From positions 124,001 through 188,000 of the forward strand of contig JAJVHY010000004.1 of NCBI GenBank assembly GCA_022072455.1: a stretch of DNA of 64,000 bases. The letters run 5' to 3'. Positions 1 to 64,000 of the stretch are shown piece after piece. The stretch comes from Verrucomicrobiia bacterium. GTDB taxonomy: Bacteria; Verrucomicrobiota; Verrucomicrobiia; Palsa-1439. The stretch's first letter is position 1, and each line of letters opens with the position of its first letter. The notes under the pieces are model-generated. The model saw only the letters and a program-made list of their open reading frames with translations. It did no database searches and was not told where the DNA came from. Position numbers and translations under genes: made by a program.

Positions 1-1492
1 ACCCGGCTTGAAGTTCGCGCGCCGGCAATGCGCCTTGCATGAATTGCGCGAGCGGTCCGACCAGACTGGTCGGAGTCACGGTCGCCGGGAGCTGGGGCAG
101 GCCACCAACTTGGTTGAAACTCGGGGCCGCTTCCGCCGTCCGCCCGGCGGCAACCAGCGTGACGCCCTGCATGAAGAACGCCCATTGCCGGTGATGGGGC
201 CGTTGCCGGGTGAGTTGTTTCAGGTTTTCGCACTCGTTGAGCGCCGCCTGATATTGTTGTTGGGCAAGTGCCACGACGAGGTTGCTCCAGGTTTTGGTCC
301 ACGGGGCGTCCTCGGTGAAATCCACTTCGTCAACCACGGCGGCCGGCGGCGCCGGTAGGTTTGTCGTTTGGGCCACCGGCGGAGGCGGTTTAGGGGCCGG
401 GGCGGGCGGGCCGAAGCCGAGTTTGTCGCGATTGAACCACAACACGACGAGCGCGACCAAACACGCCAAGACAATGCCCCAGGTGAGCAACGCGCTTTTG
501 ACGGTGACTTGTTCGCCGGTCTCGGTGACGACGACCGGTTCGTCTTTGCGTTCGCGGAGCCGGCGTTCGGCGGTTTCGAGTTCGTGGATGAGTGCGTCGT
601 AGGATTGGTACCGGTCCGCCGGGCCTTTGGCGAGTGTGCGGCCGATGACGTGGGCGGTGTAATCTTGGAGAGTCGGGTTGAAGGTTTTGAGGTTGAGGGC
701 CGGGGTGTTGGTGTGTTTGGTGACGACTTCGCTCGCGGTTTTGGCGTCGAACGGCGGCCGCCCGGCGAGGGCGTGGAAGAGCGTGGCGCCGAGCGAATAC
801 ATGTCGCTGCGGAAATCTTCCGGTTGGCCGCGGAGTTTTTCGGGCGCAATATAATATGGTGTGCCCCAGATGACACCGCTGCCGTCGTTGGCGGTTTCGT
901 GTTGGGCAAGGGCGAGACCGAAATCCACGAGTTTGGGCTGGCCTTCTTCGTTGAAGAGGATGTTGCCGGGCTTGATGTCGCGGTGGAGGAGATTGCTTTG
1001 GTGCGCGGCGCGGAGCCCGCCGGCAATGGCAATGCCGATTTTGAGAACTTCGCCCTCGGGGAGTTTGTGTTTTTTGGTGATGCGCTCGTCGAGGCTGCCG
1101 CGTTCGAGCAGTTCCATCGTCAGGTAGTATTCGCCCTCGTGTTCGGCAAACGCGTAGACCTGCGCGACGTGAGGATGATTAACAGCGGCGGCGGCGCGGG
1201 CTTCACGGGCGAAGATTTCAATGAAGTGCGGGTCGCTGGCGAACTTATTGCGGAGGATCTTGACGGCGACGTAACGGTTAAGCTGGGTGTCAATGGCCTT
1301 GTAAACGGTACCCATGCCGCCGACGCCAAGGGCATTGAGGAGCAGCAGATTGCCAAACTGGGCGGGCACGACGGAAAGCGCGCCGCATTGAGCGCATTGC
1401 ACTTCCGTGAACGCTTGCTGCCCCGTCAAATCGAGCGGCGTATTGCAGCCGTGGCAATTGATGGAGTCGGGAACAACACCGGGGACATCCAT
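1..1492 (-). CDS. Serine/threonine protein kinase, C-terminus cut by window edge
   Basis: Reading leftward from ATG 1492-1490, the frame stays open to the window edge (about 497 codons seen). Residues 13-37 carry two Cys pairs (CHGC and CAQC), a small zinc-ribbon-like N-terminus. A Hanks-type kinase domain follows: glycine loop LGVGGMGTVYKA (about 55-66), VAVKIL with the ATP-binding Lys near 78, catalytic loop HRDIKPGN near 165, DFG near 185 and GTPYYIAPE. A hydrophobic segment near residues 331-352 (LLTWGIVLACLAALVVLWF) predicts one membrane span after the kinase domain, then a Pro-rich linker and a helical region that may hold TPR-like repeats. All catalytic residues are present, so an active membrane-anchored kinase is likely. 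Substrate is unknown. It is divergent from the dehydrogenase at 1573, with 80 bp between the starts. Confidence 0.93.
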   Translation of the reverse strand, partial: MDVPGVVPDSINCHGCNTPLDLTGQQAFTEVQCAQCGALSVVPAQFGNLLLLNALGVGGMGTVYKAIDTQLNRYVAVKILRNKFASDPHFIEIFAREARAAAAVNHPHVAQVYAFAEHEGEYYLTMELLERGSLDERITKKHKLPEGEVLKIGIAIAGGLRAAHQSNLLHRDIKPGNILFNEEGQPKLVDFGLALAQHETANDGSGVIWGTPYYIAPEKLRGQPEDFRSDMYSLGATLFHALAGRPPFDAKTASEVVTKHTNTPALNLKTFNPTLQDYTAHVIGRTLAKGPADRYQSYDALIHELETAERRLRERKDEPVVVTETGEQVTVKSALLTWGIVLACLVALVVLWFNRDKLGFGPPAPAPKPPPPVAQTTNLPAPPAAVVDEVDFTEDAPWTKTWSNLVVALAQQQYQAALNECENLKQLTRQRPHHRQWAFFMQGVTLVAAGRTAEAAPSFNQVGGLPQLPATVTPTSLVGPLAQFMQGALPARELQAG

Positions 1493-1572
1493 GCCTGCGA
1501 CCGTAGCATGAGATGGCGGGCGGCGGCAAGTTGTCGCTGTTTTATTGGGGCAGTCTTTGGTAAACAACCGGC

Positions 1573-2673
1573 ATGCCTGAAACCTATTTCATCATTCCGT
1601 CAGCCCAACACAACCAACTCATCGAACGCGCCTACCGGCACCGCGGTTACACCGCCGCGGAAGCCCACGACGGCGCGCGTTTCTGCGAACTAGCCTCGAC
1701 GCACGGGATCCGCACGCACAACGGCATCAAAGCCATTCACCTCGACGATCATTTCGGCTCGAAAGTCGGCGGCTGCACCCCCGGCGCGACGCTGGAGAAG
1801 TTGCCGTCGCAGTTCAAAGCCGTCCAAAAATGGAACGCGAATAAGAAGCTTGGGCAGTCGGTCGCGTTCGCCGCGATGGACACGTGCATGAAACTCGCCG
1901 ACGAATTCGGCACCGGCATCGTGACCGTGGACAACGCGTTTCACTATCTCTGGGGCGGCGGCTATGTGATTGAAGCCGCGAAGAAAGGCTACATCGCGTA
2001 CACCTGTTGCACCGCCGGCACGAGTGAAGTCGTCCCGTTCATGGGCAAATTTCCGACGATGGGCACGAACCCGCATTCTTGGGGCTTTCCGACGACCGAC
2101 GCCATCGGCTACCCAATCTGTATTGATTGGGCAACAAGCACCGTGGCCATGGGCCGCGTCCAGCAACTCGCGCGGGAAGGCAAACAACTCCCGCCCGGTG
2201 CCGCTGTTGACGCCGCCGGCAATCCAACCACCGATCCGCACAAAGCGAAATGGCTCTTGTTCTTCGGCCAACACAAAGGCTATGGCCTCGCGCTCGTGAA
2301 CGAACTTTTAGCGGCATTCACCGGCAGCGGCATTCCGTACCTGCGCGGCAAACCGAACGAAGGCCCGCAGGACGAGAAACACACACCGCATTTCTACTTC
2401 CAATGCACCCGCGCCGACGCGCTCGATTGCGGCAACTTCCCGGCAGGTCGCAACCAAAGCACCAACGTCAAAGCCGTCCTCGCCGACATTCGCGGCCACG
2501 GCAACGATAAGGTCATGTGGCCCGGCCAGCTCGAAGCGCAAGCCGCGGCATTGACCGCGAAACATGGCGGGCTACTTTTCACCAAAGCCGAGATCGAAGC
2601 CTTCAACGAAATCGCCCGCGACTGCGGCGAGAAAGCCTGGGATTTCACCAAATTTGCCATCGCTAATGTCTGA
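1573..2673 (+). CDS. Ldh-family (malate/L-lactate-type) NAD(P)-dependent dehydrogenase
   Basis: 366 residues, the usual size of the Ldh_2 fold, which is distinct from the classical Rossmann MDH/LDH. Recognisable stretches are HGIRTHNGI near residue 44, the glycine-rich [12 protein letters not shown], the [10 protein letters not shown] segment of the cofactor region, and [21 protein letters not shown] toward the C-terminus. Family members oxidise 2-hydroxy acids such as malate, L-lactate, ureidoglycolate or sulfolactate; the substrate here cannot be read from the sequence. ATG 1573 lies 80 bp from the divergent kinase start. The last codons overlap the beginning of the glnS remnant. Confidence 0.88.
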
Positions 2674-3073
2674 TTTGACGGTGCCGGTTGATTCTGCCCC
2701 GGTGTCTTACCGGATCCGCCCCGCCTCGCATCATCAGACCAGCGACAAGTGGTGCATCTATCCGCTCTACGGCTGGATTCTCGAAAACCTCGGCTAGCCC
2801 GCCGAAGCCTTGGCGAAGGCGAGCCGACCACGTCCCCGGCAGATCGAATCCGCCAAGCACGCGATTGACGCCGAATTCCGTCTCGACGATCGCCTCTTCA
2901 CAGCGGCGGAGCCGGATGCGGATGGTGATTTCAAAAAGAACACCAACCCGCACAGCCTAGAAGTCGTCACCGCCAAGTGCGAACCTAGCGTGAAGTTGGT
3001 GACACCCGACGCGCGCTATCAGTTTGAGCGGTTGGCATCCATGCGCCGCGCTCAATCCGGCAGGGGTGGATAA
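2666..3073 (+). pseudogene. glnS: Glutaminyl-tRNA synthetase remnant with large internal deletions
   Basis: One reading frame, interrupted by TAG at 2795-2797, contains pieces of GlnRS in the correct order. Residues such as [20 protein letters not shown] match the catalytic-core segment that in E. coli reads [20 protein letters not shown]. This runs straight into YGWILENLG (E. coli YDWVLDN), skipping the intervening core. RPRQIE (E. coli PRQYE) follows, and then SAKHAIDAEFRL-DRLF and NPHSLEVVTAKCEPS match the C-terminal anticodon-binding barrel (E. coli AHALPVEIRLYDRLF and NPESLVI). About 400 of the roughly 550 residues are missing. It cannot encode a synthetase, so glutamine charging must rely on another gene or on the amidotransferase route. 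Confidence 0.8.
2796..2826. repeat. Candidate palindromic repeat inserted in the glnS remnant
   Basis: The segment around GCCGAAGCCTTGGCGAAGGC is an imperfect inverted repeat. It lies between the remnant pieces equivalent to LDN and PRQ of GlnRS, where the intact protein has only about six residues. Its translations (AEALAKA on the plus strand, LAFAKASAG on the minus) resemble a short palindromic element that I recall recurring in unrelated bacterial proteins; that recollection was not checked. It carries or abuts the TAG that interrupts the frame. Confidence 0.4.
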
Positions 3074-3114
3074 TCTTCCAGCGCCAAGGCGACGCGGCCA
3101 AGTCGGGTTCGGCG

Positions 3115-3570
3115 GTGAAGATGTTGCCGGGAGGGAAATGTCGCCTAGAATGTGCCCTGACGACTTTGAACCACTCGGAAACAAATCGGACACGCCGGAC
3201 CGCGGGATTATCCATCGCGGTCAATGGTCTGTTGTCGTGGACAGTCTGGCCGTTGGTGCTGCCGCCGTTCCGCTTCTGCTCCGGGCGGGAGTTGCTGGAG
3301 GTCTTGCTCTGGCAAGGCATGGGACTGGTGGGCTGGCCCGTGGGGTTGGTGGGCGGGCTGGCGAATCTGGTCCTGCACCGCGCCGGGACGGGTCTGGTGA
3401 GTCTGCTGCTGCTGGCGATGTATCCGGTGATTATCTTGTTGTTCCTGTTCAGCCTGATTCCCAAGCGCCCCCGGTGGTGGGTGTTGGCCGTGCTGCACCT
3501 CGTGCTCACCGGCACGTTTGCGGCAGTCTGGTACAAAGTCCTCAATGGCTATGATTTCATGCGAGGATAA
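3115..3570 (+). CDS. Predicted multi-pass membrane protein, unknown function
   Basis: 151 codons from ATG 3115. The first 30 residues are unconvincing and the true start may be downstream. From about residue 33 the protein is strongly hydrophobic. Four candidate membrane spans lie near LSIAVNGLLSWTVWPLVLP, LVGWPVGLVGGLANLVLH, LVSLLLLAMYPVIILLFLF and WWVLAVLHLVLTGTFAAVW, the last two separated by the charged turn PKRPR. No recognised domain. It follows the glnS remnant and precedes another short hydrophobic frame that starts within its stop codon (TAATG at 3568-3572), which suggests a former operon. Confidence 0.5.
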   Translation: MKMLPGGKCRLECALTTLNHSETNRTRRTAGLSIAVNGLLSWTVWPLVLPPFRFCSGRELLEVLLWQGMGLVGWPVGLVGGLANLVLHRAGTGLVSLLLLAMYPVIILLFLFSLIPKRPRWWVLAVLHLVLTGTFAAVWYKVLNGYDFMRG

Positions 3571-3693
3571 TGAATTCGCCACCGCAAGAAGCCATCGAAG
3601 CCCGACGAGAACACCTGGTCGCGTTTGGTCGCTGCTGGTGGTGATATTGGCTTCAGTGGTGGGCATCACCGTTCTCGGGTTGCCGGCAAACGT

Positions 3694-3912
3694 ATGCTGC
3701 TCACGCCGACGCAGCTTCTGATCTCGGCGGGGATGTTCATTCTGGCCATCGCGCCGCTGATGGTGTTGGGAGCATTCGGCTGGTTGCTCGTGGCTCGCGC
3801 GTTCGTGCCGCGGTCGGTCGCCAAGGCATTCTTCATCCATCCCGGTTTCAGGATTCTGTCCCGGATTGACGAACGGATGTTTCATTGTGTGGATGGGAAA
3901 GACGCCGAGTAG
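3694..3912 (+). CDS. Short membrane protein or C-terminal part of a broken membrane-protein gene
   Basis: From ATG 3694 about 72 residues are open, with one long or two short hydrophobic segments (LLISAGMFILAIAPLMVLG, FGWLLVARAFV) followed by a soluble tail ending CVDGKDAE. Upstream, a frame beginning at ATG 3570 reads MNSPPQEAIEARREHLVAFG and then stops. A second frame there reads WSLLVVILASVVGITVLGLP. The three pieces look like one small membrane protein broken by two frameshifts, but a free-standing 72-residue protein is equally possible. No function can be assigned. Confidence 0.35.
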   Translation: MLLTPTQLLISAGMFILAIAPLMVLGAFGWLLVARAFVPRSVAKAFFIHPGFRILSRIDERMFHCVDGKDAE

Positions 3913-3927
3913 CGCCATTAGTTTTTT

Positions 3928-3954
3928 CGTGCCATTCGTGTCATTCGTGGTTAT
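3928..3954. repeat. Three 9-bp tandem direct repeats (CGTGNCATT type)
   Basis: CGTGCCATT, CGTGTCATT and CGTGGTTAT follow each other directly after a T6 run, 36 bp before the start of the sugar kinase gene. The unit resembles a short intergenic repeat (ATTCGTGTC-like) that I recall from other Verrucomicrobiota and Planctomycetota; this is unverified. A regulatory role is possible but not shown. Confidence 0.5.
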
Positions 3955-3989
3955 CAAATTGCCGTTCACCCCGATTGGAGAATACAACC

Positions 3990-5081
3990 ATGTCCCTCAA
4001 ACTTCGTGACCAATACAAATTCGACCAACTCTCGCTCGGCGAAATCATGCTCCGCCTCGATCCCGGCGAAGGACGCGTCCGGACGGCCCGGCAATTCACG
4101 GCTTGGGAAGGCGGCGGCGAATATAACGTCGCGCGCGGCCTGCGGAAATGTTTCGGCCTCAAGACCGCCGTCGCCACGGCATTCGTGGACAATGAAGTCG
4201 GCCATCTCATCGAAGATTTCATCATGCAGGGCGGCGTGGCGACGGATTTCATCCAGTGGCGGGCTGACGACGGCATCGGCCGGTCGGTGCGCAATGGGTT
4301 GAACTTTACTGAACGCGGCTTTGGCATTCGTGGCGCGGTGGGCGTGCCGGATCGCGGGCATACTGCCGCGAGCCAGCTCAAACCCGGCGATTTCGATTGG
4401 GAAAAGATTTTTGGCGAACTCGGCGTGCGGTGGTTTCATACTGGCGGGATTTTTGCGGCGCTGAGTGAGACGACGGCAGCGTTGACCGTCGAAGCGGTGA
4501 AGGCTGCAGCCAAGCACGGGACGATCGTGAGCTACGACCTGAATTACCGCCCGAGCTTGTGGAAAAGCATCGGCGGTCAGAAAAAGGCCCGCGAAGTCAA
4601 CCGCGAGATCGCGAAGTATGTGGATGTGATGATCGGCAATGAGGAAGATTTCACTGCGTGCCTCGGGTTCGAGGTCAAAGGCATTGACCACAATCTCACC
4701 AAGATCGAGACCGAAGCGTTCAAGCAGATGATCGCGACTGCGGTCAGCGAGTTCACGAACTTCAAAGTCGCGGCGACGACGTTGCGCTCGGTGATTTCGG
4801 CCACGAAAAACGATTGGAGCGCAATCTGTTGGCACGACGGCAAGTTTTATGAAAGCCGGAAGTATCCCGGCTTGGAAATTCTCGACCGGGTCGGCGGCGG
4901 CGACAGTTTTGCGAGTGGCTTGATCTACGGTTTCCTCAAGACCGGTGATGCGCAAAAGGCCGTGGACTACGGCGCCGCGCACGGGGCGTTGGCGATGACG
5001 ACCCCCGGTGACACTTCGATGGCGACCTGCAAGGAAGTCGAGAAGGTCATGGGCGGCGGCAGCGCCCGCGTGCAACGTTGA
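3990..5081 (+). CDS. PfkB-family carbohydrate kinase, 2-keto-3-deoxygluconate kinase-like
   Basis: 363 residues from ATG 3990, preceded by GGAG at 3977-3980. The ribokinase fold is indicated by the N-terminal [17 protein letters not shown] stretch, the substrate-loop region [16 protein letters not shown], and the C-terminal signature [16 protein letters not shown] containing the catalytic Asp. The opening residues and the GGGEYNVA motif are most like KdgK-type kinases, which phosphorylate 2-keto-3-deoxygluconate to KDPG in uronate catabolism. Fructokinase cannot be excluded. It stands alone, followed by tRNA-Ser. Confidence 0.85.
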
Positions 5082-5128
5082 CGGTTTTCCCGGCCCGGCG
5101 TAGTCTCCCACGCGCCAGACCGGCAAGC

Positions 5129-5218
5129 GGAGGGATGGCCGAGTGGTTGAAGGCGGCGGTCTTGAAAACCGCTAGGCTCGCAAGGGTCTCGGGGGTTCGA
5201 ATCCCTCTCCCTCCGCCA
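5129..5218 (+). tRNA. tRNA-Ser (anticodon UGA), CCA encoded
   Basis: Acceptor GGAGGGA (5129-5135) pairs with TCCCTCC (5208-5214), followed by discriminator G and genomic CCA (5216-5218). The anticodon stem GCGGT/ACCGC flanks loop CTTGAAA, giving anticodon TGA (5163-5165). The long variable arm typical of tRNA-Ser lies at about 5173-5190, and the T arm holds GGGGGTTCGAATCCC. All arms fold. It reads UCA (and UCG by wobble). Confidence 0.97.
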
Positions 5219-5281
5219 CTTGACCGCCGCCCCGCGGTCTGTTACAACGCTGCCGTTGTTTATGTGGCCAATTTTTTGATC

Positions 5282-5319
5282 AAACCGTGTCGCTCCCCAC
5301 TGGAGAACACGGTTTTTTT
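5282..5319 (+). terminator. Rho-independent terminator between tRNA-Ser and cspA
   Basis: AAACCGTGT (5282-5290) is the exact reverse complement of ACACGGTTT (5307-5315). A 16-nt loop separates the arms and a run of T residues follows. It lies 63 bp after the tRNA and 47 bp before the cold-shock gene, so it most simply ends the tRNA transcript. A role as a cold-responsive leader hairpin is an alternative. Confidence 0.75.
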
Positions 5320-5365
5320 GTTTGGTGTGGACAGGGCAGATTCGGCAACCAACGGGAGGCAGGCT

Positions 5366-5566
5366 ATGGCACGCGGTCGCGTCAAGTGGTTCAACGAGAA
5401 AAAAGGGTTCGGATTCATCGAGCAAGAGGGTGGGACGGATGTTTTCGTCCACTTTTCGGCCATCACCGGTGAAGGGTTCAAGACTCTCACCGAAGGGCAA
5501 CAAGTCGAGTTCGACGTAACGCAGGACGCCAAAGGCGCGAAAGCCCAAAACGTCCGCGCCGCCTGA
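5366..5566 (+). CDS. Cold-shock domain protein (CspA family)
   Basis: 66 residues, a single OB-fold cold-shock domain. RNP1 is seen as KGFGFIEQ and RNP2 as VFVHFSAI; the N-terminus [11 protein letters not shown] and the C-terminal [17 protein letters not shown] are standard. It binds single-stranded RNA or DNA as an RNA chaperone. ATG 5366 follows a strong Shine-Dalgarno (GGGAGG, 5354-5359). The preceding hairpin terminator suggests it has its own promoter in the short space before 5366. Confidence 0.95.
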
Positions 5567-5626
5567 GTCAGTCGCCAGTTGTTACGACCATTGCCGTCTG
5601 CCGCCGCCGATGGTAGCATCCACCGC

Positions 5627-6631
5627 GTGGACGCACTGGTTGTCATTCTGAGTCTCGTCACGCTCGCGACTGTCATCGTGTTGTTGATGGTTTTTCTCCG
5701 CGAACGCAACAAGCCGGCAGTCCCCGACCAATCCCTTCTCCTGCTCCAAAACCAACTCGGCACCCTGCAGGAACGCATCGACCGGTTCGGCGAAACCGTT
5801 GCCACCAGCCTCCAAAAATCGAGCGATTCGATGAACGATCGCTTGAACAACGCCGCCAAAGTGGTCGGGGATCTCCGCGAAAAGGTCGGCCAGATCCACG
5901 AAGTCGGCAAAGCCGCCGCCGAACTCGTCAACATCATGCGCGCCCCCAAACTGCGCGGCGGCATGGGCGAACTCTTCCTCGGCGACCTGCTCGCGCAAAT
6001 CCTCCCGCCCGAGCACTACACCCTCCAACACGCGTTCAAGAGCGGCGAGAAAGTGGACGCCGCGATCCAAGTCGGCAACCGTCTCGTGCCGGTGGACGCC
6101 AAATTCCCCTACGAAAACTTCCGCCGCGTCGTCGAGGCCGGCACCGATGCCGACCGGGTCGCCGCGCGCAAGCAATTCCTCCGCGACGTGAAAAAACATG
6201 TGGACGCCATCGCCGGCAAGTACATCTTGCCGGATGAAGGGACGTATGACTTCGCGCTCATGTATGTCCCGGCCGAGAACGTCTACTACGAAACCATCAT
6301 CAAACAAGAGGCCGGCGAAGAGCACGAGTTGCTCGGCTACGCCTTACAGAAACGCGTCATCCCGGTTTCGCCCAATTCCTTCTACGCGTACCTCCAGACG
6401 ATTTTGCTCGGCTTGCGCGGGATGAAGGTCGAACAGCGGGCGCAGGAAATCCTCGCCACGCTGGGCCGGTTACGTGGTGATTTCGACAAGCTCGAAGAAA
6501 ACTTCCGCGTCCTCGGCAAACATCTCACCAATGCGACCGGCAGTTATGTGGAGACCGAAAAATCGCTGACGAAGTTGGACACGAAACTCGACCAAGTGAC
6601 CACGCCGCAACTGCCGGGCGCAGCCTCGTAG
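5627..6631 (+). CDS. rmuC: RmuC-family DNA recombination protein
   Basis: About 334 residues from GTG 5627; TTG 5579 in the same frame would add 16 residues. The order is an N-terminal membrane span (ALVVILSLVTLATVIVLLMVF), a coiled coil (QSLLLLQNQLGTLQERIDRF), then the RmuC core with RGGMGELFLGDLLAQILPPEHY, VDAKFPYENF, YVPAENVYYETI and PVSPNSFYAYLQTI. The core resembles a PD-(D/E)xK nuclease. RmuC limits inversion of short inverted repeats in E. coli. It starts 61 bp after cspA and could be cotranscribed. Confidence 0.9.
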   Translation: MDALVVILSLVTLATVIVLLMVFLRERNKPAVPDQSLLLLQNQLGTLQERIDRFGETVATSLQKSSDSMNDRLNNAAKVVGDLREKVGQIHEVGKAAAELVNIMRAPKLRGGMGELFLGDLLAQILPPEHYTLQHAFKSGEKVDAAIQVGNRLVPVDAKFPYENFRRVVEAGTDADRVAARKQFLRDVKKHVDAIAGKYILPDEGTYDFALMYVPAENVYYETIIKQEAGEEHELLGYALQKRVIPVSPNSFYAYLQTILLGLRGMKVEQRAQEILATLGRLRGDFDKLEENFRVLGKHLTNATGSYVETEKSLTKLDTKLDQVTTPQLPGAAS

Positions 6632-6694
6632 AACGAGCTTCCCGCTCGTTCACCTGGGAATTACGGACAACCAGGATGCATGTCCATGCGATGC

Positions 6695-7531
6695 TCAGTG
6701 CCACTTGCCGTAGGAACCGACACTCTTGAACTCTTCGCCGCATGGGCCGCCACCGGTGCTATCGCTGACCAGCGCGGAAATGTCTTTGCCGGCGAAGTCG
6801 AGCAACGGCTTGTAGGCCGTCGCCACTTCCGCGGAATGTTTCGGCAGGTAATGACAGATAAACGCCCGCCGCCACTGGGTCTTGGACCGGTTCGGTGGCG
6901 AACCGTGAATGAGACTGCCGTTGAAAAACAGCACATCGCCCGGCTGCATCTCCACCGCGATGGCTTTCTTGTTGCCGGGAATGCGGACCAAGTGCGTCGT
7001 GAAACTCTCGTTGATGTCGGCGGTTTCAGGGCACACAATGTCCTCAGTGTGCGTGCCCGGCACCACATACAGACAGCCGTTCTCCGCCGAGCAGGCGTCG
7101 ATCGCCGTCCACGCCGCCATGCACGTTGCCGGCTTCACGTGCAGATAGAAATTATCCTGATGCAACGCCTGCCCCTTCGCCCCGGGCGGCTTAAAGTAAA
7201 ACATGGATTGCGCGCCCGCCGGCTCCTCCCCCATCAACGCGGACAAAACATCGTACACCCGTTGGTCGAGGAGGTAGCGTTTCGACATTTCATCGTACCG
7301 GTGCGGCATCATCACCCGGGGATACTGGCGGAGCGGATCGTTGGCGGCGGCCGGGCTGCGGTCCGGCTCCCAGGAGCCGGCGATGGGCTGACCGGCGGCA
7401 CCAATGCCGTCGAACTTCGCGCGAATCTCCGCCACTTCCGCCGCCGTAAACAACCCACGCGCGATGAAATACCCGTCCCGTTGATAATTGGTTAAATCCG
7501 CTGCGCTGACTGCGTACCCGTGTGTCTTCAT
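6695..7531 (-). CDS. Phytanoyl-CoA dioxygenase (PhyH)-family Fe(II)/2-oxoglutarate oxygenase
   Basis: 278 residues from ATG 7531. The double-stranded beta-helix iron site is visible: HQD in LHQDNFYLHV, and the distal His in LIHGSPPNRS followed by an Arg for 2-oxoglutarate. Other family landmarks are GCLYVVPGTH and EMQPGDVLFFNGSL. PhyH proteins hydroxylate varied small molecules, and the substrate is not evident. The gene is divergent from an AraC regulator at 7549, the same arrangement as at 39.0-40.8 kb. If ATG 7549 is the regulator start, only 17 bp lie between the genes and the promoters must overlap coding sequence. Confidence 0.88.
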   Translation of the reverse strand: MKTHGYAVSAADLTNYQRDGYFIARGLFTAAEVAEIRAKFDGIGAAGQPIAGSWEPDRSPAAANDPLRQYPRVMMPHRYDEMSKRYLLDQRVYDVLSALMGEEPAGAQSMFYFKPPGAKGQALHQDNFYLHVKPATCMAAWTAIDACSAENGCLYVVPGTHTEDIVCPETADINESFTTHLVRIPGNKKAIAVEMQPGDVLFFNGSLIHGSPPNRSKTQWRRAFICHYLPKHSAEVATAYKPLLDFAGKDISALVSDSTGGGPCGEEFKSVGSYGKWH

Positions 7532-7548
7532 GCGAATACTGATAGCAG

Positions 7549-8481
7549 ATGGCGCGAAAACCAAAATGCACAAGGCAATCATTTGGATGGACAATCCGAC
7601 CACATCGCGTAGCTTACCGGCCACGCGTCATGCTCGCCAAATACCTTGAATTACTGCGCAGCGGCCATTTTTCGAACATGCCGCACCACTACATGCGCCG
7701 GCAGCGCCCGATGGATTATCTGCTCTTTTGGGTGCTGGCCGGTCATGGCTTTGTCGAGACCGACAGCCAACATTATGCCGCGGCACCGGGCGATCTGTAC
7801 TGCTTACGGCGCGGCGTCCCGCACGCCTACGGTGCCGCCCAGAATGATCCGTGGGATATCGTGTGGGTCCACTTCAGCGGCAGCCTGGCGCGGTCGTTCG
7901 TGGACGAAATCCGTCGGTTCGGCGGCGCGCGCGTTGCTCTCGGACAAGATGCAGATCTGCGCAGCCGGTGGCTCGAGTTGGTGATCTTTCACACCGCGCG
8001 ACGTCCGCACCACGAAACGCGCTCCAACACCGGCCTCTACGCGTTGCTCGGCCACATCATTTACCGGCTGCAAACCAAGCGCATCGCCGACGCCAACCCA
8101 TTCGACGTCGCGCGCCTGCAGACCTATATCCACAATCATCTCCGCGGCACCATCACCGTGGACGAACTCGCCCGGCAAGCCAATCTCTCCACGCCCCATT
8201 TCAACCGCGTCTTCCGGCAACTGTTTTCCGTCAGCCCGATGCAGTACGTGCTCCAGACCCGGGTCGCGCTCGCGTCCTCGTTGCTGACCGAAACTGCGCT
8301 GCCGTTGAAACAAATCGGCGCGAGCGTCGGTTGCGCCGATCCGTACTATTTCTCGCGGTTGTTCAAAAAGATGACCGGCGTGAATCCGTCCGCGTACCGG
8401 CTCAGCGGACGACGATCTTCGAAAGATCGGCCACCGGCTTCGGAAACTGCGGATCGAGTTTCTCCAGGGTCTCGACAATGA
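7549..8481 (+). CDS. AraC-family transcriptional regulator with cupin sensor domain
   Basis: 310 residues from ATG 7549; ATG 7630 (MLAKYLELL) would leave a more normal 98-bp divergent promoter region and is a credible alternative. The N-terminal half is a cupin-type effector domain (DYLLFWVLAGHGFVE, YAAAPGDLYCLRRGVPHAY). The C-terminal 100 residues hold two helix-turn-helix units: ITVDELARQANLSTPHFNRVFRQ, then KQIGASVGCADPYYFSRLFKK with the signature GVNPSAYR. It probably controls the divergent PhyH gene. Its 3' end overlaps the convergent PPK2 gene by 80 bp. Confidence 0.88.
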   Translation: MARKPKCTRQSFGWTIRPHRVAYRPRVMLAKYLELLRSGHFSNMPHHYMRRQRPMDYLLFWVLAGHGFVETDSQHYAAAPGDLYCLRRGVPHAYGAAQNDPWDIVWVHFSGSLARSFVDEIRRFGGARVALGQDADLRSRWLELVIFHTARRPHHETRSNTGLYALLGHIIYRLQTKRIADANPFDVARLQTYIHNHLRGTITVDELARQANLSTPHFNRVFRQLFSVSPMQYVLQTRVALASSLLTETALPLKQIGASVGCADPYYFSRLFKKMTGVNPSAYRLSGRRSSKDRPPASETADRVSPGSRQ

Positions 8482-9196
8482 TCGCGGCGACGGCCAGGTT
8501 GCGGAACCATTTTTTGTTTGCGGGCACGACAAACCACGGCGCGTGCTTCGTGTTGCACTTGTGCACCGCGTCGGCGTACGCGCGCTGGTAATCCTTCCAC
8601 AACTTGCGCTCGGCGAGATCGCCGGGATTGAACTTCCAGTTCTTCAGCGGGTCATCCAACCGGGACTGCAACCGGTCGCGCTGTTCGTCTTTGCTGATGT
8701 GCAGGAAGAATTTCAAAATCTGCACACCGTTCGCCGCCAACAGCGCCTCAAAGGCATTGATCTGCGCGTACCGCTGCGCCCAGACTTTTTTCGGCACCAG
8801 CTTCCGCACCCGCGCGATGAGCACGTCCTCGTAGTGCGACCGGTTGAAGATGCCGATCTCCCCGCGCGCCGGCACGGCCTTGTGAATGCGCCAGAGAAAA
8901 TCATGCGCCAGCTCTTCCGTCGTCGGCGCCTTGAACGAGGTCACCCGGCAGCTCTGCGGATTCACCCCACTCATCACATGGGCAATCGTCCCGTCTTTCC
9001 CGCTCGCATCCATGCCTTGCAGGATGATCAACAACGCCCGTTGCCCCTCAGCGTAGAGTCGCGATTGCAGTTCCGCCAGCCGCCGCACATTCTTGTCGAG
9101 CAGCGTCTGGGCCTCGGCTTTCGCAAACCCAAGCGTCGCGTCCGCGTCCCAATCTTTCTGGCCGTGCTTGCCGACGAGTTTCTTGGTGAAGTTCAT
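8402..9196 (-). CDS. Polyphosphate kinase 2 (PPK2) family phosphotransferase
   Basis: 264 residues from ATG 9196. A Walker A motif of the PPK2 type, GMDASGKDGTIAHV, lies near residues 63-76, a Walker-B/lid region is seen as FNRSHYEDVLIARV, and RLDDPLKNWKF and DYQRAYADAVHKC are typical PPK2 stretches. The family moves phosphate between polyphosphate and nucleotides (AMP, ADP or GDP); subclass cannot be fixed by eye. The gene begins 2 bp after the stop of the aldo/keto reductase on the same strand, so the two are probably cotranscribed. Confidence 0.9.
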   Translation of the reverse strand: MNFTKKLVGKHGQKDWDADATLGFAKAEAQTLLDKNVRRLAELQSRLYAEGQRALLIILQGMDASGKDGTIAHVMSGVNPQSCRVTSFKAPTTEELAHDFLWRIHKAVPARGEIGIFNRSHYEDVLIARVRKLVPKKVWAQRYAQINAFEALLAANGVQILKFFLHISKDEQRDRLQSRLDDPLKNWKFNPGDLAERKLWKDYQRAYADAVHKCNTKHAPWFVVPANKKWFRNLAVAAIIVETLEKLDPQFPKPVADLSKIVVR

Positions 9197-9198
9197 GG

Positions 9199-10362
9199 TC
9201 AACTTTCGCTGAGACGCTTCTTTGGCGCGTCGTGCAACAACGCGTGTGCTTCGCGCAGGATGCCGGGAATCTTGCCGGCGAATGGGTTGCCGGCGATGGC
9301 GCGGAGCAGGGCCGGTTCGTCCATCTTGTCGGCCATTTCGCCGGGAAACCAGTGCCCGCCGCCGCCACTGAGCAGGTTGTACCGCATCTTGCCCCACGGC
9401 ACCAAATCAAGGCCCTTCGCGTACGTCCAGAGCCGGAGGATTTCACTGACGTTCACCTGGTTCGGCACCTGCGAAAACTCCGGCAAGCCTTCGTGCCAAT
9501 GCGCGCACCAGTCCGGGCCATGCACGCGCTCCAACTCGGCGCGCAGCTTGGCTTCAATGGGCGCGATGGCGCCCGTGAATTCCAACGCGGCCACGTGTTC
9601 GTCAAAATCCGTCGGTTTGCTCGCGCCGCAACTGAGCGTGTGGACTTCCGGGCGCGCGAGACAGTAGAGATCGTTGAACTGCATCGGCGTCAACGGCCGG
9701 CACAACTCCGCCATCTTCGGAACCGGGTTATAAAGCATCCCGCCCTTGTCGTTCGGGCTGATGATGAACACGCCCATATCCTGCCGAGTGGCGGCAAGCA
9801 CGCTCGACCAGTTGAAGTCGTTGACGAAGTACCAGTGGAGATTCACGTAGTCAAACTCGCCGGTATTGATCGCCGCCGTGATGACGCGCGGGACCGCGTG
9901 GGTGCTGAAACCGATGAATCGGCACCGCCCTTCCTTCTGAAACTGCCGGGCTGCCTTCAGACAACGCAACGACCACTCGAACGTCTCGTCGTTGTTGATC
10001 CCGTGCAAGCTGAACAAGTCCACGTAGTCGAGCTTGAGGCGCTGCATGGATTTCTCGAATGTGGCCACAAACTCTTGCGGGTCGGCAAACGGCGCGACCT
10101 TCGTCTGGACGATGATTTTCTCGCGTGGCAGCTTGGGCAAGATCGCGCCAAGCTGCACTTCTGACGAACCGTAGCCGCGCGCCGTCTCAATGTGATTGAT
10201 GCCGAGTGCGATGGCGCGGTGGATGATGGCTTCGAGATTGGTTTGGTTGGCCGGCGGGATGGCGCTGAGTTCAGCGTCTTGCCAAGCGTGTTGGTAGCGC
10301 ATCCCCCCGCACGAAAACACCGGCATCTGCAAATTCGTCCGCCCAAATCTCCGGTACCGCAT
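9199..10362 (-). CDS. Aldo/keto reductase family oxidoreductase
   Basis: 387 residues from ATG 10362. The catalytic tetrad of the family can be placed: Asp replaced by Glu in the GINHIETARGYGSSE segment, Tyr in ARGYG, Lys in IIVQTKVAP, and His in DLFSLHGIN. The TIM-barrel order is normal and the C-terminal 100 residues (from about PEFSQVPNQVNVSEI) form an extension with a helical region. E in place of D is often seen in the AKR branch to which Fe-S-containing members belong, but the Cys cluster of those is not evident. It is divergent from the sugar-oxidoreductase operon at 10453, suggesting a shared sugar pathway. Confidence 0.85.
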   Translation of the reverse strand: MRYRRFGRTNLQMPVFSCGGMRYQHAWQDAELSAIPPANQTNLEAIIHRAIALGINHIETARGYGSSEVQLGAILPKLPREKIIVQTKVAPFADPQEFVATFEKSMQRLKLDYVDLFSLHGINNDETFEWSLRCLKAARQFQKEGRCRFIGFSTHAVPRVITAAINTGEFDYVNLHWYFVNDFNWSSVLAATRQDMGVFIISPNDKGGMLYNPVPKMAELCRPLTPMQFNDLYCLARPEVHTLSCGASKPTDFDEHVAALEFTGAIAPIEAKLRAELERVHGPDWCAHWHEGLPEFSQVPNQVNVSEILRLWTYAKGLDLVPWGKMRYNLLSGGGGHWFPGEMADKMDEPALLRAIAGNPFAGKIPGILREAHALLHDAPKKRLSES

Positions 10363-10452
10363 GGCGGCAACACTAGCCGGAAATGCGCCGCGTCGCCACC
10401 GCTTTTTACTGTTGACGCTGCCGGCAGGTCGCCGTATCACGAACCCACTTCT

Positions 10453-11610
10453 ATGAATCAGGTTCGGTTCGGCATTATCGGAGTTGGAAATATGGGCAGT
10501 TATCATGCGCGGCTGTTGCTCGAAGGCCGCGTGCCGCGCGCGACGCTGACGGCCGTCGCCGATGTTGACGCGGCGCAACTCGCGCGCCACGCAACCGTGC
10601 GCGGCTTTGCCGACAGTCGGGAGCTGATTCGTTCCGGCCTCGTGGACGCCGTGTTGATCGCGACGCCCCACTACGCCCATACCACCATCGGCTGCGACGC
10701 GCTCCAACAGGGGTTGCATGTCCTCACCGAAAAACCGGTTTCCGTGCACAAGGCCGATTGCGAGCGATTGGTGGCCGCGCACACGAACCCCCGGCAGGTG
10801 TTCGCCGCGATGCTCAACCAACGCACGAATCCGGCTTACCGGCAGATTCGCGAGTGGGTCCACACCGGCGCGCTCGGCGAATTACGCCGCATCAACTGGA
10901 CGATCACCGACTGGTTTCGGACCGATGCGTATTATGCGTCGGGCGGCTGGCGGGCGACCTGGGCGGGCGAAGGCGGCGGCGTGTTACTCAACCAAGCGAC
11001 GCATAATCTCGACCTGTGGCAATGGCTGTTCGGAATGCCGGTGCGCGTCCGCGCGGTCTGCGGCTTTGGCCGGTATCACACCATCGAAGTCGAAGACGAT
11101 GTGACCGCGGTGCTGGAGTACGCCAATGGCGCGACCGGCGTATTCGTCACGACGACCGGGGAGGCGCCGGGCACGAATCGGTTGGAAGTCGTGGGCGATC
11201 TCGGCCGGGTGGTGCATACGGGGGACCAACTGGTATTCACCCGCAACACCGTTTCCACGACCGATTTCCTCCGGCAATCCAGCAAACATTACGAACTGCC
11301 ACCGCACACGGAACAGGCTTTTTCATTTCCCAATCCGGGCGGCCAGCACCTCGAAGTGTTGCAGAATTTTGTGGCGGCCATTCTGGACGGCACCCCCTTG
11401 ATCGCGCCGGCGGTCACGGGCGGCGGTGCCGTGGAACTGGCCAATGCGATGATCTGGTCCGCGAGCCGGGGGGCGGCGATTGCCTTGCCGTTGGACGCGG
11501 CCGGCTATGAGCAGCATTTGCAGCAGCGGCGGAAAACGTCGCGGTTCACGAAACCACCGGCGCGCAAACAACATGACGAAGTCGCACCCTATCTGGTAAA
11601 GGAAAACTGA
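10453..11610 (+). CDS. Gfo/Idh/MocA-family NAD(P)-dependent oxidoreductase, copy 1
   Basis: 385 residues. N-terminal Rossmann fold GIIGVGNMGSYHAR (residues 7-20) and the family hallmark TEKPVSV near residue 97 are present. The C-terminal alpha/beta domain contains GEGGGVLLNQATHNLDLWQWLFG, where the His is the usual catalytic position. The family oxidises or reduces hydroxyls of cyclic sugars and inositols. It is first in an operon with a close tandem paralogue (1 bp apart) and two xylose-isomerase-like barrels, the common pairing in inositol or rare-sugar catabolism. Confidence 0.9.
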   Translation: MNQVRFGIIGVGNMGSYHARLLLEGRVPRATLTAVADVDAAQLARHATVRGFADSRELIRSGLVDAVLIATPHYAHTTIGCDALQQGLHVLTEKPVSVHKADCERLVAAHTNPRQVFAAMLNQRTNPAYRQIREWVHTGALGELRRINWTITDWFRTDAYYASGGWRATWAGEGGGVLLNQATHNLDLWQWLFGMPVRVRAVCGFGRYHTIEVEDDVTAVLEYANGATGVFVTTTGEAPGTNRLEVVGDLGRVVHTGDQLVFTRNTVSTTDFLRQSSKHYELPPHTEQAFSFPNPGGQHLEVLQNFVAAILDGTPLIAPAVTGGGAVELANAMIWSASRGAAIALPLDAAGYEQHLQQRRKTSRFTKPPARKQHDEVAPYLVKEN

Positions 11611-11611
11611 C

Positions 11612-12784
11612 ATGGACAAAGTCCGCTTTGGAATCATTGGCGTCGGCAACATGGGCCACGGCCATGCCAAATGGTTGCTCGAAGGCAAGGTCGCACGCGG
11701 GGAACTCGTCGCGATTGCCGACCGTAATCCCGAAAAACTCAAGGCCTTCCCGCACATCAAAAGCTACGCCGACGGCAAGCAGTTACTCCGCAACCGCGAT
11801 GTTGACGCCGTCCTCGTCGCGACCCCGCATTACGATCATACCACGCTCGGCGTGGCGGCCTTGCAACGCGGCTTCCATGTGCTCCTGGAAAAACCGATCT
11901 CCGTCCACAAAGCCGACTGTGAGAAATTGCTGGCCGCCTATGCGCAACGCCCAAAACCCACGCAGGTTTTCTCGGCCATGTTCAACCAGCGCACCGACCC
12001 GTTCTACCAGAAGATTCGCGAACTGGTGCGCGGGGGCGAACTCGGCGAAGTGCGCCGGATCAACTGGATTATCTCGAATTGGTTCCGCTCCGAAGCCTAC
12101 TACGCGTCCGGCGGCTGGCGTGCCACTTGGGCCGGCGAAGGCGGCGGCGTGCTCTTGAACCAATGCCCGCACAACATTGATCTCTACCAGTGGATCTTCG
12201 GCATGCCGGCCCGCGTCCGCGCCTTCTGTTCCCTGGGCCGCTACCATAAAATCGAGGTCGAAGACGACGTGACCGCCTACTTCGAATACCCCAATGGCAC
12301 AACCGCCGTCTTCATCACCTCGACCGGCGAAGCCCCCGGCACGAACCGCCTCGAAATCACCGCTGAAAATGGCAAACTCGTTTACGAGAAAAACCAGATC
12401 GTGCTCACCAAAAATGAAATCCCCATGACGGAGTTCAGCCGCACCACCACCCAATCGTTTGCGACCCCGAAAAACGAAACCACCACGCTCACCCTGCCGG
12501 ACAACGGGAGCCAACACGTGGGCATCCTCAATAATTTCGTCGAAGCCATCCTCGACGGCAAACCACTCCTCGCCCCGGCCGTCGAAGGCATCCACTCGGT
12601 CGAACTCGCCAACGCCATGCTCTTCTCGTCGCTCAAACAAAAGACCATCGAGATGCCGCTCGACGCCAAAGCCTACGCGCGCACACTCAAAGGTCTGATC
12701 AAAAACTCCAAACTCGTCAAACCCGCCGCCCAAGCCACCGCGCCGGCGGCAACCACCGACCTCAGCAAATCCTTCAACCTATGA
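11612..12784 (+). CDS. Gfo/Idh/MocA-family NAD(P)-dependent oxidoreductase, copy 2
   Basis: 390 residues, closely similar over its whole length to the preceding protein: GIIGVGNMGHGHAKWLLEGKV versus GIIGVGNMGSYHARLLLEGRV, LEKPISVHKADCE versus TEKPVSVHKADCE, and identical stretches such as ASGGWRATWAGEGGGVLLNQ. This copy has a Cys-Pro (QCPHNIDLYQW) where copy 1 has QATHNLDLWQW, retaining the His. It is a tandem duplication that has diverged, so the two probably act on different substrates or successive steps. The stop overlaps the next start as ATGA at 12781-12784, implying translational coupling. Confidence 0.9.
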   Translation: MDKVRFGIIGVGNMGHGHAKWLLEGKVARGELVAIADRNPEKLKAFPHIKSYADGKQLLRNRDVDAVLVATPHYDHTTLGVAALQRGFHVLLEKPISVHKADCEKLLAAYAQRPKPTQVFSAMFNQRTDPFYQKIRELVRGGELGEVRRINWIISNWFRSEAYYASGGWRATWAGEGGGVLLNQCPHNIDLYQWIFGMPARVRAFCSLGRYHKIEVEDDVTAYFEYPNGTTAVFITSTGEAPGTNRLEITAENGKLVYEKNQIVLTKNEIPMTEFSRTTTQSFATPKNETTTLTLPDNGSQHVGILNNFVEAILDGKPLLAPAVEGIHSVELANAMLFSSLKQKTIEMPLDAKAYARTLKGLIKNSKLVKPAAQATAPAATTDLSKSFNL

Positions 12785-13554
12785 AAATCCACCAAGTCGC
12801 CGTCCAACTCTTTACCCTCCGCGACCACCTCAAAACCCCGGCCGATATTGCCGCGTCGCTCAAAAAAGTCCGCGCCCTCGGTTACCAGGCTGTCCAAGTT
12901 TCCGGCATGGGCCCCATCCCGGAATCCGAGCTGGTCAAAATCTGCCGCGACAATGGCCTGACCATCTGCGCCACCCACGAAGGCAGTGACAAAATCCTCA
13001 ACGAACCCCGGCAAGTCGCCGAACGCCTCACCAAACTCAATTGCAAAATCACCGCCTACCCCTACCCCAGCAACATCAACCTCAGTTCCCGCGAGGCCGT
13101 CACCGACCTCTGCCGCCGCCTCAATGCCGCCGGCCAAATCCTCCAAGCCGCCGGGCAGACGCTCTGCTACCACAACCATCACCACGAATTTCAACGCATC
13201 GCCGGCAAGCCCGTCCTCGAAATCATCTACGCCGAAACCGATCCCCGCTATCTCCAGGGCGAACCCGACACGTACTGGATCCAACACGGCGGTGGCGACC
13301 CGGTCGCCTGGTGCCAACGCCTCCATGGTCGGCTCCCGATCATCCACTTGAAAGACTACACCGTCTCCGCCGAGAGCAAAGTCGGCTTCTGCGAAATCGG
13401 CAACGGCAACCTCGACTGGAAACGAATCATCGCTGCCGCCGAAGCCGCCGGCTGCCAATGGTTCGCCGTCGAACAAGACTCCTGCCCCGGCGATCCGTTT
13501 GATTCACTCCGGCAAAGCTTCGCCTACATCAGCGCCAACTTATGTTCGAAATAG
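12781..13554 (+). CDS. Sugar phosphate isomerase/epimerase (xylose-isomerase-like TIM barrel)
   Basis: 257 residues. The fold is shown by the N-terminal VAVQLFTLRDHLKT and the metal-ligand segments CYHNHHHEF, IYAETDPRYL, DTYWIQHGGGDP, IIHLKDY and the terminal Glu in WFAVEQDSC. Members isomerise, epimerise or dehydrate sugars and inosose. The gene overlaps the upstream oxidoreductase by 4 bp and the downstream barrel by 13 bp, placing it inside one operon. The HNHHHEF motif is typical of the subgroup that accompanies Gfo/Idh/MocA enzymes. Confidence 0.88.
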   Translation: MKIHQVAVQLFTLRDHLKTPADIAASLKKVRALGYQAVQVSGMGPIPESELVKICRDNGLTICATHEGSDKILNEPRQVAERLTKLNCKITAYPYPSNINLSSREAVTDLCRRLNAAGQILQAAGQTLCYHNHHHEFQRIAGKPVLEIIYAETDPRYLQGEPDTYWIQHGGGDPVAWCQRLHGRLPIIHLKDYTVSAESKVGFCEIGNGNLDWKRIIAAAEAAGCQWFAVEQDSCPGDPFDSLRQSFAYISANLCSK

Positions 13555-14294
13555 GCATCTGTACTGCCGTCACCACACCGCCGCCGGCCGGCGATTTCAT
13601 CGAAGAAAACGTCCAGCGCTACCTCCGCCCCGAACAGCCCGACTTCACCCCGGTGCCCACCGCCCTGCCGGTGCGCGCGGCCAACTGCTTCCTGCCCGGC
13701 ACGCTCAAATGCGTCGGCACCACCGTCGATCAAGCCCGGCTCATCGCCTACGCCACCACCGCATTCCACCGCGCCCAGCAAGCCGGCATCGAACTCATTG
13801 TCTTCGGCAGCGGGGCGGCGCGGCAGATTCCAGACGGTTTTTCCCGCGCAAAAGCGGAAGCCCAATTCGTCACCTACCTCAAGGAAATCGCCCCGCTCGC
13901 CGACCGGCACGGCGTCACTCTCGTCATCGAACCACTCAACGCGGCCGAATGTAACTTCATCCTCTCCGTCCCCGAAGCGGACACCGTGGCGCAAGCCTGC
14001 GGGCACCCGCGCATCGCCATCCTCGCCGATTTCTATCACATGCTCCAGCAAGACCAAGCCCCCGACGACATCCGCCGGCATAGCTCGCGCCTCCGGCATA
14101 TCCACGTCGCCGAAAAAGCCAAGCGCACCGCGCCCGGTTTGGCCGGCGATGATTTTCGCCCCTACCTGCGCGCCTTGAACCAGATTGGCTACCGGGGCCG
14201 GCTTGCGTTGGAGTGCATTTGGCAAGACTACGCGAATGACGTCCGCACTGGCGTTGCCGAACTCCGCCGGCAACTCACGGCCGCCGATGCTTAA
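13542..14294 (+). CDS. Second sugar phosphate isomerase/epimerase (TIM barrel)
   Basis: 250 residues from ATG 13542, overlapping the previous gene by 13 bp. Metal-binding elements typical of AP-endonuclease-2-like barrels are visible: VFGSGAARQIPDGF, VTLVIEPLNAAECNF with the first Glu, IAILADFYHML (Asp and His), LRHIHVAEKAKR, and GRLALECIWQDY. It is a distant relative rather than a duplicate of the preceding barrel. Its role is presumably an isomerisation or epimerisation step after the oxidoreductases. The stop region overlaps the start of the decayed third barrel. Confidence 0.85.
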   Translation: MFEIGICTAVTTPPPAGDFIEENVQRYLRPEQPDFTPVPTALPVRAANCFLPGTLKCVGTTVDQARLIAYATTAFHRAQQAGIELIVFGSGAARQIPDGFSRAKAEAQFVTYLKEIAPLADRHGVTLVIEPLNAAECNFILSVPEADTVAQACGHPRIAILADFYHMLQQDQAPDDIRRHSSRLRHIHVAEKAKRTAPGLAGDDFRPYLRALNQIGYRGRLALECIWQDYANDVRTGVAELRRQLTAADA

Positions 14295-14621
14295 ACTCGC
14301 TGCCTTCGCCGACGAAATCTCCCCCGACCTCGGCCAACAAATCAAGCATTGCCGGGCGCTTGGCCGGTGCTGCAAGAATTCACCGCGCACATCCACATCA
14401 AGGACGCGCGGGCCGGCACCGGCCAGGTCGTTCCCGCCGGTCACTTCGGCGCATTCCTCCGCACCGCCGTCGCCAGCGGCTACCGGGGGTTCGTCTAACT
14501 TGAACCCCATTTGACTGTGGCCGGCCAGTTCAGTGGTTTCACCGGCCCCGATTTGTTCAAGATCGCCGTCGCCGCCCTCCGGCAAGTGTGTCGCGACCAC
14601 GGCGTCCCGCTTGCAAGCTAG
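14287..14621 (+). pseudogene. Decayed third sugar phosphate isomerase/epimerase
   Basis: The first 22 codons (MLKLAAFADEISPDLGQQIKHC) are a normal start of this family. The middle of the barrel, about 150-180 codons, is missing. The C-terminal part appears in another frame: LQEFTAHIHIKDARAGTGQ, GYRGFV, an in-frame TAA near 14500, then LEPHLTVAGQFSGFTG and DLFKIAVAALRQVC to the TAG at 14619-14621. At least one frameshift and one stop are needed. It begins inside the 3' end of the intact barrel, so it was the last gene of this operon. Confidence 0.8.
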
Positions 14622-15307
14622 CCTGGCTTCGTCCCGAAGTTGATCGCCATGATGCCGCCGAGTGCCTCCTCGAAGCTGCAGTCCCGGTAGCCGCATTGGT
14701 TCATCAACTCCTGCACGCCGCGTTGTGCGCCGTAGTTTTGCAGCGAAACCAAAATGTAACCGTGTGTGTCCGGGTCGCCGCAATACAACCACCCCAACAC
14801 CGGCAACGCCGTCCGCAAATAGCCAAAGTAAATCGCGCGCCAGAGCCGATTCTCCGGCTTGCCAAAGTCGAGCGACAACAGCCGCCCGCCCGGCCGCAAC
14901 ACCCGGTAAATCTCCCGCAACCCCGCCGGTAAATCCGCCAGATTCCGCAGTCCGTAGCCGACGGTGACGACATCAAATGAATGGTCCGCAAACGGCAGCC
15001 GCAGCGCGTCGGCTTGCAGCCAGTTGACCGCCGTGCTCCGCGCCTGCGCCACCCGCAACATCTCGACAGTAAAATCCGCGCCGACTACCTGGCCCTGAAA
15101 ACGGAGGGCGATATCGCCGGTCCCGCAACAGAGATCGAGCACATCGCGCGGCTGCCCGGCCAACTCCACCAACCGGTTTTTCCAGCGGCGGTGCAGTCCC
15201 CCGCTCATGATGTCGTTGAGCAGGTCATACCGGCGCGCGATGGTGGCGAACAATTTGTTCACCTGCCGCGCGCGCTGGGCATCGGGGCTGTAAAACTTGC
15301 TTGGCAA
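14618..15307 (-). CDS. ubiE: Demethylmenaquinone / ubiquinone biosynthesis C-methyltransferase
   Basis: 229 residues. SAM-binding motif I reads VLDLCCGTGDIAL (about 56-68). UbiE/MenG signatures are RYDLLNDIMSGGLHRRWK near the N-terminus and VTVGYGLRNLADLPAGLREIYRVLRPGG in the middle. It methylates the quinone ring in the last or near-last step of menaquinone synthesis; in an organism of this type menaquinone is likely, so menG is the better biological name. It is last in a minus-strand operon after ilvB and ilvN, 13 bp downstream of ilvN, and its 3' end touches the decayed barrel. Confidence 0.9.
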   Translation of the reverse strand: MPSKFYSPDAQRARQVNKLFATIARRYDLLNDIMSGGLHRRWKNRLVELAGQPRDVLDLCCGTGDIALRFQGQVVGADFTVEMLRVAQARSTAVNWLQADALRLPFADHSFDVVTVGYGLRNLADLPAGLREIYRVLRPGGRLLSLDFGKPENRLWRAIYFGYLRTALPVLGWLYCGDPDTHGYILVSLQNYGAQRGVQELMNQCGYRDCSFEEALGGIMAINFGTKPG

Positions 15308-15320
15308 GGCCGGCAGATTA

Positions 15321-15592
15321 TCAGGTCTGAAAGAATTCCTCCAGTCTCACAAAGACTTCTGGCGGCGCGTCGTGTTGTTTGACGGTCAACACGTCTTCGA
15401 GTTTTTCCAGTTGCCGGTGCAACTGACCAAGCCGGTCGTCAGCGGGCACACGCAACCAGATCCGACTCTGCGCGCAGTGCCGACCGGCAGGCAAAGGATG
15501 CCTTCGACATTGAACGCCCGGCGCGCGAATAACCCGCACACATGCGACATCACTCCCGGATGATTCTGCACCGTCAACTCAAGCGTGACCAT
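15321..15592 (-). pseudogene. ilvN: Acetolactate synthase small subunit, interrupted by a one-base frameshift
   Basis: The N-terminal 37 residues ([35 protein letters not shown]) match the short, single-ACT-domain IlvN of the E. coli AHAS I type almost exactly. The remainder ([38 protein letters not shown]) is in another frame. The switch lies in the GC-rich stretch near 15460-15475, and adding one base there restores a protein of the expected length (about 90 residues). The gene overlaps ilvB by 14 bp. This is either a sequencing or assembly error, a recent mutation, or programmed frameshifting; nothing else in the gene has decayed. Confidence 0.82.
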
Positions 15593-17237
15593 GGCAGCCT
15601 CCTTCGATCATCTCCCGGTTGGCGCCGCCCGGCGGCACCATCGGGAACACTTTCTCGTTCACGTCAATCGGCACATTAAGCAAACACGGCCCGGCACCGG
15701 CCAACGCCGCGGCGAGTTCGTCCAAGCCGGTAATGTGCGCCGCCGGCACGCCGAAACCTTCCGCGATGCGGACAAAGTCCGGTTGCGATTGGAACTGCGA
15801 CGCAAAAATCCGCCGCCCATAAAACAACGATTGCTGCTGATGCACCAACCCGAGCGCGTTGTTGTTCAACACGATGATCTTCACGTTCACATTCTCCTCG
15901 GCCGCGGTCGCCAACTCCTGGATGTTCATCAACAAACTCCCGTCGCCGCTGAAACACACCACCGGCCGATCAGGACACGCCAACGCCGCCCCGATCGCCG
16001 CCGGCAACCCGAAGCCCATCGTACCCAACCCACCGGACGTGAGCCATTGGCGCGGCCGGCAGAACGGATACGCTTGCGCCGTCCACATCTGATGCTGGCC
16101 CACGTCGGTCGTGACGATGGCGTCGTCACCGAGAATACGCGCGGTTTCCCGGATCAAGTCATGTGGCTCCGTCAGCGCCAATGGAAACCAGCGTTTGAGA
16201 TCCGTCACCGCGGCCGTCCACTCCCGGCGTTCATCGGTCTCAATCAACGGCAATAATTCCGCCAACACCGCGCTCACGTCGCCCACGATGCCGAGGTGCG
16301 CGGTTTTGAGTTTGCTGAGTTCGCTGGCGTCGATGTCGATGTGGATGACTTTCGCGTGTGGACAAAACTGGGCGACCTTACCGGTGGCGCGGTCGTCGAA
16401 CCGGGCGCCGGCATTGATCAAGAGGTCGCATTCCTCCAACACAAGATTTGTCGCCCGGGCGGCGTGCATGCCGAGCATGCCGAGCGACAACCGATGCTCC
16501 GCCGGCAACGCGCCGAGTGCCATCAACGTCATCGTCGTCGGCAGCGAATTCTTCTCCGCCAACCGGCGCGCGACAGCCGCTGCGCCAGAATGGATGATGC
16601 CGCCGCCAAGATACAACACCGGTTGCCGGGCTTGATTGATCATGGCGGCAGCGCGTTCGATGTCGCCGCGCGCAAATCGCGGGGCCGGCTCGGCACAGCC
16701 GGGGGCCGGCCAGTCAGCCACTGTGACCGGCTGCATCTGCACGTCCTTGGGCACGTCGATCAGAACCGGGCCCGGTCGCCCCGAACTGGCAATGCGAAAC
16801 GCATCCGGAATGACTTCGAGCAACTCGGCGGCGGACCGCACGAGGAAGTTGTGTTTCGTGATCGGCAAACTCATGCCGTACGTGTCCACCTCCTGAAACG
16901 CATCGGTGCCGATTAACGCCGTCGGCACTTGCCCGGTAATGCAGACCACCGGGATGGAATCGAGTTTCGCGTCAGCAATGGCCGTGAGGATGTTGGTCGC
17001 GCCGGGGCCGCTTGTTGCGAGGCAAACGGCCGGCCGGCCGGTGACGCGGGCCATGCCTTGGGCGATGAAGCCGGCCCCTTGTTCATGCCGGGCGAGGACA
17101 TGCCGGATGGTGCCGCGTTGCGCCAAGGCATCGTAGAGCGGCAAGTTTGCTCCGCCGGGAATGCCGGCCAAGACGCGGATGCCCTGACGTTCGAGTAACC
17201 GGACGATCAATTGGGCGCCGGTGAGTTGGTGGTTCAT
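15579..17237 (-). CDS. ilvB: Acetolactate synthase large (catalytic) subunit
   Basis: 552 residues, full length for AHAS. The ThDP-activating Glu is in [20 protein letters not shown] near residue 52. The FAD/central domain follows, and the C-terminal ThDP motif is [20 protein letters not shown] with Asn in LNNNALG. It condenses two pyruvates, or pyruvate and 2-oxobutyrate, in branched-chain amino-acid synthesis. Closest by eye to E. coli IlvB, which fits the short IlvN partner that follows. The leader upstream (17238-17437) contains a Val/Leu-rich peptide and a terminator, so expression is probably attenuated by charged Val/Leu tRNA. Confidence 0.95.
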
Positions 17238-17303
17238 GTTGTCTTCTTCCTTTTTGCGGTTGTCCCGCGGCGAAGAACCGGCCAGTGGTGGGCGTTAAAA
17301 GCG

Positions 17304-17335
17304 CAACCCCCGCCGGCTCGCGCCGGCGGGGGTTG
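17304..17335 (-). terminator. Attenuator terminator hairpin in the ilvB leader
   Basis: AACCCCCGCCGGC (17305-17317) and GCCGGCGGGGGTT (17322-17334) are perfect complements around a 4-nt loop, extended by C17304:G17335 to 14 bp. On the minus strand the stem is followed by GCGCTTTTAACG, a short T4 tract. It lies between the leader-peptide stop and ilvB. The loop-side sequence 17316-17324 is exactly complementary to 17361-17369 inside the leader-peptide end, forming a competing antiterminator. Confidence 0.82.
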
Positions 17336-17356
17336 TTGAAATCTCTTTCAGTCCCG

Positions 17357-17437
17357 CTACGGCGCGAGCGACACGACGAGGACTACCAGGCCGACGAGGA
17401 CTTGGTGGACTGAGGTCGGGTTGTGTTTGCGCTGCAT
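17357..17437 (-). CDS. ilvB leader peptide (Val/Leu-rich attenuator peptide)
   Basis: 26 codons from ATG 17437 to TAG 17357, reading MQRKHNPTSVHQ and then VLVGLVVLVV followed by SLAP. Nine of ten consecutive codons are Val or Leu, the same design as the E. coli ilvB leader peptide IvbL (VVVV-rich, ending in AP). Ribosome stalling in the Val/Leu run would leave 17361-17369 free to pair with 17316-17324 and prevent the terminator; completion of the peptide would allow termination. No Shine-Dalgarno is seen and the best promoter places transcription start very close to the ATG, so translation may be leaderless, or the start may be an upstream in-frame ATG (17551). Confidence 0.75.
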   Translation of the reverse strand: MQRKHNPTSVHQVLVGLVVLVVSLAP

Positions 17438-17449
17438 AACGGTGGCGAA

Positions 17450-17478
17450 TGAATACGCGGAAGCGCCCCTGCTGTCAA
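17450..17478 (-). promoter_or_regulatory. Candidate sigma-70 promoter for the ilvB leader
   Basis: On the minus strand TTGACA (17478-17473) is a consensus -35. After 17 bp comes TATTCA (17455-17450), a weak -10. Start of transcription would fall near 17443, a few bases before the leader-peptide ATG. The region also has to hold the promoter of the divergent TPR-like gene at 17519. Confidence 0.45.
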
Positions 17479-17518
17479 GACTGGCGCGGCCGCGGTAAAC
17501 CGGGTAGAAGAAGGGCGC

Positions 17519-17830
17519 ATGAGCAACGAGCGAATCCAGCAAGCCCGGCAACTCTTCGAGCGATTTCCGACCAACGACCTGTCCCGGTACAGCCTCGCCC
17601 AGGCGTTATTTGATGCCGGCCAATATGTGGAGGCCGGCGACCATTTGCAGGAGTTGTGCCGGAAGAAAGCTGACTGGATGGTTGTTCACATTCTGCTCGG
17701 GAAATGTCGGCTGCATACCGGGCCGCCGGCGGAAGCCAAAAAACTTCTCGAGCACGCCCATCAGCTCGCGGTCGCCCAACATCACGATGGGCCGCGGGAG
17801 GAGTTGGAACAGTTGTTGCGCGCGCTGTGA
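17519..17830 (+). CDS. Small TPR-like repeat protein
   Basis: 103 residues, mostly helical. Helix pairs resembling tetratricopeptide repeats are seen: RYSLAQALFDAGQYVEAGDHLQELC and HILLGKCRLHTGPPAEAKKLLEHAHQLA, with the usual small residues at turn positions. No signal peptide or membrane span. It may act as a protein-binding adaptor; the partner is unknown. It is divergent from the ilvB leader and convergent with the sugar-isomerase-like gene, so it is probably a single-gene transcript. Confidence 0.75.
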   Translation: MSNERIQQARQLFERFPTNDLSRYSLAQALFDAGQYVEAGDHLQELCRKKADWMVVHILLGKCRLHTGPPAEAKKLLEHAHQLAVAQHHDGPREELEQLLRAL

Positions 17831-17881
17831 GAAAGTGACGGCCAACTGATCTGTCAACCAGGTCGCCGGCGAGTTCCCCGC

Positions 17882-19255
17882 TCACAGGGCGACAGCGTTG
17901 ATGCCCGTTTGCTCGCAGAACGCAATGAGCTCGTCGTACAGACCGGCCCCGTAACCGAGGCAGGCGTACTCGTTGTTCCAAGCCTGGAGCAGTTTCTCAA
18001 TGTCACAATGCGCGGTGACAAACGCGTGCGGCCAGAACGGGATGCCGCACTCGTGCCGGCGTTTCTCCAACTCGGCGCGCGATGGTTCAAATACCGTGCA
18101 TCGGGCGAGCGCCATCTCGAACTGGCCGTTGACGCGTCCCAGCCGGGCCAACACGCCAGCACCGGGCTTGCAGACCAGTTCCACCGAGATGCCACCGGCT
18201 TCGCCTTCGGTCGGGATGCCGTGCTCGGCAAACTTGGCGGGCACGAGAGTGCCGGCCAGCGACGGCGGACACGCGCCATCCCCGATGATTTTGATTTCGT
18301 TGGTGGTTTTATCGATATGCTGGAGGTCGCCGTAGTAGACCGGCTCGGCGCTGAGGTCGGTGAGCAGTTTCACGGTCAGACAGGTGTTGAAGTCGCTCAA
18401 CGTGGAGGTGCCGATGTGGTCGTTGAGGATCAGGCTCTGCGCGAAACATGTCGCGCTGTAGTCGTCGCCAAGGCCGGGAAACGATTGCACCGTGTAGAAA
18501 TCCCAAGCCTCTTGCTTGAGGATCTGTTTGAACGCGAGGTACAGCCGGATCGACCGGTCGGCGGTGTCGCCAACCGGTAGTGGTTCGCTGAACAGCGGCT
18601 GAATCTTGCGCCGCGCCGCCGTCAACTCCGCCGGCGTGATCGCCTGCGCCGTCCGCAACAACGCGGTCGTGTCGCGCGAGTCAATATCAATGCCGAACTG
18701 CCGCATCCATTGCGACGGGTCCGCGACACCGCACGTCTGTCCCATCCCGCGCCCGCCGAACACGCCGCAAGTGCTCTGGTTGAGCCGCTGCTTCAGCGCG
18801 CTGGCCCGGCAATAGGCCGCGACCTTCGCCACTTCGCCGGTATCGCCATAAACGAACCGGTGCGACAATCCGATCTCCTTGCACGCGCCTTGCATCACAA
18901 GGCCGCCGACGGGCCGCCAGCCTTGCGAGCCGGGATGCGTCCAGAGCACAATGCCCTTGCCGGTACCGGCGAAGTCCCGAAGGGCACCGATCAAATGCGC
19001 CGCCCAAACCCACGTCCCGGAGAACAGCACCACGGCATCCACGTCATCCATCTTCTTAAATTTCGCAAAGCACTCACGCGCCTCGCTCTTCGACGCGATG
19101 ACCACCTCGTGCAGGACAAGTTGCAGACCGGCCTCGCGCAACGCCTTCTTCGCGCCGGCCACAATCTTGTCGTCAATGAACGGTGCGCCCAGCGGATCTT
19201 TCAGTCCGTCCTTGTGGACGCCATACACAATGAAGCCAACTTTGGGTTTGATCAT
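17882..19255 (-). CDS. L-fucose/L-arabinose isomerase-like protein
   Basis: 457 residues from ATG 19255. N-terminal KVGFIVYGVHKDGLKDPLGAP, VDAVVLFSGTWVWAAHLIGAL and GIVLWTHPGSQGWRPVGGLV resemble the substrate-binding domain of L-fucose isomerases. The metal-site region includes FPGLGDDYSATCFAQSLIL and a late FVTAHCDIEKLLQAW. Such enzymes convert an aldose to a ketose. The start overlaps the stop of the amidohydrolase gene by 4 bp, and both lie downstream of a GntR regulator, so a regulated catabolic operon for a deoxy- or rare sugar is likely. Confidence 0.8.
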   Translation of the reverse strand: MIKPKVGFIVYGVHKDGLKDPLGAPFIDDKIVAGAKKALREAGLQLVLHEVVIASKSEARECFAKFKKMDDVDAVVLFSGTWVWAAHLIGALRDFAGTGKGIVLWTHPGSQGWRPVGGLVMQGACKEIGLSHRFVYGDTGEVAKVAAYCRASALKQRLNQSTCGVFGGRGMGQTCGVADPSQWMRQFGIDIDSRDTTALLRTAQAITPAELTAARRKIQPLFSEPLPVGDTADRSIRLYLAFKQILKQEAWDFYTVQSFPGLGDDYSATCFAQSLILNDHIGTSTLSDFNTCLTVKLLTDLSAEPVYYGDLQHIDKTTNEIKIIGDGACPPSLAGTLVPAKFAEHGIPTEGEAGGISVELVCKPGAGVLARLGRVNGQFEMALARCTVFEPSRAELEKRRHECGIPFWPHAFVTAHCDIEKLLQAWNNEYACLGYGAGLYDELIAFCEQTGINAVAL

Positions 19256-20292
19256 AGATTCTCTTTCAGTTTGGGAATGAGCTTGCACGCGTTTTGGAAA
19301 TAGATCTTAGCCAACACATCCTTCGGCAGCCCGATGCCGTGGATGCGCCAGCGATATCGGCCGAACGTTCCGTCGTAATCAGGCGGGACGAAGTCCTCGT
19401 CATACGTCTCCAAAAACCGGAAGTAGCACCGGTACATCTCCCGCGTCGCCGGCATGTCGCTACCGAAATAGATCCGGTCCTGGTACCGAAGGAAGAACTC
19501 GCGCGCCCGGTACGGTTGGCGGCCAAGTTCATCAAGCCGGGCGGAGAAATCAATGAACGCGTTCGGGCATTCGTCAAGGAGCTGGCCGACGTAATCGAGA
19601 TTCTCCGGCCAATTGGCGACATGCGGCAGCAGGAATGTCGTCCGCGGATGCGATCGGATCAGGTTCCGGTAACGCCTTTGAAGTTCGGCGAAACTGGGAA
19701 ACTTCGGATCGGCGAAACTCCACGCCGGATATTTCTGAAGCGTGCCGGAGTGTTCATTTTCCGGCGTGACCGGCTGGAAGAAGCCGTAGGGATCGGCCTG
19801 ATGAATCAAGACCGGCACGCCGAGCTTGCCGGCTTCAGCCCAGATCGGCGCGAGCCGGTCATCGTCGCAGGCGATCAACTTTCCTGCTCCATCCCGGTAG
19901 TGCAGGCCAAGTTCTTTCAAGACCTTCAGGCCGCGCGCGCCGCGCTGGACGTGGTCGCGCAACGTGGCGCAACAGCGGGCGGCAAACGTGTCGTCAAACA
20001 CCGGCTGCGCAAACTCCGCCATCGTAAACCCGTAGAAGCGGCCGGGATGCTGGGCGGTGTTGGCGAAGAAGTTCTCGATCTTGCCGGCGCTGAGCAGGTA
20101 GCCGCCGCCCCCCCATTGAATGGTCACATTGGCGGTCAAGTCGCAGTAAGCGACGACACCAACTTCGTCCATGACCTGCACGACGTTGGCAAGTGTGTCC
20201 CATTTCGCCCACAGATGATTGTGCGCATCAATAACCGGCCAAGCAGCGCGAGCCGGGATGTTCTCAGGCCGCACGAGGTAGTTCGACGTCAT
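19252..20292 (-). CDS. Amidohydrolase-2 family metal-dependent hydrolase
   Basis: 346 residues. The metal-binding DAHNHLW motif near residue 22 gives the HxH pair. Further ligands are plausible in PVLIHQADPYG, FLLPHVANW and YFGSDMPATREMY (final Asp). The family includes sugar lactonases, decarboxylases and related enzymes, and a lactone hydrolase role would fit an operon with a sugar isomerase. The gene overlaps both neighbours by 4 bp (ATGA), so the operon reads gntR, hydrolase, isomerase with coupled translation. Confidence 0.85.
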   Translation of the reverse strand: MTSNYLVRPENIPARAAWPVIDAHNHLWAKWDTLANVVQVMDEVGVVAYCDLTANVTIQWGGGGYLLSAGKIENFFANTAQHPGRFYGFTMAEFAQPVFDDTFAARCCATLRDHVQRGARGLKVLKELGLHYRDGAGKLIACDDDRLAPIWAEAGKLGVPVLIHQADPYGFFQPVTPENEHSGTLQKYPAWSFADPKFPSFAELQRRYRNLIRSHPRTTFLLPHVANWPENLDYVGQLLDECPNAFIDFSARLDELGRQPYRAREFFLRYQDRIYFGSDMPATREMYRCYFRFLETYDEDFVPPDYDGTFGRYRWRIHGIGLPKDVLAKIYFQNACKLIPKLKENL

Positions 20293-21032
20293 GCGCTGGC
20301 CTCCTCCCAGCGAAACTTGGAGCGGATGCAGATATGCTCAGGATGGTAATAGCTGACAAAGAGCCCGGCCGGCTGATTCGTGGTGGCGTAATACACTTCG
20401 GTGGACCGCAACACCGGCTGACCGACGGGCCAGTCCAACCGCTCCGCAATCTCGGCCGTGGTCGCCATCGCTTCGACGGTCTGCTCACAATGCCGAATTT
20501 GAAATCGCCCGCGCTTCATCCAGATCTCAATAAAATCCACGTGGGCGAGATCCGGGCGAGTCAGCCGGCCGGTGAAGGCGGCCGCGATGGTCGCCTGATC
20601 CCAGGCCACCGGCGTGCCGGCCAGTTTGTCCACGCGTTCCGCGTACAAAACCAGATCTGCCGGTGCCACCTGCAACAGGGTGCTGCGCGGCTCGCCGGCC
20701 GGCTCCTGCCGCGCCACCACCACCGTTCGCCGGAGTTGCGGGGCATGACTGCGGATGCTGCCCGTATAATCAATCATCAGCGGAATCCGCCGGCCGGGGT
20801 TGGGAGCGACATACGTGCCGCTGCCATGGCGGCGCTGAATCAGTCCCTCATGGGTCAGTAATTGCAGCGCATGCCGAATTGTGATTCGTGAGACCTGCAA
20901 CTGGCGACACAGCACCCGCTCCGCCGGCAGTTGTTGCCCGCACGGGCGGCGTCCACTGAGTATCTGGTCGCGCAACTTGGCGGCAGCGCGACAATAGGCC
21001 GGGGTCTTCAATTGGTTATAACCAATTATCAC
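20289..21032 (-). CDS. GntR/HutC-family transcriptional regulator with UTRA ligand domain
   Basis: 247 residues from ATG 21032. Winged helix-turn-helix at the N-terminus: LRDQILSGRRPCGQQLPAER, then VSRITIRHALQLLTHEGLIQ and RRHGSGTYV. The UTRA effector domain follows (VLYAERVDKLAGTPVAWDQA, TAEIAERLDWPVGQPVLRST, YYHPEHICIRSKF). This class usually represses catabolic genes until a sugar or acid ligand binds. A perfect 16-bp palindrome lies within its own codons 3-8 and could be the operator for autoregulation of the whole operon. Confidence 0.9.
   Translation of the reverse strand: MIIGYNQLKTPAYCRAAAKLRDQILSGRRPCGQQLPAERVLCRQLQVSRITIRHALQLLTHEGLIQRRHGSGTYVAPNPGRRIPLMIDYTGSIRSHAPQLRRTVVVARQEPAGEPRSTLLQVAPADLVLYAERVDKLAGTPVAWDQATIAAAFTGRLTRPDLAHVDFIEIWMKRGRFQIRHCEQTVEAMATTAEIAERLDWPVGQPVLRSTEVYYATTNQPAGLFVSYYHPEHICIRSKFRWEEASA
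21011..21026. promoter_or_regulatory. Perfect 16-bp palindrome, candidate GntR operator
   Basis: ATTGGTTATAACCAAT equals its own reverse complement. It contains the GT-N-AC core expected for HutC/GntR operators (GGTNNNNACC-like) and is AT-rich in a GC-rich region. It sits inside the first codons of the regulator gene, just downstream of where its promoter must be, so binding there would block the operon. Confidence 0.6.
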
Positions 21033-21086
21033 ACCCGCCTACCAGCGTCAACGACCGTCATTACCGGCGGGAAGCGGGTCCACTTC

Positions 21087-21917
21087 TCAGTTCGGGCCAA
21101 AGCACCGGACAGCCGGGAGGACTGATGGGGGATGCGGCTGCCGATGACGGGGAGGTTGATCGAGGTGCTGGACTTGCCGGGTCACGTCCCGCCAGTGGTA
21201 GGTCGGCGGGCGTTGGCCGCCGGCCAGAAAGGATTTCCAGAGGTGATACACCTCGCCCAATTCCAATAATTCCCGCGAATACAAATCCAACCCGCCGGCC
21301 ACTGTGCCGAACCGGGTCCGGCGTTGGGTCTCGACCTGTCGCCCGGCCACCCAGATCCGATGCAGGTTGAAATCCCGCACCGGCAAGACCTGCCACTCGA
21401 CGGCATACCGGCGGTGATGCGCCCAGACTTGAAACATATTCCCGGCGCAGTCGTAACAAGTAAGGGCCGCCAAACCGGAGGAGTGCGCCAATTGCTGTAA
21501 TAAACCGGGAATGTCCGCCGGGTGGATGTCCACCAACTGCCGCCCCGCCGGCAGTTCGACCACGTTGCGTTTGGGTAAACCAATGAGCCGGTTGCTGGTT
21601 GCGTTCACGACCGTAAGTTCCGCGTCCCATACCGCCCAGAGCAGTTGGTTGGGCAGCCAGTCCGGTGCACGCAATGGATGGCGGAGGCGGATGAACCGCG
21701 CCGCGCCGGTGACTGTCTCCAGCGGGGCCACGAAAATCTCACTCAACTCCGACCGGCATCGGTCAAGCACTTTGCTCAAGCGGGGATAAACCTGCCGGAC
21801 GAGAAACGGCTGGAGCGCCGCCGGTAAATCGCCGGATGCCAGTTGCGCGATGATTTGCGTGGGCGACCCTGGCAGGTCGTTGTCGGCCCATTTCCACAGG
21901 TAGAATTCGGTGGCCAT
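21087..21917 (-). CDS. Conserved-looking hypothetical protein
   Basis: 276 residues from ATG 21917. It opens with MATEFYLWKWADNDLPGSP, and the composition and codon use look genuinely coding, but no catalytic motif is recognised. Residues 80-200 have regular beta-strand-like alternation (LLWAVWDAELTVVNATSNRL, FQVWAHHRRYAVEWQVLPV). The C-terminus is His/Pro/Gln rich and probably disordered. No signal peptide or membrane span. It lies 54 bp upstream of the GntR gene on the same strand and might be cotranscribed with it. Confidence 0.6.
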   Translation of the reverse strand: MATEFYLWKWADNDLPGSPTQIIAQLASGDLPAALQPFLVRQVYPRLSKVLDRCRSELSEIFVAPLETVTGAARFIRLRHPLRAPDWLPNQLLWAVWDAELTVVNATSNRLIGLPKRNVVELPAGRQLVDIHPADIPGLLQQLAHSSGLAALTCYDCAGNMFQVWAHHRRYAVEWQVLPVRDFNLHRIWVAGRQVETQRRTRFGTVAGGLDLYSRELLELGEVYHLWKSFLAGGQRPPTYHWRDVTRQVQHLDQPPRHRQPHPPSVLPAVRCFGPN

Positions 21918-22152
21918 GGTGGTCAGCGGCGCCAGGTGTTGCGACGGATCCGGCGGCCGGGCCGGGGATCAAACCAGATCGACGGCGCCGGTTGGGTTTT
22001 CAGTAAATTCCAGCAGTGCTGCCAGAGAGCGGCGAGGTTGAGTATTTGTTTCATGTGGGGGCAGTCTAGTCCGGTGGGTCGGACAAAAACGGTCTGAGGA
22101 TGAAAAATCTTTCCGTTGATGGTTGGACTGCCATTGTCTGAGGGGGGCTGTT

Positions 22153-23169
22153 ATGATGAGCGACATGAAAACATCACCAACTGTTGCCGACCGCCTGTCG
22201 CGCCCGCCCTTGGCGCGGATGCTCCGCATTCACGAACGCTTGAAAGGCGAACGGTTTCCGAATTGCTCGCAACTGGCGCTGGACTTGGAAGTCGCCACCA
22301 AGACCGTGCAGCGGGACATTGATTTCATGCGCGACCGGCTGGATTTGCCGATCGAGTTTGATTTTCGCCGCAACGGCTTTCACTACACGGAGCCGGTCAA
22401 GAATTTCCCGACGGTGCAGGTGACGGAGCAGGAGTTGATCGCGCTGTTCATTGCCGAGAAGGCGGTGGCGCAGTATCGGGGCACGCCGTTTGAGAAACCG
22501 TTGCACGCGGCGTTCGAAAAGTTGACGGAGGGGTTGACGGACAGCGTGTCCTTTCGCTGGGCGGACTTGGATTCGACCATTTCGTTTCGCGCGTTGGGGA
22601 TGACGGTCGCGGATTTGGAAATGTTCGAGATCATCAGTCGCGCGGTGTTGCGGTCGGAGGAATTGGAGTTTCAGTATCACAAGCTGGCCGGGCGCGGGCA
22701 CGAGCCGCGGCGCGTGCAGCCGTATCACTTGGGTTGCATCGAGAATCAGTGGTACCTCTTTGCGTTCGACTTGGTGCGGCAACAGATCCGGACATTCGTG
22801 CTGGGGCGCATGCGCGAAGTCCGCGTGACTGGCCAGCGGTTCACGCGGCCGGCGGATTTCTCGCTGACCAAACATCTGGGCGACAGCTTTGGCGTGTTCT
22901 CCCCCGACGGCAAACCACAAGAAATCCGGATCCGATTCGACGCGTTTGCGGCGCGGTTGGTCCGTGAACGCAAATGGCATGCATCACAAAAAGTCAAAGA
23001 ACTGGCGGATGGTGAGATTGAGTTGAGCTTGAAACTCGGGAGCCTTACGGAAATCCAGCGGTGGATTTTAAGCTGGGGCGAACATGCGCGCGTGCTCGCA
23101 CCGGAGACATTGCGCAAGCAAATCGCCCGGTCGGCGGAGAAACTGTTGGCGAGCTACGCTGAGTCCTGA
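22153..23169 (+). CDS. WYL-domain transcriptional regulator (DeoR-like HTH)
   Basis: 338 residues from ATG 22153, preceded by GAGGGGGGC. An N-terminal winged HTH (CSQLALDLEVATKTVQRDID) is followed by the WYL domain, whose hallmark appears as YHLGCIENQWYLFAFDL near residue 205, and a C-terminal extension (WCX-like, IRIRFDAFAARLVRERKWH). WYL proteins sense nucleic-acid-derived or small-molecule ligands and often control stress or defence genes, but no such gene is adjacent. It stands divergent from the hypothetical protein at 21087-21917 across 235 bp, in which I see no clear operator. Confidence 0.9.
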   Translation: MMSDMKTSPTVADRLSRPPLARMLRIHERLKGERFPNCSQLALDLEVATKTVQRDIDFMRDRLDLPIEFDFRRNGFHYTEPVKNFPTVQVTEQELIALFIAEKAVAQYRGTPFEKPLHAAFEKLTEGLTDSVSFRWADLDSTISFRALGMTVADLEMFEIISRAVLRSEELEFQYHKLAGRGHEPRRVQPYHLGCIENQWYLFAFDLVRQQIRTFVLGRMREVRVTGQRFTRPADFSLTKHLGDSFGVFSPDGKPQEIRIRFDAFAARLVRERKWHASQKVKELADGEIELSLKLGSLTEIQRWILSWGEHARVLAPETLRKQIARSAEKLLASYAES

Positions 23170-23181
23170 TTTAATCGGCAG

Positions 23182-23433
23182 ATGCAACTGAGTTTCCCTT
23201 TCGCCGTGACCAGTTTGGCGGAGGCGTTGAACCGCGGACTCAAAGTGGAATTTCCCGCGAACGCCAACGCGCTCCGGGTGACCTTCGGCAGCAAGTCAAC
23301 CGTCGTGCTCAAAGCTGACGCCGATACCTTGAAGGGGGTCGGCGTGGCAACGGCGGTGGAGTTTGGCGTTGTGAAAAATGACACCAAGGGTCACCCGAAG
23401 CGCCATGAGTTTGTGGCGCTGGCGAGCGGGTAG
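23182..23433 (+). CDS. Small hypothetical protein
   Basis: 83 residues starting 12 bp after the WYL gene and therefore likely cotranscribed. It reads as a compact, mostly beta protein (LKVEFPANANALRVTFGSKS, TVVLKADADTLKGVGVATAV) with no Cys and no signal peptide. No domain is recognised. The stop codon abuts the convergent pdxB gene, with no space for a terminator. Confidence 0.6.
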   Translation: MQLSFPFAVTSLAEALNRGLKVEFPANANALRVTFGSKSTVVLKADADTLKGVGVATAVEFGVVKNDTKGHPKRHEFVALASG

Positions 23434-24492
23434 TTACGCGCCGAGCCGAAATCCCACCGCGGCCAATTTCGCTCGAAGTGTCGCACTGGCACCGCGGAGC
23501 GTCAGGGTGGTGTTGAAAAACTCGCGGCGGACCGGGTAGTCGGCGCGTTGCTTGTCGAACTCGCGGATGTTGGCGCGCAGCCGGGAGTCATCGGTGGTGA
23601 TGTCGTAAACCTGTCGGATCGTTTCGCGCAGCACGTCCTCATCATCGCCGGCGGCATCCACGACCACCGGCTGCGCCGCCGGCAAGCTCGGTTGCCACGT
23701 CGCCGGTAACGCAAAATGCCGGCAAGCCGCTTCATAAATCATGCGGGTGCCGGTCACTTTGCCATCGAAGCTGTAGCCGGCAATGTGCGGGGTGCCGAGG
23801 TCGACGACATCGAGCAACTCGGGCGAGATGTTCGGTTCGCCTTCCCACACGTCGAGCACGGCGGCGGAGATGCGGTCGGCATCGATGGCTTTGAGCAACG
23901 CGCGATTGTCCACGACCGGGCCCCGGGAGCTGTTGAGGAGGATGAATCCTTCCAGATTGTCATGGTGAAACATGTGCCGGGTGGTTTCGAGGAGCGGCAC
24001 GTGGACAGTCACGATGTCGGCAGTGGTCGCCGGTTCGAGCAGACCGAGCGGCGGATCGTTTTGGAGGACGCGCATCCCCAGTGCGCGGGCATACCGGACG
24101 ACCTTTGAACCGACGTTGCCGACGCCGATGACTCCGAGTGATTTGTCGCGGAGGCGGAATTTATGCCGGTGCGCCAGCTCGAGCAGCGCGGCGATGATGT
24201 ATTCGGCGACGGAATTGGCATTGCAGCCGGCGGCGCTGGCGAAGCCGATCCCGCGGCGGGCCAGGAATTGCTCATCCACGTGGTCGGTGCCGATGGTGGC
24301 AGTGGCGACGAACTGAACTCGGGAGCCGTCGAGCAATGCCGCGTTGACCGGCGTGACGGAGCGGATGAGAAGTAGCTCGGCGTCGCGGAGATGGGCGGCG
24401 GTGATCTGCCGGCCGGGGACCAGGGTGATGTCGCCGAGCTCAGCAAAAGCTTCGCGCACGAAGGGGATGTTGGGATCGGCAACGATCTTCAT
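23434..24492 (-). CDS. pdxB: Erythronate-4-phosphate dehydrogenase
   Basis: 352 residues. The D-2-hydroxyacid dehydrogenase fold is clear: LLIRSVTPVNAALLDGSRVQ, TATIGTDHVDEQFL, NAD-binding GVIGVGNVGSKVVRYARALG, and the catalytic His in TPHIAGYSFDGKVTGT. The IAGYS motif and the C-terminal dimerisation domain (about residues 285-350) distinguish PdxB from SerA. It oxidises 4-phosphoerythronate in the DXP-dependent route to pyridoxal phosphate. It lies 9 bp downstream of the peptidase gene on the same strand. Confidence 0.92.
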   Translation of the reverse strand: MKIVADPNIPFVREAFAELGDITLVPGRQITAAHLRDAELLLIRSVTPVNAALLDGSRVQFVATATIGTDHVDEQFLARRGIGFASAAGCNANSVAEYIIAALLELAHRHKFRLRDKSLGVIGVGNVGSKVVRYARALGMRVLQNDPPLGLLEPATTADIVTVHVPLLETTRHMFHHDNLEGFILLNSSRGPVVDNRALLKAIDADRISAAVLDVWEGEPNISPELLDVVDLGTPHIAGYSFDGKVTGTRMIYEAACRHFALPATWQPSLPAAQPVVVDAAGDDEDVLRETIRQVYDITTDDSRLRANIREFDKQRADYPVRREFFNTTLTLRGASATLRAKLAAVGFRLGA

Positions 24493-24501
24493 GGCGCTGA
24501 A

Positions 24502-25854
24502 TCAACCCAGGCGTTGGAGCAACTCCGCACTCATCGCGATGCCGCGATAAAAGTTGTTCAACTCCATCTTCTCGTTCGGCGAATGCCAGTTGTCATCGCC
24601 CAGACCGAGACCGACCAACAAAATTTCGCCGCGCAGATGTCGGCGAAAGACGTCGAGGATTGGCAGGGTGCCGCCTTCGCGCACACAGACCGGCGGCTGG
24701 CCGAACGCTTTTTCCAACGCGACCAACGCCGCTTTCGCACCGCGCCCGGTGGGCGGCGTGAGAAAGGCCGGCGCGCAGTGGCCGGGTTCAATCGTCAACC
24801 GGACGGTCTTGGGGCAGTGCCGGCGGAGGTGGCGGATGACTTGGGCGCGGACTTTTTCGGGTGATTGATTCGGGACCAGCCGGCAAGTGATCTTCGCACT
24901 GGCCCAAGCGGGGACGATGGTTTTGCTGCCGGGCCCTTGGTAGCCGCCGGTAATGCCGTTGATCTCGAACGTTGGCCGGGCCCACCGGCGTTCGAGGGTG
25001 GTGTAGCCGGTTTCGCCGGTCACGGTGGGGGCGCCAAGCGCGGCGGCGTACCGTTTGTCATTGACCGGCAATTTGCGCCACGCGCGGCGTTCCCAATCGG
25101 CGAGCGGTTGGACGGCGGCGTAGAAACCGGGAATGGTGACGCGGCCTTTCGCATCGGTGCAAGTGGCGAGGAGCCGGGCGAGTTGCATGACCGGGTTGGC
25201 GACGCTGCCGCCGAAGACGCCGGAATGGAGGTCGCGGCCGGGGCCGTCGAGGCGGACTTCGAGCGCCGTCAGTCCACGCGTCGCGTAGGTGAACGTGGGG
25301 AGGTCTTTGGCGTACATGCCGGTGTCGGAGATGATGATGTATTCCGCGCGGAGACGGCGGGCGTGTTGTTTGCAGAATTTCATCAGTGCTTCGCTGCCGA
25401 TTTCCTCTTCGCCTTCGATGAGGAAGGTGAGGTTGACGGGGAGCGGCTGGCTGGTGGCGAGGAGGGCTTCGACAGCTTTGACGTGGGCGAAGAATTGGCC
25501 TTTATTGTCCGACGCGCCGCGGCCGTGGATTTTGCCGGCGCGCACGACGGCACCGAACGGCGGAGTTTTCCAGAGGTCGAACGGTTCCGGTGGTTGAACA
25601 TCGTAATGGCCGTACACCAGCACCGCCGGCAAGCCCGGCAGTCGCGGAGTGCTGGCTTCGACGATGGGGTGACCGGCGGTTTTATGGACGATGACGCGCA
25701 GGCCGATTTGCCGGAAATGGTTGGCCACCCAATCACAGCAGGCGCGGATGTCACCGGTGTGTTTGGGTTGGGCGGAGACGCTGGGAAAGCGGACGAGTTG
25801 TTGGAGTTCGGTCAGAAACCGGGCGCGGTGGCGGCGGAGGTATTGTTCGAGCAT
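24502..25854 (-). CDS. M20-family metallopeptidase (dipeptidase/ArgE-like)
   Basis: 450 residues. The two-zinc site of M20 can be assigned: YGHYDVQPPEP (His and catalytic Asp), GRGASDNKGQ (bridging Asp), IEGEEEIGS (general-base Glu plus ligand), ISDTGMY (Asp), and the C-terminal DDNWHSPNEKM (His). The insertion domain (about 200-320) is the dimerisation lid. It hydrolyses dipeptides or acylated amino acids in the cytoplasm; no signal peptide is present. It precedes pdxB by 9 bp and is divergent from the glycogen-debranching gene. Confidence 0.92.
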   Translation of the reverse strand: MLEQYLRRHRARFLTELQQLVRFPSVSAQPKHTGDIRACCDWVANHFRQIGLRVIVHKTAGHPIVEASTPRLPGLPAVLVYGHYDVQPPEPFDLWKTPPFGAVVRAGKIHGRGASDNKGQFFAHVKAVEALLATSQPLPVNLTFLIEGEEEIGSEALMKFCKQHARRLRAEYIIISDTGMYAKDLPTFTYATRGLTALEVRLDGPGRDLHSGVFGGSVANPVMQLARLLATCTDAKGRVTIPGFYAAVQPLADWERRAWRKLPVNDKRYAAALGAPTVTGETGYTTLERRWARPTFEINGITGGYQGPGSKTIVPAWASAKITCRLVPNQSPEKVRAQVIRHLRRHCPKTVRLTIEPGHCAPAFLTPPTGRGAKAALVALEKAFGQPPVCVREGGTLPILDVFRRHLRGEILLVGLGLGDDNWHSPNEKMELNNFYRGIAMSAELLQRLG

Positions 25855-25912
25855 GGCGGCATTGTCCCCGTTTTTGCTTTCCGGTGCAACTGCCGGGGAT
25901 TAGACTCCGCTC

Positions 25913-27859
25913 GTGCGCACGGCCTTCGACCAACGCGAGTGCCAGAACCTCAAGAACGCCCTCGGCAAAGAGTGGCTCGAAACCAACGGGCTGGGCGGGT
26001 TTGCGTGCTCGTCCATCATTGGCGCGAATGTTCGCAAGCAAAGCGGCTGGCTCATCGCGGCGCTGCGGCCGCCGGTCGAGCGGTTCGTGTTGTTGTCCAA
26101 AATCGAAGACCGCGTGGTCGTCAACAACCACGAAGTGCATCTCTCGACGAACATTTACCCGGGCACGGTATTTCCGCATGGGTTCAACATTCAGAACGAA
26201 TTCCGGTTGCGCCCGTGGCCGACATTCCGGTATGTGAGCCACGATTTCGCAGTGGAGCGCAGCATCTGTCTGATTCAGGGCGAGAACACGGTGGTGATCA
26301 GCTACCAAAACACCGGCTCGCCGGCGCCGATTGAAATCAAAGCGCGCCCGCTCCTTGCGTTCCGTGAATACAACGATCTGGCCGAGCGCAACGACGACGT
26401 CAATTTCAAGGTGGATCAAGCAGCGGGCGTGATTTCGGTCCAGCCGTATCCGAAATTGCCGCGGTTGTATTTCTCCGGTACGCCCTTTACCTGTGAAGTC
26501 AAACCGGATTGGTACAAGCGGTTTCAGTACCCGGTCGAACAAGAGCGCGGCTTGGATTTTGAGGAGGATTTGTTCACCGCGTTCGAGTTGACCTTCAAAC
26601 TCCGGGCCGGCGAGACCGCGCACCTGATTGTCTCGACCGAAAACCGCACGGACGCCGGCAAACTCCTGGAGGCCGAACGCAAACGCCGGAAAGCCTACGA
26701 AAAAGAACCCGATCCCACCCGGCAAGCGTTGCTCATCGCAGCCGATTCGTTTATCGCACGGCGCGGCAAAGAGGCGACCACGGTGCTGGCCGGTTATCCC
26801 TGGTTCACCGACTGGGGGCGCGACACGATGATTGCCTTGCCGGGGTTAACGTTGACTTCCGGCAAGTTCGCCGTGGCGAAAAAGATTCTTCTCAGCTTCG
26901 CCCGGTACATTGATCGCGGCATGATTCCGAACGTTTTCCCTGATGCCGGCGAGACACCAGAATACAACACCGTGGATGCGTCGCTGTGGTTTGTGGTGGC
27001 GGCGTGGAATTATTGGCAGGCCAGTGGCGATGCGGCCGGGGCAAAGGAATTGTTGCCGGCGTTGTCGGAGGTGGTGAAGTTTTACCGGGACGGCACGCGG
27101 TATGACATATTTGCTGACAGGGACGGTTTGATCTCCGCCGGTACGCCCGGCACGCAGCTCACGTGGATGGATGTGAAAGTGGAAGGTTACGTGCCTACAC
27201 CCCGGCACGGGAAGCCGGTCGAAATCAATGCGCTGTGGTTGAATGCGCTGTTGATGTTGGCGGAGATGGAAGAGAAGTTGGCGAATGATATTCAGGCCGC
27301 GGTCATTTTGCGAAAACTGGCCGATCAGGTTGCGAAAAGTTTTGTGAAGACGTTCTGGAATGCCGAGGGTGGGTATTTGTTTGATGTAGTGCAGGGAAAT
27401 TTCCGCGACCCGGCCATTCGTCCCAACCAGATTTTTGTCGTCAGCCTGCCGCATTCACCCCTCGATAAAGCGCAGCAGAAAGCAGTGTTTGACGTGGTCA
27501 CAAAACATTTGCTGACCCCCTATGGTCTCCGGTCATTGGCGCGGGGCCATGAGAAATATGCCGGGCGCTACACCGGTAGCACCTTCAAGCGCGACTGCGC
27601 GTACCACCAGGGCACGGTCTGGGGTTGGCTCATCGGGCCATATTGCGACGCATACGCGAAAGTCAACGGAACCGGTAAGCAGCAGAAGAAGGAGATTGCC
27701 GGGTTGCTGACCGGCTTGATCGCGCATCTGGATGAAGCCGGCCTGGGATCGGTTTCAGAAATCTTTGAAGCCGACGCGCCGCATCGGCCGGTGGGTTGTT
27801 TTGCGCAGGCGTGGAGCGTGAGTGAGTTGTTGCGCGCCTACGACACCTACGTGAAATAA
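25913..27859 (+). CDS. Glycogen debranching enzyme (amylo-alpha-1,6-glucosidase family)
   Basis: 648 residues from GTG 25913. The N-terminal domain (GKEWLETNGLGGFACSSIIG, about 20-40) and the C-terminal (alpha/alpha)6 catalytic domain match the bacterial/archaeal GDE type. Signatures are AGYPWFTDWGRDTMIALPG near residue 295, EYNTVDASLWFV, and TPGTQLTWMDVKVEG with acidic catalytic candidates. The PYGLRSLARGHEKYAGRY and GTVWGWLIGPY stretches are typical. It removes alpha-1,6 branches of glycogen or maltodextrin, and no signal peptide means an intracellular role. It has no cotranscribed neighbour. Confidence 0.92.
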   Translation: MRTAFDQRECQNLKNALGKEWLETNGLGGFACSSIIGANVRKQSGWLIAALRPPVERFVLLSKIEDRVVVNNHEVHLSTNIYPGTVFPHGFNIQNEFRLRPWPTFRYVSHDFAVERSICLIQGENTVVISYQNTGSPAPIEIKARPLLAFREYNDLAERNDDVNFKVDQAAGVISVQPYPKLPRLYFSGTPFTCEVKPDWYKRFQYPVEQERGLDFEEDLFTAFELTFKLRAGETAHLIVSTENRTDAGKLLEAERKRRKAYEKEPDPTRQALLIAADSFIARRGKEATTVLAGYPWFTDWGRDTMIALPGLTLTSGKFAVAKKILLSFARYIDRGMIPNVFPDAGETPEYNTVDASLWFVVAAWNYWQASGDAAGAKELLPALSEVVKFYRDGTRYDIFADRDGLISAGTPGTQLTWMDVKVEGYVPTPRHGKPVEINALWLNALLMLAEMEEKLANDIQAAVILRKLADQVAKSFVKTFWNAEGGYLFDVVQGNFRDPAIRPNQIFVVSLPHSPLDKAQQKAVFDVVTKHLLTPYGLRSLARGHEKYAGRYTGSTFKRDCAYHQGTVWGWLIGPYCDAYAKVNGTGKQQKKEIAGLLTGLIAHLDEAGLGSVSEIFEADAPHRPVGCFAQAWSVSELLRAYDTYVK

Positions 27860-27888
27860 CGCCGCCGGCATCGCATTCAAAAAAGTCT

Positions 27889-27942
27889 TTGACAGGTCGT
27901 TTACTTATGTTAATCTATGGCAACTTGAGTAAGATACTAAAG
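27889..27942 (+). promoter_or_regulatory. Promoter and candidate Rrf2 operator of the sulfate-assimilation operon
   Basis: TTGACA (27889-27894) is a perfect -35; TAATCT (27911-27916) is a fair -10 with 16-bp spacing. Over the expected start of transcription lies an inverted repeat, CTTGAGT (27924-27930) and ACTAAAG (27936-27942) around AAGAT, with 6 of 7 pairs. The segment is strikingly AT-rich for this genome. Binding of the regulator encoded 6 bp downstream would repress the operon and itself. Confidence 0.6.
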
Positions 27943-27947
27943 ATTAT

Positions 27948-28367
27948 ATGAAGGCTTCGGTAAAGAGTGATTATGCATGCCGTGCAGTGGAGGCCTTGGC
28001 GCTCCATCATCCGAATGTCCGGCCATTGCGGATTGATGATATCGCGCAGCGGGAGGCGATACCGGCGAACTACCTCGTCCAGATTTTAATTGAGTTGAAG
28101 AGCAATGGATTGATCCAGAGTCGGCGCGGTAAGGCGGGGGGGTATGTGTTGGCGAAATCACCAAAGGAAATCACTGTGGGTGATGTACTTAGGGCTGTTC
28201 AAGGTGATGTTTTGGAAATGCCGATGCTCACCGAATCACGGTGCCCAGACGAGATCAAACGGGCGTGGCGGCGGATCAAAGTAGCGGCGGAAGGTGTCGC
28301 CGATACGATAACGTTCGAGGATATCTGCGCCGACGCGAATGGCCGGCCACAGATGTATTACATTTGA
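27948..28367 (+). CDS. Rrf2-family transcriptional regulator, probably of sulfur assimilation
   Basis: 139 residues. The Rrf2 winged HTH is recognised by MKASVKSDYACRAVEALALH, IDDIAQREAIPANYLVQILI and QSRRGKAGGYVLAKSP. The three clustered Cys that hold the Fe-S cluster in IscR and NsrR are absent (only SRCPDE and EDICAD remain), which fits CymR-like members that control cysteine synthesis through a partner or ligand. It is the first gene before a sulfur carrier and the cysH-cysD-cysNC genes, so it is the obvious regulator of sulfate reduction here. Confidence 0.9.
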   Translation: MKASVKSDYACRAVEALALHHPNVRPLRIDDIAQREAIPANYLVQILIELKSNGLIQSRRGKAGGYVLAKSPKEITVGDVLRAVQGDVLEMPMLTESRCPDEIKRAWRRIKVAAEGVADTITFEDICADANGRPQMYYI

Positions 28368-28415
28368 CCGCGCCGGGTTGTTTGCTATGAAGGCGATTTA
28401 TCAGGAGAAAAATCT

Positions 28416-28694
28416 ATGGCGATTAACGTAAGAATTCCGACTCCGTTGCGCAAGCTGACCAAGGACAAAGATGTGGTTCAGGCGGCCGGCGGGACTGTCG
28501 GGGCATTGGTGGATGATTTGGAGAAGCAATTTCCCGGGTTGAAGGAGCGGATCTGCGATGATCGGGGCGAATTGCGCCGGTTCGTGAACATCTACCTGAA
28601 CGAGGAAGACATCCGGTTTGCTCAGGGCAAGGAGACCCCGGTCAAAGATGGCGATGAGATTTCAATCATCCCCGCCATCGCCGGTGGCTGGTAA
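28416..28694 (+). CDS. MoaD/ThiS-family ubiquitin-like sulfur carrier, C-terminus GGW
   Basis: 92 residues with the beta-grasp pattern (MAINVRIPTPLRKLT, GTVGALVDDLEKQFPGLKER, VNIYLNEEDIRF, DGDEISIIPAIAGGW). The carrier family ends in Gly-Gly for adenylation and thiocarboxylation; here one extra Trp follows GG. It lies 49 bp after the Rrf2 gene with GGAGAAAAAT as ribosome-binding site, and 7 bp before cysH. This suggests a CysO-like role in cysteine or homocysteine synthesis rather than in thiamine or molybdopterin synthesis, but no E1-like or JAMM-protease gene is in the window. Confidence 0.88.
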   Translation: MAINVRIPTPLRKLTKDKDVVQAAGGTVGALVDDLEKQFPGLKERICDDRGELRRFVNIYLNEEDIRFAQGKETPVKDGDEISIIPAIAGGW

Positions 28695-28701
28695 GGGAGC
28701 A

Positions 28702-29424
28702 GTGAAGTTTACCCCAGAAGAGATCAAGAATCTCGCGGAGCAGTTTGAAGGGCAGCCGCCCCGCGACATTCTGCAGTGGGCTGCGGATAATTTCAGCCCG
28801 CGACTCGCGATTTCTTCTGCCTTTGGGCCGGAAGGACTGGTCATCATTGATATTGCGCTGCGGAAAGTCACACCGCGCATCCCGGTGTTCACCATTGATA
28901 CCGGATTCATGTTCCAGGAAACCAACGATCTGATCGCGAAAGTCGAGGCGGAATACGGCCTCATCGTCGAGCGCCTGCATCCCGAGTTGACCCCGGCACA
29001 ACAAGCGGAGCGGCACGGCCCCGAGCTTTTCCGTCGTCATCCGGACCAGTGCTGCTATTATCGAAAGGTGTTGCCGCTGCAAAATAAACTCGTGGAACTC
29101 GACGGAATGGTGACGGGCTTGCGTCGCTCGCAAGGTGAATCGCGCAAGGGCGCGAAGATTTTACAGATGCAGGAAACACCCGCCGGTTATCGGTACGTCA
29201 AAATCAATCCACTCGCTGCATGGAGCAAAGAAGAAGTCTGGTGGTATCTCGTCAGCCGCCAGCTTCCCTACAACGCGTTGCACGACCAGGGCTACGCCAG
29301 CATTGGCTGCACACCGGATTGCTGCACGCGGCCGACACAAAATGGCGAAGACGAACGCGCCGGACGCTGGGCCGGTACGGACAAGAAGGAATGCGGCCTG
29401 CACACGTTCGCCGCGAACATTTAA
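28702..29424 (+). CDS. cysH: Adenylyl-sulfate (APS/PAPS) reductase
   Basis: 240 residues from GTG 28702, with AAGGGAG upstream; GTG 28684 is an alternative. The PP-loop ATPase-like core shows SSAFGPEGLVIIDIAL, PVFTIDTGFMFQET and GLRRSQGESRKGAK. Cys pairs of the [4Fe-4S] APS-reductase class are present: QCCYYRKV, and a second group in IGCTPDCCTRP. The redox-active Cys lies in KKECGLH at the C-terminus. The second Cys group is unusual, as most relatives read CxxC (CTPCT) while this has two extra residues. It reduces APS to sulfite with thioredoxin and is followed after 4 bp by cysD. Confidence 0.92.
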   Translation: MKFTPEEIKNLAEQFEGQPPRDILQWAADNFSPRLAISSAFGPEGLVIIDIALRKVTPRIPVFTIDTGFMFQETNDLIAKVEAEYGLIVERLHPELTPAQQAERHGPELFRRHPDQCCYYRKVLPLQNKLVELDGMVTGLRRSQGESRKGAKILQMQETPAGYRYVKINPLAAWSKEEVWWYLVSRQLPYNALHDQGYASIGCTPDCCTRPTQNGEDERAGRWAGTDKKECGLHTFAANI

Positions 29425-29428
29425 TTTT

Positions 29429-30229
29429 ATGGACCACCTCGACAGACTGGAAAATCAAAGCATCTACATCATCCGGGAGGCGTTCACAAAGATCGAACGA
29501 CTCGCGATGTTGTGGAGCGTGGGCAAAGACTCGCAAACCATCATCTGGCTCGCGCGCAAAGCGTTCTTCGGCCATGTGCCGTTCCCATGCGTGTTCATGG
29601 AAACGAGCTACGACATGCCGGAGCTCATCGAGCTCCGCGACAAGCTCACGAAAGAGTGGAAGCTCAATCTCATCATCGCCCGCAACGACGAAGCCCTCGC
29701 GCAAGGCATGAACCACAAGCTCGGCCGTGTCGTCTGCTGCTCGGCGTTGCTTAAGGAAAACCTCAAGAAGACCGTCGAGAAGCACAACTTTGGCGGCCTC
29801 ATCGTCGGCGTCCGGCGCGACGAAGACCCGACGCGGGCGAAGGAGCGCTACTTCAGTCCGCGCGACAAAAACATGGAGTGGAACGTCGAAGACCAGCCGC
29901 CGGAACTCTGGGATCAGTTCAACACCGACATGGCCGGCGGCACGCACCTCCGCGTTCATCCGCTTCTCCACTGGACCGAGATGAACATTTGGGAATACGC
30001 CGAACGCGAGAAGATCCCGAACGTCCCGCTCTACTTTGCCAAGGGCGGCAAGCGATACCGGTCGCTCGGCTGCGTGCCCTGCACGTACAGTATCGATTCG
30101 CACGCCGACACCTACGACAAAATCCGCGAAGAACTCCGCACCACTAAAAAGAGCGAACGCAGCGTCCGCGCGCAAGACCAGGAAAGCGAAGATGCCTTCG
30201 AGAAACTCCGCCGCGACGGCTACATGTGA
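29429..30229 (+). CDS. cysD: Sulfate adenylyltransferase subunit 2
   Basis: 266 residues, slightly short of the E. coli protein (302). PP-loop motif [20 protein letters not shown] near residue 27 and family signatures [51 protein letters not shown] and [17 protein letters not shown] are present. It forms ATP sulfurylase with CysN, making APS from sulfate and ATP. It starts 4 bp after cysH and its stop is 5 bp before cysNC. Confidence 0.95.
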
Positions 30230-30234
30230 TTTCC

Positions 30235-32112
30235 ATGACTCAACCCTCAGAACAACTTAAAATCGTCATCGTCGGTCACGTCGACCACGGTAAATCCACG
30301 CTCGTCGGCCGGCTGTTCTACGACACCGGCTCGCTGCCGGACGGCAAATACGAAAAGATCAAGGCGTCCTGCGAACATCGCGGCATGCCCTTCGAGTGGG
30401 CGTTCCTGATGGATGGCTTGCAAGCCGAGCGCGACCAGAACATCACCATCGAGACCGCGCAAATCTGGTTTCGCACGCCGAAGCGGCAATACGTCATCAT
30501 CGACGCGCCCGGCCACAAGGAGTTTCTTAAAAACATGGTCACCGGCGCCGCCAATGCGCAAGCCGCCCTCCTGCTCATCGATGCCAACGAAGGTGTCCAG
30601 GAACAATCCCGCCGGCACGGTTTCCTGCTCTCGCTCTTGGGCGTCAAACAAGTGGCTGTCGTCGTCAACAAGATGGATCTCAAGGGCTACAGCCAAGCCA
30701 CCTTCGCCGCCATCGAGAAGGAATACCGGGCGTTTCTGACGCAGCTCGGCGTCACACCGAAACTGTTCATTCCGATTGCCGCGTATCACGGCGAAAACAT
30801 CGCGAAGAAATCAACCCAGATGCCGTGGTATACCGGCCCGACCGTCCTGGAAGCGCTCGACCAATTCGAGATTGCGCCGCCGGACGCCAATCTGCCGTTG
30901 CGGTTTGCGATCCAAGACGTTTACCGGTTTGACCACCGGCGCATCCTCGCCGGCCGCATCGAAGCCGGCACGATCAAAGTCGGCGACACGATTTTGTTTT
31001 CGCCACGCAACAAGATCAGCCACGTCAAATCCATCGAAGCCTGGCCCGGCGAAGGCCGGCAATCCGCCAGCGCCGGTGAGTCCATCGGGATCACCCTGGC
31101 CGAGCAAATCTTCGTTGAACGCGGGCAGATCGGGTCGCACGAAGACCATGCGCCGATCGAAGCCGATGTCTTCAAAGCCAAACTCTTCTGGCTGGGGCGG
31201 CAGAACCTCGAAGTCGGCCGCCGGGTGAAATTGAAACTCACTTCGACCGAAGTCGAATGCCACATTCAATCCATCGAGAAAATCATTGATGCCTCGACAT
31301 TGGCGGAGAAGAACCAGAATTTCGTGGCTCGGAATGATGTCGCCGAAATAACCGTCCGCACGAAATCCCCCATCGCGCTTGATAACTACGACCGCATCGT
31401 GCCGACGGGCCGATTTGTGATTGTGGACAAACACATGGTTGCCGGCGGCGGTGTCATCTCGAAGGGTGAGTACCCTGACCGGCGCGAGATCCTCTCCGGC
31501 GTGAAGAGCCAAAACATTTTCTGGTCGAAGGGCAAGATTGACCGGGAAGCCCGCGAGAAACGCAATAAACACAAGGGCGCCATCATCTGGCTGACCGGCC
31601 TGAGCGGCGCCGGCAAATCCACCATCGCGACAGATCTCGAACGCGAACTGTTCACAATGGGGCTGCACACGTACATCCTCGACGGCGACAACATCCGGCA
31701 TGGCTTGAGCGCCAACCTCGGTTTCTCCCCCGAAGACCGGCAGGAGAACATCCGCCGCGTCGGCGAAGTGGCGAAGTTGTTGATGGATGCCGGCGTGCTC
31801 GTCATCACGGCGTTCATTTCGCCATACCGGGATGATCGCCGGCTGGCGCGGTCACTGGTGGATGACAACGACTTCATCGAAGTCTACGTCAATGCCCCGG
31901 TCGAGGTTTGCGAACAGCGCGACCCGAAGGGACTGTATAAGAAAGCGCGGGCCGGTCAGATTCAAAACTTCACCGGCATCAGCGCCCCCTATGAAGCCCC
32001 GGAAAAACCTGAAGTCGAAGTCCGCACGGATACCCAGAGTGCCGCCGAATGCGTTGCGCAGATCATTGATTACCTGAAAGTCGCGCATATTGCGCAGGAC
32101 TTCACGATTTGA
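30235..32112 (+). CDS. cysNC: Bifunctional sulfate adenylyltransferase subunit 1 / APS kinase fusion
   Basis: 625 residues from ATG 30235; GTG 30226 overlaps the cysD stop and is possible. The N-terminal GTPase (CysN) has G1 [10 protein letters not shown] (13-22), G3 DAPGHKEF and G4 NKMD, followed by two beta-barrel domains. A second P-loop, [14 protein letters not shown] near residue 455, starts the APS-kinase (CysC) domain with [16 protein letters not shown] and RVGEVAKLL. The fusion couples GTP hydrolysis-driven APS formation to PAPS formation. Having both an APS-type reductase and an APS kinase suggests PAPS may also serve sulfotransferases. Confidence 0.95.
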
Positions 32113-32125
32113 TAGGGTAACGCCG

Positions 32126-32590
32126 ATGCCCGAAGCCCAAACTGCGGAAAAATTGCGGGCGCCGCTGGTGCGCCAGTTCTCGGTGTTCTTGGAGAATAAA
32201 GTCGGGGCCTTGCTCGAACTCACGCGCACCCTCAAAGATGCCAACATCCATGTTTGCGGTATTTCAGTCGTGGACACTGCCGACACGGCAATCATCCGGG
32301 TCATAGTGGACGATCCCGAGAAATGCCGCGATGTCTTGCATGAAGCGCGGATTACGGCCGGCGAATCCAGCGTGGTGATTCTCGAACTCCCGCGCGGCCC
32401 GGAGAAGCTCGATCTTGTGTTACGCACACTGGTCGCCGCCGAGGTGAACATTCAATACACGTATTCGCTGATGGTGCGACCGCGCGACAAGGCATTACTG
32501 GCACTCAGCAGTGATGATCCCGAATACGCGCGCGAGGTGCTCGACAAAGCCGGTTACGCAGTGTTGAGCCAGAAGGATATCTCCCGGTAA
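32126..32590 (+). CDS. Tandem ACT-domain protein
   Basis: 154 residues, 13 bp after cysNC. Two ACT domains are visible: FSVFLENKVGALLELTRTLKD with ICGI-type second strand (HVCGISVVDT), and LVLRTLVAAEVNIQYTYSLM. The pattern matches free-standing ACT-ACT proteins thought to bind amino acids and modulate enzymes. Its place directly after sulfate-assimilation genes suggests an amino-acid-sensing role there, but the spacing would also fit a separate cistron. The stop and the next start share one base (32590). Confidence 0.85.
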   Translation: MPEAQTAEKLRAPLVRQFSVFLENKVGALLELTRTLKDANIHVCGISVVDTADTAIIRVIVDDPEKCRDVLHEARITAGESSVVILELPRGPEKLDLVLRTLVAAEVNIQYTYSLMVRPRDKALLALSSDDPEYAREVLDKAGYAVLSQKDISR

Positions 32591-33018
32591 TGCCCAGCAA
32601 CCCCACTCCGTCCGGTCTCGCCATTGTCGTTTGCGATCAGATCATCGAAGACAAGGCCACGAGCAAAAAATCGCTCATCGGCATCTTCAACAACATCGCC
32701 AGCCCGACGTTCCCCTGCCGCCACCCGCAGCTTTCCGTCTTCGTGTCGCTGACCGAAGGCCGCGGCACGTATCAAGCCCGCGCACGAATCGTGAACGAGG
32801 AGACGCAAGAGTCAGTCACCGAGGTCAACGGCCAGATTCAGTTGCCGGATGTGAACATGGTCGCTGAACTTGTCTTCAACTTCATCGGCCTCGAGTTTCC
32901 CGCGCCCGGCCTCTACTCCATCGAATTCTACTGCGACGACGCGTTGATTCTCGAACGCCGCTTCCACGTCATGCAAGCCAAGCCGCCACCCAAGGGGCCG
33001 CCACCGGAAGAAATGTGA
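32590..33018 (+). CDS. Conserved small protein, DUF6941-like
   Basis: 142 residues, with one base shared with the preceding stop. It begins PSGLAIVVCDQIIEDKATSK and continues KSLIGIFNNIASPTFPC, a pattern I associate with a beta-sandwich family of unknown function (DUF6941, from memory). The C-terminus is Pro-rich (AKPPPKGPPPEEM). No signal peptide. It overlaps the next start by 4 bp, so it is translated with the deacetylase, but no function can be inferred from that. Confidence 0.75.
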   Translation: MPSNPTPSGLAIVVCDQIIEDKATSKKSLIGIFNNIASPTFPCRHPQLSVFVSLTEGRGTYQARARIVNEETQESVTEVNGQIQLPDVNMVAELVFNFIGLEFPAPGLYSIEFYCDDALILERRFHVMQAKPPPKGPPPEEM

Positions 33019-33842
33019 ACCCGGCCCCGAAGCGCGTCGAAATTCCGCCGTTCCCCGGCGGCAAACGCATCGCCGTCACCACCAGCTTTGACGACGGCGT
33101 CGTCGAAGACCGGCGCGTCGTCGCGGCGTTCAACGAGTGGGGACTCAAAGGCACATTCAACCTCAACTCCGGCGGCCTCGACGGCAAAGGCCACATCGCC
33201 GCCAGCGAAGTGTCATCGCTCTACCGCGGCCACGAAGTCGCCGTCCACACCGTCACCCATCCGCACCTGCCGAAACTCGATTCCACGCAGATCGCTCGCG
33301 AAGTCCTCGACGACCGAATCGCCCTCGAAGATCTCGTCGGCTACCCCGTCCGCGGGATGGCCTATCCGTTCGGCACCTACAATCCGATGGTCATCGATTG
33401 CCTCCGCCAACTCGGCATCGTCTACGCCCGCTCCACGGAGAATGCCGGCAACTGTTTCCCGCCCACCGAACCGCTCGCCTGGAAAACCACCGCGCACCAG
33501 TATGCCCGCGAACCCGATACCGTGCCGGAACGCTTCGCCAAACTCTGCGAGAACCCCAACTACAGCGGCGTCTTCTTCATCTGGGGGCACACGTACGAGT
33601 TTGACCGCAAGAACGACTGGCCGAGTTTCGAGCGCATCTACCGGCCGCTCGCCGGCAAGCCCGATGTCTGGTACTGCACCAACATCGAACTGTTCGACTA
33701 CGAAGCCGCCCGGCACCGCCTCGTCATCGCCGCCAACCGCGCCACCGCCTTCAATCCGAGCGCGCTTCCCGTCACCCTCTGTGCCGATGGCAAACTCGTC
33801 GTCATCCCGCCCGGCCAGACGACTCCCCTGCCGGCCGCGTAA
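33015..33842 (+). CDS. Polysaccharide deacetylase (NodB homology, CE4-like)
   Basis: 275 residues from GTG 33015. NodB-domain motif 1 is TTSFDDGVVEDRRVV with the catalytic and metal Asp, and motif 2 is HEVAVHTVTHPHL with the metal His residues. Later motifs are MAYPFGTYNPMVIDCLRQLG and FFIWGHTYEF. The family removes N- or O-acetyl groups from chitin-like, peptidoglycan or acetylated polysaccharides. No signal peptide is evident. It closes a coupled run of three genes and is convergent, with no gap, to the glycosidase-like gene on the minus strand. Confidence 0.9.
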   Translation: MNPAPKRVEIPPFPGGKRIAVTTSFDDGVVEDRRVVAAFNEWGLKGTFNLNSGGLDGKGHIAASEVSSLYRGHEVAVHTVTHPHLPKLDSTQIAREVLDDRIALEDLVGYPVRGMAYPFGTYNPMVIDCLRQLGIVYARSTENAGNCFPPTEPLAWKTTAHQYAREPDTVPERFAKLCENPNYSGVFFIWGHTYEFDRKNDWPSFERIYRPLAGKPDVWYCTNIELFDYEAARHRLVIAANRATAFNPSALPVTLCADGKLVVIPPGQTTPLPAA

Positions 33843-35777
33843 TCACCCCGGGCCGGTCGGAGTGTGCTGGCCAGCCGCGCCCTCCAGAAGACCCTCGAGC
33901 ATCGCGCCGGCAGCCCACAGATTGAGACCAAGTTCGGTGCTGGCCGGTGTGCCATCGGCCCACTTCGCAATATGCAGACCATCGGAGGCGCAATACCGTT
34001 CGCCGGTCCAACCGAAGCGACCATAACCGGTTTTCGCCGGGAACAATTCCAGACAGTTCAGCGCCCAGATCAACGAGTCCGCGAGCCGCTGGCGAACATG
34101 ACGGTCGCCGGTAAGGTCGGCCAAGTAACGCAGATCGCCGGCAACCAGCAGCCCCATCGGATGAATATGCGGATTGGAGACCGAGGTGAGCGACCCGCCG
34201 CAGGAATGCCAACCGGCAGAAGCGAGCGGCTCGGCGAGCGGACGGGTGTTGTAGAGGTAACGCCAAAGAAACTCATACTCGGCGCCGAAGGCAAGCCATT
34301 CCAGAAACCGCGGCTCACCGGTCAGCTCGTGCGCCAGCCGCGTCGCGCGAATGAACGCCAGCACGCCTTCTTCGTCGTTGGATTTCCACGTGTCCATCGG
34401 CGTGCCCCAGACGTCGAGGGTGCGGACTTGCTTCTCGTAGCATGTCAGCCCGCGGATCCCGGCATCGAGATACCGCCGCTCGCCGGTCAGTCGGTGCGCC
34501 AGCAACAGCGCCGCCGCCCACCAGCAACCGGCAAAACCTTCCCAGTCCAGCACTTCCCGGCGATCCACCGCGTAGGCGTAGCCAAGATGGCCGTCGGCGC
34601 GTTGCAACGTCAGGATCGTCTCCAATGCTTCGAGTGCGGCGGCGCGCCACGCGGATACCGGCCGTTCGCCATGGGATTCCATCAACGCCGCCGCGCGCAG
34701 GAGATACCACGCGGCTTCAGCATTCGTGTACGCCGAATGCCGGTCGCGATTAGTGTTGCCGCTCCACCAGTAGTTGACGGTCGGCTGCCAATCCTCCGTG
34801 AACGCGTCCCAAAACAGACCGTTGGCCGGGTTCTTGTGCCCGGCAACCCGATCCAACGCCTCGAGCGCGGCTGCGCGCCACGACGTCTCACCGAACCGGT
34901 ACGACGCTGCGAGTAACGGATACGCCACGTTGACCCCGCCGACCCACGCGATGGCCCGGCCGCCAACCTTCCTTTCCGTCATCTTCCCCGGCAGCCCTTT
35001 GCATGTGACCGCAATGAACGCGCGCCGCGCCGGATCCCACGCATCGCGTACCATCATTTCGGAAACGGCGCGCATCGCAGTCTCAGCCGTAAGGTTGGTT
35101 CGCGGCGGCTCGTAGTAATCGCCGTACAGCTCGCGCACCAATGCAAAGAGGTGTTCACGCCCGACATCGCGCTTGAGGCACAGGTCCAACCGGAATTCCA
35201 CGACAGCGCCCGCCGGCAAGCTCGCGGCGGAAGGCGCGCCCCAGGTGTCTTTGTTGATGAATTGGCACGGCGCATTGGAAAAACCGACGCTGAACCCAAC
35301 CGCTGCCGGCAACGCGGCGCACAAGCCGGTCGGAATCCCACCGCCGACGTACGGGCTGCCGGCGATGCCGAGGTAACCGCCGCCGGGCAAGAATGCCACC
35401 GCCAGTGGAGCGGCCGCCCGGTCGGTTCGAAATTTCCACTCGGGCGCACACGACGGCGCGGCGGTGTGCGGCGTCAGGTTCGGAAAATGACCGGCTTGGG
35501 AGCGTGAAAGATTGTTATCACCAAACAGCACCCCCGGTATGACGTGATAGGCGCCGGGTGAGTGCGCCAACAACCGGATCTCGACGCGCAAAGGCCGGGA
35601 CACCTCAATCCGGCACCGGTAACGCCACCGCCCGGCTGAGGTCGGCCCGGTGTCGAGCGGCTGGAATTGCACACGAACATCGCTCGGCTGCGGGGCAACC
35701 GGACCGTTTTCGTCAAAGAGCAGAACTTCCGGCGTGAGCCGCAGTTCGCCATCCTGCAATGTCGGACTGTTGGTCAT
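33843..35777 (-). CDS. Large (alpha/alpha)6-toroid glycosidase-like protein
   Basis: 644 residues. The N-terminal 200 are beta-rich (VRVQFQPLDTGPTSAGRWRY, VEFRLDLCLKRDVGREHL). The remainder is a helical repeat domain typical of six-hairpin glycosidases, with aromatic-rich segments such as NYWWSGNTNRDRHSAYTNAE, AYAVDRREVLDWEGFAGCWW and LWRYLYNTRPLAEPLASAGW. Acidic catalytic residues cannot be chosen with confidence. No signal peptide is evident, suggesting cytoplasmic action on imported oligosaccharides. It is the last gene of a minus-strand group with the 836-residue protein and a GH43-like remnant. Confidence 0.7.
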   Translation of the reverse strand: MTNSPTLQDGELRLTPEVLLFDENGPVAPQPSDVRVQFQPLDTGPTSAGRWRYRCRIEVSRPLRVEIRLLAHSPGAYHVIPGVLFGDNNLSRSQAGHFPNLTPHTAAPSCAPEWKFRTDRAAAPLAVAFLPGGGYLGIAGSPYVGGGIPTGLCAALPAAVGFSVGFSNAPCQFINKDTWGAPSAASLPAGAVVEFRLDLCLKRDVGREHLFALVRELYGDYYEPPRTNLTAETAMRAVSEMMVRDAWDPARRAFIAVTCKGLPGKMTERKVGGRAIAWVGGVNVAYPLLAASYRFGETSWRAAALEALDRVAGHKNPANGLFWDAFTEDWQPTVNYWWSGNTNRDRHSAYTNAEAAWYLLRAAALMESHGERPVSAWRAAALEALETILTLQRADGHLGYAYAVDRREVLDWEGFAGCWWAAALLLAHRLTGERRYLDAGIRGLTCYEKQVRTLDVWGTPMDTWKSNDEEGVLAFIRATRLAHELTGEPRFLEWLAFGAEYEFLWRYLYNTRPLAEPLASAGWHSCGGSLTSVSNPHIHPMGLLVAGDLRYLADLTGDRHVRQRLADSLIWALNCLELFPAKTGYGRFGWTGERYCASDGLHIAKWADGTPASTELGLNLWAAGAMLEGLLEGAAGQHTPTGPG

Positions 35778-35835
35778 GATTTAGTTTTCGTGCGGCGGAT
35801 CCCAGCAATCGCTATCCATGATTTCTCCCTCGCTT

Positions 35836-38346
35836 CTAGAACTCCAACACAATCTTGCCCGCACCGGCAAGTGTAACAGTGTCAGCTTGCGAGTCATATT
35901 TCCCGCCAGAGCAGTTTCTTGCCTTCAGACCCAACGGATGTGGGAGCCGGAGCGCAACGCTGACTGGCTGCCGGGCCGGCTCGTGAAACTTCACAGCAGC
36001 CTCGATGCGGCCGACCTCCACCTGCGAGCGAACCGTCAACGAGAACTTGCCGAAATAGCTGGCGACACGCTCCAGTTTGATTTCCTTCCCCTGCTCCAAC
36101 CACGCGCGCGGCACGCCGGTCAGCAACCGCAGCGTCGGGCCGTCTTCGAGCCAGAGCATCCATCGCGTCTGCATCAAGAACCAACCCTCTTCGTGCGTCT
36201 TGTGCGGACTCGCGCCAAAATATTGTTCCCAAAACGTATACGTCTCCCGGTCTGCCAACGCGGCGAACTGGTTGTAGTAAGCCTTCAAAAATGCCGCCGT
36301 CTCACCCCGCCGGAGATGGGCGTAATCATGCCGGACATAGTACGGCTGACTCAGCCCGGCATTCTGGAGCGTGAACAACTCATGGTGCGACTTCAACAGA
36401 CACTCGCCCATCCACTCCTGCGCATCGATGACTTCCTGCAAGATCAGATACAGCGGCCCAATCAACGAATCCCGGCAAGCCGTCGTGCCGTGTGAATTGC
36501 AGGGCGAACCGTCCGCGTGGAGCGCCGCCGGGCCACGCGCCTCGGCCCACGCCGGACACGTCGGCACCCACGTCCCATCCCCGAGCGGAATCACCGGCGA
36601 CTCGGCCAGCACCAGCTCCACGACTTTGCGGATGTCGGCGCGCCACGCCGCGGCTTCACGCGCAAGACGCCGGTCGCCCAACATCTCGGCCGCGCGTTGC
36701 ATGCCGACGTAGGCGAACCCGTTGAGCATGAATTGCCGGAACGGATCTTCCGGGTCGGCGCACTTGCCTTCGATCAAGCCCATCCCTTGCGGTGTCTTGT
36801 TCCGTTCGCGCCACGCCAGCAGGTACTCGCACGCCTTGCGCAGGTTCGGTTTGACGCGGTGCAGCCATTTCTCGTCGCGCGTATACCGGTAATGCTCGCC
36901 CAGCGACCACAATGCGCCGCCGGTCTCCAGCATGTAGCCGCCGAAGTTCTGGATGAACCCGTTCTCATGCTGCTTATCGAGGAAGAATTGCAGCGAGCGC
37001 TCGGCCAGTTTGTGCCAGCCGACCGAATCGTAGAACTGAATGATGGGCGAACTCTCCGAGCCGATGGGACTGTACACGCCGATCGTCGCGCCGCACGTGC
37101 CGTTGGGTTCGAGACCGTAGGTGATGATGTCGAGGTGTAGCAGGCCGGCACGAATCATTTCGTCGATCCGCTCTTCCGGAACGCGGATTGAAGCGGCCGC
37201 GGCGAGTTTGGCTTCCCAAAACGACCGGCATTCTTGGCGGCGCTTGTCGAAGTCGAACTTGGCCACCGCAGCGGCCCGGTCTTCCGTGAGAAACCGGTGC
37301 GGCATCGCACATTCGACCACGGCCTTCTCACCCGGTTGCAGCAACACGGCGACTTCCTGTTGGGGCATCGGCTTGCCATTGAGCCGGTTGACACTGAAGA
37401 CGTGGCCGGTCTCGGTCCAACCGAAACCACGCTTCCCATCATACGGCCGCTGCTTGCAGGCAGTTTGTGGGTGGAGCGACGTCAGAAACGCGTAATGCGG
37501 CGTGGTGCCGGTATTGACCGCCTCGACGCGGATCAGCAGCACCGTTTCTTCTTCCCGGGCGATGGTTTCCTTGTCCTTGTTGGCGGCGACGATGGCCGTG
37601 TCTTTCTCGATGTGCATGTGGCCGCGGCAATACTCATCGGCCACCAGGAAGTGCGAACCGCGCAGCGTCTTGCCGGTCAACGGCGATTTCTCCAGCGTGA
37701 CGAACGTCGTCAGGTGGTAAGTGATCGCGCCGTCTTGTTGCTCGGTGTGCAGGATCGGGAGGACGCGGTCTTCAAGATGCCGGCGGATGTTAATCGAACA
37801 CGCCGCGCCGCGTCCGACCATCATACCGAGCTCGACGCCTTGCGGGTGACCTTCCTGCGGGATGCCGCCGGACTGCGGATACTTCGCTTGGAAGTAGCCG
37901 AGGTAGCCGCTCCGCGAGTTAAAGCCAACCCGGAACAAGCGCATGTCGCGGCTCAAGCCGAGCCAGGTCTCGCAGGCGGCATCGCGATTCTTCGCGCCGG
38001 CGTTGGCGAAGGTTTCCTCCGGCTCGCTGGCGATCCGGTCCAGTTCGCTCTGCAAACCGCGACCGCGAATGTCGTCGGCAATCTGCTGGTACTCGCGTTT
38101 GTCATCAGCCGGCACAACGGCGACCCGGTATTGCGGAATCCAGATCGGCCACTGGCTCGACACATCACGCGCAAAGAACGTGAAGCCGAACTTTTTCATT
38201 TGCACAGTCACGCGAGTGGCCGGCGCACCTTGGCCGAGCCGCGCGTCGAGGACTTCGACGACGGAGCCAGCCACCTTGCCGAGTCGTCCGTCGAGAATAT
38301 TGAATTGCGCGGTCTGTGGTTCTGCAAAAACAACTCGAATCTTCAT
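35836..38346 (-). CDS. Very large six-hairpin glycosidase-like protein
   Basis: 836 residues from ATG 38346. The N-terminal half is a beta-rich domain (KIRVVFAEPQTAQFNIL, FARDVSSQWPIWIPQYRV). From about residue 390 the helical toroid begins: RIDEMIRAGLLHLDIITYGL, YSPIGSESSPIIQFYDSVGW, LETGGALWSLGEHYRYTRDE, and FTLQNAGLSQPYYVRHDYAH near the end of the toroid. The layout resembles GH78/GH95/GH63-like clans but no exact family is assigned. Its ATG overlaps the stop of the upstream GH43-like remnant (ATGA), so it was once coupled to it. No signal peptide is seen. Confidence 0.75.
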   Translation of the reverse strand: MKIRVVFAEPQTAQFNILDGRLGKVAGSVVEVLDARLGQGAPATRVTVQMKKFGFTFFARDVSSQWPIWIPQYRVAVVPADDKREYQQIADDIRGRGLQSELDRIASEPEETFANAGAKNRDAACETWLGLSRDMRLFRVGFNSRSGYLGYFQAKYPQSGGIPQEGHPQGVELGMMVGRGAACSINIRRHLEDRVLPILHTEQQDGAITYHLTTFVTLEKSPLTGKTLRGSHFLVADEYCRGHMHIEKDTAIVAANKDKETIAREEETVLLIRVEAVNTGTTPHYAFLTSLHPQTACKQRPYDGKRGFGWTETGHVFSVNRLNGKPMPQQEVAVLLQPGEKAVVECAMPHRFLTEDRAAAVAKFDFDKRRQECRSFWEAKLAAAASIRVPEERIDEMIRAGLLHLDIITYGLEPNGTCGATIGVYSPIGSESSPIIQFYDSVGWHKLAERSLQFFLDKQHENGFIQNFGGYMLETGGALWSLGEHYRYTRDEKWLHRVKPNLRKACEYLLAWRERNKTPQGMGLIEGKCADPEDPFRQFMLNGFAYVGMQRAAEMLGDRRLAREAAAWRADIRKVVELVLAESPVIPLGDGTWVPTCPAWAEARGPAALHADGSPCNSHGTTACRDSLIGPLYLILQEVIDAQEWMGECLLKSHHELFTLQNAGLSQPYYVRHDYAHLRRGETAAFLKAYYNQFAALADRETYTFWEQYFGASPHKTHEEGWFLMQTRWMLWLEDGPTLRLLTGVPRAWLEQGKEIKLERVASYFGKFSLTVRSQVEVGRIEAAVKFHEPARQPVSVALRLPHPLGLKARNCSGGKYDSQADTVTLAGAGKIVLEF

Positions 38347-38640
38347 GTCATTTCCCGGGTAAAAGCTCGGTCACTGCCGCAGTAGAAGAGCCGCAGTTTG
38401 CCATTCTCTTGGATCAAGTTTGGATACTCAGTCATCTGGCTTTCCCAGCCGGTGTCCTGCGGCGGCAGCACCAGATTCTCTCCGGCCAAGCCGCGTTTCT
38501 ATTTTTTGTGCATTCGCGCCGGCATAGTAAAGCCAATATTCGTCCTACCGGCGCAGCACGAACGGATTTATGCAACAACCAACACCGAATACCCCACCGC
38601 CGGGCGGTAAGTTCGGATTATGAAAGTCACGGTGCCAAGC
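38343..38640 (-). pseudogene. Beta-propeller glycosidase (GH43/GH32-like) remnant
   Basis: Two frames on the minus strand supply adjacent parts of a GH43-type blade. The first reads GVGCCINPFVLRR, then TAG, then DEYWLYYAGANAQKIETRLG. The second reads LVLPPQDTGWESQMTEYPNL and then GKLRLFYCG. It ends at TGA overlapping the ATG of the 836-residue gene. The NPFVLR and EYWLYYAG elements and the TEYPN-L-FYCG strand pattern are characteristic, but the first three blades and the catalytic acidic residues are missing. One stop and one frameshift interrupt what remains. Confidence 0.55.
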
Positions 38641-38985
38641 GTGGACGAGAGCGGAATACCGGAAACGCAGCCCGTTGTTCTTGCCGGAAAAGTTCTCCAT
38701 GCCGGTCGCGATTACCGGCGGCGAGAATGACACCATCGTCCCCCCCCGCAAACCACCCTCCAATTGGCTGATGCGATTCAGAAGAAGGGCAACCGGATTG
38801 TTCTCGTCATTGTACACAAAGCCGGCGGCCACGCCTCAAACTACGACGATACTGTTGCCGCACTGGAATTTGTAATCGCACGTGCACATAAAAATGTAGC
38901 TTGCGCTGCAAAACCAAATTGGCGACTACTCCTGACTGATCGCGAACCACAACTCGGGCACAAGCCGCAACCCTCTGTCTGGTGA
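38620..38985 (+). other. Open but interrupted frame with a protein-like segment, unidentified
   Basis: From ATG 38620 a frame reads MKVTVPSVDESGIPETQPVV and then a TGA. The same frame resumes as LQLADAIQKKGNRIVLVIVH and ALEFVIARAHKN, ending at TGA 38985. A C8 run lies between. The second part has the look of a real alpha/beta segment, weakly like the periplasmic part of ExbD/TolR proteins, but this is not strong. Together with the GH43-like remnant, the 38.35-39.0 kb stretch is best read as eroded DNA. Confidence 0.25.
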
Positions 38986-39002
38986 CGTAAAACAGTTATA
39001 CG

Positions 39003-39875
39003 TCATGGCTTCACCTTGAGTCCGGCAGTCCGCGTCTGGCGGACGTGCTCTCGCGGAGACTTGCCGGTCAGCCGTCGGAACGCGGCTGCAAAATGTTGGC
39101 TCGAAGAAAAGCCGAGTTCGAGCGCCAGGGTTGTGATTGGCACGAGTTTTTGTGTCAAATACTCCTTGGCCCGTTCGATTCGCACTTGGAGCAGGTATTG
39201 CCGGGGGGGGATACCGACGTCGCGCGTGAACAACTCGGCCAAATGCGTCGGCGACACGCCGGCCACACGCGCCAAATCGGCGAGGCGCCAGGGTTGTTGG
39301 AACTGATGGTCGAGAAGTTCTTTCACGCGGACGACGGCGGGGTGTGCATCAACGAGCGATGCCCCACTCGCTCCGGTCAGGGCACGCGTCGCCTCCAGCA
39401 CGAGGGCGTCCAACGCCAGGCGCATACCGACGGGGCGATTTGGTTGTGCGAGAGTGACCTCCCGGATCAGTTGCCGGAACGGCGCCACGAGGGACGCGGC
39501 GCTTGGTCGATGAATCAATGATTGGTTCTGCCACGCCTCACGCAACGTTGGGTGGCGGCGCAGCACCACTGCCAAATCCAAGGCCGCATAGTCAAAGTGA
39601 TGCTTCTGTCGGACCCGCTTTACCATCTGATGTGCGATGCCCGGCCCCACCGCAAGAAAACCGCCGGGCTCCAGCCGATAGTGTTGTTTGGGTCCAGCCC
39701 ACTCCGAGACGCCATTCAGTTGTAAATAGAACTCCCAAACATCATGCTGGTGCCGGCCGATGAACCACTCCGGCATTGCCCAGTGCTCGCCGCAGAACAA
39801 CAACTCCGGGACTCCCGCCTCAGGATTCGCGAGGTGAAACCCGGCCAGTGTGCCTTTTGGATGAGAAACCCGCAT
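39003..39875 (-). CDS. AraC-family transcriptional regulator
   Basis: 290 residues from ATG 39875. The N-terminal cupin domain includes WFIGRHQHDVWEFYLQLNG and LEPGGFLAVGPGIAHQM. The C-terminal double HTH has WRLADLARVAGVSPTHLAEL and TTLALELGFSSSQHFAAAFR, followed by TGKSPREHVRQTR. An 8-base C/G run (39203-39210) lies inside the HTH coding region but the frame is intact. It is divergent from a PhyH gene 90 bp away, the same pairing as at 7.5 kb. Confidence 0.9.
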   Translation of the reverse strand: MRVSHPKGTLAGFHLANPEAGVPELLFCGEHWAMPEWFIGRHQHDVWEFYLQLNGVSEWAGPKQHYRLEPGGFLAVGPGIAHQMVKRVRQKHHFDYAALDLAVVLRRHPTLREAWQNQSLIHRPSAASLVAPFRQLIREVTLAQPNRPVGMRLALDALVLEATRALTGASGASLVDAHPAVVRVKELLDHQFQQPWRLADLARVAGVSPTHLAELFTRDVGIPPRQYLLQVRIERAKEYLTQKLVPITTLALELGFSSSQHFAAAFRRLTGKSPREHVRQTRTAGLKVKP

Positions 39876-39883
39876 ATGTCTAG

Positions 39884-39904
39884 TCTTTCGGAACGACCGA
39901 AGAA
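39884..39904. promoter_or_regulatory. Candidate operator between araC and phyH
   Basis: TTCGG (39887-39891) and CCGAA (39897-39901) form an inverted repeat about a 5-bp spacer, within a longer imperfect dyad TCTTTCGG-N5-CCGAAGAA. It lies 9 bp upstream of the regulator start in the 90-bp divergent region. AraC proteins more often use direct repeats, so the assignment is tentative. Confidence 0.3.
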
Positions 39905-39965
39905 TATATCCATCTTCCCGAAGCCCCTGAAAGCAAAATTCCCGCCACTCCGGAAAGGTGCGAGC

Positions 39966-40769
39966 GTGAACTTCACCCCACAACAGATCCAACAATATCG
40001 CGAACAAGGTTACACCACCCTCCCGGGATTCTTCGACAACCGCGAGGTTGCCGCCATGCAGGCAGAACTGGCGCGCCTCCAACGCGACGGACTTTTGCGC
40101 AACGTCGCCACCGAAGGCGACGGCAAAACCAAATCCCAGACTGCGCAGAACCTGCAGATCTGTCCGCTTTCACCCAAGAGCGAATTCTTCCGTGCGCTGC
40201 CGTTCTGTCCCAAAGTCGTGGCCGCCGTCCGCGAATGTCTGGGTGATCCCGTCCAACAGCAACTCGATCAGATTTTCCTCAAACCCGCCGGCCACGGCGC
40301 CGGTACGTCGTGGCATCAGGACAACGCCTACTTCGGCATTGCTGATCCCACGCAAGGTGTCGGCATGTGGGTTGCCATGCATGATGCAACCGTTGCCAAC
40401 GGAACGATGCAAGTCATACCGGGCGTTTACCGGGAGGCGCTCAAGCACACCCGCGACGACGGCAGCGATCATCACGTCCGCTGTTATCCGCACGAAGAGA
40501 AAGCCGTGCCGGTGGAAATCCGCGCCGGCGGAGCGTTATTTTTCAACTACGGCGTCCCGCATTGCACCAAGGCCAACACCACCGACAAGCCGCGCGCCGG
40601 TCTGGCCCTGCATTTCCTGCGAGCCGGTATCACCACCCGGCCCGGCCAAGCCCCACAAGGACCGATTCTGACCGGCCCCAACGCCAGCGACGGCACCAAG
40701 GAGTGGGGCGTGAAAGTGGCCGGGACGTGGGAACAACAGGTGACAAGATTGTTGGCTAACCGTGAATGA
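39966..40769 (+). CDS. Phytanoyl-CoA dioxygenase (PhyH)-family oxygenase
   Basis: 267 residues from GTG 39966. The iron site is visible as HQD in TSWHQDNAYFGI near residue 118 and the distal His in YGVPHCTKANTTDKPRAG with its Arg. The usual strands GTMQVIPGVYREAL and EIRAGGALFFNYG follow. It is only distantly like the PhyH at 6.7 kb. Substrate unknown. It overlaps the UroD-like gene by 8 bp, which makes a coupled two-gene operon controlled by the divergent AraC regulator. Confidence 0.9.
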   Translation: MNFTPQQIQQYREQGYTTLPGFFDNREVAAMQAELARLQRDGLLRNVATEGDGKTKSQTAQNLQICPLSPKSEFFRALPFCPKVVAAVRECLGDPVQQQLDQIFLKPAGHGAGTSWHQDNAYFGIADPTQGVGMWVAMHDATVANGTMQVIPGVYREALKHTRDDGSDHHVRCYPHEEKAVPVEIRAGGALFFNYGVPHCTKANTTDKPRAGLALHFLRAGITTRPGQAPQGPILTGPNASDGTKEWGVKVAGTWEQQVTRLLANRE

Positions 40770-41976
40770 CCGCGAGATCCTCCGCGAACTCGCGCGGCAA
40801 GTCCGTGAACTCGCGGACCGGCCCGAGATGGCCGCACGCCGGCAACTCTGGCTGCGCCACAACGCGCTCCAAGACTCGCAGCCGTTGATCATCTGTTCCC
40901 CCGAAGGGGCGTGGTCGGAAATTTTACCGGAATCGGCGCTGAAGTGTGTCGACAAGGAATGCCGGCGGTGGGAACACGCCCTGCGGATGCAAATCCATAC
41001 CGCCACGCAACTCCAAGACGACTCCGTGATCGAGCCGTTTTTCAGCATCGGTTGGAACATCAAGCGGGGCAACTACGGCGTCGATGTGCCGTACACGTAT
41101 GGCGAACATCGCGGGAGCTATGTCTGGGACCCGCCCTTGAAAAATCTGGACCGCGACCTCGAGCGGTTGCACTTCCGGTCGCTACAGGTGGATCGCGACG
41201 CCACCCAGCGCAAACTGGAGCGGGCCCAGGAAACCCTGGGGGACATCCTCCCGGTGCGACTGCGTTGGCAACCGTGGTGGACTCTCGGACTGACCAAGGA
41301 TGCGGCGACGCTGGTCGGCCTCGAGGAGTTGATGTTGCTGATGTACGACAACCCGGCCGGCTTGCATCGGTTGATGGGGTTCTTGCGCGATGAGATGCTG
41401 CACTTCATCGGTTGGTTCGAGAGTGAAGGACTGCTAACCCCGAACAACGCCGCGGATTACTGCGGCTCGGGCGGGCTCGGTTTTACCGATGAACTTCAAC
41501 CGGCAGCCATTGCCACCCGGCTGCGTGACACTTGGGGGTTTGCCGAATCACAGGAAACGGTCGGCGTCTCGCCGCAGATGTTCGAGGAATTCATCCTGCC
41601 CTACCAGCTGCCGTTGCTGGATAAGTTCGGCTTGGCGTACTACGGCTGCTGTGAAGGCCTCGAGCACCGGCTGGATTACGTGCTGGAGCACGTGAAAAAT
41701 CTCCGGCGCGTCTCCGTGGCGCCAAAAGCTGACCAAGAAACCATCGCCCGCAAACTCCAAGGCCGGTATGTCTATTGCCGGAAAGTGGACCCGGTGCCGG
41801 TCTGCGTAGATTTCAATGAAGCCGATATCCGTGCCGATATTCGCCGCACGCTCCAATTTGCGAAAGACCAACCGCTCGAATTCATTCTCAAAGACACCAA
41901 GACAGTGCAACACGAGCCGGCGCGGTTGGCCCGGTGGGTGCAAATCGCCCGGGAAGAAATCCAGCGCGCAGCTTGA
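40762..41976 (+). CDS. Uroporphyrinogen decarboxylase-like (UroD/MtaA superfamily) protein
   Basis: 404 residues from GTG 40762. Size and C-terminal barrel fit the UroD/methyltransferase superfamily: LVGLEELMLLMYDNPAGLHR, TWGFAESQETVGVSPQMFEE, PYQLPLLDKFGLAYYGCCEG, and VKNLRRVSVAP. Heme-pathway UroD is about 350 residues and carries the N-terminal arginine motif, which is not found here. Such divergent UroD-like proteins occur in sugar-degradation loci of Verrucomicrobiota and Planctomycetota and may be methyltransferases or demethylases. The partner PhyH oxygenase would suit oxidative removal of a methyl or similar group, which is inference. Confidence 0.82.
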   Translation: MNDREILRELARQVRELADRPEMAARRQLWLRHNALQDSQPLIICSPEGAWSEILPESALKCVDKECRRWEHALRMQIHTATQLQDDSVIEPFFSIGWNIKRGNYGVDVPYTYGEHRGSYVWDPPLKNLDRDLERLHFRSLQVDRDATQRKLERAQETLGDILPVRLRWQPWWTLGLTKDAATLVGLEELMLLMYDNPAGLHRLMGFLRDEMLHFIGWFESEGLLTPNNAADYCGSGGLGFTDELQPAAIATRLRDTWGFAESQETVGVSPQMFEEFILPYQLPLLDKFGLAYYGCCEGLEHRLDYVLEHVKNLRRVSVAPKADQETIARKLQGRYVYCRKVDPVPVCVDFNEADIRADIRRTLQFAKDQPLEFILKDTKTVQHEPARLARWVQIAREEIQRAA

Positions 41977-41982
41977 AGTCTG

Positions 41983-43119
41983 TCAGCCAAGCATCTTCTT
42001 GACCTTGTCCCACAGTTCGTACGGACGGAAGCCGTCCCGGTGGGCAAAGCTGAACACTTCCTCCAAGGTGAGCAGTCCGATATCGAGCATCTGATCAGGC
42101 GTGAAGAAGAACTCTTTCACGCCGGCCGGAAACTCGCACAAAAACGCCGCCCCGCCACAAACGTGATACGTCGCGCCAATCTGCGACAGGAAGGGTTTCC
42201 CCAACCCCGGCATCAACCCCCAACTCGTCCGGCCAATCTCGTATCCCTCGCGCAACAGGCGACTCCGCACCGCGCCGCCCAACCGGCTGACGATCTGTTG
42301 GTAGCCCACCGGCACGTAGTACTCCGGCAGGTCAATCATCGTGCCGAAGTTGCAATGACAGATCAAAATGCCGTCAGGACGTTCCCGGAGATAATAACTC
42401 ATCCACGCTTCCGTCTCCGGCTGGCGCCGGACCGAAGTGAAGTCGTACTGCAGATTCACGCCGGCATCGTTGAAGTAGCAGCCCATGAACGCGACTTTCT
42501 CCGGTGGGATCGGAAAGTAGCGTTTGTTTTCCGGGTACTTGAACGGTGTGCCATCCGCCAAAACGCCGTGCGTCAAGAGTTGTTCCAACTCCGACGGTAC
42601 GCCACTCGTGCATTCCAACGGAAACCGCGCAACCCCATCCGGGTTCAGCCACGGCAAAAAGACGATGCGAGTCGCACGCGCCAGTTCGGCGAGCCGCGGC
42701 CACGGTTTTCCCCGCAAGTCCTGGCCGGTCGCGATCACTTGGAGCAAGTTGAACCCGGCCACAGTGCCGGTAAGTTCGCTGCCATGAATCCCGCCTTGGA
42801 TGGCGATAACCGGTTTGCGCCGGCGCTTGGTGCCATAAAAAGTTCCCGGATAAATGTCGGTCGGATCGGGCGGCACGAGCTTCGACGCAATGGCGGAGTG
42901 CAGATTATCCATCGTGGCGTCGAGTTCTTCGCGCTCGCCGGATTCGATGGCGATGATCTCCCGCTTGCCGGCGCTGTGGCCAATCGCGCGGACGGTGAAC
43001 TGCGGGAGTTTCTTGAGCAACGGCAAACCTTGGCCAGGTTTGCTTACCCAAAATGCCGGCCCATCCTGCCACAAGGACAAGTCGCCGAACTTCTTCGTAA
43101 TGTGCGAAATATCATTCAT
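41983..43119 (-). CDS. M14-family zinc carboxypeptidase-like protein
   Basis: 378 residues from ATG 43119. The zinc site is suggested by GGIHGSELTGTVAGFNLLQV (HxxE) near residue 110 and a later His in LICHCNFGTMIDLPEYYVP. IVFLPWLNPDGVARFP matches the NPDG element of M14 peptidases. No signal peptide, so it acts in the cytoplasm, perhaps on peptidoglycan-derived or small peptides (M14 subfamily resembling MpaA or AGBL/succinylglutamate desuccinylase). It is convergent with the UroD-like gene with only 6 bp between them. Confidence 0.85.
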   Translation of the reverse strand: MNDISHITKKFGDLSLWQDGPAFWVSKPGQGLPLLKKLPQFTVRAIGHSAGKREIIAIESGEREELDATMDNLHSAIASKLVPPDPTDIYPGTFYGTKRRRKPVIAIQGGIHGSELTGTVAGFNLLQVIATGQDLRGKPWPRLAELARATRIVFLPWLNPDGVARFPLECTSGVPSELEQLLTHGVLADGTPFKYPENKRYFPIPPEKVAFMGCYFNDAGVNLQYDFTSVRRQPETEAWMSYYLRERPDGILICHCNFGTMIDLPEYYVPVGYQQIVSRLGGAVRSRLLREGYEIGRTSWGLMPGLGKPFLSQIGATYHVCGGAAFLCEFPAGVKEFFFTPDQMLDIGLLTLEEVFSFAHRDGFRPYELWDKVKKMLG

Positions 43120-43204
43120 TGTTTCAAACGCTAACACCACTTAGGCACGCCGACGAGTGTGAACATCCCTCTTCACGCCTCGGCCATCCTTATGCAGTTT
43201 CATT

Positions 43205-45121
43205 TCATTGCATTCCCGTCGGCGACCACCCCTCCGGTAAGCCGTCGGCCAGAAAGAGAAGAGCCGCGATAGTGAAATATGATTCCTCGTACTCGCCGTA
43301 GTGTGCATTGTAGCTGGCGGGCAGCTGGGAGAAGGCCATGGACAAATGCGGCTTGTCATATATCGTTGGGACGTCAGCAATTTGGATCGGTGGCAGCACC
43401 TCGTCTAACGCGGCTAGACTCGTACCGGGCATGAGTACGTAACGCCGGATTCGCCCCCAACTGCCGGATGGGTTCTGTTTGTCAGCCAACCAACCGGCGA
43501 TTTCGTTCCAGGTTGTGAAATCCGACCGCAAAGATTTGCCGCGGGCGGTACACAGCGCCGTGGATTGCAGGAGCACATCAAACGGCGTCCGCACCACATC
43601 GTTGGTATTGGCGAGCACCTTGCCCTGCAACATGTCCTTCAGTAAAGGCTGGCAAACGGGGTGCTCCAACGCCGACGGTCGCGGCTTACCGGATTGCATC
43701 ATCGCGATGTTGGCCAGACTTGCAGCGCCGGCAACGGTGCTGGCCAGCGTGACCGGCTGGCGGAGTTTGGGGAATGCTTCGGGTTTGATCTGCGGGATGG
43801 ATTTGAGCCAAACGAAATCACTGACCGGTTGGTGGATATTGACCTCCGGCCAGAGCCCGTCAGCCTTACGCGCGGCGGCAATTGCCTTCGTGGCCAAAGC
43901 CAATACATCGGCGGAGGTGCGCGGAGCCGGAAAGTTGACCACCAGTGACGGTACGCCGGGGCCGGCGGGCTTGGGCGGATCAGGTCGCCATGTTTTGGCC
44001 GGTAACCGCCCATTCTCGAACGCAATCCGCAACGCGAAAATCGCCAAGGCCGTTGAATCCAAGTCCGCGCTGATCTGATTTTGGATGACATAGGGCAAGG
44101 CCTCGATGCCCAAAGATTGCTCTTGGTGGCGCAGCAAAATGAGCCCCAAATGTTTCGCCTGTCCCAGCGCATCAAACATCTTGAATGCAAGCTGCGTGAC
44201 GCGGTTGGCATCCGACTGCAGTTCCTGCAATTGCGTGTCCAGCCGCCGGATGTCTTCCTCCAGAGACTTGACCTTGCCGGTTGGCTTACCGCTTGAGGTT
44301 TTCTTCTGTTGCTCCGCCTGCAAGCTGAGCTGCAATGCTTTCCTGTCGTCACCCAAGCGCATCATCGTCTTGAGGTACGCTGACACCATCGGCGTACTGA
44401 CCGCGACCGGTCCCCACAGCCCCGTGGCTGGCCCGCTCACGATCTGTGCATCCATCAACTTCGACGCACACATCTCCGTCAACTTCTTGTACTCCTCGCC
44501 TGGCAAGACGGCAAACCCAGCGACCAATCCCGCCAAATCGTGCAAGTGATCCGGCAAGCCATACAAGTTGACGATATTGGCGAGGTTCTGCGCCGGGGTG
44601 ACGACCAACGGATCGTCACCACGTACACCGCAGCGCCGCAGGGCGAGGATGGCCAGTCCATTGTTGCCCAGCCCGCCATACCGCCACCGTCGGCCGGCAT
44701 CCCTCTCATAGACTGGAACCTGAACATCGCGTACGAGCGGGCCATTAGGATCGTCGACGATCCGGGTTTCTTTTCGATCCTTACTCGGGTCAAACCCGAC
44801 TGCCCGTTGTCGAGTTTCCCGACGCATCGGTTCACCGGCCGACGCACCGGGAACCAACACCTCGTACGGCTCGTATGTGCGCCCGGGAATGGTGATTTCA
44901 ACCTTCTTGTACCGAATCGCCTTCGTTTCGTACCGCGCCACGCGGCTACCGGGGATCGGATGGCATAACCAGCCTTCCTCGTTTGTGACTGCTTGGGCGC
45001 GGAAGAAGTCCACTCCTTTAGTGACCGCAGCTGAGATGTCCCGTGGCGGCGAATTACTGTGTGCTCGGGCATTGAGGCCCGCTAGAGCAGTTACAAGAAT
45101 CAGAAACAAGGCTCGCTTCAT
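43205..45121 (-). CDS. Secreted protein with helical (terpene-cyclase-like) repeats
   Basis: 638 residues from ATG 45121 (ATG 45133 adds four). A signal peptide is clear: MKRALFLILVTALAGLNARA. Repeated segments such as YGGLGNNGLAILALRRCG, GLWGPVAVSTPMVSAYLKTM and DSTALAIFALRIAFENG resemble the alpha/alpha repeats of prenyltransferase/squalene-cyclase-like domains found in uncharacterised secreted proteins of this phylum. A coiled coil sits at about 275-320 (LSLQAEQQKKTSSGKPTGKV and on). The C-terminus again has SYFTIAALLFLADGLPEGW. Catalytic residues are not recognisable. It is divergent from tdh across 248 bp. Confidence 0.7.
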   Translation of the reverse strand: MKRALFLILVTALAGLNARAHSNSPPRDISAAVTKGVDFFRAQAVTNEEGWLCHPIPGSRVARYETKAIRYKKVEITIPGRTYEPYEVLVPGASAGEPMRRETRQRAVGFDPSKDRKETRIVDDPNGPLVRDVQVPVYERDAGRRWRYGGLGNNGLAILALRRCGVRGDDPLVVTPAQNLANIVNLYGLPDHLHDLAGLVAGFAVLPGEEYKKLTEMCASKLMDAQIVSGPATGLWGPVAVSTPMVSAYLKTMMRLGDDRKALQLSLQAEQQKKTSSGKPTGKVKSLEEDIRRLDTQLQELQSDANRVTQLAFKMFDALGQAKHLGLILLRHQEQSLGIEALPYVIQNQISADLDSTALAIFALRIAFENGRLPAKTWRPDPPKPAGPGVPSLVVNFPAPRTSADVLALATKAIAAARKADGLWPEVNIHQPVSDFVWLKSIPQIKPEAFPKLRQPVTLASTVAGAASLANIAMMQSGKPRPSALEHPVCQPLLKDMLQGKVLANTNDVVRTPFDVLLQSTALCTARGKSLRSDFTTWNEIAGWLADKQNPSGSWGRIRRYVLMPGTSLAALDEVLPPIQIADVPTIYDKPHLSMAFSQLPASYNAHYGEYEESYFTIAALLFLADGLPEGWSPTGMQ

Positions 45122-45301
45122 AACAGTTACCATGCGTTAGTGCTTACCAGAAACCATCTCCCACTCGACCACGGGATGAACAGCGGTCTGAACACTAGCC
45201 AGTCAGCCGGTCGGCAACCAGACGAATACGCGACTGATTGTATGCTATTCGCGTCCATTCGGGCGGAGCTGGTCGCCGCAAACCGGACAAAGTCTGCCGC
45301 A

Positions 45302-45321
45302 ACACCGGCTAGACAGCCGGT
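45302..45321. repeat. Perfect 8-bp inverted repeat upstream of tdh
   Basis: CACCGGCT, loop AGAC, AGCCGGTG. It forms a short strong hairpin 48 bp before the tdh start, inside the 248-bp divergent region. No T-run follows, so it is not a simple terminator; it could be an operator or a 5'-UTR hairpin. Confidence 0.35.
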
Positions 45322-45369
45322 GCCGATTCTGAGAACGATTTGCCAGATGCACCAACCTCTGGAGAGACA

Positions 45370-46401
45370 ATGAAAGCTTTAGTGAAGCGCCACGCGGAAC
45401 CGGGACTGTGGCTCGAAGATGTACCGGTCCCCACGATTGGATTCAACGATGTACTGATCAAGGTGCTCAAGACCGGGATTTGCGGGACGGATCTGCATAT
45501 CTACAATTGGGACGCGTGGGCGCAGAAGACCATTCCGGTACCATTGGTGGTAGGCCATGAGTTCGTCGGCCAGATCGTCGAGACCGGCGCCAACGTCCGG
45601 GATTTCCAAGTCGGCGACATTGTCAGCGGCGAAGGCCACGTCGTCTGCGGTCGCTGCCGCAACTGTCTCGCCGGTCGCCGGCATCTGTGCAAGGACACGC
45701 AAGGTGTCGGCGTGAACCGCGCTGGCGCGTTCGCCGAGTACCTGGCCTTGCCAATGACTAACGTCTGGTATCACGACGCCAGCCTGCCGCGGGACGTGCA
45801 ATCCATTTTCGACCCCTTTGGCAACGCCGTGCATACCGCCCTGCAGTTCGATGTGCTCGGAGAAGACGTGTTGGTGACCGGGGCAGGACCAATTGGCATC
45901 ATGGCGGCGTGTGTCGCCCGCCATGCCGGGGCACGGTTTGTGGTCATTACCGACGTGAATCCATACCGGCTGGAGTTGGCGCGCCAGATGGGTGTGACGC
46001 TGGCCGTTGACGTCAGCCAGACGACACTGCATGAGGTCCAGGCACAACTGGGCATGAAGGAAGGTTTCGACGTCGGCTTGGAGATGAGTGGCAACGCGAC
46101 GGCCTTCCGAGACATGCTCGCCAACATGGCACACGGCGGTAAGATCGCGCTGTTAGGCATCCCGGAAAAGGAGATCGCCATCAACTGGCATACCGTTATT
46201 TTCAACATGCTCACGATCAAAGGAATTTACGGTCGCGAGATGTATGAGACGTGGTACAAGATGACGGTGATGCTGCAATCCGGCCTCGACATCCTGCCGA
46301 TCGTCACCCACCGGTATCCCTACACCGAGTTTGAGCAAGGTTTTGCCGCCATGAAGTCCGGTAACTGCGGCAAGGTCGTCCTCACATGGGCCGAAGGTTG
46401 A
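45370..46401 (+). CDS. tdh: L-threonine 3-dehydrogenase
   Basis: 343 residues, exact length for the zinc-dependent medium-chain Tdh. Catalytic zinc ligands are in [12 protein letters not shown] and VGHEFVG, and the four structural-zinc Cys in [23 protein letters not shown] binding is at [19 protein letters not shown]. The gene follows GGAGAG at 45361-45366. It makes 2-amino-3-ketobutyrate from threonine. Kbl lies downstream after one intervening membrane-protein gene. Confidence 0.96.
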
Positions 46402-47018
46402 TGCAGCCACTACTAGACCATGTGGGCGTGTTCGTTGCCGCGATTACCGGTGTGCTCGCAGCGCGCGGCAAGCGTGTGGATTTATTCGGCATCCTTGTGC
46501 TGGCGTTGGTGACCGCCTTCGGTGGCGGTAGCGTGCGCGATGTGTTGGTTGGTGACACGCCGGTCGTCTGGTTGCGTGGACCGTGGCTGCTCCTCAACGC
46601 TACCGTCGCGGCTCTCTTGACGTTCCTTGTCGGGCGCGAGTGCGCGTTGCCGCGCGGAGCGTTAGTGGTGGCCGACGCGTTTGCACTGGCCGCGTTCACC
46701 ATGATGGGGACACAAAAGGGACTCGGGCTGAAGTTCTCCGCACCGGTGGCCGTGCTGCTGGGGGTTGTTACCGGCGTCGCCGGTGGCATCCTGCGCGATG
46801 TCCTCACGGGAGAAGTGCCGCTGGTGTTCCGCCCAGAGATTCGGCTTTATGCTACCGCTGCGCTAGCCGGTTCGACCTTGTGTGTGACGCTATGCACGGT
46901 TGGCACCGCGCTGCCGATGGCCGCGCTTGCCGGTGGCGGGTTGGTGCTCAGCTTGCGTCTTGCCGGCATCTACTGGAAGATCTCGCTGCCGGTATTTGAA
47001 ACCAAGAAAGCGGTGTAA
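46401..47018 (+). CDS. TRIC / UPF0126 (glycine-transporter-type) membrane protein
   Basis: 205 residues from ATG 46401, sharing the last base of the tdh stop (ATG 46386 is an in-frame alternative). Two halves repeat the same motif: LVTAFGGGSVRDVLVGDTPV and VVTGVAGGILRDVLTGEVPL, the GGG/RDVL signature of the bacterial TRIC/UPF0126 family with internal duplication and about seven membrane spans. Pfam labels one half Gly_transporter. Being between the two genes that make glycine from threonine supports a glycine-handling role; a cation channel is the alternative. Confidence 0.88.
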   Translation: MQPLLDHVGVFVAAITGVLAARGKRVDLFGILVLALVTAFGGGSVRDVLVGDTPVVWLRGPWLLLNATVAALLTFLVGRECALPRGALVVADAFALAAFTMMGTQKGLGLKFSAPVAVLLGVVTGVAGGILRDVLTGEVPLVFRPEIRLYATAALAGSTLCVTLCTVGTALPMAALAGGGLVLSLRLAGIYWKISLPVFETKKAV

Positions 47019-47052
47019 GTTGAAACCATTCAACATCCGACTGTGAGTTTCC

Positions 47053-48222
47053 ATGTACGGCCCCTTCCAAAAACACCTTCAATCCCAACTCGCCGAAGTT
47101 CGCGCTGCCGGAACATATAAGGCCGAACGCATCCTCACCTCGCCGCAGCGTGCCCGCATCAATACCACCGAGCGTACCGGCGTCCTGAACTTTTGCGCCA
47201 ACAACTATCTCGGCCTCGCCGCGCATCCCGAGGTCATCGCCGCTGCTCACGCCGCCCTAGACCAGTGGGGCTACGGTCTGGCCAGCGTGCGTTTCATCTG
47301 CGGCACCCAGCAACTCCACAAACAACTCGAAGCCAAACTCAGCGAGTTCCTCGGCACCGATGACACCATTCTCTACTCCTCCTGCTTTGACGCGAACGGC
47401 GGTCTGTTTGAGACGTTGCTCGGGCCGGAGGACGCCGTCATCTCGGACGAGCTCAACCACGCCTCCATCATTGACGGCATCCGGCTCTGCAAAGCGCAGC
47501 GCTACCGGTACAGGAACAATGACATGGCCGATCTGGAAGCCAAGCTCAAGGAGGCTGGTACCGCCCGCCATCGATTGATTGCGACCGATGGCGTCTTCTC
47601 GATGGACGGCACCATTGCGAACCTGGCCGGCATCTGTGATCTCGCCGACAAGTACAACGCCCTCGTGATGGTGGACGACTCGCATGCGGTTGGGTTCATG
47701 GGCAAATGCGGGCGGGGCACGCACGAGCACCATGCGGTGATGGGCCGAGTGGACATCCTGACGGGTACGCTCGGCAAAGCCCTTGGCGGCGGTAGCGGTG
47801 GTTACACCAGCGGACGCCGGGAAATCATCGAGTGGCTCCGGCAACGCTCGCGTCCGTACCTGTTCTCCAACTCGCTTTTGCCGTCCGTACTCGGCGCATC
47901 GTTGCAGTCGCTGGCAATTCTTTCGCGCTCAACAGAGCTGCGCGATCGGTTGGAGGAGAACACCAATTTCTTCCGCGCTGCGATGACGCAGGCCGGTTTC
48001 CAGATCGTCCCCGGCACACACCCGATTGTGCCGATCATGCTTGGCGAAGCCGCGCGGGCCACGCGGATGGCCGACCGGTTGTTGGAGCAAGGCGTGTATG
48101 TCATCGGGTTCTCCTATCCCGTCGTGCCGCAGGGCAAAGCTCGCATCCGAGTCCAAATCAGCGCCGCCCACACGCAAGCCGACCTTGAGTTTGCCCTCAA
48201 GGCATTTGCGAGCGTTCGCTAA
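47053..48222 (+). CDS. kbl: 2-amino-3-ketobutyrate coenzyme A ligase (glycine C-acetyltransferase)
   Basis: 389 residues. PLP-dependent alpha-oxoamine synthase fold: [50 protein letters not shown], and the PLP-Lys motif [19 protein letters not shown]-terminal [20 protein letters not shown] is a strong Kbl match. It cleaves 2-amino-3-ketobutyrate with CoA to glycine and acetyl-CoA. It starts 34 bp after the TRIC gene, last in the tdh-TRIC-kbl operon. Confidence 0.95.
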
Positions 48223-48350
48223 CCCGACTGACTTTCAACAGACGGCCAACGCCCACAGACTGATAAACGAGCGGCCATTGCCCCCTTGCCGCAAACTGGA
48301 CGAAGATTGACGCAACACAATCTAGACGGCCAGATTCGACTCTGTGAACA

Positions 48351-51300
48351 ATGTCCAAGATGACTGCAACGACAAACACCGCGAGCTTTCGCTTCGACCT
48401 CGGTCTCGCAGGAAGCTGGATTTTCTGGTTCTGGTTCACCCTGACGAGCAGTGCGCTCGCGGCTTCTCCGCCGACCATCAGCGTCACGCCGGTGTCGATG
48501 ACGGTGACAACGGCGTTGCGCGGGACGGTGGAACGCGTGATCACGGTCAGTAATGCCGTTACGGCGACCACCAATCTCAATGTTCAAATCAGCGCCGACG
48601 TGACCGGGCACACGCTGGGTCCGCTCGCCCTAGCGGCGGCGGCGGAGGAGGGCTTTCGCCCGCCGGTTGGTCGCGATTTCACCCAGGTCCAGGCCGACGC
48701 GAAGTACACGGCTGACGAGTTGCTGGTGCGTTTCGCGCCCGGCGCTCAACGTGAGGACGTGTTAAAGGCGGCCGGTGGTGGAACGATTATCCTCGAATAC
48801 AAGATCGTGCCCGGTTTGTGTGTCGTGAAGTTGCCGGCCGGGATGGCGGTGGCGACGGCGCTCAAGACTTTCAACGGTCAGCCCGGAGTGCTTTATGCCG
48901 AGCCGGATTACGAAGGCCAATTTGAGGCCGTGCCCAATGATCTGAGGTTTGGCGAGCAGTATGGGATGAAAAATACCGGCCAGACGGCTGGCACCCCCGA
49001 TGCCGACATTGATGCGCCCGAGGCTTGGAACAAGCAGACCGGTAGCCCGAGCACCATTGTGGCCGTGTGTGATACTGGGATTGACTACAACAACCCCGAT
49101 CTTGCACCCAACATCTGGACAAATGCCGGCGAGATCCCCGGTAACGGTATTGACGATGACGGGAACGGGTATGTGGATGACGTTCACGGCTACAACTTCG
49201 CCGACAATAATGGTAATCCGATGGATCTTTATGCGGCGTATACACTTATGGGCCACGGCACGCACTGCGCCGGGATTCTGGGCGCTGTGGGGGACAATGG
49301 CATCGGCGTGGCGGGCGTTTGTTGGAATGTTAAGATTATGGCCGTGAAGTTTGGTCAAACCAACGGCGTTAACTCGGTCGCCAAGGCCGCGCAGGCGATA
49401 CAGTATGCCACCCAGATGGGCGCGCGGGTCATCAGCTTGTCGTGGCACGCCGGAGACAAATATAACCAGACGCTGAAGGACGCGATCGATGCCGCCGGCG
49501 CGGCGAATGTCGCGCTGGTCTGCGCGGCCGGCAATGAAGGCACGAACATCGACCAGCGCATCCTGTATCCGTCGAATTTCGATTCGCCCAATATTATTTC
49601 CGTGGTGGCGACGACCCACAACGACAAAAGGGCCTCGTTCTCGAACTACGGCGTGCTGGCCACCGATATAGGCGCGCCGGGGGAGAATGTCCTTAGCTAC
49701 AAGCTTTTCAACAAACTTGAGTACTGGTCCGGCACCTCGATGGCCACGCCGCATGTAGCGGGTGCCTATGCGTTGCTGCTGAGTGCGAACCCCTCGCTGA
49801 CGGTTGCACAGGTGAAGGCGGCCATGATGGATACGGTGGACCCGGTGTTGCCGGGCCTGTGCGTTTCGGGCGGCCGCCTCAACCTTGCGGCTGCGCTCGC
49901 CCGTGCTGGCTCACCCTGGTTGTCGGTCTCCCCGACAAACGCCATCAATATCGTGCCTGGGGGCTCGGCTTCGGTTACGGCCTCGTTCCAGGCTGGCGAG
50001 CTTGACGCGGGAAGCTATACCGGCGTCGTTGTTTTCGCGAGCAATGATCCGGTTACCCCAAGCATGACGGTGCCGGCTGTGATGGTTGTGCTGCCGGATG
50101 ATCTGCGCATCACTCCGCAGACTGAGTTTCTTCCGGTTGGGACGATTGGCGGGCCGTTCCGTCCCGAGCAGAGCCTCTACGCCCTCACCAATGGCGGCCC
50201 GGACGCGGTTACATGGAGTGTCGCGCAGTCTAATACCTGGCTGACCGTCACCCCAACCGGCGGGGTCCTGCCGGCTGGCGGATCACTCATGGTGACGGCC
50301 CTAGTCAATGCCGTCGCCACGTCGCTGGGCGTTGGAGCTTACAATGAGGTGTTGACGTTCAGTAATCACATCAATGGCGTCACACAGAAGCGGACGGCCA
50401 CCTTGACCGTGGCGGTGGATTATTTCACGGAGTATTTCGATACATCCACCAACGATCTGGCCTACACGTCGCTCACATTTACGCCCGACGGGTCGACGAA
50501 TTTCTATCGTGCTTGCCGTGAACGTGTCGTGCAATTCCCCACCGATCCGGCCGGTGGCGCGCCGCTGGTTTTGAGCAATGATAGTTTCACGAACGTGGTG
50601 CTTTCGGGCACAAACGTCTGCTTCTATGGCACGAACTACGCTAATTTCTTCGTTGGAGACAATGGGTATATCACCTTCGGTTCCGGTGATACCACTTCAA
50701 GCGAATCCCTGATCACACATTTTAGCAAGGTGCGGATTGCCGCGTTGTTCGACGACCTCAATCCCGCCGCCGGCGGCAGTGTCTCGTGGAAGCAGTTGGC
50801 CGACCGTGCCGCTGTCACCTGGCTGAATGTGCCGACTAATGGATCGGCCAACGCGAATAGTTTCCAGATCGAGATGTTCTTTAACGGTGTCATTCGTATC
50901 TCCTTGCTTAACCTTGCGGATAAGAGCGGGGTCGCGGGATTGTCGCACCGTGCGTATATCAATTCAACCATCCCCCCCGCCTTCAGTGAAAACGATCTGA
51001 GTTCAATCCGTACCTGTGGGCCGGTAATGACATTGGATCTACCGGCCAGTGCAACCGAAGGGGATGGTTCCATATCTGGCCAAGTGCTCCTCTCCACTCC
51101 CGCCACGAGTGATTTCATCGTCACGCTCTCCAGCAGCCGACCGGATGAATTTACTGTTCCTTCCAGTGTTACCGTGCTCGCCGGCCATTCCAACGCGACG
51201 TTCACTGTCACGATCAACGATGACGCCATCCTCGATGGCTCGCAGACCGGCTTGGTAATCGCAACTGCGCCGGACTCCGGCAGCGAAAGCCGCACATTCA

Positions 51301-53438
51301 CGGTGCATGATAGCGAAACGGCTACGCTGACGCTGACCCTGCCGGCCAGCCTTGCCGAAACGGCCGGCAGCGTGACTGGTCAGGTCTCGGTCAGTGTGGC
51401 GCCCGCGGCACCCGTCACCGTTACCTTGACTTCGAGTGACACAACGGAATTGATCCTACCGGCAACGGCGATCATCGCGGCCGGGCAAACTTCGACCTCG
51501 TTCGTCGCGAACGTGGTGGATGAGCTGCTCATTGACGGCGCACAACCGGTTACCGTCACCGCTCACGTCGAAAACTGGACGGACAGCATTGCGAATCTCA
51601 CCGTGAACGACAACGAGAACACGAACCTGGTTCTGATCGTGCCGGCCAGTGTTTGGGAGAATGCCGGGACGACCAACTGCACCGTCAAAATTTCCGGCAT
51701 GTTGCCGAGCGATCTCGTGGTCGCATTGAGTTCCTCTGACCCGACCTCGCTGACGGTCCCCAGCAGCACGACCATCATGGCCGGGCAGACCACCTCCGTC
51801 TTCACGGCAACCATCAACGACAATCTGCTTCGCAACGGGACCCGCAAGCCGGTCATCACCGTCTCGGTGACCGGCTTCATCACAGCCACCGGTACAATCA
51901 CGGTCAACGACAACGAGCCCAACTTGATCTGGACGACCATTAGCAGTCCGCAATGGGTGGACACGCCGTTCGCCATCCAGTTGGCGGCGCGCAACGTCAG
52001 CAACGTGGTGGTGACCGGCTACACTGGTGCGCCGGCCTTGTCCGCCATCGGGGACAACCCGCCGGTCACGGTCACCATGCCGGCCAATGCTTCGATCATC
52101 AACGGCAGCATTTGGAGCGGCACCGCGCAAGTGACCGCGGCGAATTCCAACGTCAGATTCATTGCCACCGATGCCGGCGCCAGCCTGGTCGGAACGAGCG
52201 CCGCCTTCTCGGTTTTGGTGCGCCCGGTCGACTGGTTTGCGTGGAGCTCGATCAGTGCGACCCAGCGCGTGGGCGCGGCCATCCCGGTGCAGTTGACTGC
52301 GTTGAACGCCCTCACGAACACCGTCACCACGTTCACCGGCAGCGTAACTTTTCAGGCGCGTAGCGACACGGCGATAGTGAGCGCCGGTCCCACCAACGCG
52401 ACTTGGACCCAGCCGTTCGCCTCCAACTCGCACGATGCCCGCACCCAGGTCATCTACCTCAACAGCGAGCTCGGCGGCAGCAACAGCTTTACCGCGCTCG
52501 ATCTCTACGTGAATTCGGTGACACAGCCGGGCGCGACGATGAGCAACTGGACGATCCGCCTGAAGCACACCGCACAGAGCACCTACAGTTCGAACCTTTG
52601 GGAATCGACTGGCTGGACGACCGTCTACCAGAGCCGGCAACACTTGGCGAAGACCGGCTGGGTGCGATTTGCGTTCACAACTCCATTCGACTACAACGGC
52701 ACCGACAGCCTTTTGGTGGACTTTAGCTACAACGACACGACCACTATCAGCGGCCTTGATTGCCGGGCCGGACTGATTGCCGGCGGCCCGCGCACGTTGT
52801 TTGCGCGCGTGAATAGTACCGTCGGCGACCCGCTGAATTGGGCCGCGAACTCGCCCGCCGGCACGCTCACCAATCGCGTGCCCGGCATCCGTCTGGTGGC
52901 CGGAACCAGCCTGCCGGTCACACCGCAGTTCTCCGGCAGCTTCACCGCCGGCACGTGGGCCGGCAACCTCACGCTCTCCAACACCGCCACCAATATCTAC
53001 CTCTACGCCGCCGATGCGCTCGGCCACAGCGGCACCAGCGCGGTCTTCCAAGTTGTGGTCGCCGACGGCGACAATGACGGTATGGCCGACGCGTGGGAAC
53101 AAGCCAAAGGCCTCGACCCGGATAATCCGGCCGATGCCGGCCTCGACTACGATGGCGACGGCCACAGCAACCTCGCGGAATATCTGGCCGGCACTGACCC
53201 GAATGACAGCGTCTCGGCCCTGACTGTGACGTCAGCGCACTCGAACCTGCCGGACCAGTTTATTCTGCGGTGGAGCAGCGTCGCGGACAAGACCTATACG
53301 ATCCAAGCCGCGACGAATCTGCTGACCGGTTTCGATCTGATCCTCAGCACCGGCATCCTGGCCACGCCGCCCTCCAACGTGTACACCGATTCCGTCAATG
53401 GTGTGGGGATGAAGTTCTACCGCATCCAAGTCGAATGA
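48351..53438 (+). CDS. Giant secreted subtilisin-like (S8) protease with Calx-beta and Ig-like repeats
   Basis: 1695 residues. An N-terminal hydrophobic segment (GSWIFWFWFTLTSSALAASP) predicts export. A propeptide-like region (about 115-195) precedes the S8 domain: Asp241 in VAVCDTGIDYNNPD, His302 in GHGTHCAGILG, oxyanion Asn395 in AAGNEG, Ser463 in SGTSMATPHVAG. Two Ig/BACON-like modules (SPWLSVSPTNAINIVPGG and its repeat), a nidogen-like stretch (FFVGDNGYITFGSGDT) and three Calx-beta-like repeats (PASATEGDGS, SLAETAGSVTG, SVWENAGTTNC) follow. The C-terminus has a Ca-binding Asp repeat (DGDNDGMADAWEQAKGLDP) and a terminal YTIQAATNLL domain. It is translationally coupled (ATGA) to the next gene. 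Confidence 0.93.
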   Translation: MSKMTATTNTASFRFDLGLAGSWIFWFWFTLTSSALAASPPTISVTPVSMTVTTALRGTVERVITVSNAVTATTNLNVQISADVTGHTLGPLALAAAAEEGFRPPVGRDFTQVQADAKYTADELLVRFAPGAQREDVLKAAGGGTIILEYKIVPGLCVVKLPAGMAVATALKTFNGQPGVLYAEPDYEGQFEAVPNDLRFGEQYGMKNTGQTAGTPDADIDAPEAWNKQTGSPSTIVAVCDTGIDYNNPDLAPNIWTNAGEIPGNGIDDDGNGYVDDVHGYNFADNNGNPMDLYAAYTLMGHGTHCAGILGAVGDNGIGVAGVCWNVKIMAVKFGQTNGVNSVAKAAQAIQYATQMGARVISLSWHAGDKYNQTLKDAIDAAGAANVALVCAAGNEGTNIDQRILYPSNFDSPNIISVVATTHNDKRASFSNYGVLATDIGAPGENVLSYKLFNKLEYWSGTSMATPHVAGAYALLLSANPSLTVAQVKAAMMDTVDPVLPGLCVSGGRLNLAAALARAGSPWLSVSPTNAINIVPGGSASVTASFQAGELDAGSYTGVVVFASNDPVTPSMTVPAVMVVLPDDLRITPQTEFLPVGTIGGPFRPEQSLYALTNGGPDAVTWSVAQSNTWLTVTPTGGVLPAGGSLMVTALVNAVATSLGVGAYNEVLTFSNHINGVTQKRTATLTVAVDYFTEYFDTSTNDLAYTSLTFTPDGSTNFYRACRERVVQFPTDPAGGAPLVLSNDSFTNVVLSGTNVCFYGTNYANFFVGDNGYITFGSGDTTSSESLITHFSKVRIAALFDDLNPAAGGSVSWKQLADRAAVTWLNVPTNGSANANSFQIEMFFNGVIRISLLNLADKSGVAGLSHRAYINSTIPPAFSENDLSSIRTCGPVMTLDLPASATEGDGSISGQVLLSTPATSDFIVTLSSSRPDEFTVPSSVTVLAGHSNATFTVTINDDAILDGSQTGLVIATAPDSGSESRTFTVHDSETATLTLTLPASLAETAGSVTGQVSVSVAPAAPVTVTLTSSDTTELILPATAIIAAGQTSTSFVANVVDELLIDGAQPVTVTAHVENWTDSIANLTVNDNENTNLVLIVPASVWENAGTTNCTVKISGMLPSDLVVALSSSDPTSLTVPSSTTIMAGQTTSVFTATINDNLLRNGTRKPVITVSVTGFITATGTITVNDNEPNLIWTTISSPQWVDTPFAIQLAARNVSNVVVTGYTGAPALSAIGDNPPVTVTMPANASIINGSIWSGTAQVTAANSNVRFIATDAGASLVGTSAAFSVLVRPVDWFAWSSISATQRVGAAIPVQLTALNALTNTVTTFTGSVTFQARSDTAIVSAGPTNATWTQPFASNSHDARTQVIYLNSELGGSNSFTALDLYVNSVTQPGATMSNWTIRLKHTAQSTYSSNLWESTGWTTVYQSRQHLAKTGWVRFAFTTPFDYNGTDSLLVDFSYNDTTTISGLDCRAGLIAGGPRTLFARVNSTVGDPLNWAANSPAGTLTNRVPGIRLVAGTSLPVTPQFSGSFTAGTWAGNLTLSNTATNIYLYAADALGHSGTSAVFQVVVADGDNDGMADAWEQAKGLDPDNPADAGLDYDGDGHSNLAEYLAGTDPNDSVSALTVTSAHSNLPDQFILRWSSVADKTYTIQAATNLLTGFDLILSTGILATPPSNVYTDSVNGVGMKFYRIQVE

Positions 53439-55237
53439 GCAGCACAACCAATATTTCGCCGATTGCGCCCGGCGTCCGTCTCCACCTGACGGACACCCCG
53501 CTCGCGCGCTCGCTCCGGCATCCTGTTCCCGACTGCCGGGCCACGCGGCGCTATCAACAAAGTCTGGATAACCAACTCGACGCGGAACGGCGCGATTGGG
53601 CCGTCGAGCGAATGGGCCGCGAGGCAACCGCGCCGTTGTGCCGCGCGGCGTTCTGCTGGTACTCCCCATTGTCGCGCCATCACCGCGATCCGGTCCTGCT
53701 CCAGTTCTTTCAAGATGGCTTCCGCAAATACGTCGGCAACATTGATGATAGCGGCCTGCCAAAACGATTCGGACTCAACGGTGAGAGTTGGGCTCACGGT
53801 TGGGACATCGAGGGCCTCATCTACGGGCTGCATTTCTGCCGGGAAGCACTGGCGGCGGACGTGCTCGAACTCGCCGCAGCGCGGTTCCCCTTGGCGGCGC
53901 ACCGGTTGGCCAATCTCAAGCGCACTCCGGAAATTATCGGTTCATACGGAAACCAACGCACCGTCTGGACACTCGGCCTCTATCTGTACGGCCAAATCCT
54001 CAACGACCCGCAACTGACCGCGCTCTCCGACCAGTTTTTCTACGAGGCTCTCGACAAGATTCTCGATCCGTCCGGCCAAGTCATCGAGCAACAAGGCCCG
54101 TGCATGCACTACTCGTACACGGCCTTGACCTACACGTGGCTGAACCTCGCCGTTCGCGGCGACCACAGCCGGGACAGCTTGCTCAGCAAAACGCTCGCGT
54201 GGTTTCGCGCCCGTCACACGGACAGTTTTTACCCGCTCGCCGGTCCTTCCACGCGCACCTACAATGAAACGTTGAACGGCTTCGTGACCGATCTGCTCAC
54301 CGCTGCCGAATCCATCGCGGCCACCGACCCGCTGCCGCTCGAATGGGTCAGCCAAGCCGCCGCCCACGCCGACTTGGTGCGGAGCGCCCACGGCGGCAGC
54401 CCACTCATCTGGGCGATGCTCGCGTGTACCGGCGACCACACGCCCACGACCGCCCAACGCGAACAATGGGATGCGCCGCGCCTCGATTTCTACGGTCACA
54501 CGCACCTGCTCAAACGCGCACCGGTGAAATACATGCTCGTGCGCCAGCGGTACCAGACTCACTTCAACCTCCGCGATTACCTCCCCTTCTCCGGCATCCA
54601 AACCTGGGCGTGGGAAAACGAACCACCGATTATCCATCCCACCCCCATCGCGCCCTCGACGACCCAAGGCTTCGGCCTCGACACCGCCCGGCAAGGCGTC
54701 AGCCACAACTGGGGCGGATACGGTGCCGGCGCCGTCGGCATCGACGGCTATCTGAAAGGCAACTGTCTCGTGGCCCGGTACGATTGGTTCTGGCGCGTCG
54801 TGGTGTTCACGCCGGCCGCGACGGTGGTGGTTGAGTTTGGCCGCGGCGGTAACCGGCGCACGCTCTGGACGCTCAATCGCGTCGAGCCGGCCACTCCCAA
54901 GATCGAATCCGGTCGCGTGACCTTTACCGGCCGTGCCGGTTGTTTGCATACGACACTTAAGTCGCCGCCGGAACTGGTCACACTGCCGGATGGACACGCG
55001 TGGACCAAGAACGTCCGGCAACTCGTGTACGACTGCGGTGACGGAATGGTGGCTTTTGCGTTGAGCAATGCCGAATTCCGATTCACCGATCCGTTACATT
55101 TTACCGATGCCTCCGGCAATTACGAACTCCACCTCGACCCACGCTTGCTAACCCCCGAGAATCCCGGCAACCTGTCCATTGACACATGGAAACTGGCGCG
55201 GGAAACGAAAGTGATATGTCTAACTGGCAACCCGTAA
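53435..55237 (+). CDS. Toroid polysaccharide lyase/heparinase-like protein
   Basis: 600 residues, starting in the stop codon of the subtilase. The N-terminal two-thirds is helical with an (alpha/alpha) toroid look: RFGLNGESWAHGWDIEGLIY, NQRTVWTLGLYLYGQILNDP, MHYSYTALTYTWLNLAVRG. The C-terminal third is beta-rich (GNCLVARYDWFWRVVVFTPA, TLWTLNRVEPATPKI), the layout of PL-family and heparinase-like lyases. Tyr and His candidates occur (HYSYT, YGHTHLL). No signal peptide, so it may act in the cytoplasm or the coupled arrangement may be misleading. The assignment is by layout only. Confidence 0.55.
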   Translation: MSSTTNISPIAPGVRLHLTDTPLARSLRHPVPDCRATRRYQQSLDNQLDAERRDWAVERMGREATAPLCRAAFCWYSPLSRHHRDPVLLQFFQDGFRKYVGNIDDSGLPKRFGLNGESWAHGWDIEGLIYGLHFCREALAADVLELAAARFPLAAHRLANLKRTPEIIGSYGNQRTVWTLGLYLYGQILNDPQLTALSDQFFYEALDKILDPSGQVIEQQGPCMHYSYTALTYTWLNLAVRGDHSRDSLLSKTLAWFRARHTDSFYPLAGPSTRTYNETLNGFVTDLLTAAESIAATDPLPLEWVSQAAAHADLVRSAHGGSPLIWAMLACTGDHTPTTAQREQWDAPRLDFYGHTHLLKRAPVKYMLVRQRYQTHFNLRDYLPFSGIQTWAWENEPPIIHPTPIAPSTTQGFGLDTARQGVSHNWGGYGAGAVGIDGYLKGNCLVARYDWFWRVVVFTPAATVVVEFGRGGNRRTLWTLNRVEPATPKIESGRVTFTGRAGCLHTTLKSPPELVTLPDGHAWTKNVRQLVYDCGDGMVAFALSNAEFRFTDPLHFTDASGNYELHLDPRLLTPENPGNLSIDTWKLARETKVICLTGNP

Positions 55238-56544
55238 TCATTCACGGCAGCGGCTATCAACCGCACATGGCCCGCGACTGGCGCTGTGACCCGGCCTGGG
55301 ACATCTACGCGCTGTACTCAAAACCGGATGAGACACTCGTCTCTCGCGACGGCAGCGTAACGCGCGCCGTTTTTTGGAATCGCCACATTGACCGCCGTTT
55401 TTACATCCAATACCCCCGCACCACGCGCGAGGCCCCGCGCACCCGGAGTCGCACCATCGGCGATCCCGACCGGGAATGGCAGATCGTCCAGGAACATCGC
55501 GACCGGTACCTAACGGATGCCGGGCTCACTCTCGATTGTTCACCCAAAGCCATCGCCAAGTGTCTGGCCGACACCTTCAAGGCCGATTCGTACTTCAAGG
55601 ACAAACCGACCTGCCCCACCTTCCCCGATGCGCCGCGGCAGCTGATCAATCCGATTGAAGGATTGCTCTACAAAAGTTTCTGTGTCGGCTGTGCTCATGC
55701 CTACGCAGCACTCGCGGATGCCTGTGGTCTCGCTTGCCGGACGATCGGCTGCGGTTCCCACCGGGTTGCCGAAGTGCTGGTGGATGGCCGCTGGCACATG
55801 GTGGAGAATTCCTGTCGGCACGAGCACAATCGCGGCTTGGAAGCATATTTCCCGGCCAGCTTCATGGACGTGACGCTGCACCCAGAGCTATTTGCCGACT
55901 ACATGCCGGCCGACAAGGCCACCAGCTACCTCAAAATGGCCAGCGGGCAATATCATTTCATGGGCGGCACTTGGCAAAGCCCGCCGACGCTGCGCTTCGC
56001 CACATCCAATGCCTACGCGCTCTACCCGGAACTTGAGCACTGGGGATTCAAAGTGCTGGGAGCGCCGCGCTTGCCGATGGTGCTGCGAGCCGGCGGGTTC
56101 TACTGGGAGAACGCAACAACCGACTCACCCAGCAGCGGCCCCGCTTACCTGTTCCACCCGTTTCATCCCGGCGACCAACTCCGGCAATCCGTCTGGCTGG
56201 ACAAGCTCGACGACATGCAAGGCTTGGAGATCACGATCCCCTTTCCCACCGAACCGACTCCCGTGAAGCTCTCAGTGGAGGTCGGCAACTGGCGCCAACC
56301 ACTGACTGAATTCAGCGAACCCACTAAGTCCGGCTTACGCCGCTGCCAGTTCACGGTCCCCACCACCGCCCTCACCGGCAAGTCGGTAAACTGGATCACC
56401 CTGACCAACGAGAGCCAGCGCACACTGCAGTCACCCTTTATTCCGGTCGCGATGGAACCCTACATCGAGCCACTGTGCAGAAACACCGGCTCAAAACCGC
56501 GCTCTGCGCACCAGCGAACCGCAGTCTCCAACCGCTCCGTATGA
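55216..56544 (+). CDS. Transglutaminase-like cysteine-enzyme domain protein
   Basis: 442 residues from ATG 55216, overlapping the lyase-like gene by 22 bp. Central region holds a transglutaminase/papain-like triad pattern: Cys in FCVGCAHAYAALADACGLAC near residue 160, His in GSHRVAEVLVDGRWHMVENS (in the usual H-x(n)-DGRW-x-D/N spacing) with Asn following. C-terminal 150 residues are beta-sandwich-like (LTNESQRTLQSPFIPV). The enzyme could be a peptidase or amidase acting on peptide cross-links. The 3' end overlaps the convergent minus-strand gene by 85 bp. Confidence 0.72.
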   Translation: MSNWQPVIIHGSGYQPHMARDWRCDPAWDIYALYSKPDETLVSRDGSVTRAVFWNRHIDRRFYIQYPRTTREAPRTRSRTIGDPDREWQIVQEHRDRYLTDAGLTLDCSPKAIAKCLADTFKADSYFKDKPTCPTFPDAPRQLINPIEGLLYKSFCVGCAHAYAALADACGLACRTIGCGSHRVAEVLVDGRWHMVENSCRHEHNRGLEAYFPASFMDVTLHPELFADYMPADKATSYLKMASGQYHFMGGTWQSPPTLRFATSNAYALYPELEHWGFKVLGAPRLPMVLRAGGFYWENATTDSPSSGPAYLFHPFHPGDQLRQSVWLDKLDDMQGLEITIPFPTEPTPVKLSVEVGNWRQPLTEFSEPTKSGLRRCQFTVPTTALTGKSVNWITLTNESQRTLQSPFIPVAMEPYIEPLCRNTGSKPRSAHQRTAVSNRSV

Positions 56545-57224
56545 TCCGGTAAGTACCGCCGGTAAAACGGCCAACTGTATTGCTCGTGCGTCAGCAGATC
56601 GAGCACCCGGTCCGGCACCATGCGTTCCAATGCCGGGACAACTTGCTCCACCGGCGTCGCATTCAGGATTAAGTCGATCCGCGAAAACGTGATACCGGAC
56701 TGCGGGTCGGTGGCAGTCCCGGTCTTCGCCACGCGCTCGCAAAAGGCCGCGTCCAAACCGTAGTTGATCCCCCGCCCAAACAAGCCGCTCAACACCCGCA
56801 CACCCCGCGCCGCCAACACCGGCAGCACTTCCGCCGGGAGTTGGCACCAATGAATGACCGTCGTGGGCGACCACGTTGCCGCGCCGGCAAACCGCAACAC
56901 TTCGCCGGCAATGTCGTCGTAGTCCCGCGCCAATATCTCGGTCGTTGTGTTCGCATACGGCCGGTCGGGAAACTCCCGGCGGGCATGGAACGCGAGCCGC
57001 AACCAGTCCGCATTGTCCGCCCACTCCGCCCGGTAATCCGCCGGCATCGCCGCCAGATTGAAATCGGCATCGGGTGTCTCGAAGAAAACATTGATGACCA
57101 CTTTGGTTTGCAGCGAACGCAACATCCCCAAGAACGGACAATCGAAGATTGACCGGTATCTCTTCGCGGCAATGTCGCGCAGAAAAAAGATACCGTCATC
57201 GACAGCAAGCCGGTAGCGGTTCAT
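56460..57224 (-). CDS. NodB-like/polysaccharide-deacetylase-like protein, unassigned
   Basis: 254 residues. Segments TKVVINVFFETPDADFNL, DNADWLRLAFHARREFPD and TVIHWCQLPAEVLPVLAARG resemble a seven-stranded NodB-type barrel with metal-binding D and H candidates (FHA, IHW), and TFSRIDLILNATPVEQVVPA comes later. The classical SFDDG motif is absent, so it is a divergent member at best. It is the last gene of a minus-strand operon behind the six-hairpin glycosidase (4-bp overlap). Confidence 0.6.
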   Translation of the reverse strand: MNRYRLAVDDGIFFLRDIAAKRYRSIFDCPFLGMLRSLQTKVVINVFFETPDADFNLAAMPADYRAEWADNADWLRLAFHARREFPDRPYANTTTEILARDYDDIAGEVLRFAGAATWSPTTVIHWCQLPAEVLPVLAARGVRVLSGLFGRGINYGLDAAFCERVAKTGTATDPQSGITFSRIDLILNATPVEQVVPALERMVPDRVLDLLTHEQYSWPFYRRYLPDHTERLETAVRWCAERGFEPVFLHSGSM

Positions 57225-59044
57225 ACGAGTAACGCCTGGCAGACAGCCCCGGCCGCAACCAGATTCGGTCGCCCGGCCCCAACGGGTGAATCAGCGCGCG
57301 TCTCTTGCGGAATGTACGGCAAGGTGTCGCCCCACCATTCAATGCGTTCCAGAATTCGTTCCGTCACATCGCGCAACCCGTACCGGGCAAAGCCTTCGAG
57401 CACGATCCCGGTGTGACCGCAGTAACAGCCGGCACCGCCCCAATCCACATCCTGCAAGGTAAAGTGCAACGCGTCGTCCCGCGCGATTGAATACACACCG
57501 TACGGCCCGAGGAAACGGCCGTCGCGCATGTGCTCGGCCATGCGCGCCACTTTCTCCGGCGCAACGATTCCGAGACGCAACGCGGAGAGAATCTGAATGG
57601 ACCAGATACTGGCCGAGTCGCGTTGTTCCGCCGGGAAGAACCAACCGGCGCGGTTGTTCCAAAACAGCCGGTCACAGGCGCGGACAATCTCCGCAGCCCG
57701 CCGGGCATACAACGCCTTCGGGCGCAGACCCGCGAGCGTCCGGAGGCGGTTCAACGTTTGGAGCGACCAGGCGTGTTCGAGGTTGGGGTTGGGAACGAGC
57801 CCTTCGTAACCGGCGGTGTGCAATTCGATGAGATGCCGGCCATGACCAAAATCAAGAACACCGGAACGCGAGCGATACCGGCGGTCGATGGTTTGGAGGA
57901 TCTCCTCGACCGGCGGCAACAGCGTACGCAGCGTCCGAACGTCCCGGGTTGCGTCCGCATAATCCGCGACGACCTGCACCAACGCGTACGGATCGAAGGC
58001 ATAGAACACGCCGAGCCAGTGTCCGCGGATCGGGCTGAGCGAGTAGCCGGTGAAGAAGTGTTGCGGGTCGGCAAACCGGCGAACGAGCGCCGCGAGCGAC
58101 CGGCCTTCGAGTTGGGCGATGAGCTTGGAGGCGTAGGCGAGATCCCAGAGGTACGAACAGATCGAACCGCCATCAATCCCCTCCGCCGAGTAAAACGGCT
58201 GGGCAATGAAGTTGCGGCGTTGCCACCGCGCGGTGAGCGTCGTGAGCCAAGCGCGATAGAACAAGCGTTGGCGTGCAGGCGTCAGCGAGTCAACTTTGGG
58301 AGCGAACTTCGCTCGCATCTCATTCCAGCGGATTCGCCAGTATTTTTCAGCAGTCGCAGCGTGCCGGGCCAGTGAGCCGCGCAGCGGTTCGAGCCCCTCG
58401 CCTTCGAGTGACGCACCGAGCCAGACGGTGACCGGCTTGCCCGCTTGCAGGACGACCTCATCCCGGTCAGCCAAGAGTCGCAACGTGCAACCGTCGGTCC
58501 GCCAAATGCGCGAGCCTTCCGACCAGACGATGCCCTCGGCTGCCGGGATCTCGTAATTCCACGCGGTCGAGGCGCAGACACCAAACGCCTGCTTCGCGTT
58601 TTGCATCTCGGGCACAATTTTGACCCGGAGTGAACGCGGGGAGTGCAGTCGCAGTTCGAGGCGCACGAGCAGACCGTCACCGTCGGCCGGCGCGAACAAC
58701 TCGTGCTCAACCTGCAACGCGACCAACTGCGAGCCGACCCGGTGATGAAAGACGCCCCGGCGTCGGATGCGCCACGGCAACCAATCGATTTCCTGGAGCA
58801 TCAGCCGGTGCGGCGTGTAGTGCGTCCCGGCCGCACTATCGCCGAGCGTTGCCTGCAACTCCGGCAAGTACAGACGGTGGAACAACTGGAAATGTTTCCC
58901 CGATACCGGCGGAAAAAAGAAGGCGCCAATGCCCAGCATGGTGTCGGGAACAATGCCGACTGAGCCGCGGCCGCTGAACGCGAACAAGCGGTGTTGCGGA
59001 TAATTGTGGGTGGTGGGGTTGAAACGGAGATCGTCGAGGTTCAT
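57221..59044 (-). CDS. Six-hairpin glycosidase-like protein
   Basis: 607 residues from ATG 59044. N-terminal beta domain (LFAFSGRGSVGIVPDTMLGI, VEHELFAPADGDGLLVRLEL) followed by a helical toroid with aromatic motifs: AQPFYSAEGIDGGSICSYLW, LVPNPNLEHAWSLQTLNRLR, TLQDVDWGGAGCYCGHTGIV. The arrangement is that of amylo-glucosidase-like clans with Asp/Glu in the ligand groove; family not assigned. Overlaps both neighbours by 4 bp, so the operon hexosaminidase, glycosidase, deacetylase-like is tightly coupled. Confidence 0.75.
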   Translation of the reverse strand: MNLDDLRFNPTTHNYPQHRLFAFSGRGSVGIVPDTMLGIGAFFFPPVSGKHFQLFHRLYLPELQATLGDSAAGTHYTPHRLMLQEIDWLPWRIRRRGVFHHRVGSQLVALQVEHELFAPADGDGLLVRLELRLHSPRSLRVKIVPEMQNAKQAFGVCASTAWNYEIPAAEGIVWSEGSRIWRTDGCTLRLLADRDEVVLQAGKPVTVWLGASLEGEGLEPLRGSLARHAATAEKYWRIRWNEMRAKFAPKVDSLTPARQRLFYRAWLTTLTARWQRRNFIAQPFYSAEGIDGGSICSYLWDLAYASKLIAQLEGRSLAALVRRFADPQHFFTGYSLSPIRGHWLGVFYAFDPYALVQVVADYADATRDVRTLRTLLPPVEEILQTIDRRYRSRSGVLDFGHGRHLIELHTAGYEGLVPNPNLEHAWSLQTLNRLRTLAGLRPKALYARRAAEIVRACDRLFWNNRAGWFFPAEQRDSASIWSIQILSALRLGIVAPEKVARMAEHMRDGRFLGPYGVYSIARDDALHFTLQDVDWGGAGCYCGHTGIVLEGFARYGLRDVTERILERIEWWGDTLPYIPQETRADSPVGAGRPNLVAAGAVCQALLV

Positions 59045-60567
59045 GGATGGAGTGAAGCCCGGAGAGGTTGCGCCCAAAGGCGCATGAGTTTTTCCACGCT
59101 GCGAGGTTCAAGGAACGGCACAAGTGCGGCGCGCAGTCCGGTAATTGGTTCATCGAGATTGCCGGGTTCGGCGCCGGTGAGGTGATGGAGCAGGACGCGG
59201 ACGGCCAGCAGTTTGAAGCGCGCCAACGCCAACCATAGTCGCGCCTCGTCGTGCCGGTGCGTGGCGTGTTCCAGCGGCGCCAGAACCTCCAGCGCGCGCC
59301 GGTACCGTTCCGCCAACTCGCGCGCCCGACTAATCACGCCGGCAACATCGGCTTTTTCACGCAGGATCGCCAACTTGCGACGATACAGTCCGTCAACGTC
59401 GATCGTCTGAAAATCCAAGGGATAAGCGCCGGCTTTCCAGCGTTCCGCCTGGCTTCCGTAATGGAGAACCATGTCCATGTAACCGTACGGCACCATGGTC
59501 AGGGGCCGGTCAAGGCCGACCGGGATTTCCCATAGTTCGCCCAGCGATTCCAAGGCTTCGGAGATACCGGGCACTGCGACGCCGAATTCCTTCTGCCAGA
59601 ATTCTTCTTCCCAAGCCGGGGTGATTGTTTTCCCGGGGCACAGACGGCCGGTCGCCGCGACTTGGAGAAGCCCCACGGGTAATGGGACGTGAAAGCATGC
59701 CCACGTGGTGTTGATCAGGCCGGCTTGGTCTGCGGCTCGGATTTTCTCCGCCATTACTTGGGTGTTGCCGAGGGTGTGGGAGTGCTGCGGCACCAGCACT
59801 CCCCAATTACAACATGGGGCACCGATAGCCCGGTATCCAAGTCGAGTGTAGATGTCCACGCGTTCCAAGATCTCGACATCGGGCTGTTCGCGACGCCGGG
59901 CTGCCGCTTTCTGCGGCGTCAGCGCGTAGTCCCAGGCAACGAGGACGGTTTCTTTGGGAAGGGCGACCGTCGCGAGCGTGTTTGGCTCTTTCCAAAAGAC
60001 ATCGTCCCAGAGCAAGGGCGTCTTGCCGGCTTGGAGTAACATTCGCGCGAAGTGACCTTCGTGTTCCACCCAAGACTGAATACGTCCACGCTCTTGCAAC
60101 CAAGTCTTGCAGGTGGGACAGGCGCCGAGGTGACAGGCCTCATCTCCACCGAGATGAAACATCGAATCGGTCTGATGAAATGCCAGAACTTCGCGGATTA
60201 AGGTCTCGACAAAGGCCACGGCCTGCGGATTCCGCGGACAGATCTGGGTAGGGATATCGGGGGCTTCGCGGAGGTTCGCGAGTTCAGCGTGTGCGAGCGC
60301 AAACTCAAGATGCGAGCAGGTCTGGACCAAGGGGATGATATGCAGACCCGCCGCGCGGGCCGCGGACAGGAAGTTGTGTAGTTCTGTTTCCGTGAACCCC
60401 TCGGGATCACGCAAGAAGGGATAAGCACGGTAGGGAAACTTGTCCTCGTATTCGAGCAACAAGGTATTGATGCCGAGTCCGGGCAGGCGCTGGACCCACT
60501 CGGTCAAATACCGCTTGTTGGGCATCTGGTATTTGAGGTCGAGATGAACGCCAACAATTTTTTTCAT
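59041..60567 (-). CDS. GH20-like beta-N-acetylhexosaminidase
   Basis: 508 residues. TIM-barrel features include GVHLDLKYQMPNKRYLTEWV at the start, LHIIPLVQTCSHLEFALAHA, and the GH20-type acid pair in FHLGGDEACHLGACPTC near residue 143, where Asp and Glu stabilise and protonate the substrate-assisted intermediate. The C-terminal domain (about 360-508) is helical. No signal peptide, so it would act on imported amino-sugar oligosaccharides. The presence of only the core suggests a GH20-like relative rather than a classical chitobiase. It is first in the minus-strand operon, 162 bp from the divergent XylR-type regulator. Confidence 0.78.
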   Translation of the reverse strand: MKKIVGVHLDLKYQMPNKRYLTEWVQRLPGLGINTLLLEYEDKFPYRAYPFLRDPEGFTETELHNFLSAARAAGLHIIPLVQTCSHLEFALAHAELANLREAPDIPTQICPRNPQAVAFVETLIREVLAFHQTDSMFHLGGDEACHLGACPTCKTWLQERGRIQSWVEHEGHFARMLLQAGKTPLLWDDVFWKEPNTLATVALPKETVLVAWDYALTPQKAAARRREQPDVEILERVDIYTRLGYRAIGAPCCNWGVLVPQHSHTLGNTQVMAEKIRAADQAGLINTTWACFHVPLPVGLLQVAATGRLCPGKTITPAWEEEFWQKEFGVAVPGISEALESLGELWEIPVGLDRPLTMVPYGYMDMVLHYGSQAERWKAGAYPLDFQTIDVDGLYRRKLAILREKADVAGVISRARELAERYRRALEVLAPLEHATHRHDEARLWLALARFKLLAVRVLLHHLTGAEPGNLDEPITGLRAALVPFLEPRSVEKLMRLWAQPLRASLHP

Positions 60568-60729
60568 GCCAGCAATTGGGATGTCCCCGGCATCAGTTGT
60601 TTTTCCAGATTCGTACCGACATACCTAGCAACAGGGCTTCACCATATACTGCATCCGCTTGGCCCGCACACGACGAATTCGCGGCGACTTTTGTTGAACT
60701 TGCGTCACGGTCAGCATATTTTCTCGGCA

Positions 60730-61908
60730 ATGCCAAATCGTCCTCCGAGAGTTGCGGTTTTGGTTAAAATGGGAAGTCGCTATCACCGCGACCTCTACCT
60801 GGGGGTCGCCCGCTATGCTCGACTCCCGAACCGGCCGTTTGACGTGGTCTTCGTGCAACACGGTGAGTTGCGCTACATGCGCCGGAGTCCTGACGGCATC
60901 ATCGCCGCGGCCGCAACCCCCGAGGAACTTAATCGGCTTCTGGCGCTGAAACTGCCAACGGTGCATTGTGGGGGCCGATTCGAGTCGCCTGGCGTCCCCA
61001 CTGTAATCGTTGACGATCTGGCTTCGGGCCGCCTCGCCGCCGAACACCTCTTGAACTGTGGTTTTGGCCATTTTGGTTTCTTCGGCCAACCGAAAGGTCT
61101 CACCTTCCAACGGCGGCGCGAAGGCTTTGCCGCAACGTTACGCGCCACCGGCCAGGATTGTCACTCACTACTCCGAGTTCCCGGAAAAGCCTTACGGCGA
61201 CCAACCGCAGCGGAACGCCGAACGATCCAGCATTGGCTGGCCAGCCTACCGAAGCCGGTCGGTATTCTCTGTAGTACTGATTGGGATGCTTGGGACTTGT
61301 ATGACGCGTGTGACGCCTTGGGCCTGCGCATCCGCGACGAAGTCGGCGTAATCGGTATCGACAATGAGTACATCTATTGCGAGTCACTCGTGCCACCACT
61401 CTCGAGCGTCGAACGGCGACCCGAACGGGTCGGCTACGAAGCCGCGACCCTCATGACTCGTTTGCTGCGCGGTGAACGTGGTCCAGCGGCGCCTGTTCTG
61501 ATCCCGCCGTTTGGCGTGATCAAGCGGGGCTCCACGGATGTATTTGTGGGGAGTAATCCACACGTGGCGACAGTTGTTCGCTACATCCGAGAACATCCCG
61601 ATCAGAACTTGCGAGTGCAGGAGTTATCAAGACTGGTGCCGATGTCCCGACGAGTACTGGAACGATGTTTTCGGGAACACTTGGGCCGGTCGATGCTGGA
61701 AGAGATTCACCGGACGCGCATCAACCATCTCAAACAGGTGCTCGTCAGCACAGATCTGAGCGTGGAGGAAATCGCGGCACGGTGCGGGTTTGCCAATGTT
61801 TCGCACATGACCGCTCTCTTTCATAGCCACACCGGAACAACACCGTCAGCTTATCGGAAGCAGTTTATTGACCGCCGCAACAAGGGAAGCTCGCGGGCAG
61901 GCCAATAG
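60730..61908 (+). CDS. XylR-type regulator: LacI-like sensor fused to AraC DNA-binding domain
   Basis: 392 residues from ATG 60730. N-terminal periplasmic-binding-like sensor: AVLVKMGSRYHRDLYLGVAR, VIVDDLASGRLAAEHLLNCG, GILCSTDWDAWDLYDACDAL, VGVIGIDNEYIYCESLVPPL. C-terminal AraC HTH pair: LRVQELSRLVPMSRRVLERC and VEEIAARCGFANVSHMTALF, ending GTTPSAYRKQF. XylR-like proteins sense a free sugar and activate its catabolism. It stands divergent from the GH20-like operon, which it may regulate. Confidence 0.92.
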   Translation: MPNRPPRVAVLVKMGSRYHRDLYLGVARYARLPNRPFDVVFVQHGELRYMRRSPDGIIAAAATPEELNRLLALKLPTVHCGGRFESPGVPTVIVDDLASGRLAAEHLLNCGFGHFGFFGQPKGLTFQRRREGFAATLRATGQDCHSLLRVPGKALRRPTAAERRTIQHWLASLPKPVGILCSTDWDAWDLYDACDALGLRIRDEVGVIGIDNEYIYCESLVPPLSSVERRPERVGYEAATLMTRLLRGERGPAAPVLIPPFGVIKRGSTDVFVGSNPHVATVVRYIREHPDQNLRVQELSRLVPMSRRVLERCFREHLGRSMLEEIHRTRINHLKQVLVSTDLSVEEIAARCGFANVSHMTALFHSHTGTTPSAYRKQFIDRRNKGSSRAGQ

Positions 61909-62096
61909 GGCCTCGGTCTAACCAACCGCCCGCCGGCAGATGCCCGTTTGAATTCGTGTTGATTGGTCTTCTGGGTGTCACGGCTCACCATTGTGCCGCG
62001 TCGCAAACACAACAGTATCAGTCGTAGTCACGTCTAGTAATCAAGCCTGTGGTGAAATAGGTTCGGGTTGAATTGGTGTAGATTGCGCTGAAAAAC
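61909..62096. promoter_or_regulatory. Intergenic region with two near-identical 16-bp direct copies
   Basis: 188 bp between the regulator and the first pseudopilin-like gene. TTCGTGTTGATTGGT (61953-61967) and TTCGGGTTGAATTGGT (62063-62078) match at all but two positions, 110 bp apart. They may be regulator sites or decayed copies of a dispersed repeat. No clear -10/-35 pair was found. Confidence 0.4.
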
Positions 62097-62993
62097 ATGA
62101 GGTGTCACTTACGAGAACTGTCGGCGACCAAGCCACAGGGCGTGAAGGGGTTGATCTGCTCTTCAAGACATGGATTCGCTCATGCACAAGCCAACCGAGC
62201 ATTCACGCTCATCGAGCTGCTGGTCGTAATCGCCATCATCGCGTTGCTGGCGGCGCTGCTCTTGCCGTCACTTCGCAGTGCCCGTGGAACCGCCAGACGA
62301 TCGGCTTGTCTAAACAATCTGCGACAAATCACCGTCGGGCTATTGGCTTACACAGACGATTACCAGGGGTTTCTGCCGCCCTACCGACACGATAGTCTTG
62401 GCAACTACTGGTATCTCTGGATGCATCGCCTCACGAGAGACGGTTATCTGGGCGCCTCTGCCAATTGGAATAACAATGGTAATTATCCCAAAGGCGTCTG
62501 GCGTTGTCCGAGTGAACGTTATGCCCCCGGTGATGGTCCCTACCCACTGAATAATGGCTGGAAAGGGTCGCATTACGGATTAAATGGGGCGGTTTTTCAC
62601 CGCAACCCCGTTCCCGGCGCGCCGGCCGGCTTTGTGAATCTGACCACTCATGAGCAGATCTACAGCGGTAACATTAAAACCATCAGCCGTCCTGCGGACT
62701 TTTACCTTCTCGCCGATGCGAGCGTGGACAGTGGAGGCCTTGGAGTTGGTTGGTCAACCTCCCCCGGTTTCTTTAAATACAGTTCGAGTGATACCTCGGC
62801 GAATATCGAGACCCATTCATACAGCCTGTTGATGCCCTTCTGGCGGCACGAGACCGGCGTCACGATGGGGTATATTGACGGGCATGTCGAGTTTTTGAAC
62901 GTCAATAACTACTTCACGTCCGGGCGTTCCTATGGTCAGCATGGCCACTGCATGAGCAGTCGCGATGGCTGGACCGGTGGCAGTTGGGATTAA
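62097..62993 (+). CDS. Pseudopilin-like protein with prepilin N-terminus and H-X9-DG motif, copy 1
   Basis: 298 residues. A prepilin peptidase site is seen at [20 protein letters not shown] near residues 35-54, with the usual hydrophobic helix. The C-terminal H-X9-DG pattern appears as [16 protein letters not shown]. Such proteins are abundant in Verrucomicrobiota and Planctomycetota, processed like type II/IV pseudopilins and probably surface or periplasmic. The N-terminal 34 residues before the processing site are longer than usual, and the start may be internal. Followed by a second copy after 22 bp. Confidence 0.9.
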
Positions 62994-63015
62994 GACCAAC
63001 GCACGACAGAACGAG

Positions 63016-63888
63016 ATGAGAACTTCACCGCCGCTTCTCCATGGACAAGCGCATTCGGTGGGGCGCAACCGAGCATTCACACTCATCGAATTACTGGTCG
63101 TGATTGCGATCATTGCTTTGTTGGCAGCCTTGCTGCTGCCGTCCCTGCAGAACGCCCAAGAGTCCGCCCGCATCACCGCCTGCATCAATAATCTCAAGCA
63201 GATCGGCACGGCGGTCCAAGTCTATATTGATGATGCGGACGACTATTTCCCGCTGATTCACGTCGGAAACAACAGTCCACGGTTGACAATGTTCGACCGT
63301 CTGGCTGAGACCCGTTATCTCCCGACCCGGACCTATCCGCACCCAGTGGACGGCCCGATCGTCGGAGTGGATGTTTTCCGGTGCCCGACACTGCAACGAA
63401 AATATGGCGGCAGGCTCTGGCCTCTCAACAACAACACAGCCGGGTCCTACCAGTGCAACTACAGCAGCAGCGCTATCCCCGGTCTCCTGAATGGGACCAA
63501 TGGCCCGACGGCGGGTTACCGGAACGGCTATTATGGCCCTTACAAGATCACCGAGATTGTGCAACCGTCTGTCTGCATCATCGCTGGTGACGCGGTGGTG
63601 AAAGTTGCCGACAGCGGAGGTTGGGTGTTCGGCGCCGCCTATCGCGCCGCCAGTGAGGCCCGCATTGGTCTCGGCAACTCGTACTCCGGGATCTTCGGGC
63701 AACACTGGTTGTCCACCGGAAATCCGGGTCCATGGGTCGGCTACACGACCCACAACAGCCCCAACCTTCTGTTCGTGGACGGCCATATCTCCCGCTGGAA
63801 ATACGGTACCCATTTTGATGCAACCACCGGTGCACCCGATTTGCCGAACCGGATGGTGAGCTACGACGCCAGCGGCCCGACGTGGTAA
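63016..63888 (+). CDS. Pseudopilin-like protein, copy 2, with H-X8-DG
   Basis: 290 residues from ATG 63016 (ATG 62965 overlaps the first copy). The processed N-terminus [20 protein letters not shown] is identical to copy 1 while the DNA differs at many synonymous positions, so the paralogy is old. The body is diverged ([34 protein letters not shown]). The C-terminal motif is [16 protein letters not shown], with X8 rather than X9 between His and DG. Function as pseudopilin is inferred from the N-terminus only. Confidence 0.9.
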
Positions 63889-64000
63889 ACTTGCGTGAGA
63901 GAAAGGGCGACACACACATTGGTTCGGGTTTCTGGCACGCCATCGAACACAGCACTCCGCGCGGCTGATTCCAACGTCGAATTCACAAGAAATCCCCAAA
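63889..64000. other. End of window, no gene recognised
   Basis: 112 bp after the second pseudopilin-like gene. I see no open frame of significance, no hairpin with T-run, and no tRNA-like fold. A following gene may begin beyond the window. Confidence 0.5.

Follow-up and report, generated by a model that had tools for sequence, protein, structure and literature searches.

On the minus strand of the window (the whole stretch of 64,000 nucleotides analysed here, from a Verrucomicrobiia genome), direct reading from 17490 to 17280 gives a TTGACA, a TATTCA, a short leader reading frame, a hairpin and then ilvB, which is followed by a frameshift-split ilvN (Table 1). Both its NF006016 score and its position in the IlvB tree identify the gene behind the hairpin as an ilvB of the AHAS I type, and its product is 62–71% identical to enteric and betaproteobacterial IlvB. 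An earlier sequence-only reading had described a 26-codon Val/Leu leader, a 21-bp gap between its stop codon and a 14-bp hairpin, and ilvB behind it, all on the minus strand. This anatomy is correct to the base. The upstream neighbour on the same strand (17882-19288) weakly resembles sulfoquinovose isomerase (47.8 bits, cut-off 700).

Table 1. Features of the ilvB locus in the window (coordinates in window positions)
Feature	Position	Strand	Details
ilvB, AHAS I-type acetolactate synthase large subunit, 552 aa	15579..17237	-	ATG 17237; NCBIfam NF006016 (PRK08155), 950.8 bits, cut-off 870
ilvN, AHAS I-type small subunit, frameshift-split	15321..15592	-	two frames match IlvN; N-terminal part matches NF006036
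Putative -35 element TTGACA	17473..17478	-	exact consensus
-10-like element TATTCA	17450..17455	-	17-nt spacer; weak match, 3 mismatches
Leader peptide ORF MQRKHNPTSVHQVLVGLVVLVVSLAP-stop, 26 codons	17357..17437	-	ATG 17437, stop 17359-17357
Predicted regulatory Val/Leu codons VLVGLVVLVV	17372..17401	-	sequence and ribosome-position modelling
Putative terminator hairpin CAACCCCCGCCGGC-GCGA-GCCGGCGGGGGTTG, 14 bp, loop GCGA	17304..17335	-	dG -33.3 kcal/mol
CGC then T4 after stem	17297..17303	-	sequence; identical in nearest relative (G009)
Antiterminator 5' strand, segment 1 (GCTCGCGCCG, last sense codons of leader)	17360..17369	-	perfect 10-bp complement of 17316-17325
Antiterminator 5' strand, segment 2 (GCGGG, from last base of stop codon)	17353..17357	-	perfect complement of 17326-17330
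Antiterminator 3' strand (CCCGCCGGCGCGAGC, hairpin 5' arm and loop)	17316..17330	-	pairs with 17353-17357 and 17360-17369

The leader carries a run of codons for the products of the pathway in a short reading frame, as expected of an attenuator of the ivbL class. Such a run hardly arises by chance in this region: when the 644-nt intergenic region was shuffled 5000 times with dinucleotides preserved, no ATG-started frame of 15–60 aa with at least nine V, L or I residues in ten arose, and eight in ten were reached in a single shuffle. The transcription start would lie at about 17443, some 6 nt 5' of the leader ATG, judging from the promoter-like elements. A strict promoter scan called no site upstream of the leader because the -10 element is weak, and it is solely the conserved distance to the leader ATG that makes the -35 element convincing. 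Specifically, in 15 of 18 class members a TTGACA with at most one mismatch, exact in 14 cases, occurs 34–50 nt 5' of the leader ATG, while the chance of finding it at such a distance is 3–12% per sequence. This conserved spacing suggests that the leaders are near-leaderless, with an estimated 5' UTR of 0–15 nt in the class. The sequence-only reading had regarded the closeness of the start to the leader ATG as its weak point; in view of the spacing in relatives it is better seen as a conserved design.

The hairpin was not listed by a strict terminator scan. On its 3' side it reads GGGGGTTG-CGC-TTTT (TTG-CGC-TTTT), and since CGC stands between the stem and the TTTT, the U-tract is interrupted. 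The four T residues reported earlier are thus present, though not directly after the stem. Most other relatives have proper T-runs after the hairpin, whereas in the window and its nearest relative the run is interrupted. The two pairings proposed between the leader end and the hairpin (17369-17361 with 17316-17324, and 17357-17353 with 17326-17330) are exact, and the first gains one more pair (17360 with 17325), so that the antiterminator comprises 10 + 5 bp with a 2-nt bulge (17359-17358) in between. At about -28 kcal/mol this antiterminator is thermodynamically less stable than the hairpin (-33), and therefore the switch must work during transcription. Folding of the region 17290-17480 gives z = -2.5. 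A candidate 'protector' hairpin joining the leader start to the antiterminator strand appeared in the fold without a ribosome of the window and the nearest relative only; the folds of the other relatives did not show it clearly, and it is not part of the proposed switch.

Access to the two folds was modelled as a function of ribosome position, with the ribosome assumed to cover the RNA up to 12 nt past the first base of the A-site codon. With the A site on codons 9–18 of the window leader, 14 antiterminator pairs are free in the model at the point where the terminator's 3' arm has yet to be transcribed. The number drops to 13, 10 and 8 on codons 19, 20 and 21, respectively, and no pair is left at the stop codon. 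The course is similar in ten other species, Escherichia among them: most control codons leave 9–16 pairs, and the stop codon leaves at most a few weak ones. According to the model, waiting on Val or Leu codons would free the antiterminator and finishing the leader would block it. The suggestion that terminator and antiterminator are mutually exclusive is supported by the modelling, in which the antiterminator excludes the terminator and its access is set by the position of the ribosome.

We consider it highly probable (about 0.92) that 17304-17478 is a ribosome-mediated transcription attenuator of ilvB of the ivbL kind. RNA polymerase would start about 6 nt 5' of the Val/Leu-rich leader ORF. 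When Val-tRNA and Leu-tRNA are charged, the ribosome would reach the stop codon and cover 17360-17369 and 17353-17357; the hairpin 17335-17304 would then form and transcription would end before ilvB. Under shortage of Val or Leu the ribosome would wait on 17401-17372, the leader tail would pair with the 5' arm and loop of the hairpin, and transcription would proceed into ilvB. The start of transcription, the translation of the leader, termination and the response to amino acids are all predicted steps of this scheme.

The sequence-only reading had proposed that related genomes be compared, and this comparison speaks for the attenuator. The AHAS I-type ilvB is patchily distributed: 13 of 388 genomes sampled from the phylum have it, as do 18 of 384 sampled from the class and 2 of 11 in the family. 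In a sample of the Accumulibacter phylum, 10 of 399 genomes have a match at E < 1e-220. All 18 class AHAS I ilvB genes, i.e. that of the window and those of 17 related genomes, are preceded by a branched-chain-rich leader, a downstream hairpin and a matching antiterminator, the leader of the 17 relatives being Val-rich and at the same place. For three of these loci (L115, L116 and L120) the hairpin was placed by eye from the sequence, since automatic detection performed poorly there. Examples of the leaders are MESARHSTLVNVTRATLVGVVVVVLVRVGAP (nearest relative), MKFNLLVVLVKVVVVVVASNESARA and MTPFANNALANLVALVVVVVVVRCARREGRW. Leaders of the same kind are found at enteric and betaproteobacterial loci and in contigs from Myxococcales, Fibrobacteres, Treponema and Spirochaetes. 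The N-terminal halves of the leaders are dissimilar between families, whereas the branched-chain codons, the position and the RNA pairing persist. At one further locus (L036, Azospira) the leader frame continues beyond the usual place of the stop, with CAG where the others have TAG. The antiterminator strand is kept there, and thus the RNA pairing is conserved and the peptide end is not.

Between species, the two strands vary in step. In 23 representatives, pairing of the leader tail with the 5' arm and loop of its own hairpin has a mean energy of -19.1 kcal/mol, as compared to -14.9 for non-cognate combinations, and none of 20000 permutations was as good as the cognate set. The pair types vary widely by hairpin column, with G-C, U-A, A-U and G-U all present at +4 and five types at +9. 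Much of this variation falls in the terminator loop, which the terminator does not constrain, and the antiterminator pairing is kept nevertheless. The duplexes behind the per-column figures were each fitted separately, and therefore the permutation test serves as the control. A count in fixed columns is weaker: in six close relatives 89.7% of the antiterminator positions are paired, against 28–53% when the strands are slid, with a weak shuffle control (46/500). Six sequences are too few for fixed-column covariation to convince, which is why the cognate-swap test was used. A cross-family MAFFT alignment misplaced the betaproteobacterial row, and this alignment was left out of the counts.

Beside the ilvB attenuator, leuA of the same genome (L151, G000:C7:92682-94163) has such a switch too. 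Its leader, MKRNLNLLLVLLGLTLTGRTAG, is rich in Leu and has a TTGACG 39 nt 5' of its ATG; the 5' arm of its terminator, CCCACTGTCCGGATCGGACAGTGGGTTTT, pairs with the leader tail. Of ten other family members searched, nine have a Leu-rich leader and a hairpin ahead of leuA (no leader was listed for L165), and so do genomes from several further families of the class. In 16 sequences the cognate pairing is at -22.5 as compared to -17.8 for foreign combinations, with 0 of 20000 permutations as good. The leader is Val-rich at ilvB and Leu-rich at leuA, so that the control codon follows the pathway, as sensing by codon predicts. The trpE gene and the second ilvB of this genome have no Trp or branched-chain leader, respectively. 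The leuABCD attenuator of E. coli, with leuL, works like the Leu-rich leader found here. Unlike the E. coli one, the leuA leader here appears near-leaderless.

Could the attenuator once have been functional and now be a relic in this genome? The ilvN gene is frameshifted after the LCLPVG motif and therefore the operon could be decaying, the U-tract is imperfect, and the genome has an ordinary second ilvB and a separate intact small-subunit gene (ilvH) elsewhere. We nevertheless find this improbable. The 15 bp of the window antiterminator are all perfect, the best among all relatives, and ilvB is intact and scores above its curated cut-off. Moreover, the interrupted U-tract recurs in the nearest relative, and that genome and several other class members keep the attenuator although no AHAS I ilvN turned up at these loci in a 1.5-kb range around ilvB. 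The ilvN frameshift itself may be an assembly error. Still less probable is that the leader is the gene of a short hydrophobic membrane peptide with its own terminator, the pairing with the hairpin arising incidentally from GC richness. In favour of this reading, the peptide is hydrophobic, and a GC-rich sequence could account for the antiterminator, taken alone, in one species. However, the N-terminal halves of the peptides differ between families while codons, position and pairing persist; leader tails swapped between species pair worse; and the leuA leader of the same genome has Leu in place of Val. A riboswitch or T-box is the least probable reading: although other bacteria control ilvB by ppGpp riboswitches or other RNA motifs (PMC10272879), no Rfam family at gathering score lies at the attenuator in the window, none lies upstream of ilvB at the loci of eight relatives at E up to 0.5 (sub-threshold chance matches occur elsewhere in two), and the entire signal lies within a short ORF with control codons.

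The attenuator reading accords with several known systems. The logic of E. coli ilvB, invoked earlier as a parallel, is more than an analogy: the gene passes NF006016, and ilvB genes of enteric bacteria and betaproteobacteria, with Val leaders of their own, are among its closest homologues. With ilvBN/IvbL of E. coli the window shares the orthologous AHAS I gene, a Val-run leader ending in -AP-stop, an antiterminator strand GCGCCGTAG..GGG that spans the stop and the codons just before it, and the core CCCCGCCGG of the putative terminator. It differs in that the leader here follows close behind the promoter (0–15 nt estimated), while enterics lack a TTGACA at that place. The rest of the leader peptide is also unlike, the terminator U-tract is interrupted in the window, and ilvN is frameshifted here or was not found beside ilvB in several relatives. 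The ilvBNC attenuator of Corynebacterium glutamicum likewise combines a leaderless leader ORF with branched-chain codons, a terminator and an antiterminator, its start site being 1 nt from the start codon (PMC11857589); its leader (a peptide of 15–17 aa) and RNA sequence differ, however, and it belongs to another phylum. Leaderless starts are also known from Sinorhizobium meliloti, in which the trpL RNA starts with its own ATG (PMC7298713). The ilvB-OMG, ilvB and ilvB-II RNA motifs have branched-chain-rich uORFs before ilvB as well (PMC10272879), but have no Rfam match upstream of ilvB here or in the eight relatives at the cut-offs given above.

A 2010 paper stated that no attenuators with leader peptides were known beyond Proteobacteria and Actinobacteria, except for a hisS case in Firmicutes that it reported itself (PMC2965389). 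Later, uORFs before ilvB were inferred in Corynebacterium, in Leptospira and in the ilvB-OMG motif (PMC10272879). Our search of a library of open-access papers found no report of such attenuators in Verrucomicrobiota. The mechanism is of a known kind; what appears unreported is the phylum, the near-leaderless design, the companion at leuA and the history across phyla. Amino-acid attenuation by leader peptides would thereby be extended to Verrucomicrobiota by two systems, a Val-rich one at ilvB and a Leu-rich one at leuA. Near-leaderless leaders also raise the question of how translation, lacking a ribosome-binding site, begins quickly enough to govern termination.

In the IlvB trees the proteobacterial AHAS I, which has the ivbL attenuator in E. 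coli, sits among verrucomicrobial sequences. Specifically, 12 of the 18 verrucomicrobial IlvB group with the proteobacterial rows on a branch supported at 99/99, and six fall outside it. A single clade of all 18 verrucomicrobial sequences is rejected (p-AU 0.0027), and a single proteobacterial clade is not (p-AU 0.346). The switch is conserved across phyla along with its gene, and the tree goes against the published model, which derives AHAS I from a duplication within the gammaproteobacteria (PMC5727371). The data favour transfer of AHAS I between phyla from a verrucomicrobial or unsampled donor, with the direction not settled because other phyla are thinly sampled. Tentatively, and with somewhat less than even odds, all this could be read together: AHAS I and its attenuator would be a mobile regulated unit with its main diversity in Verrucomicrobiota, ilvBN-ivbL of E. 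coli would be a late, horizontally acquired branch and not the product of a gammaproteobacterial duplication, and near-leaderless leader peptides at ilvB and leuA would be a general branched-chain control of the phylum. Four loci with more distant ilvB genes, from Treponema, Spirochaetes, Fibrobacteres and Myxococcales (L044, L047, L053 and L068), have Val-rich leaders too, and in three of them TTGAC lies 36–37 nt 5' of the leader ATG.
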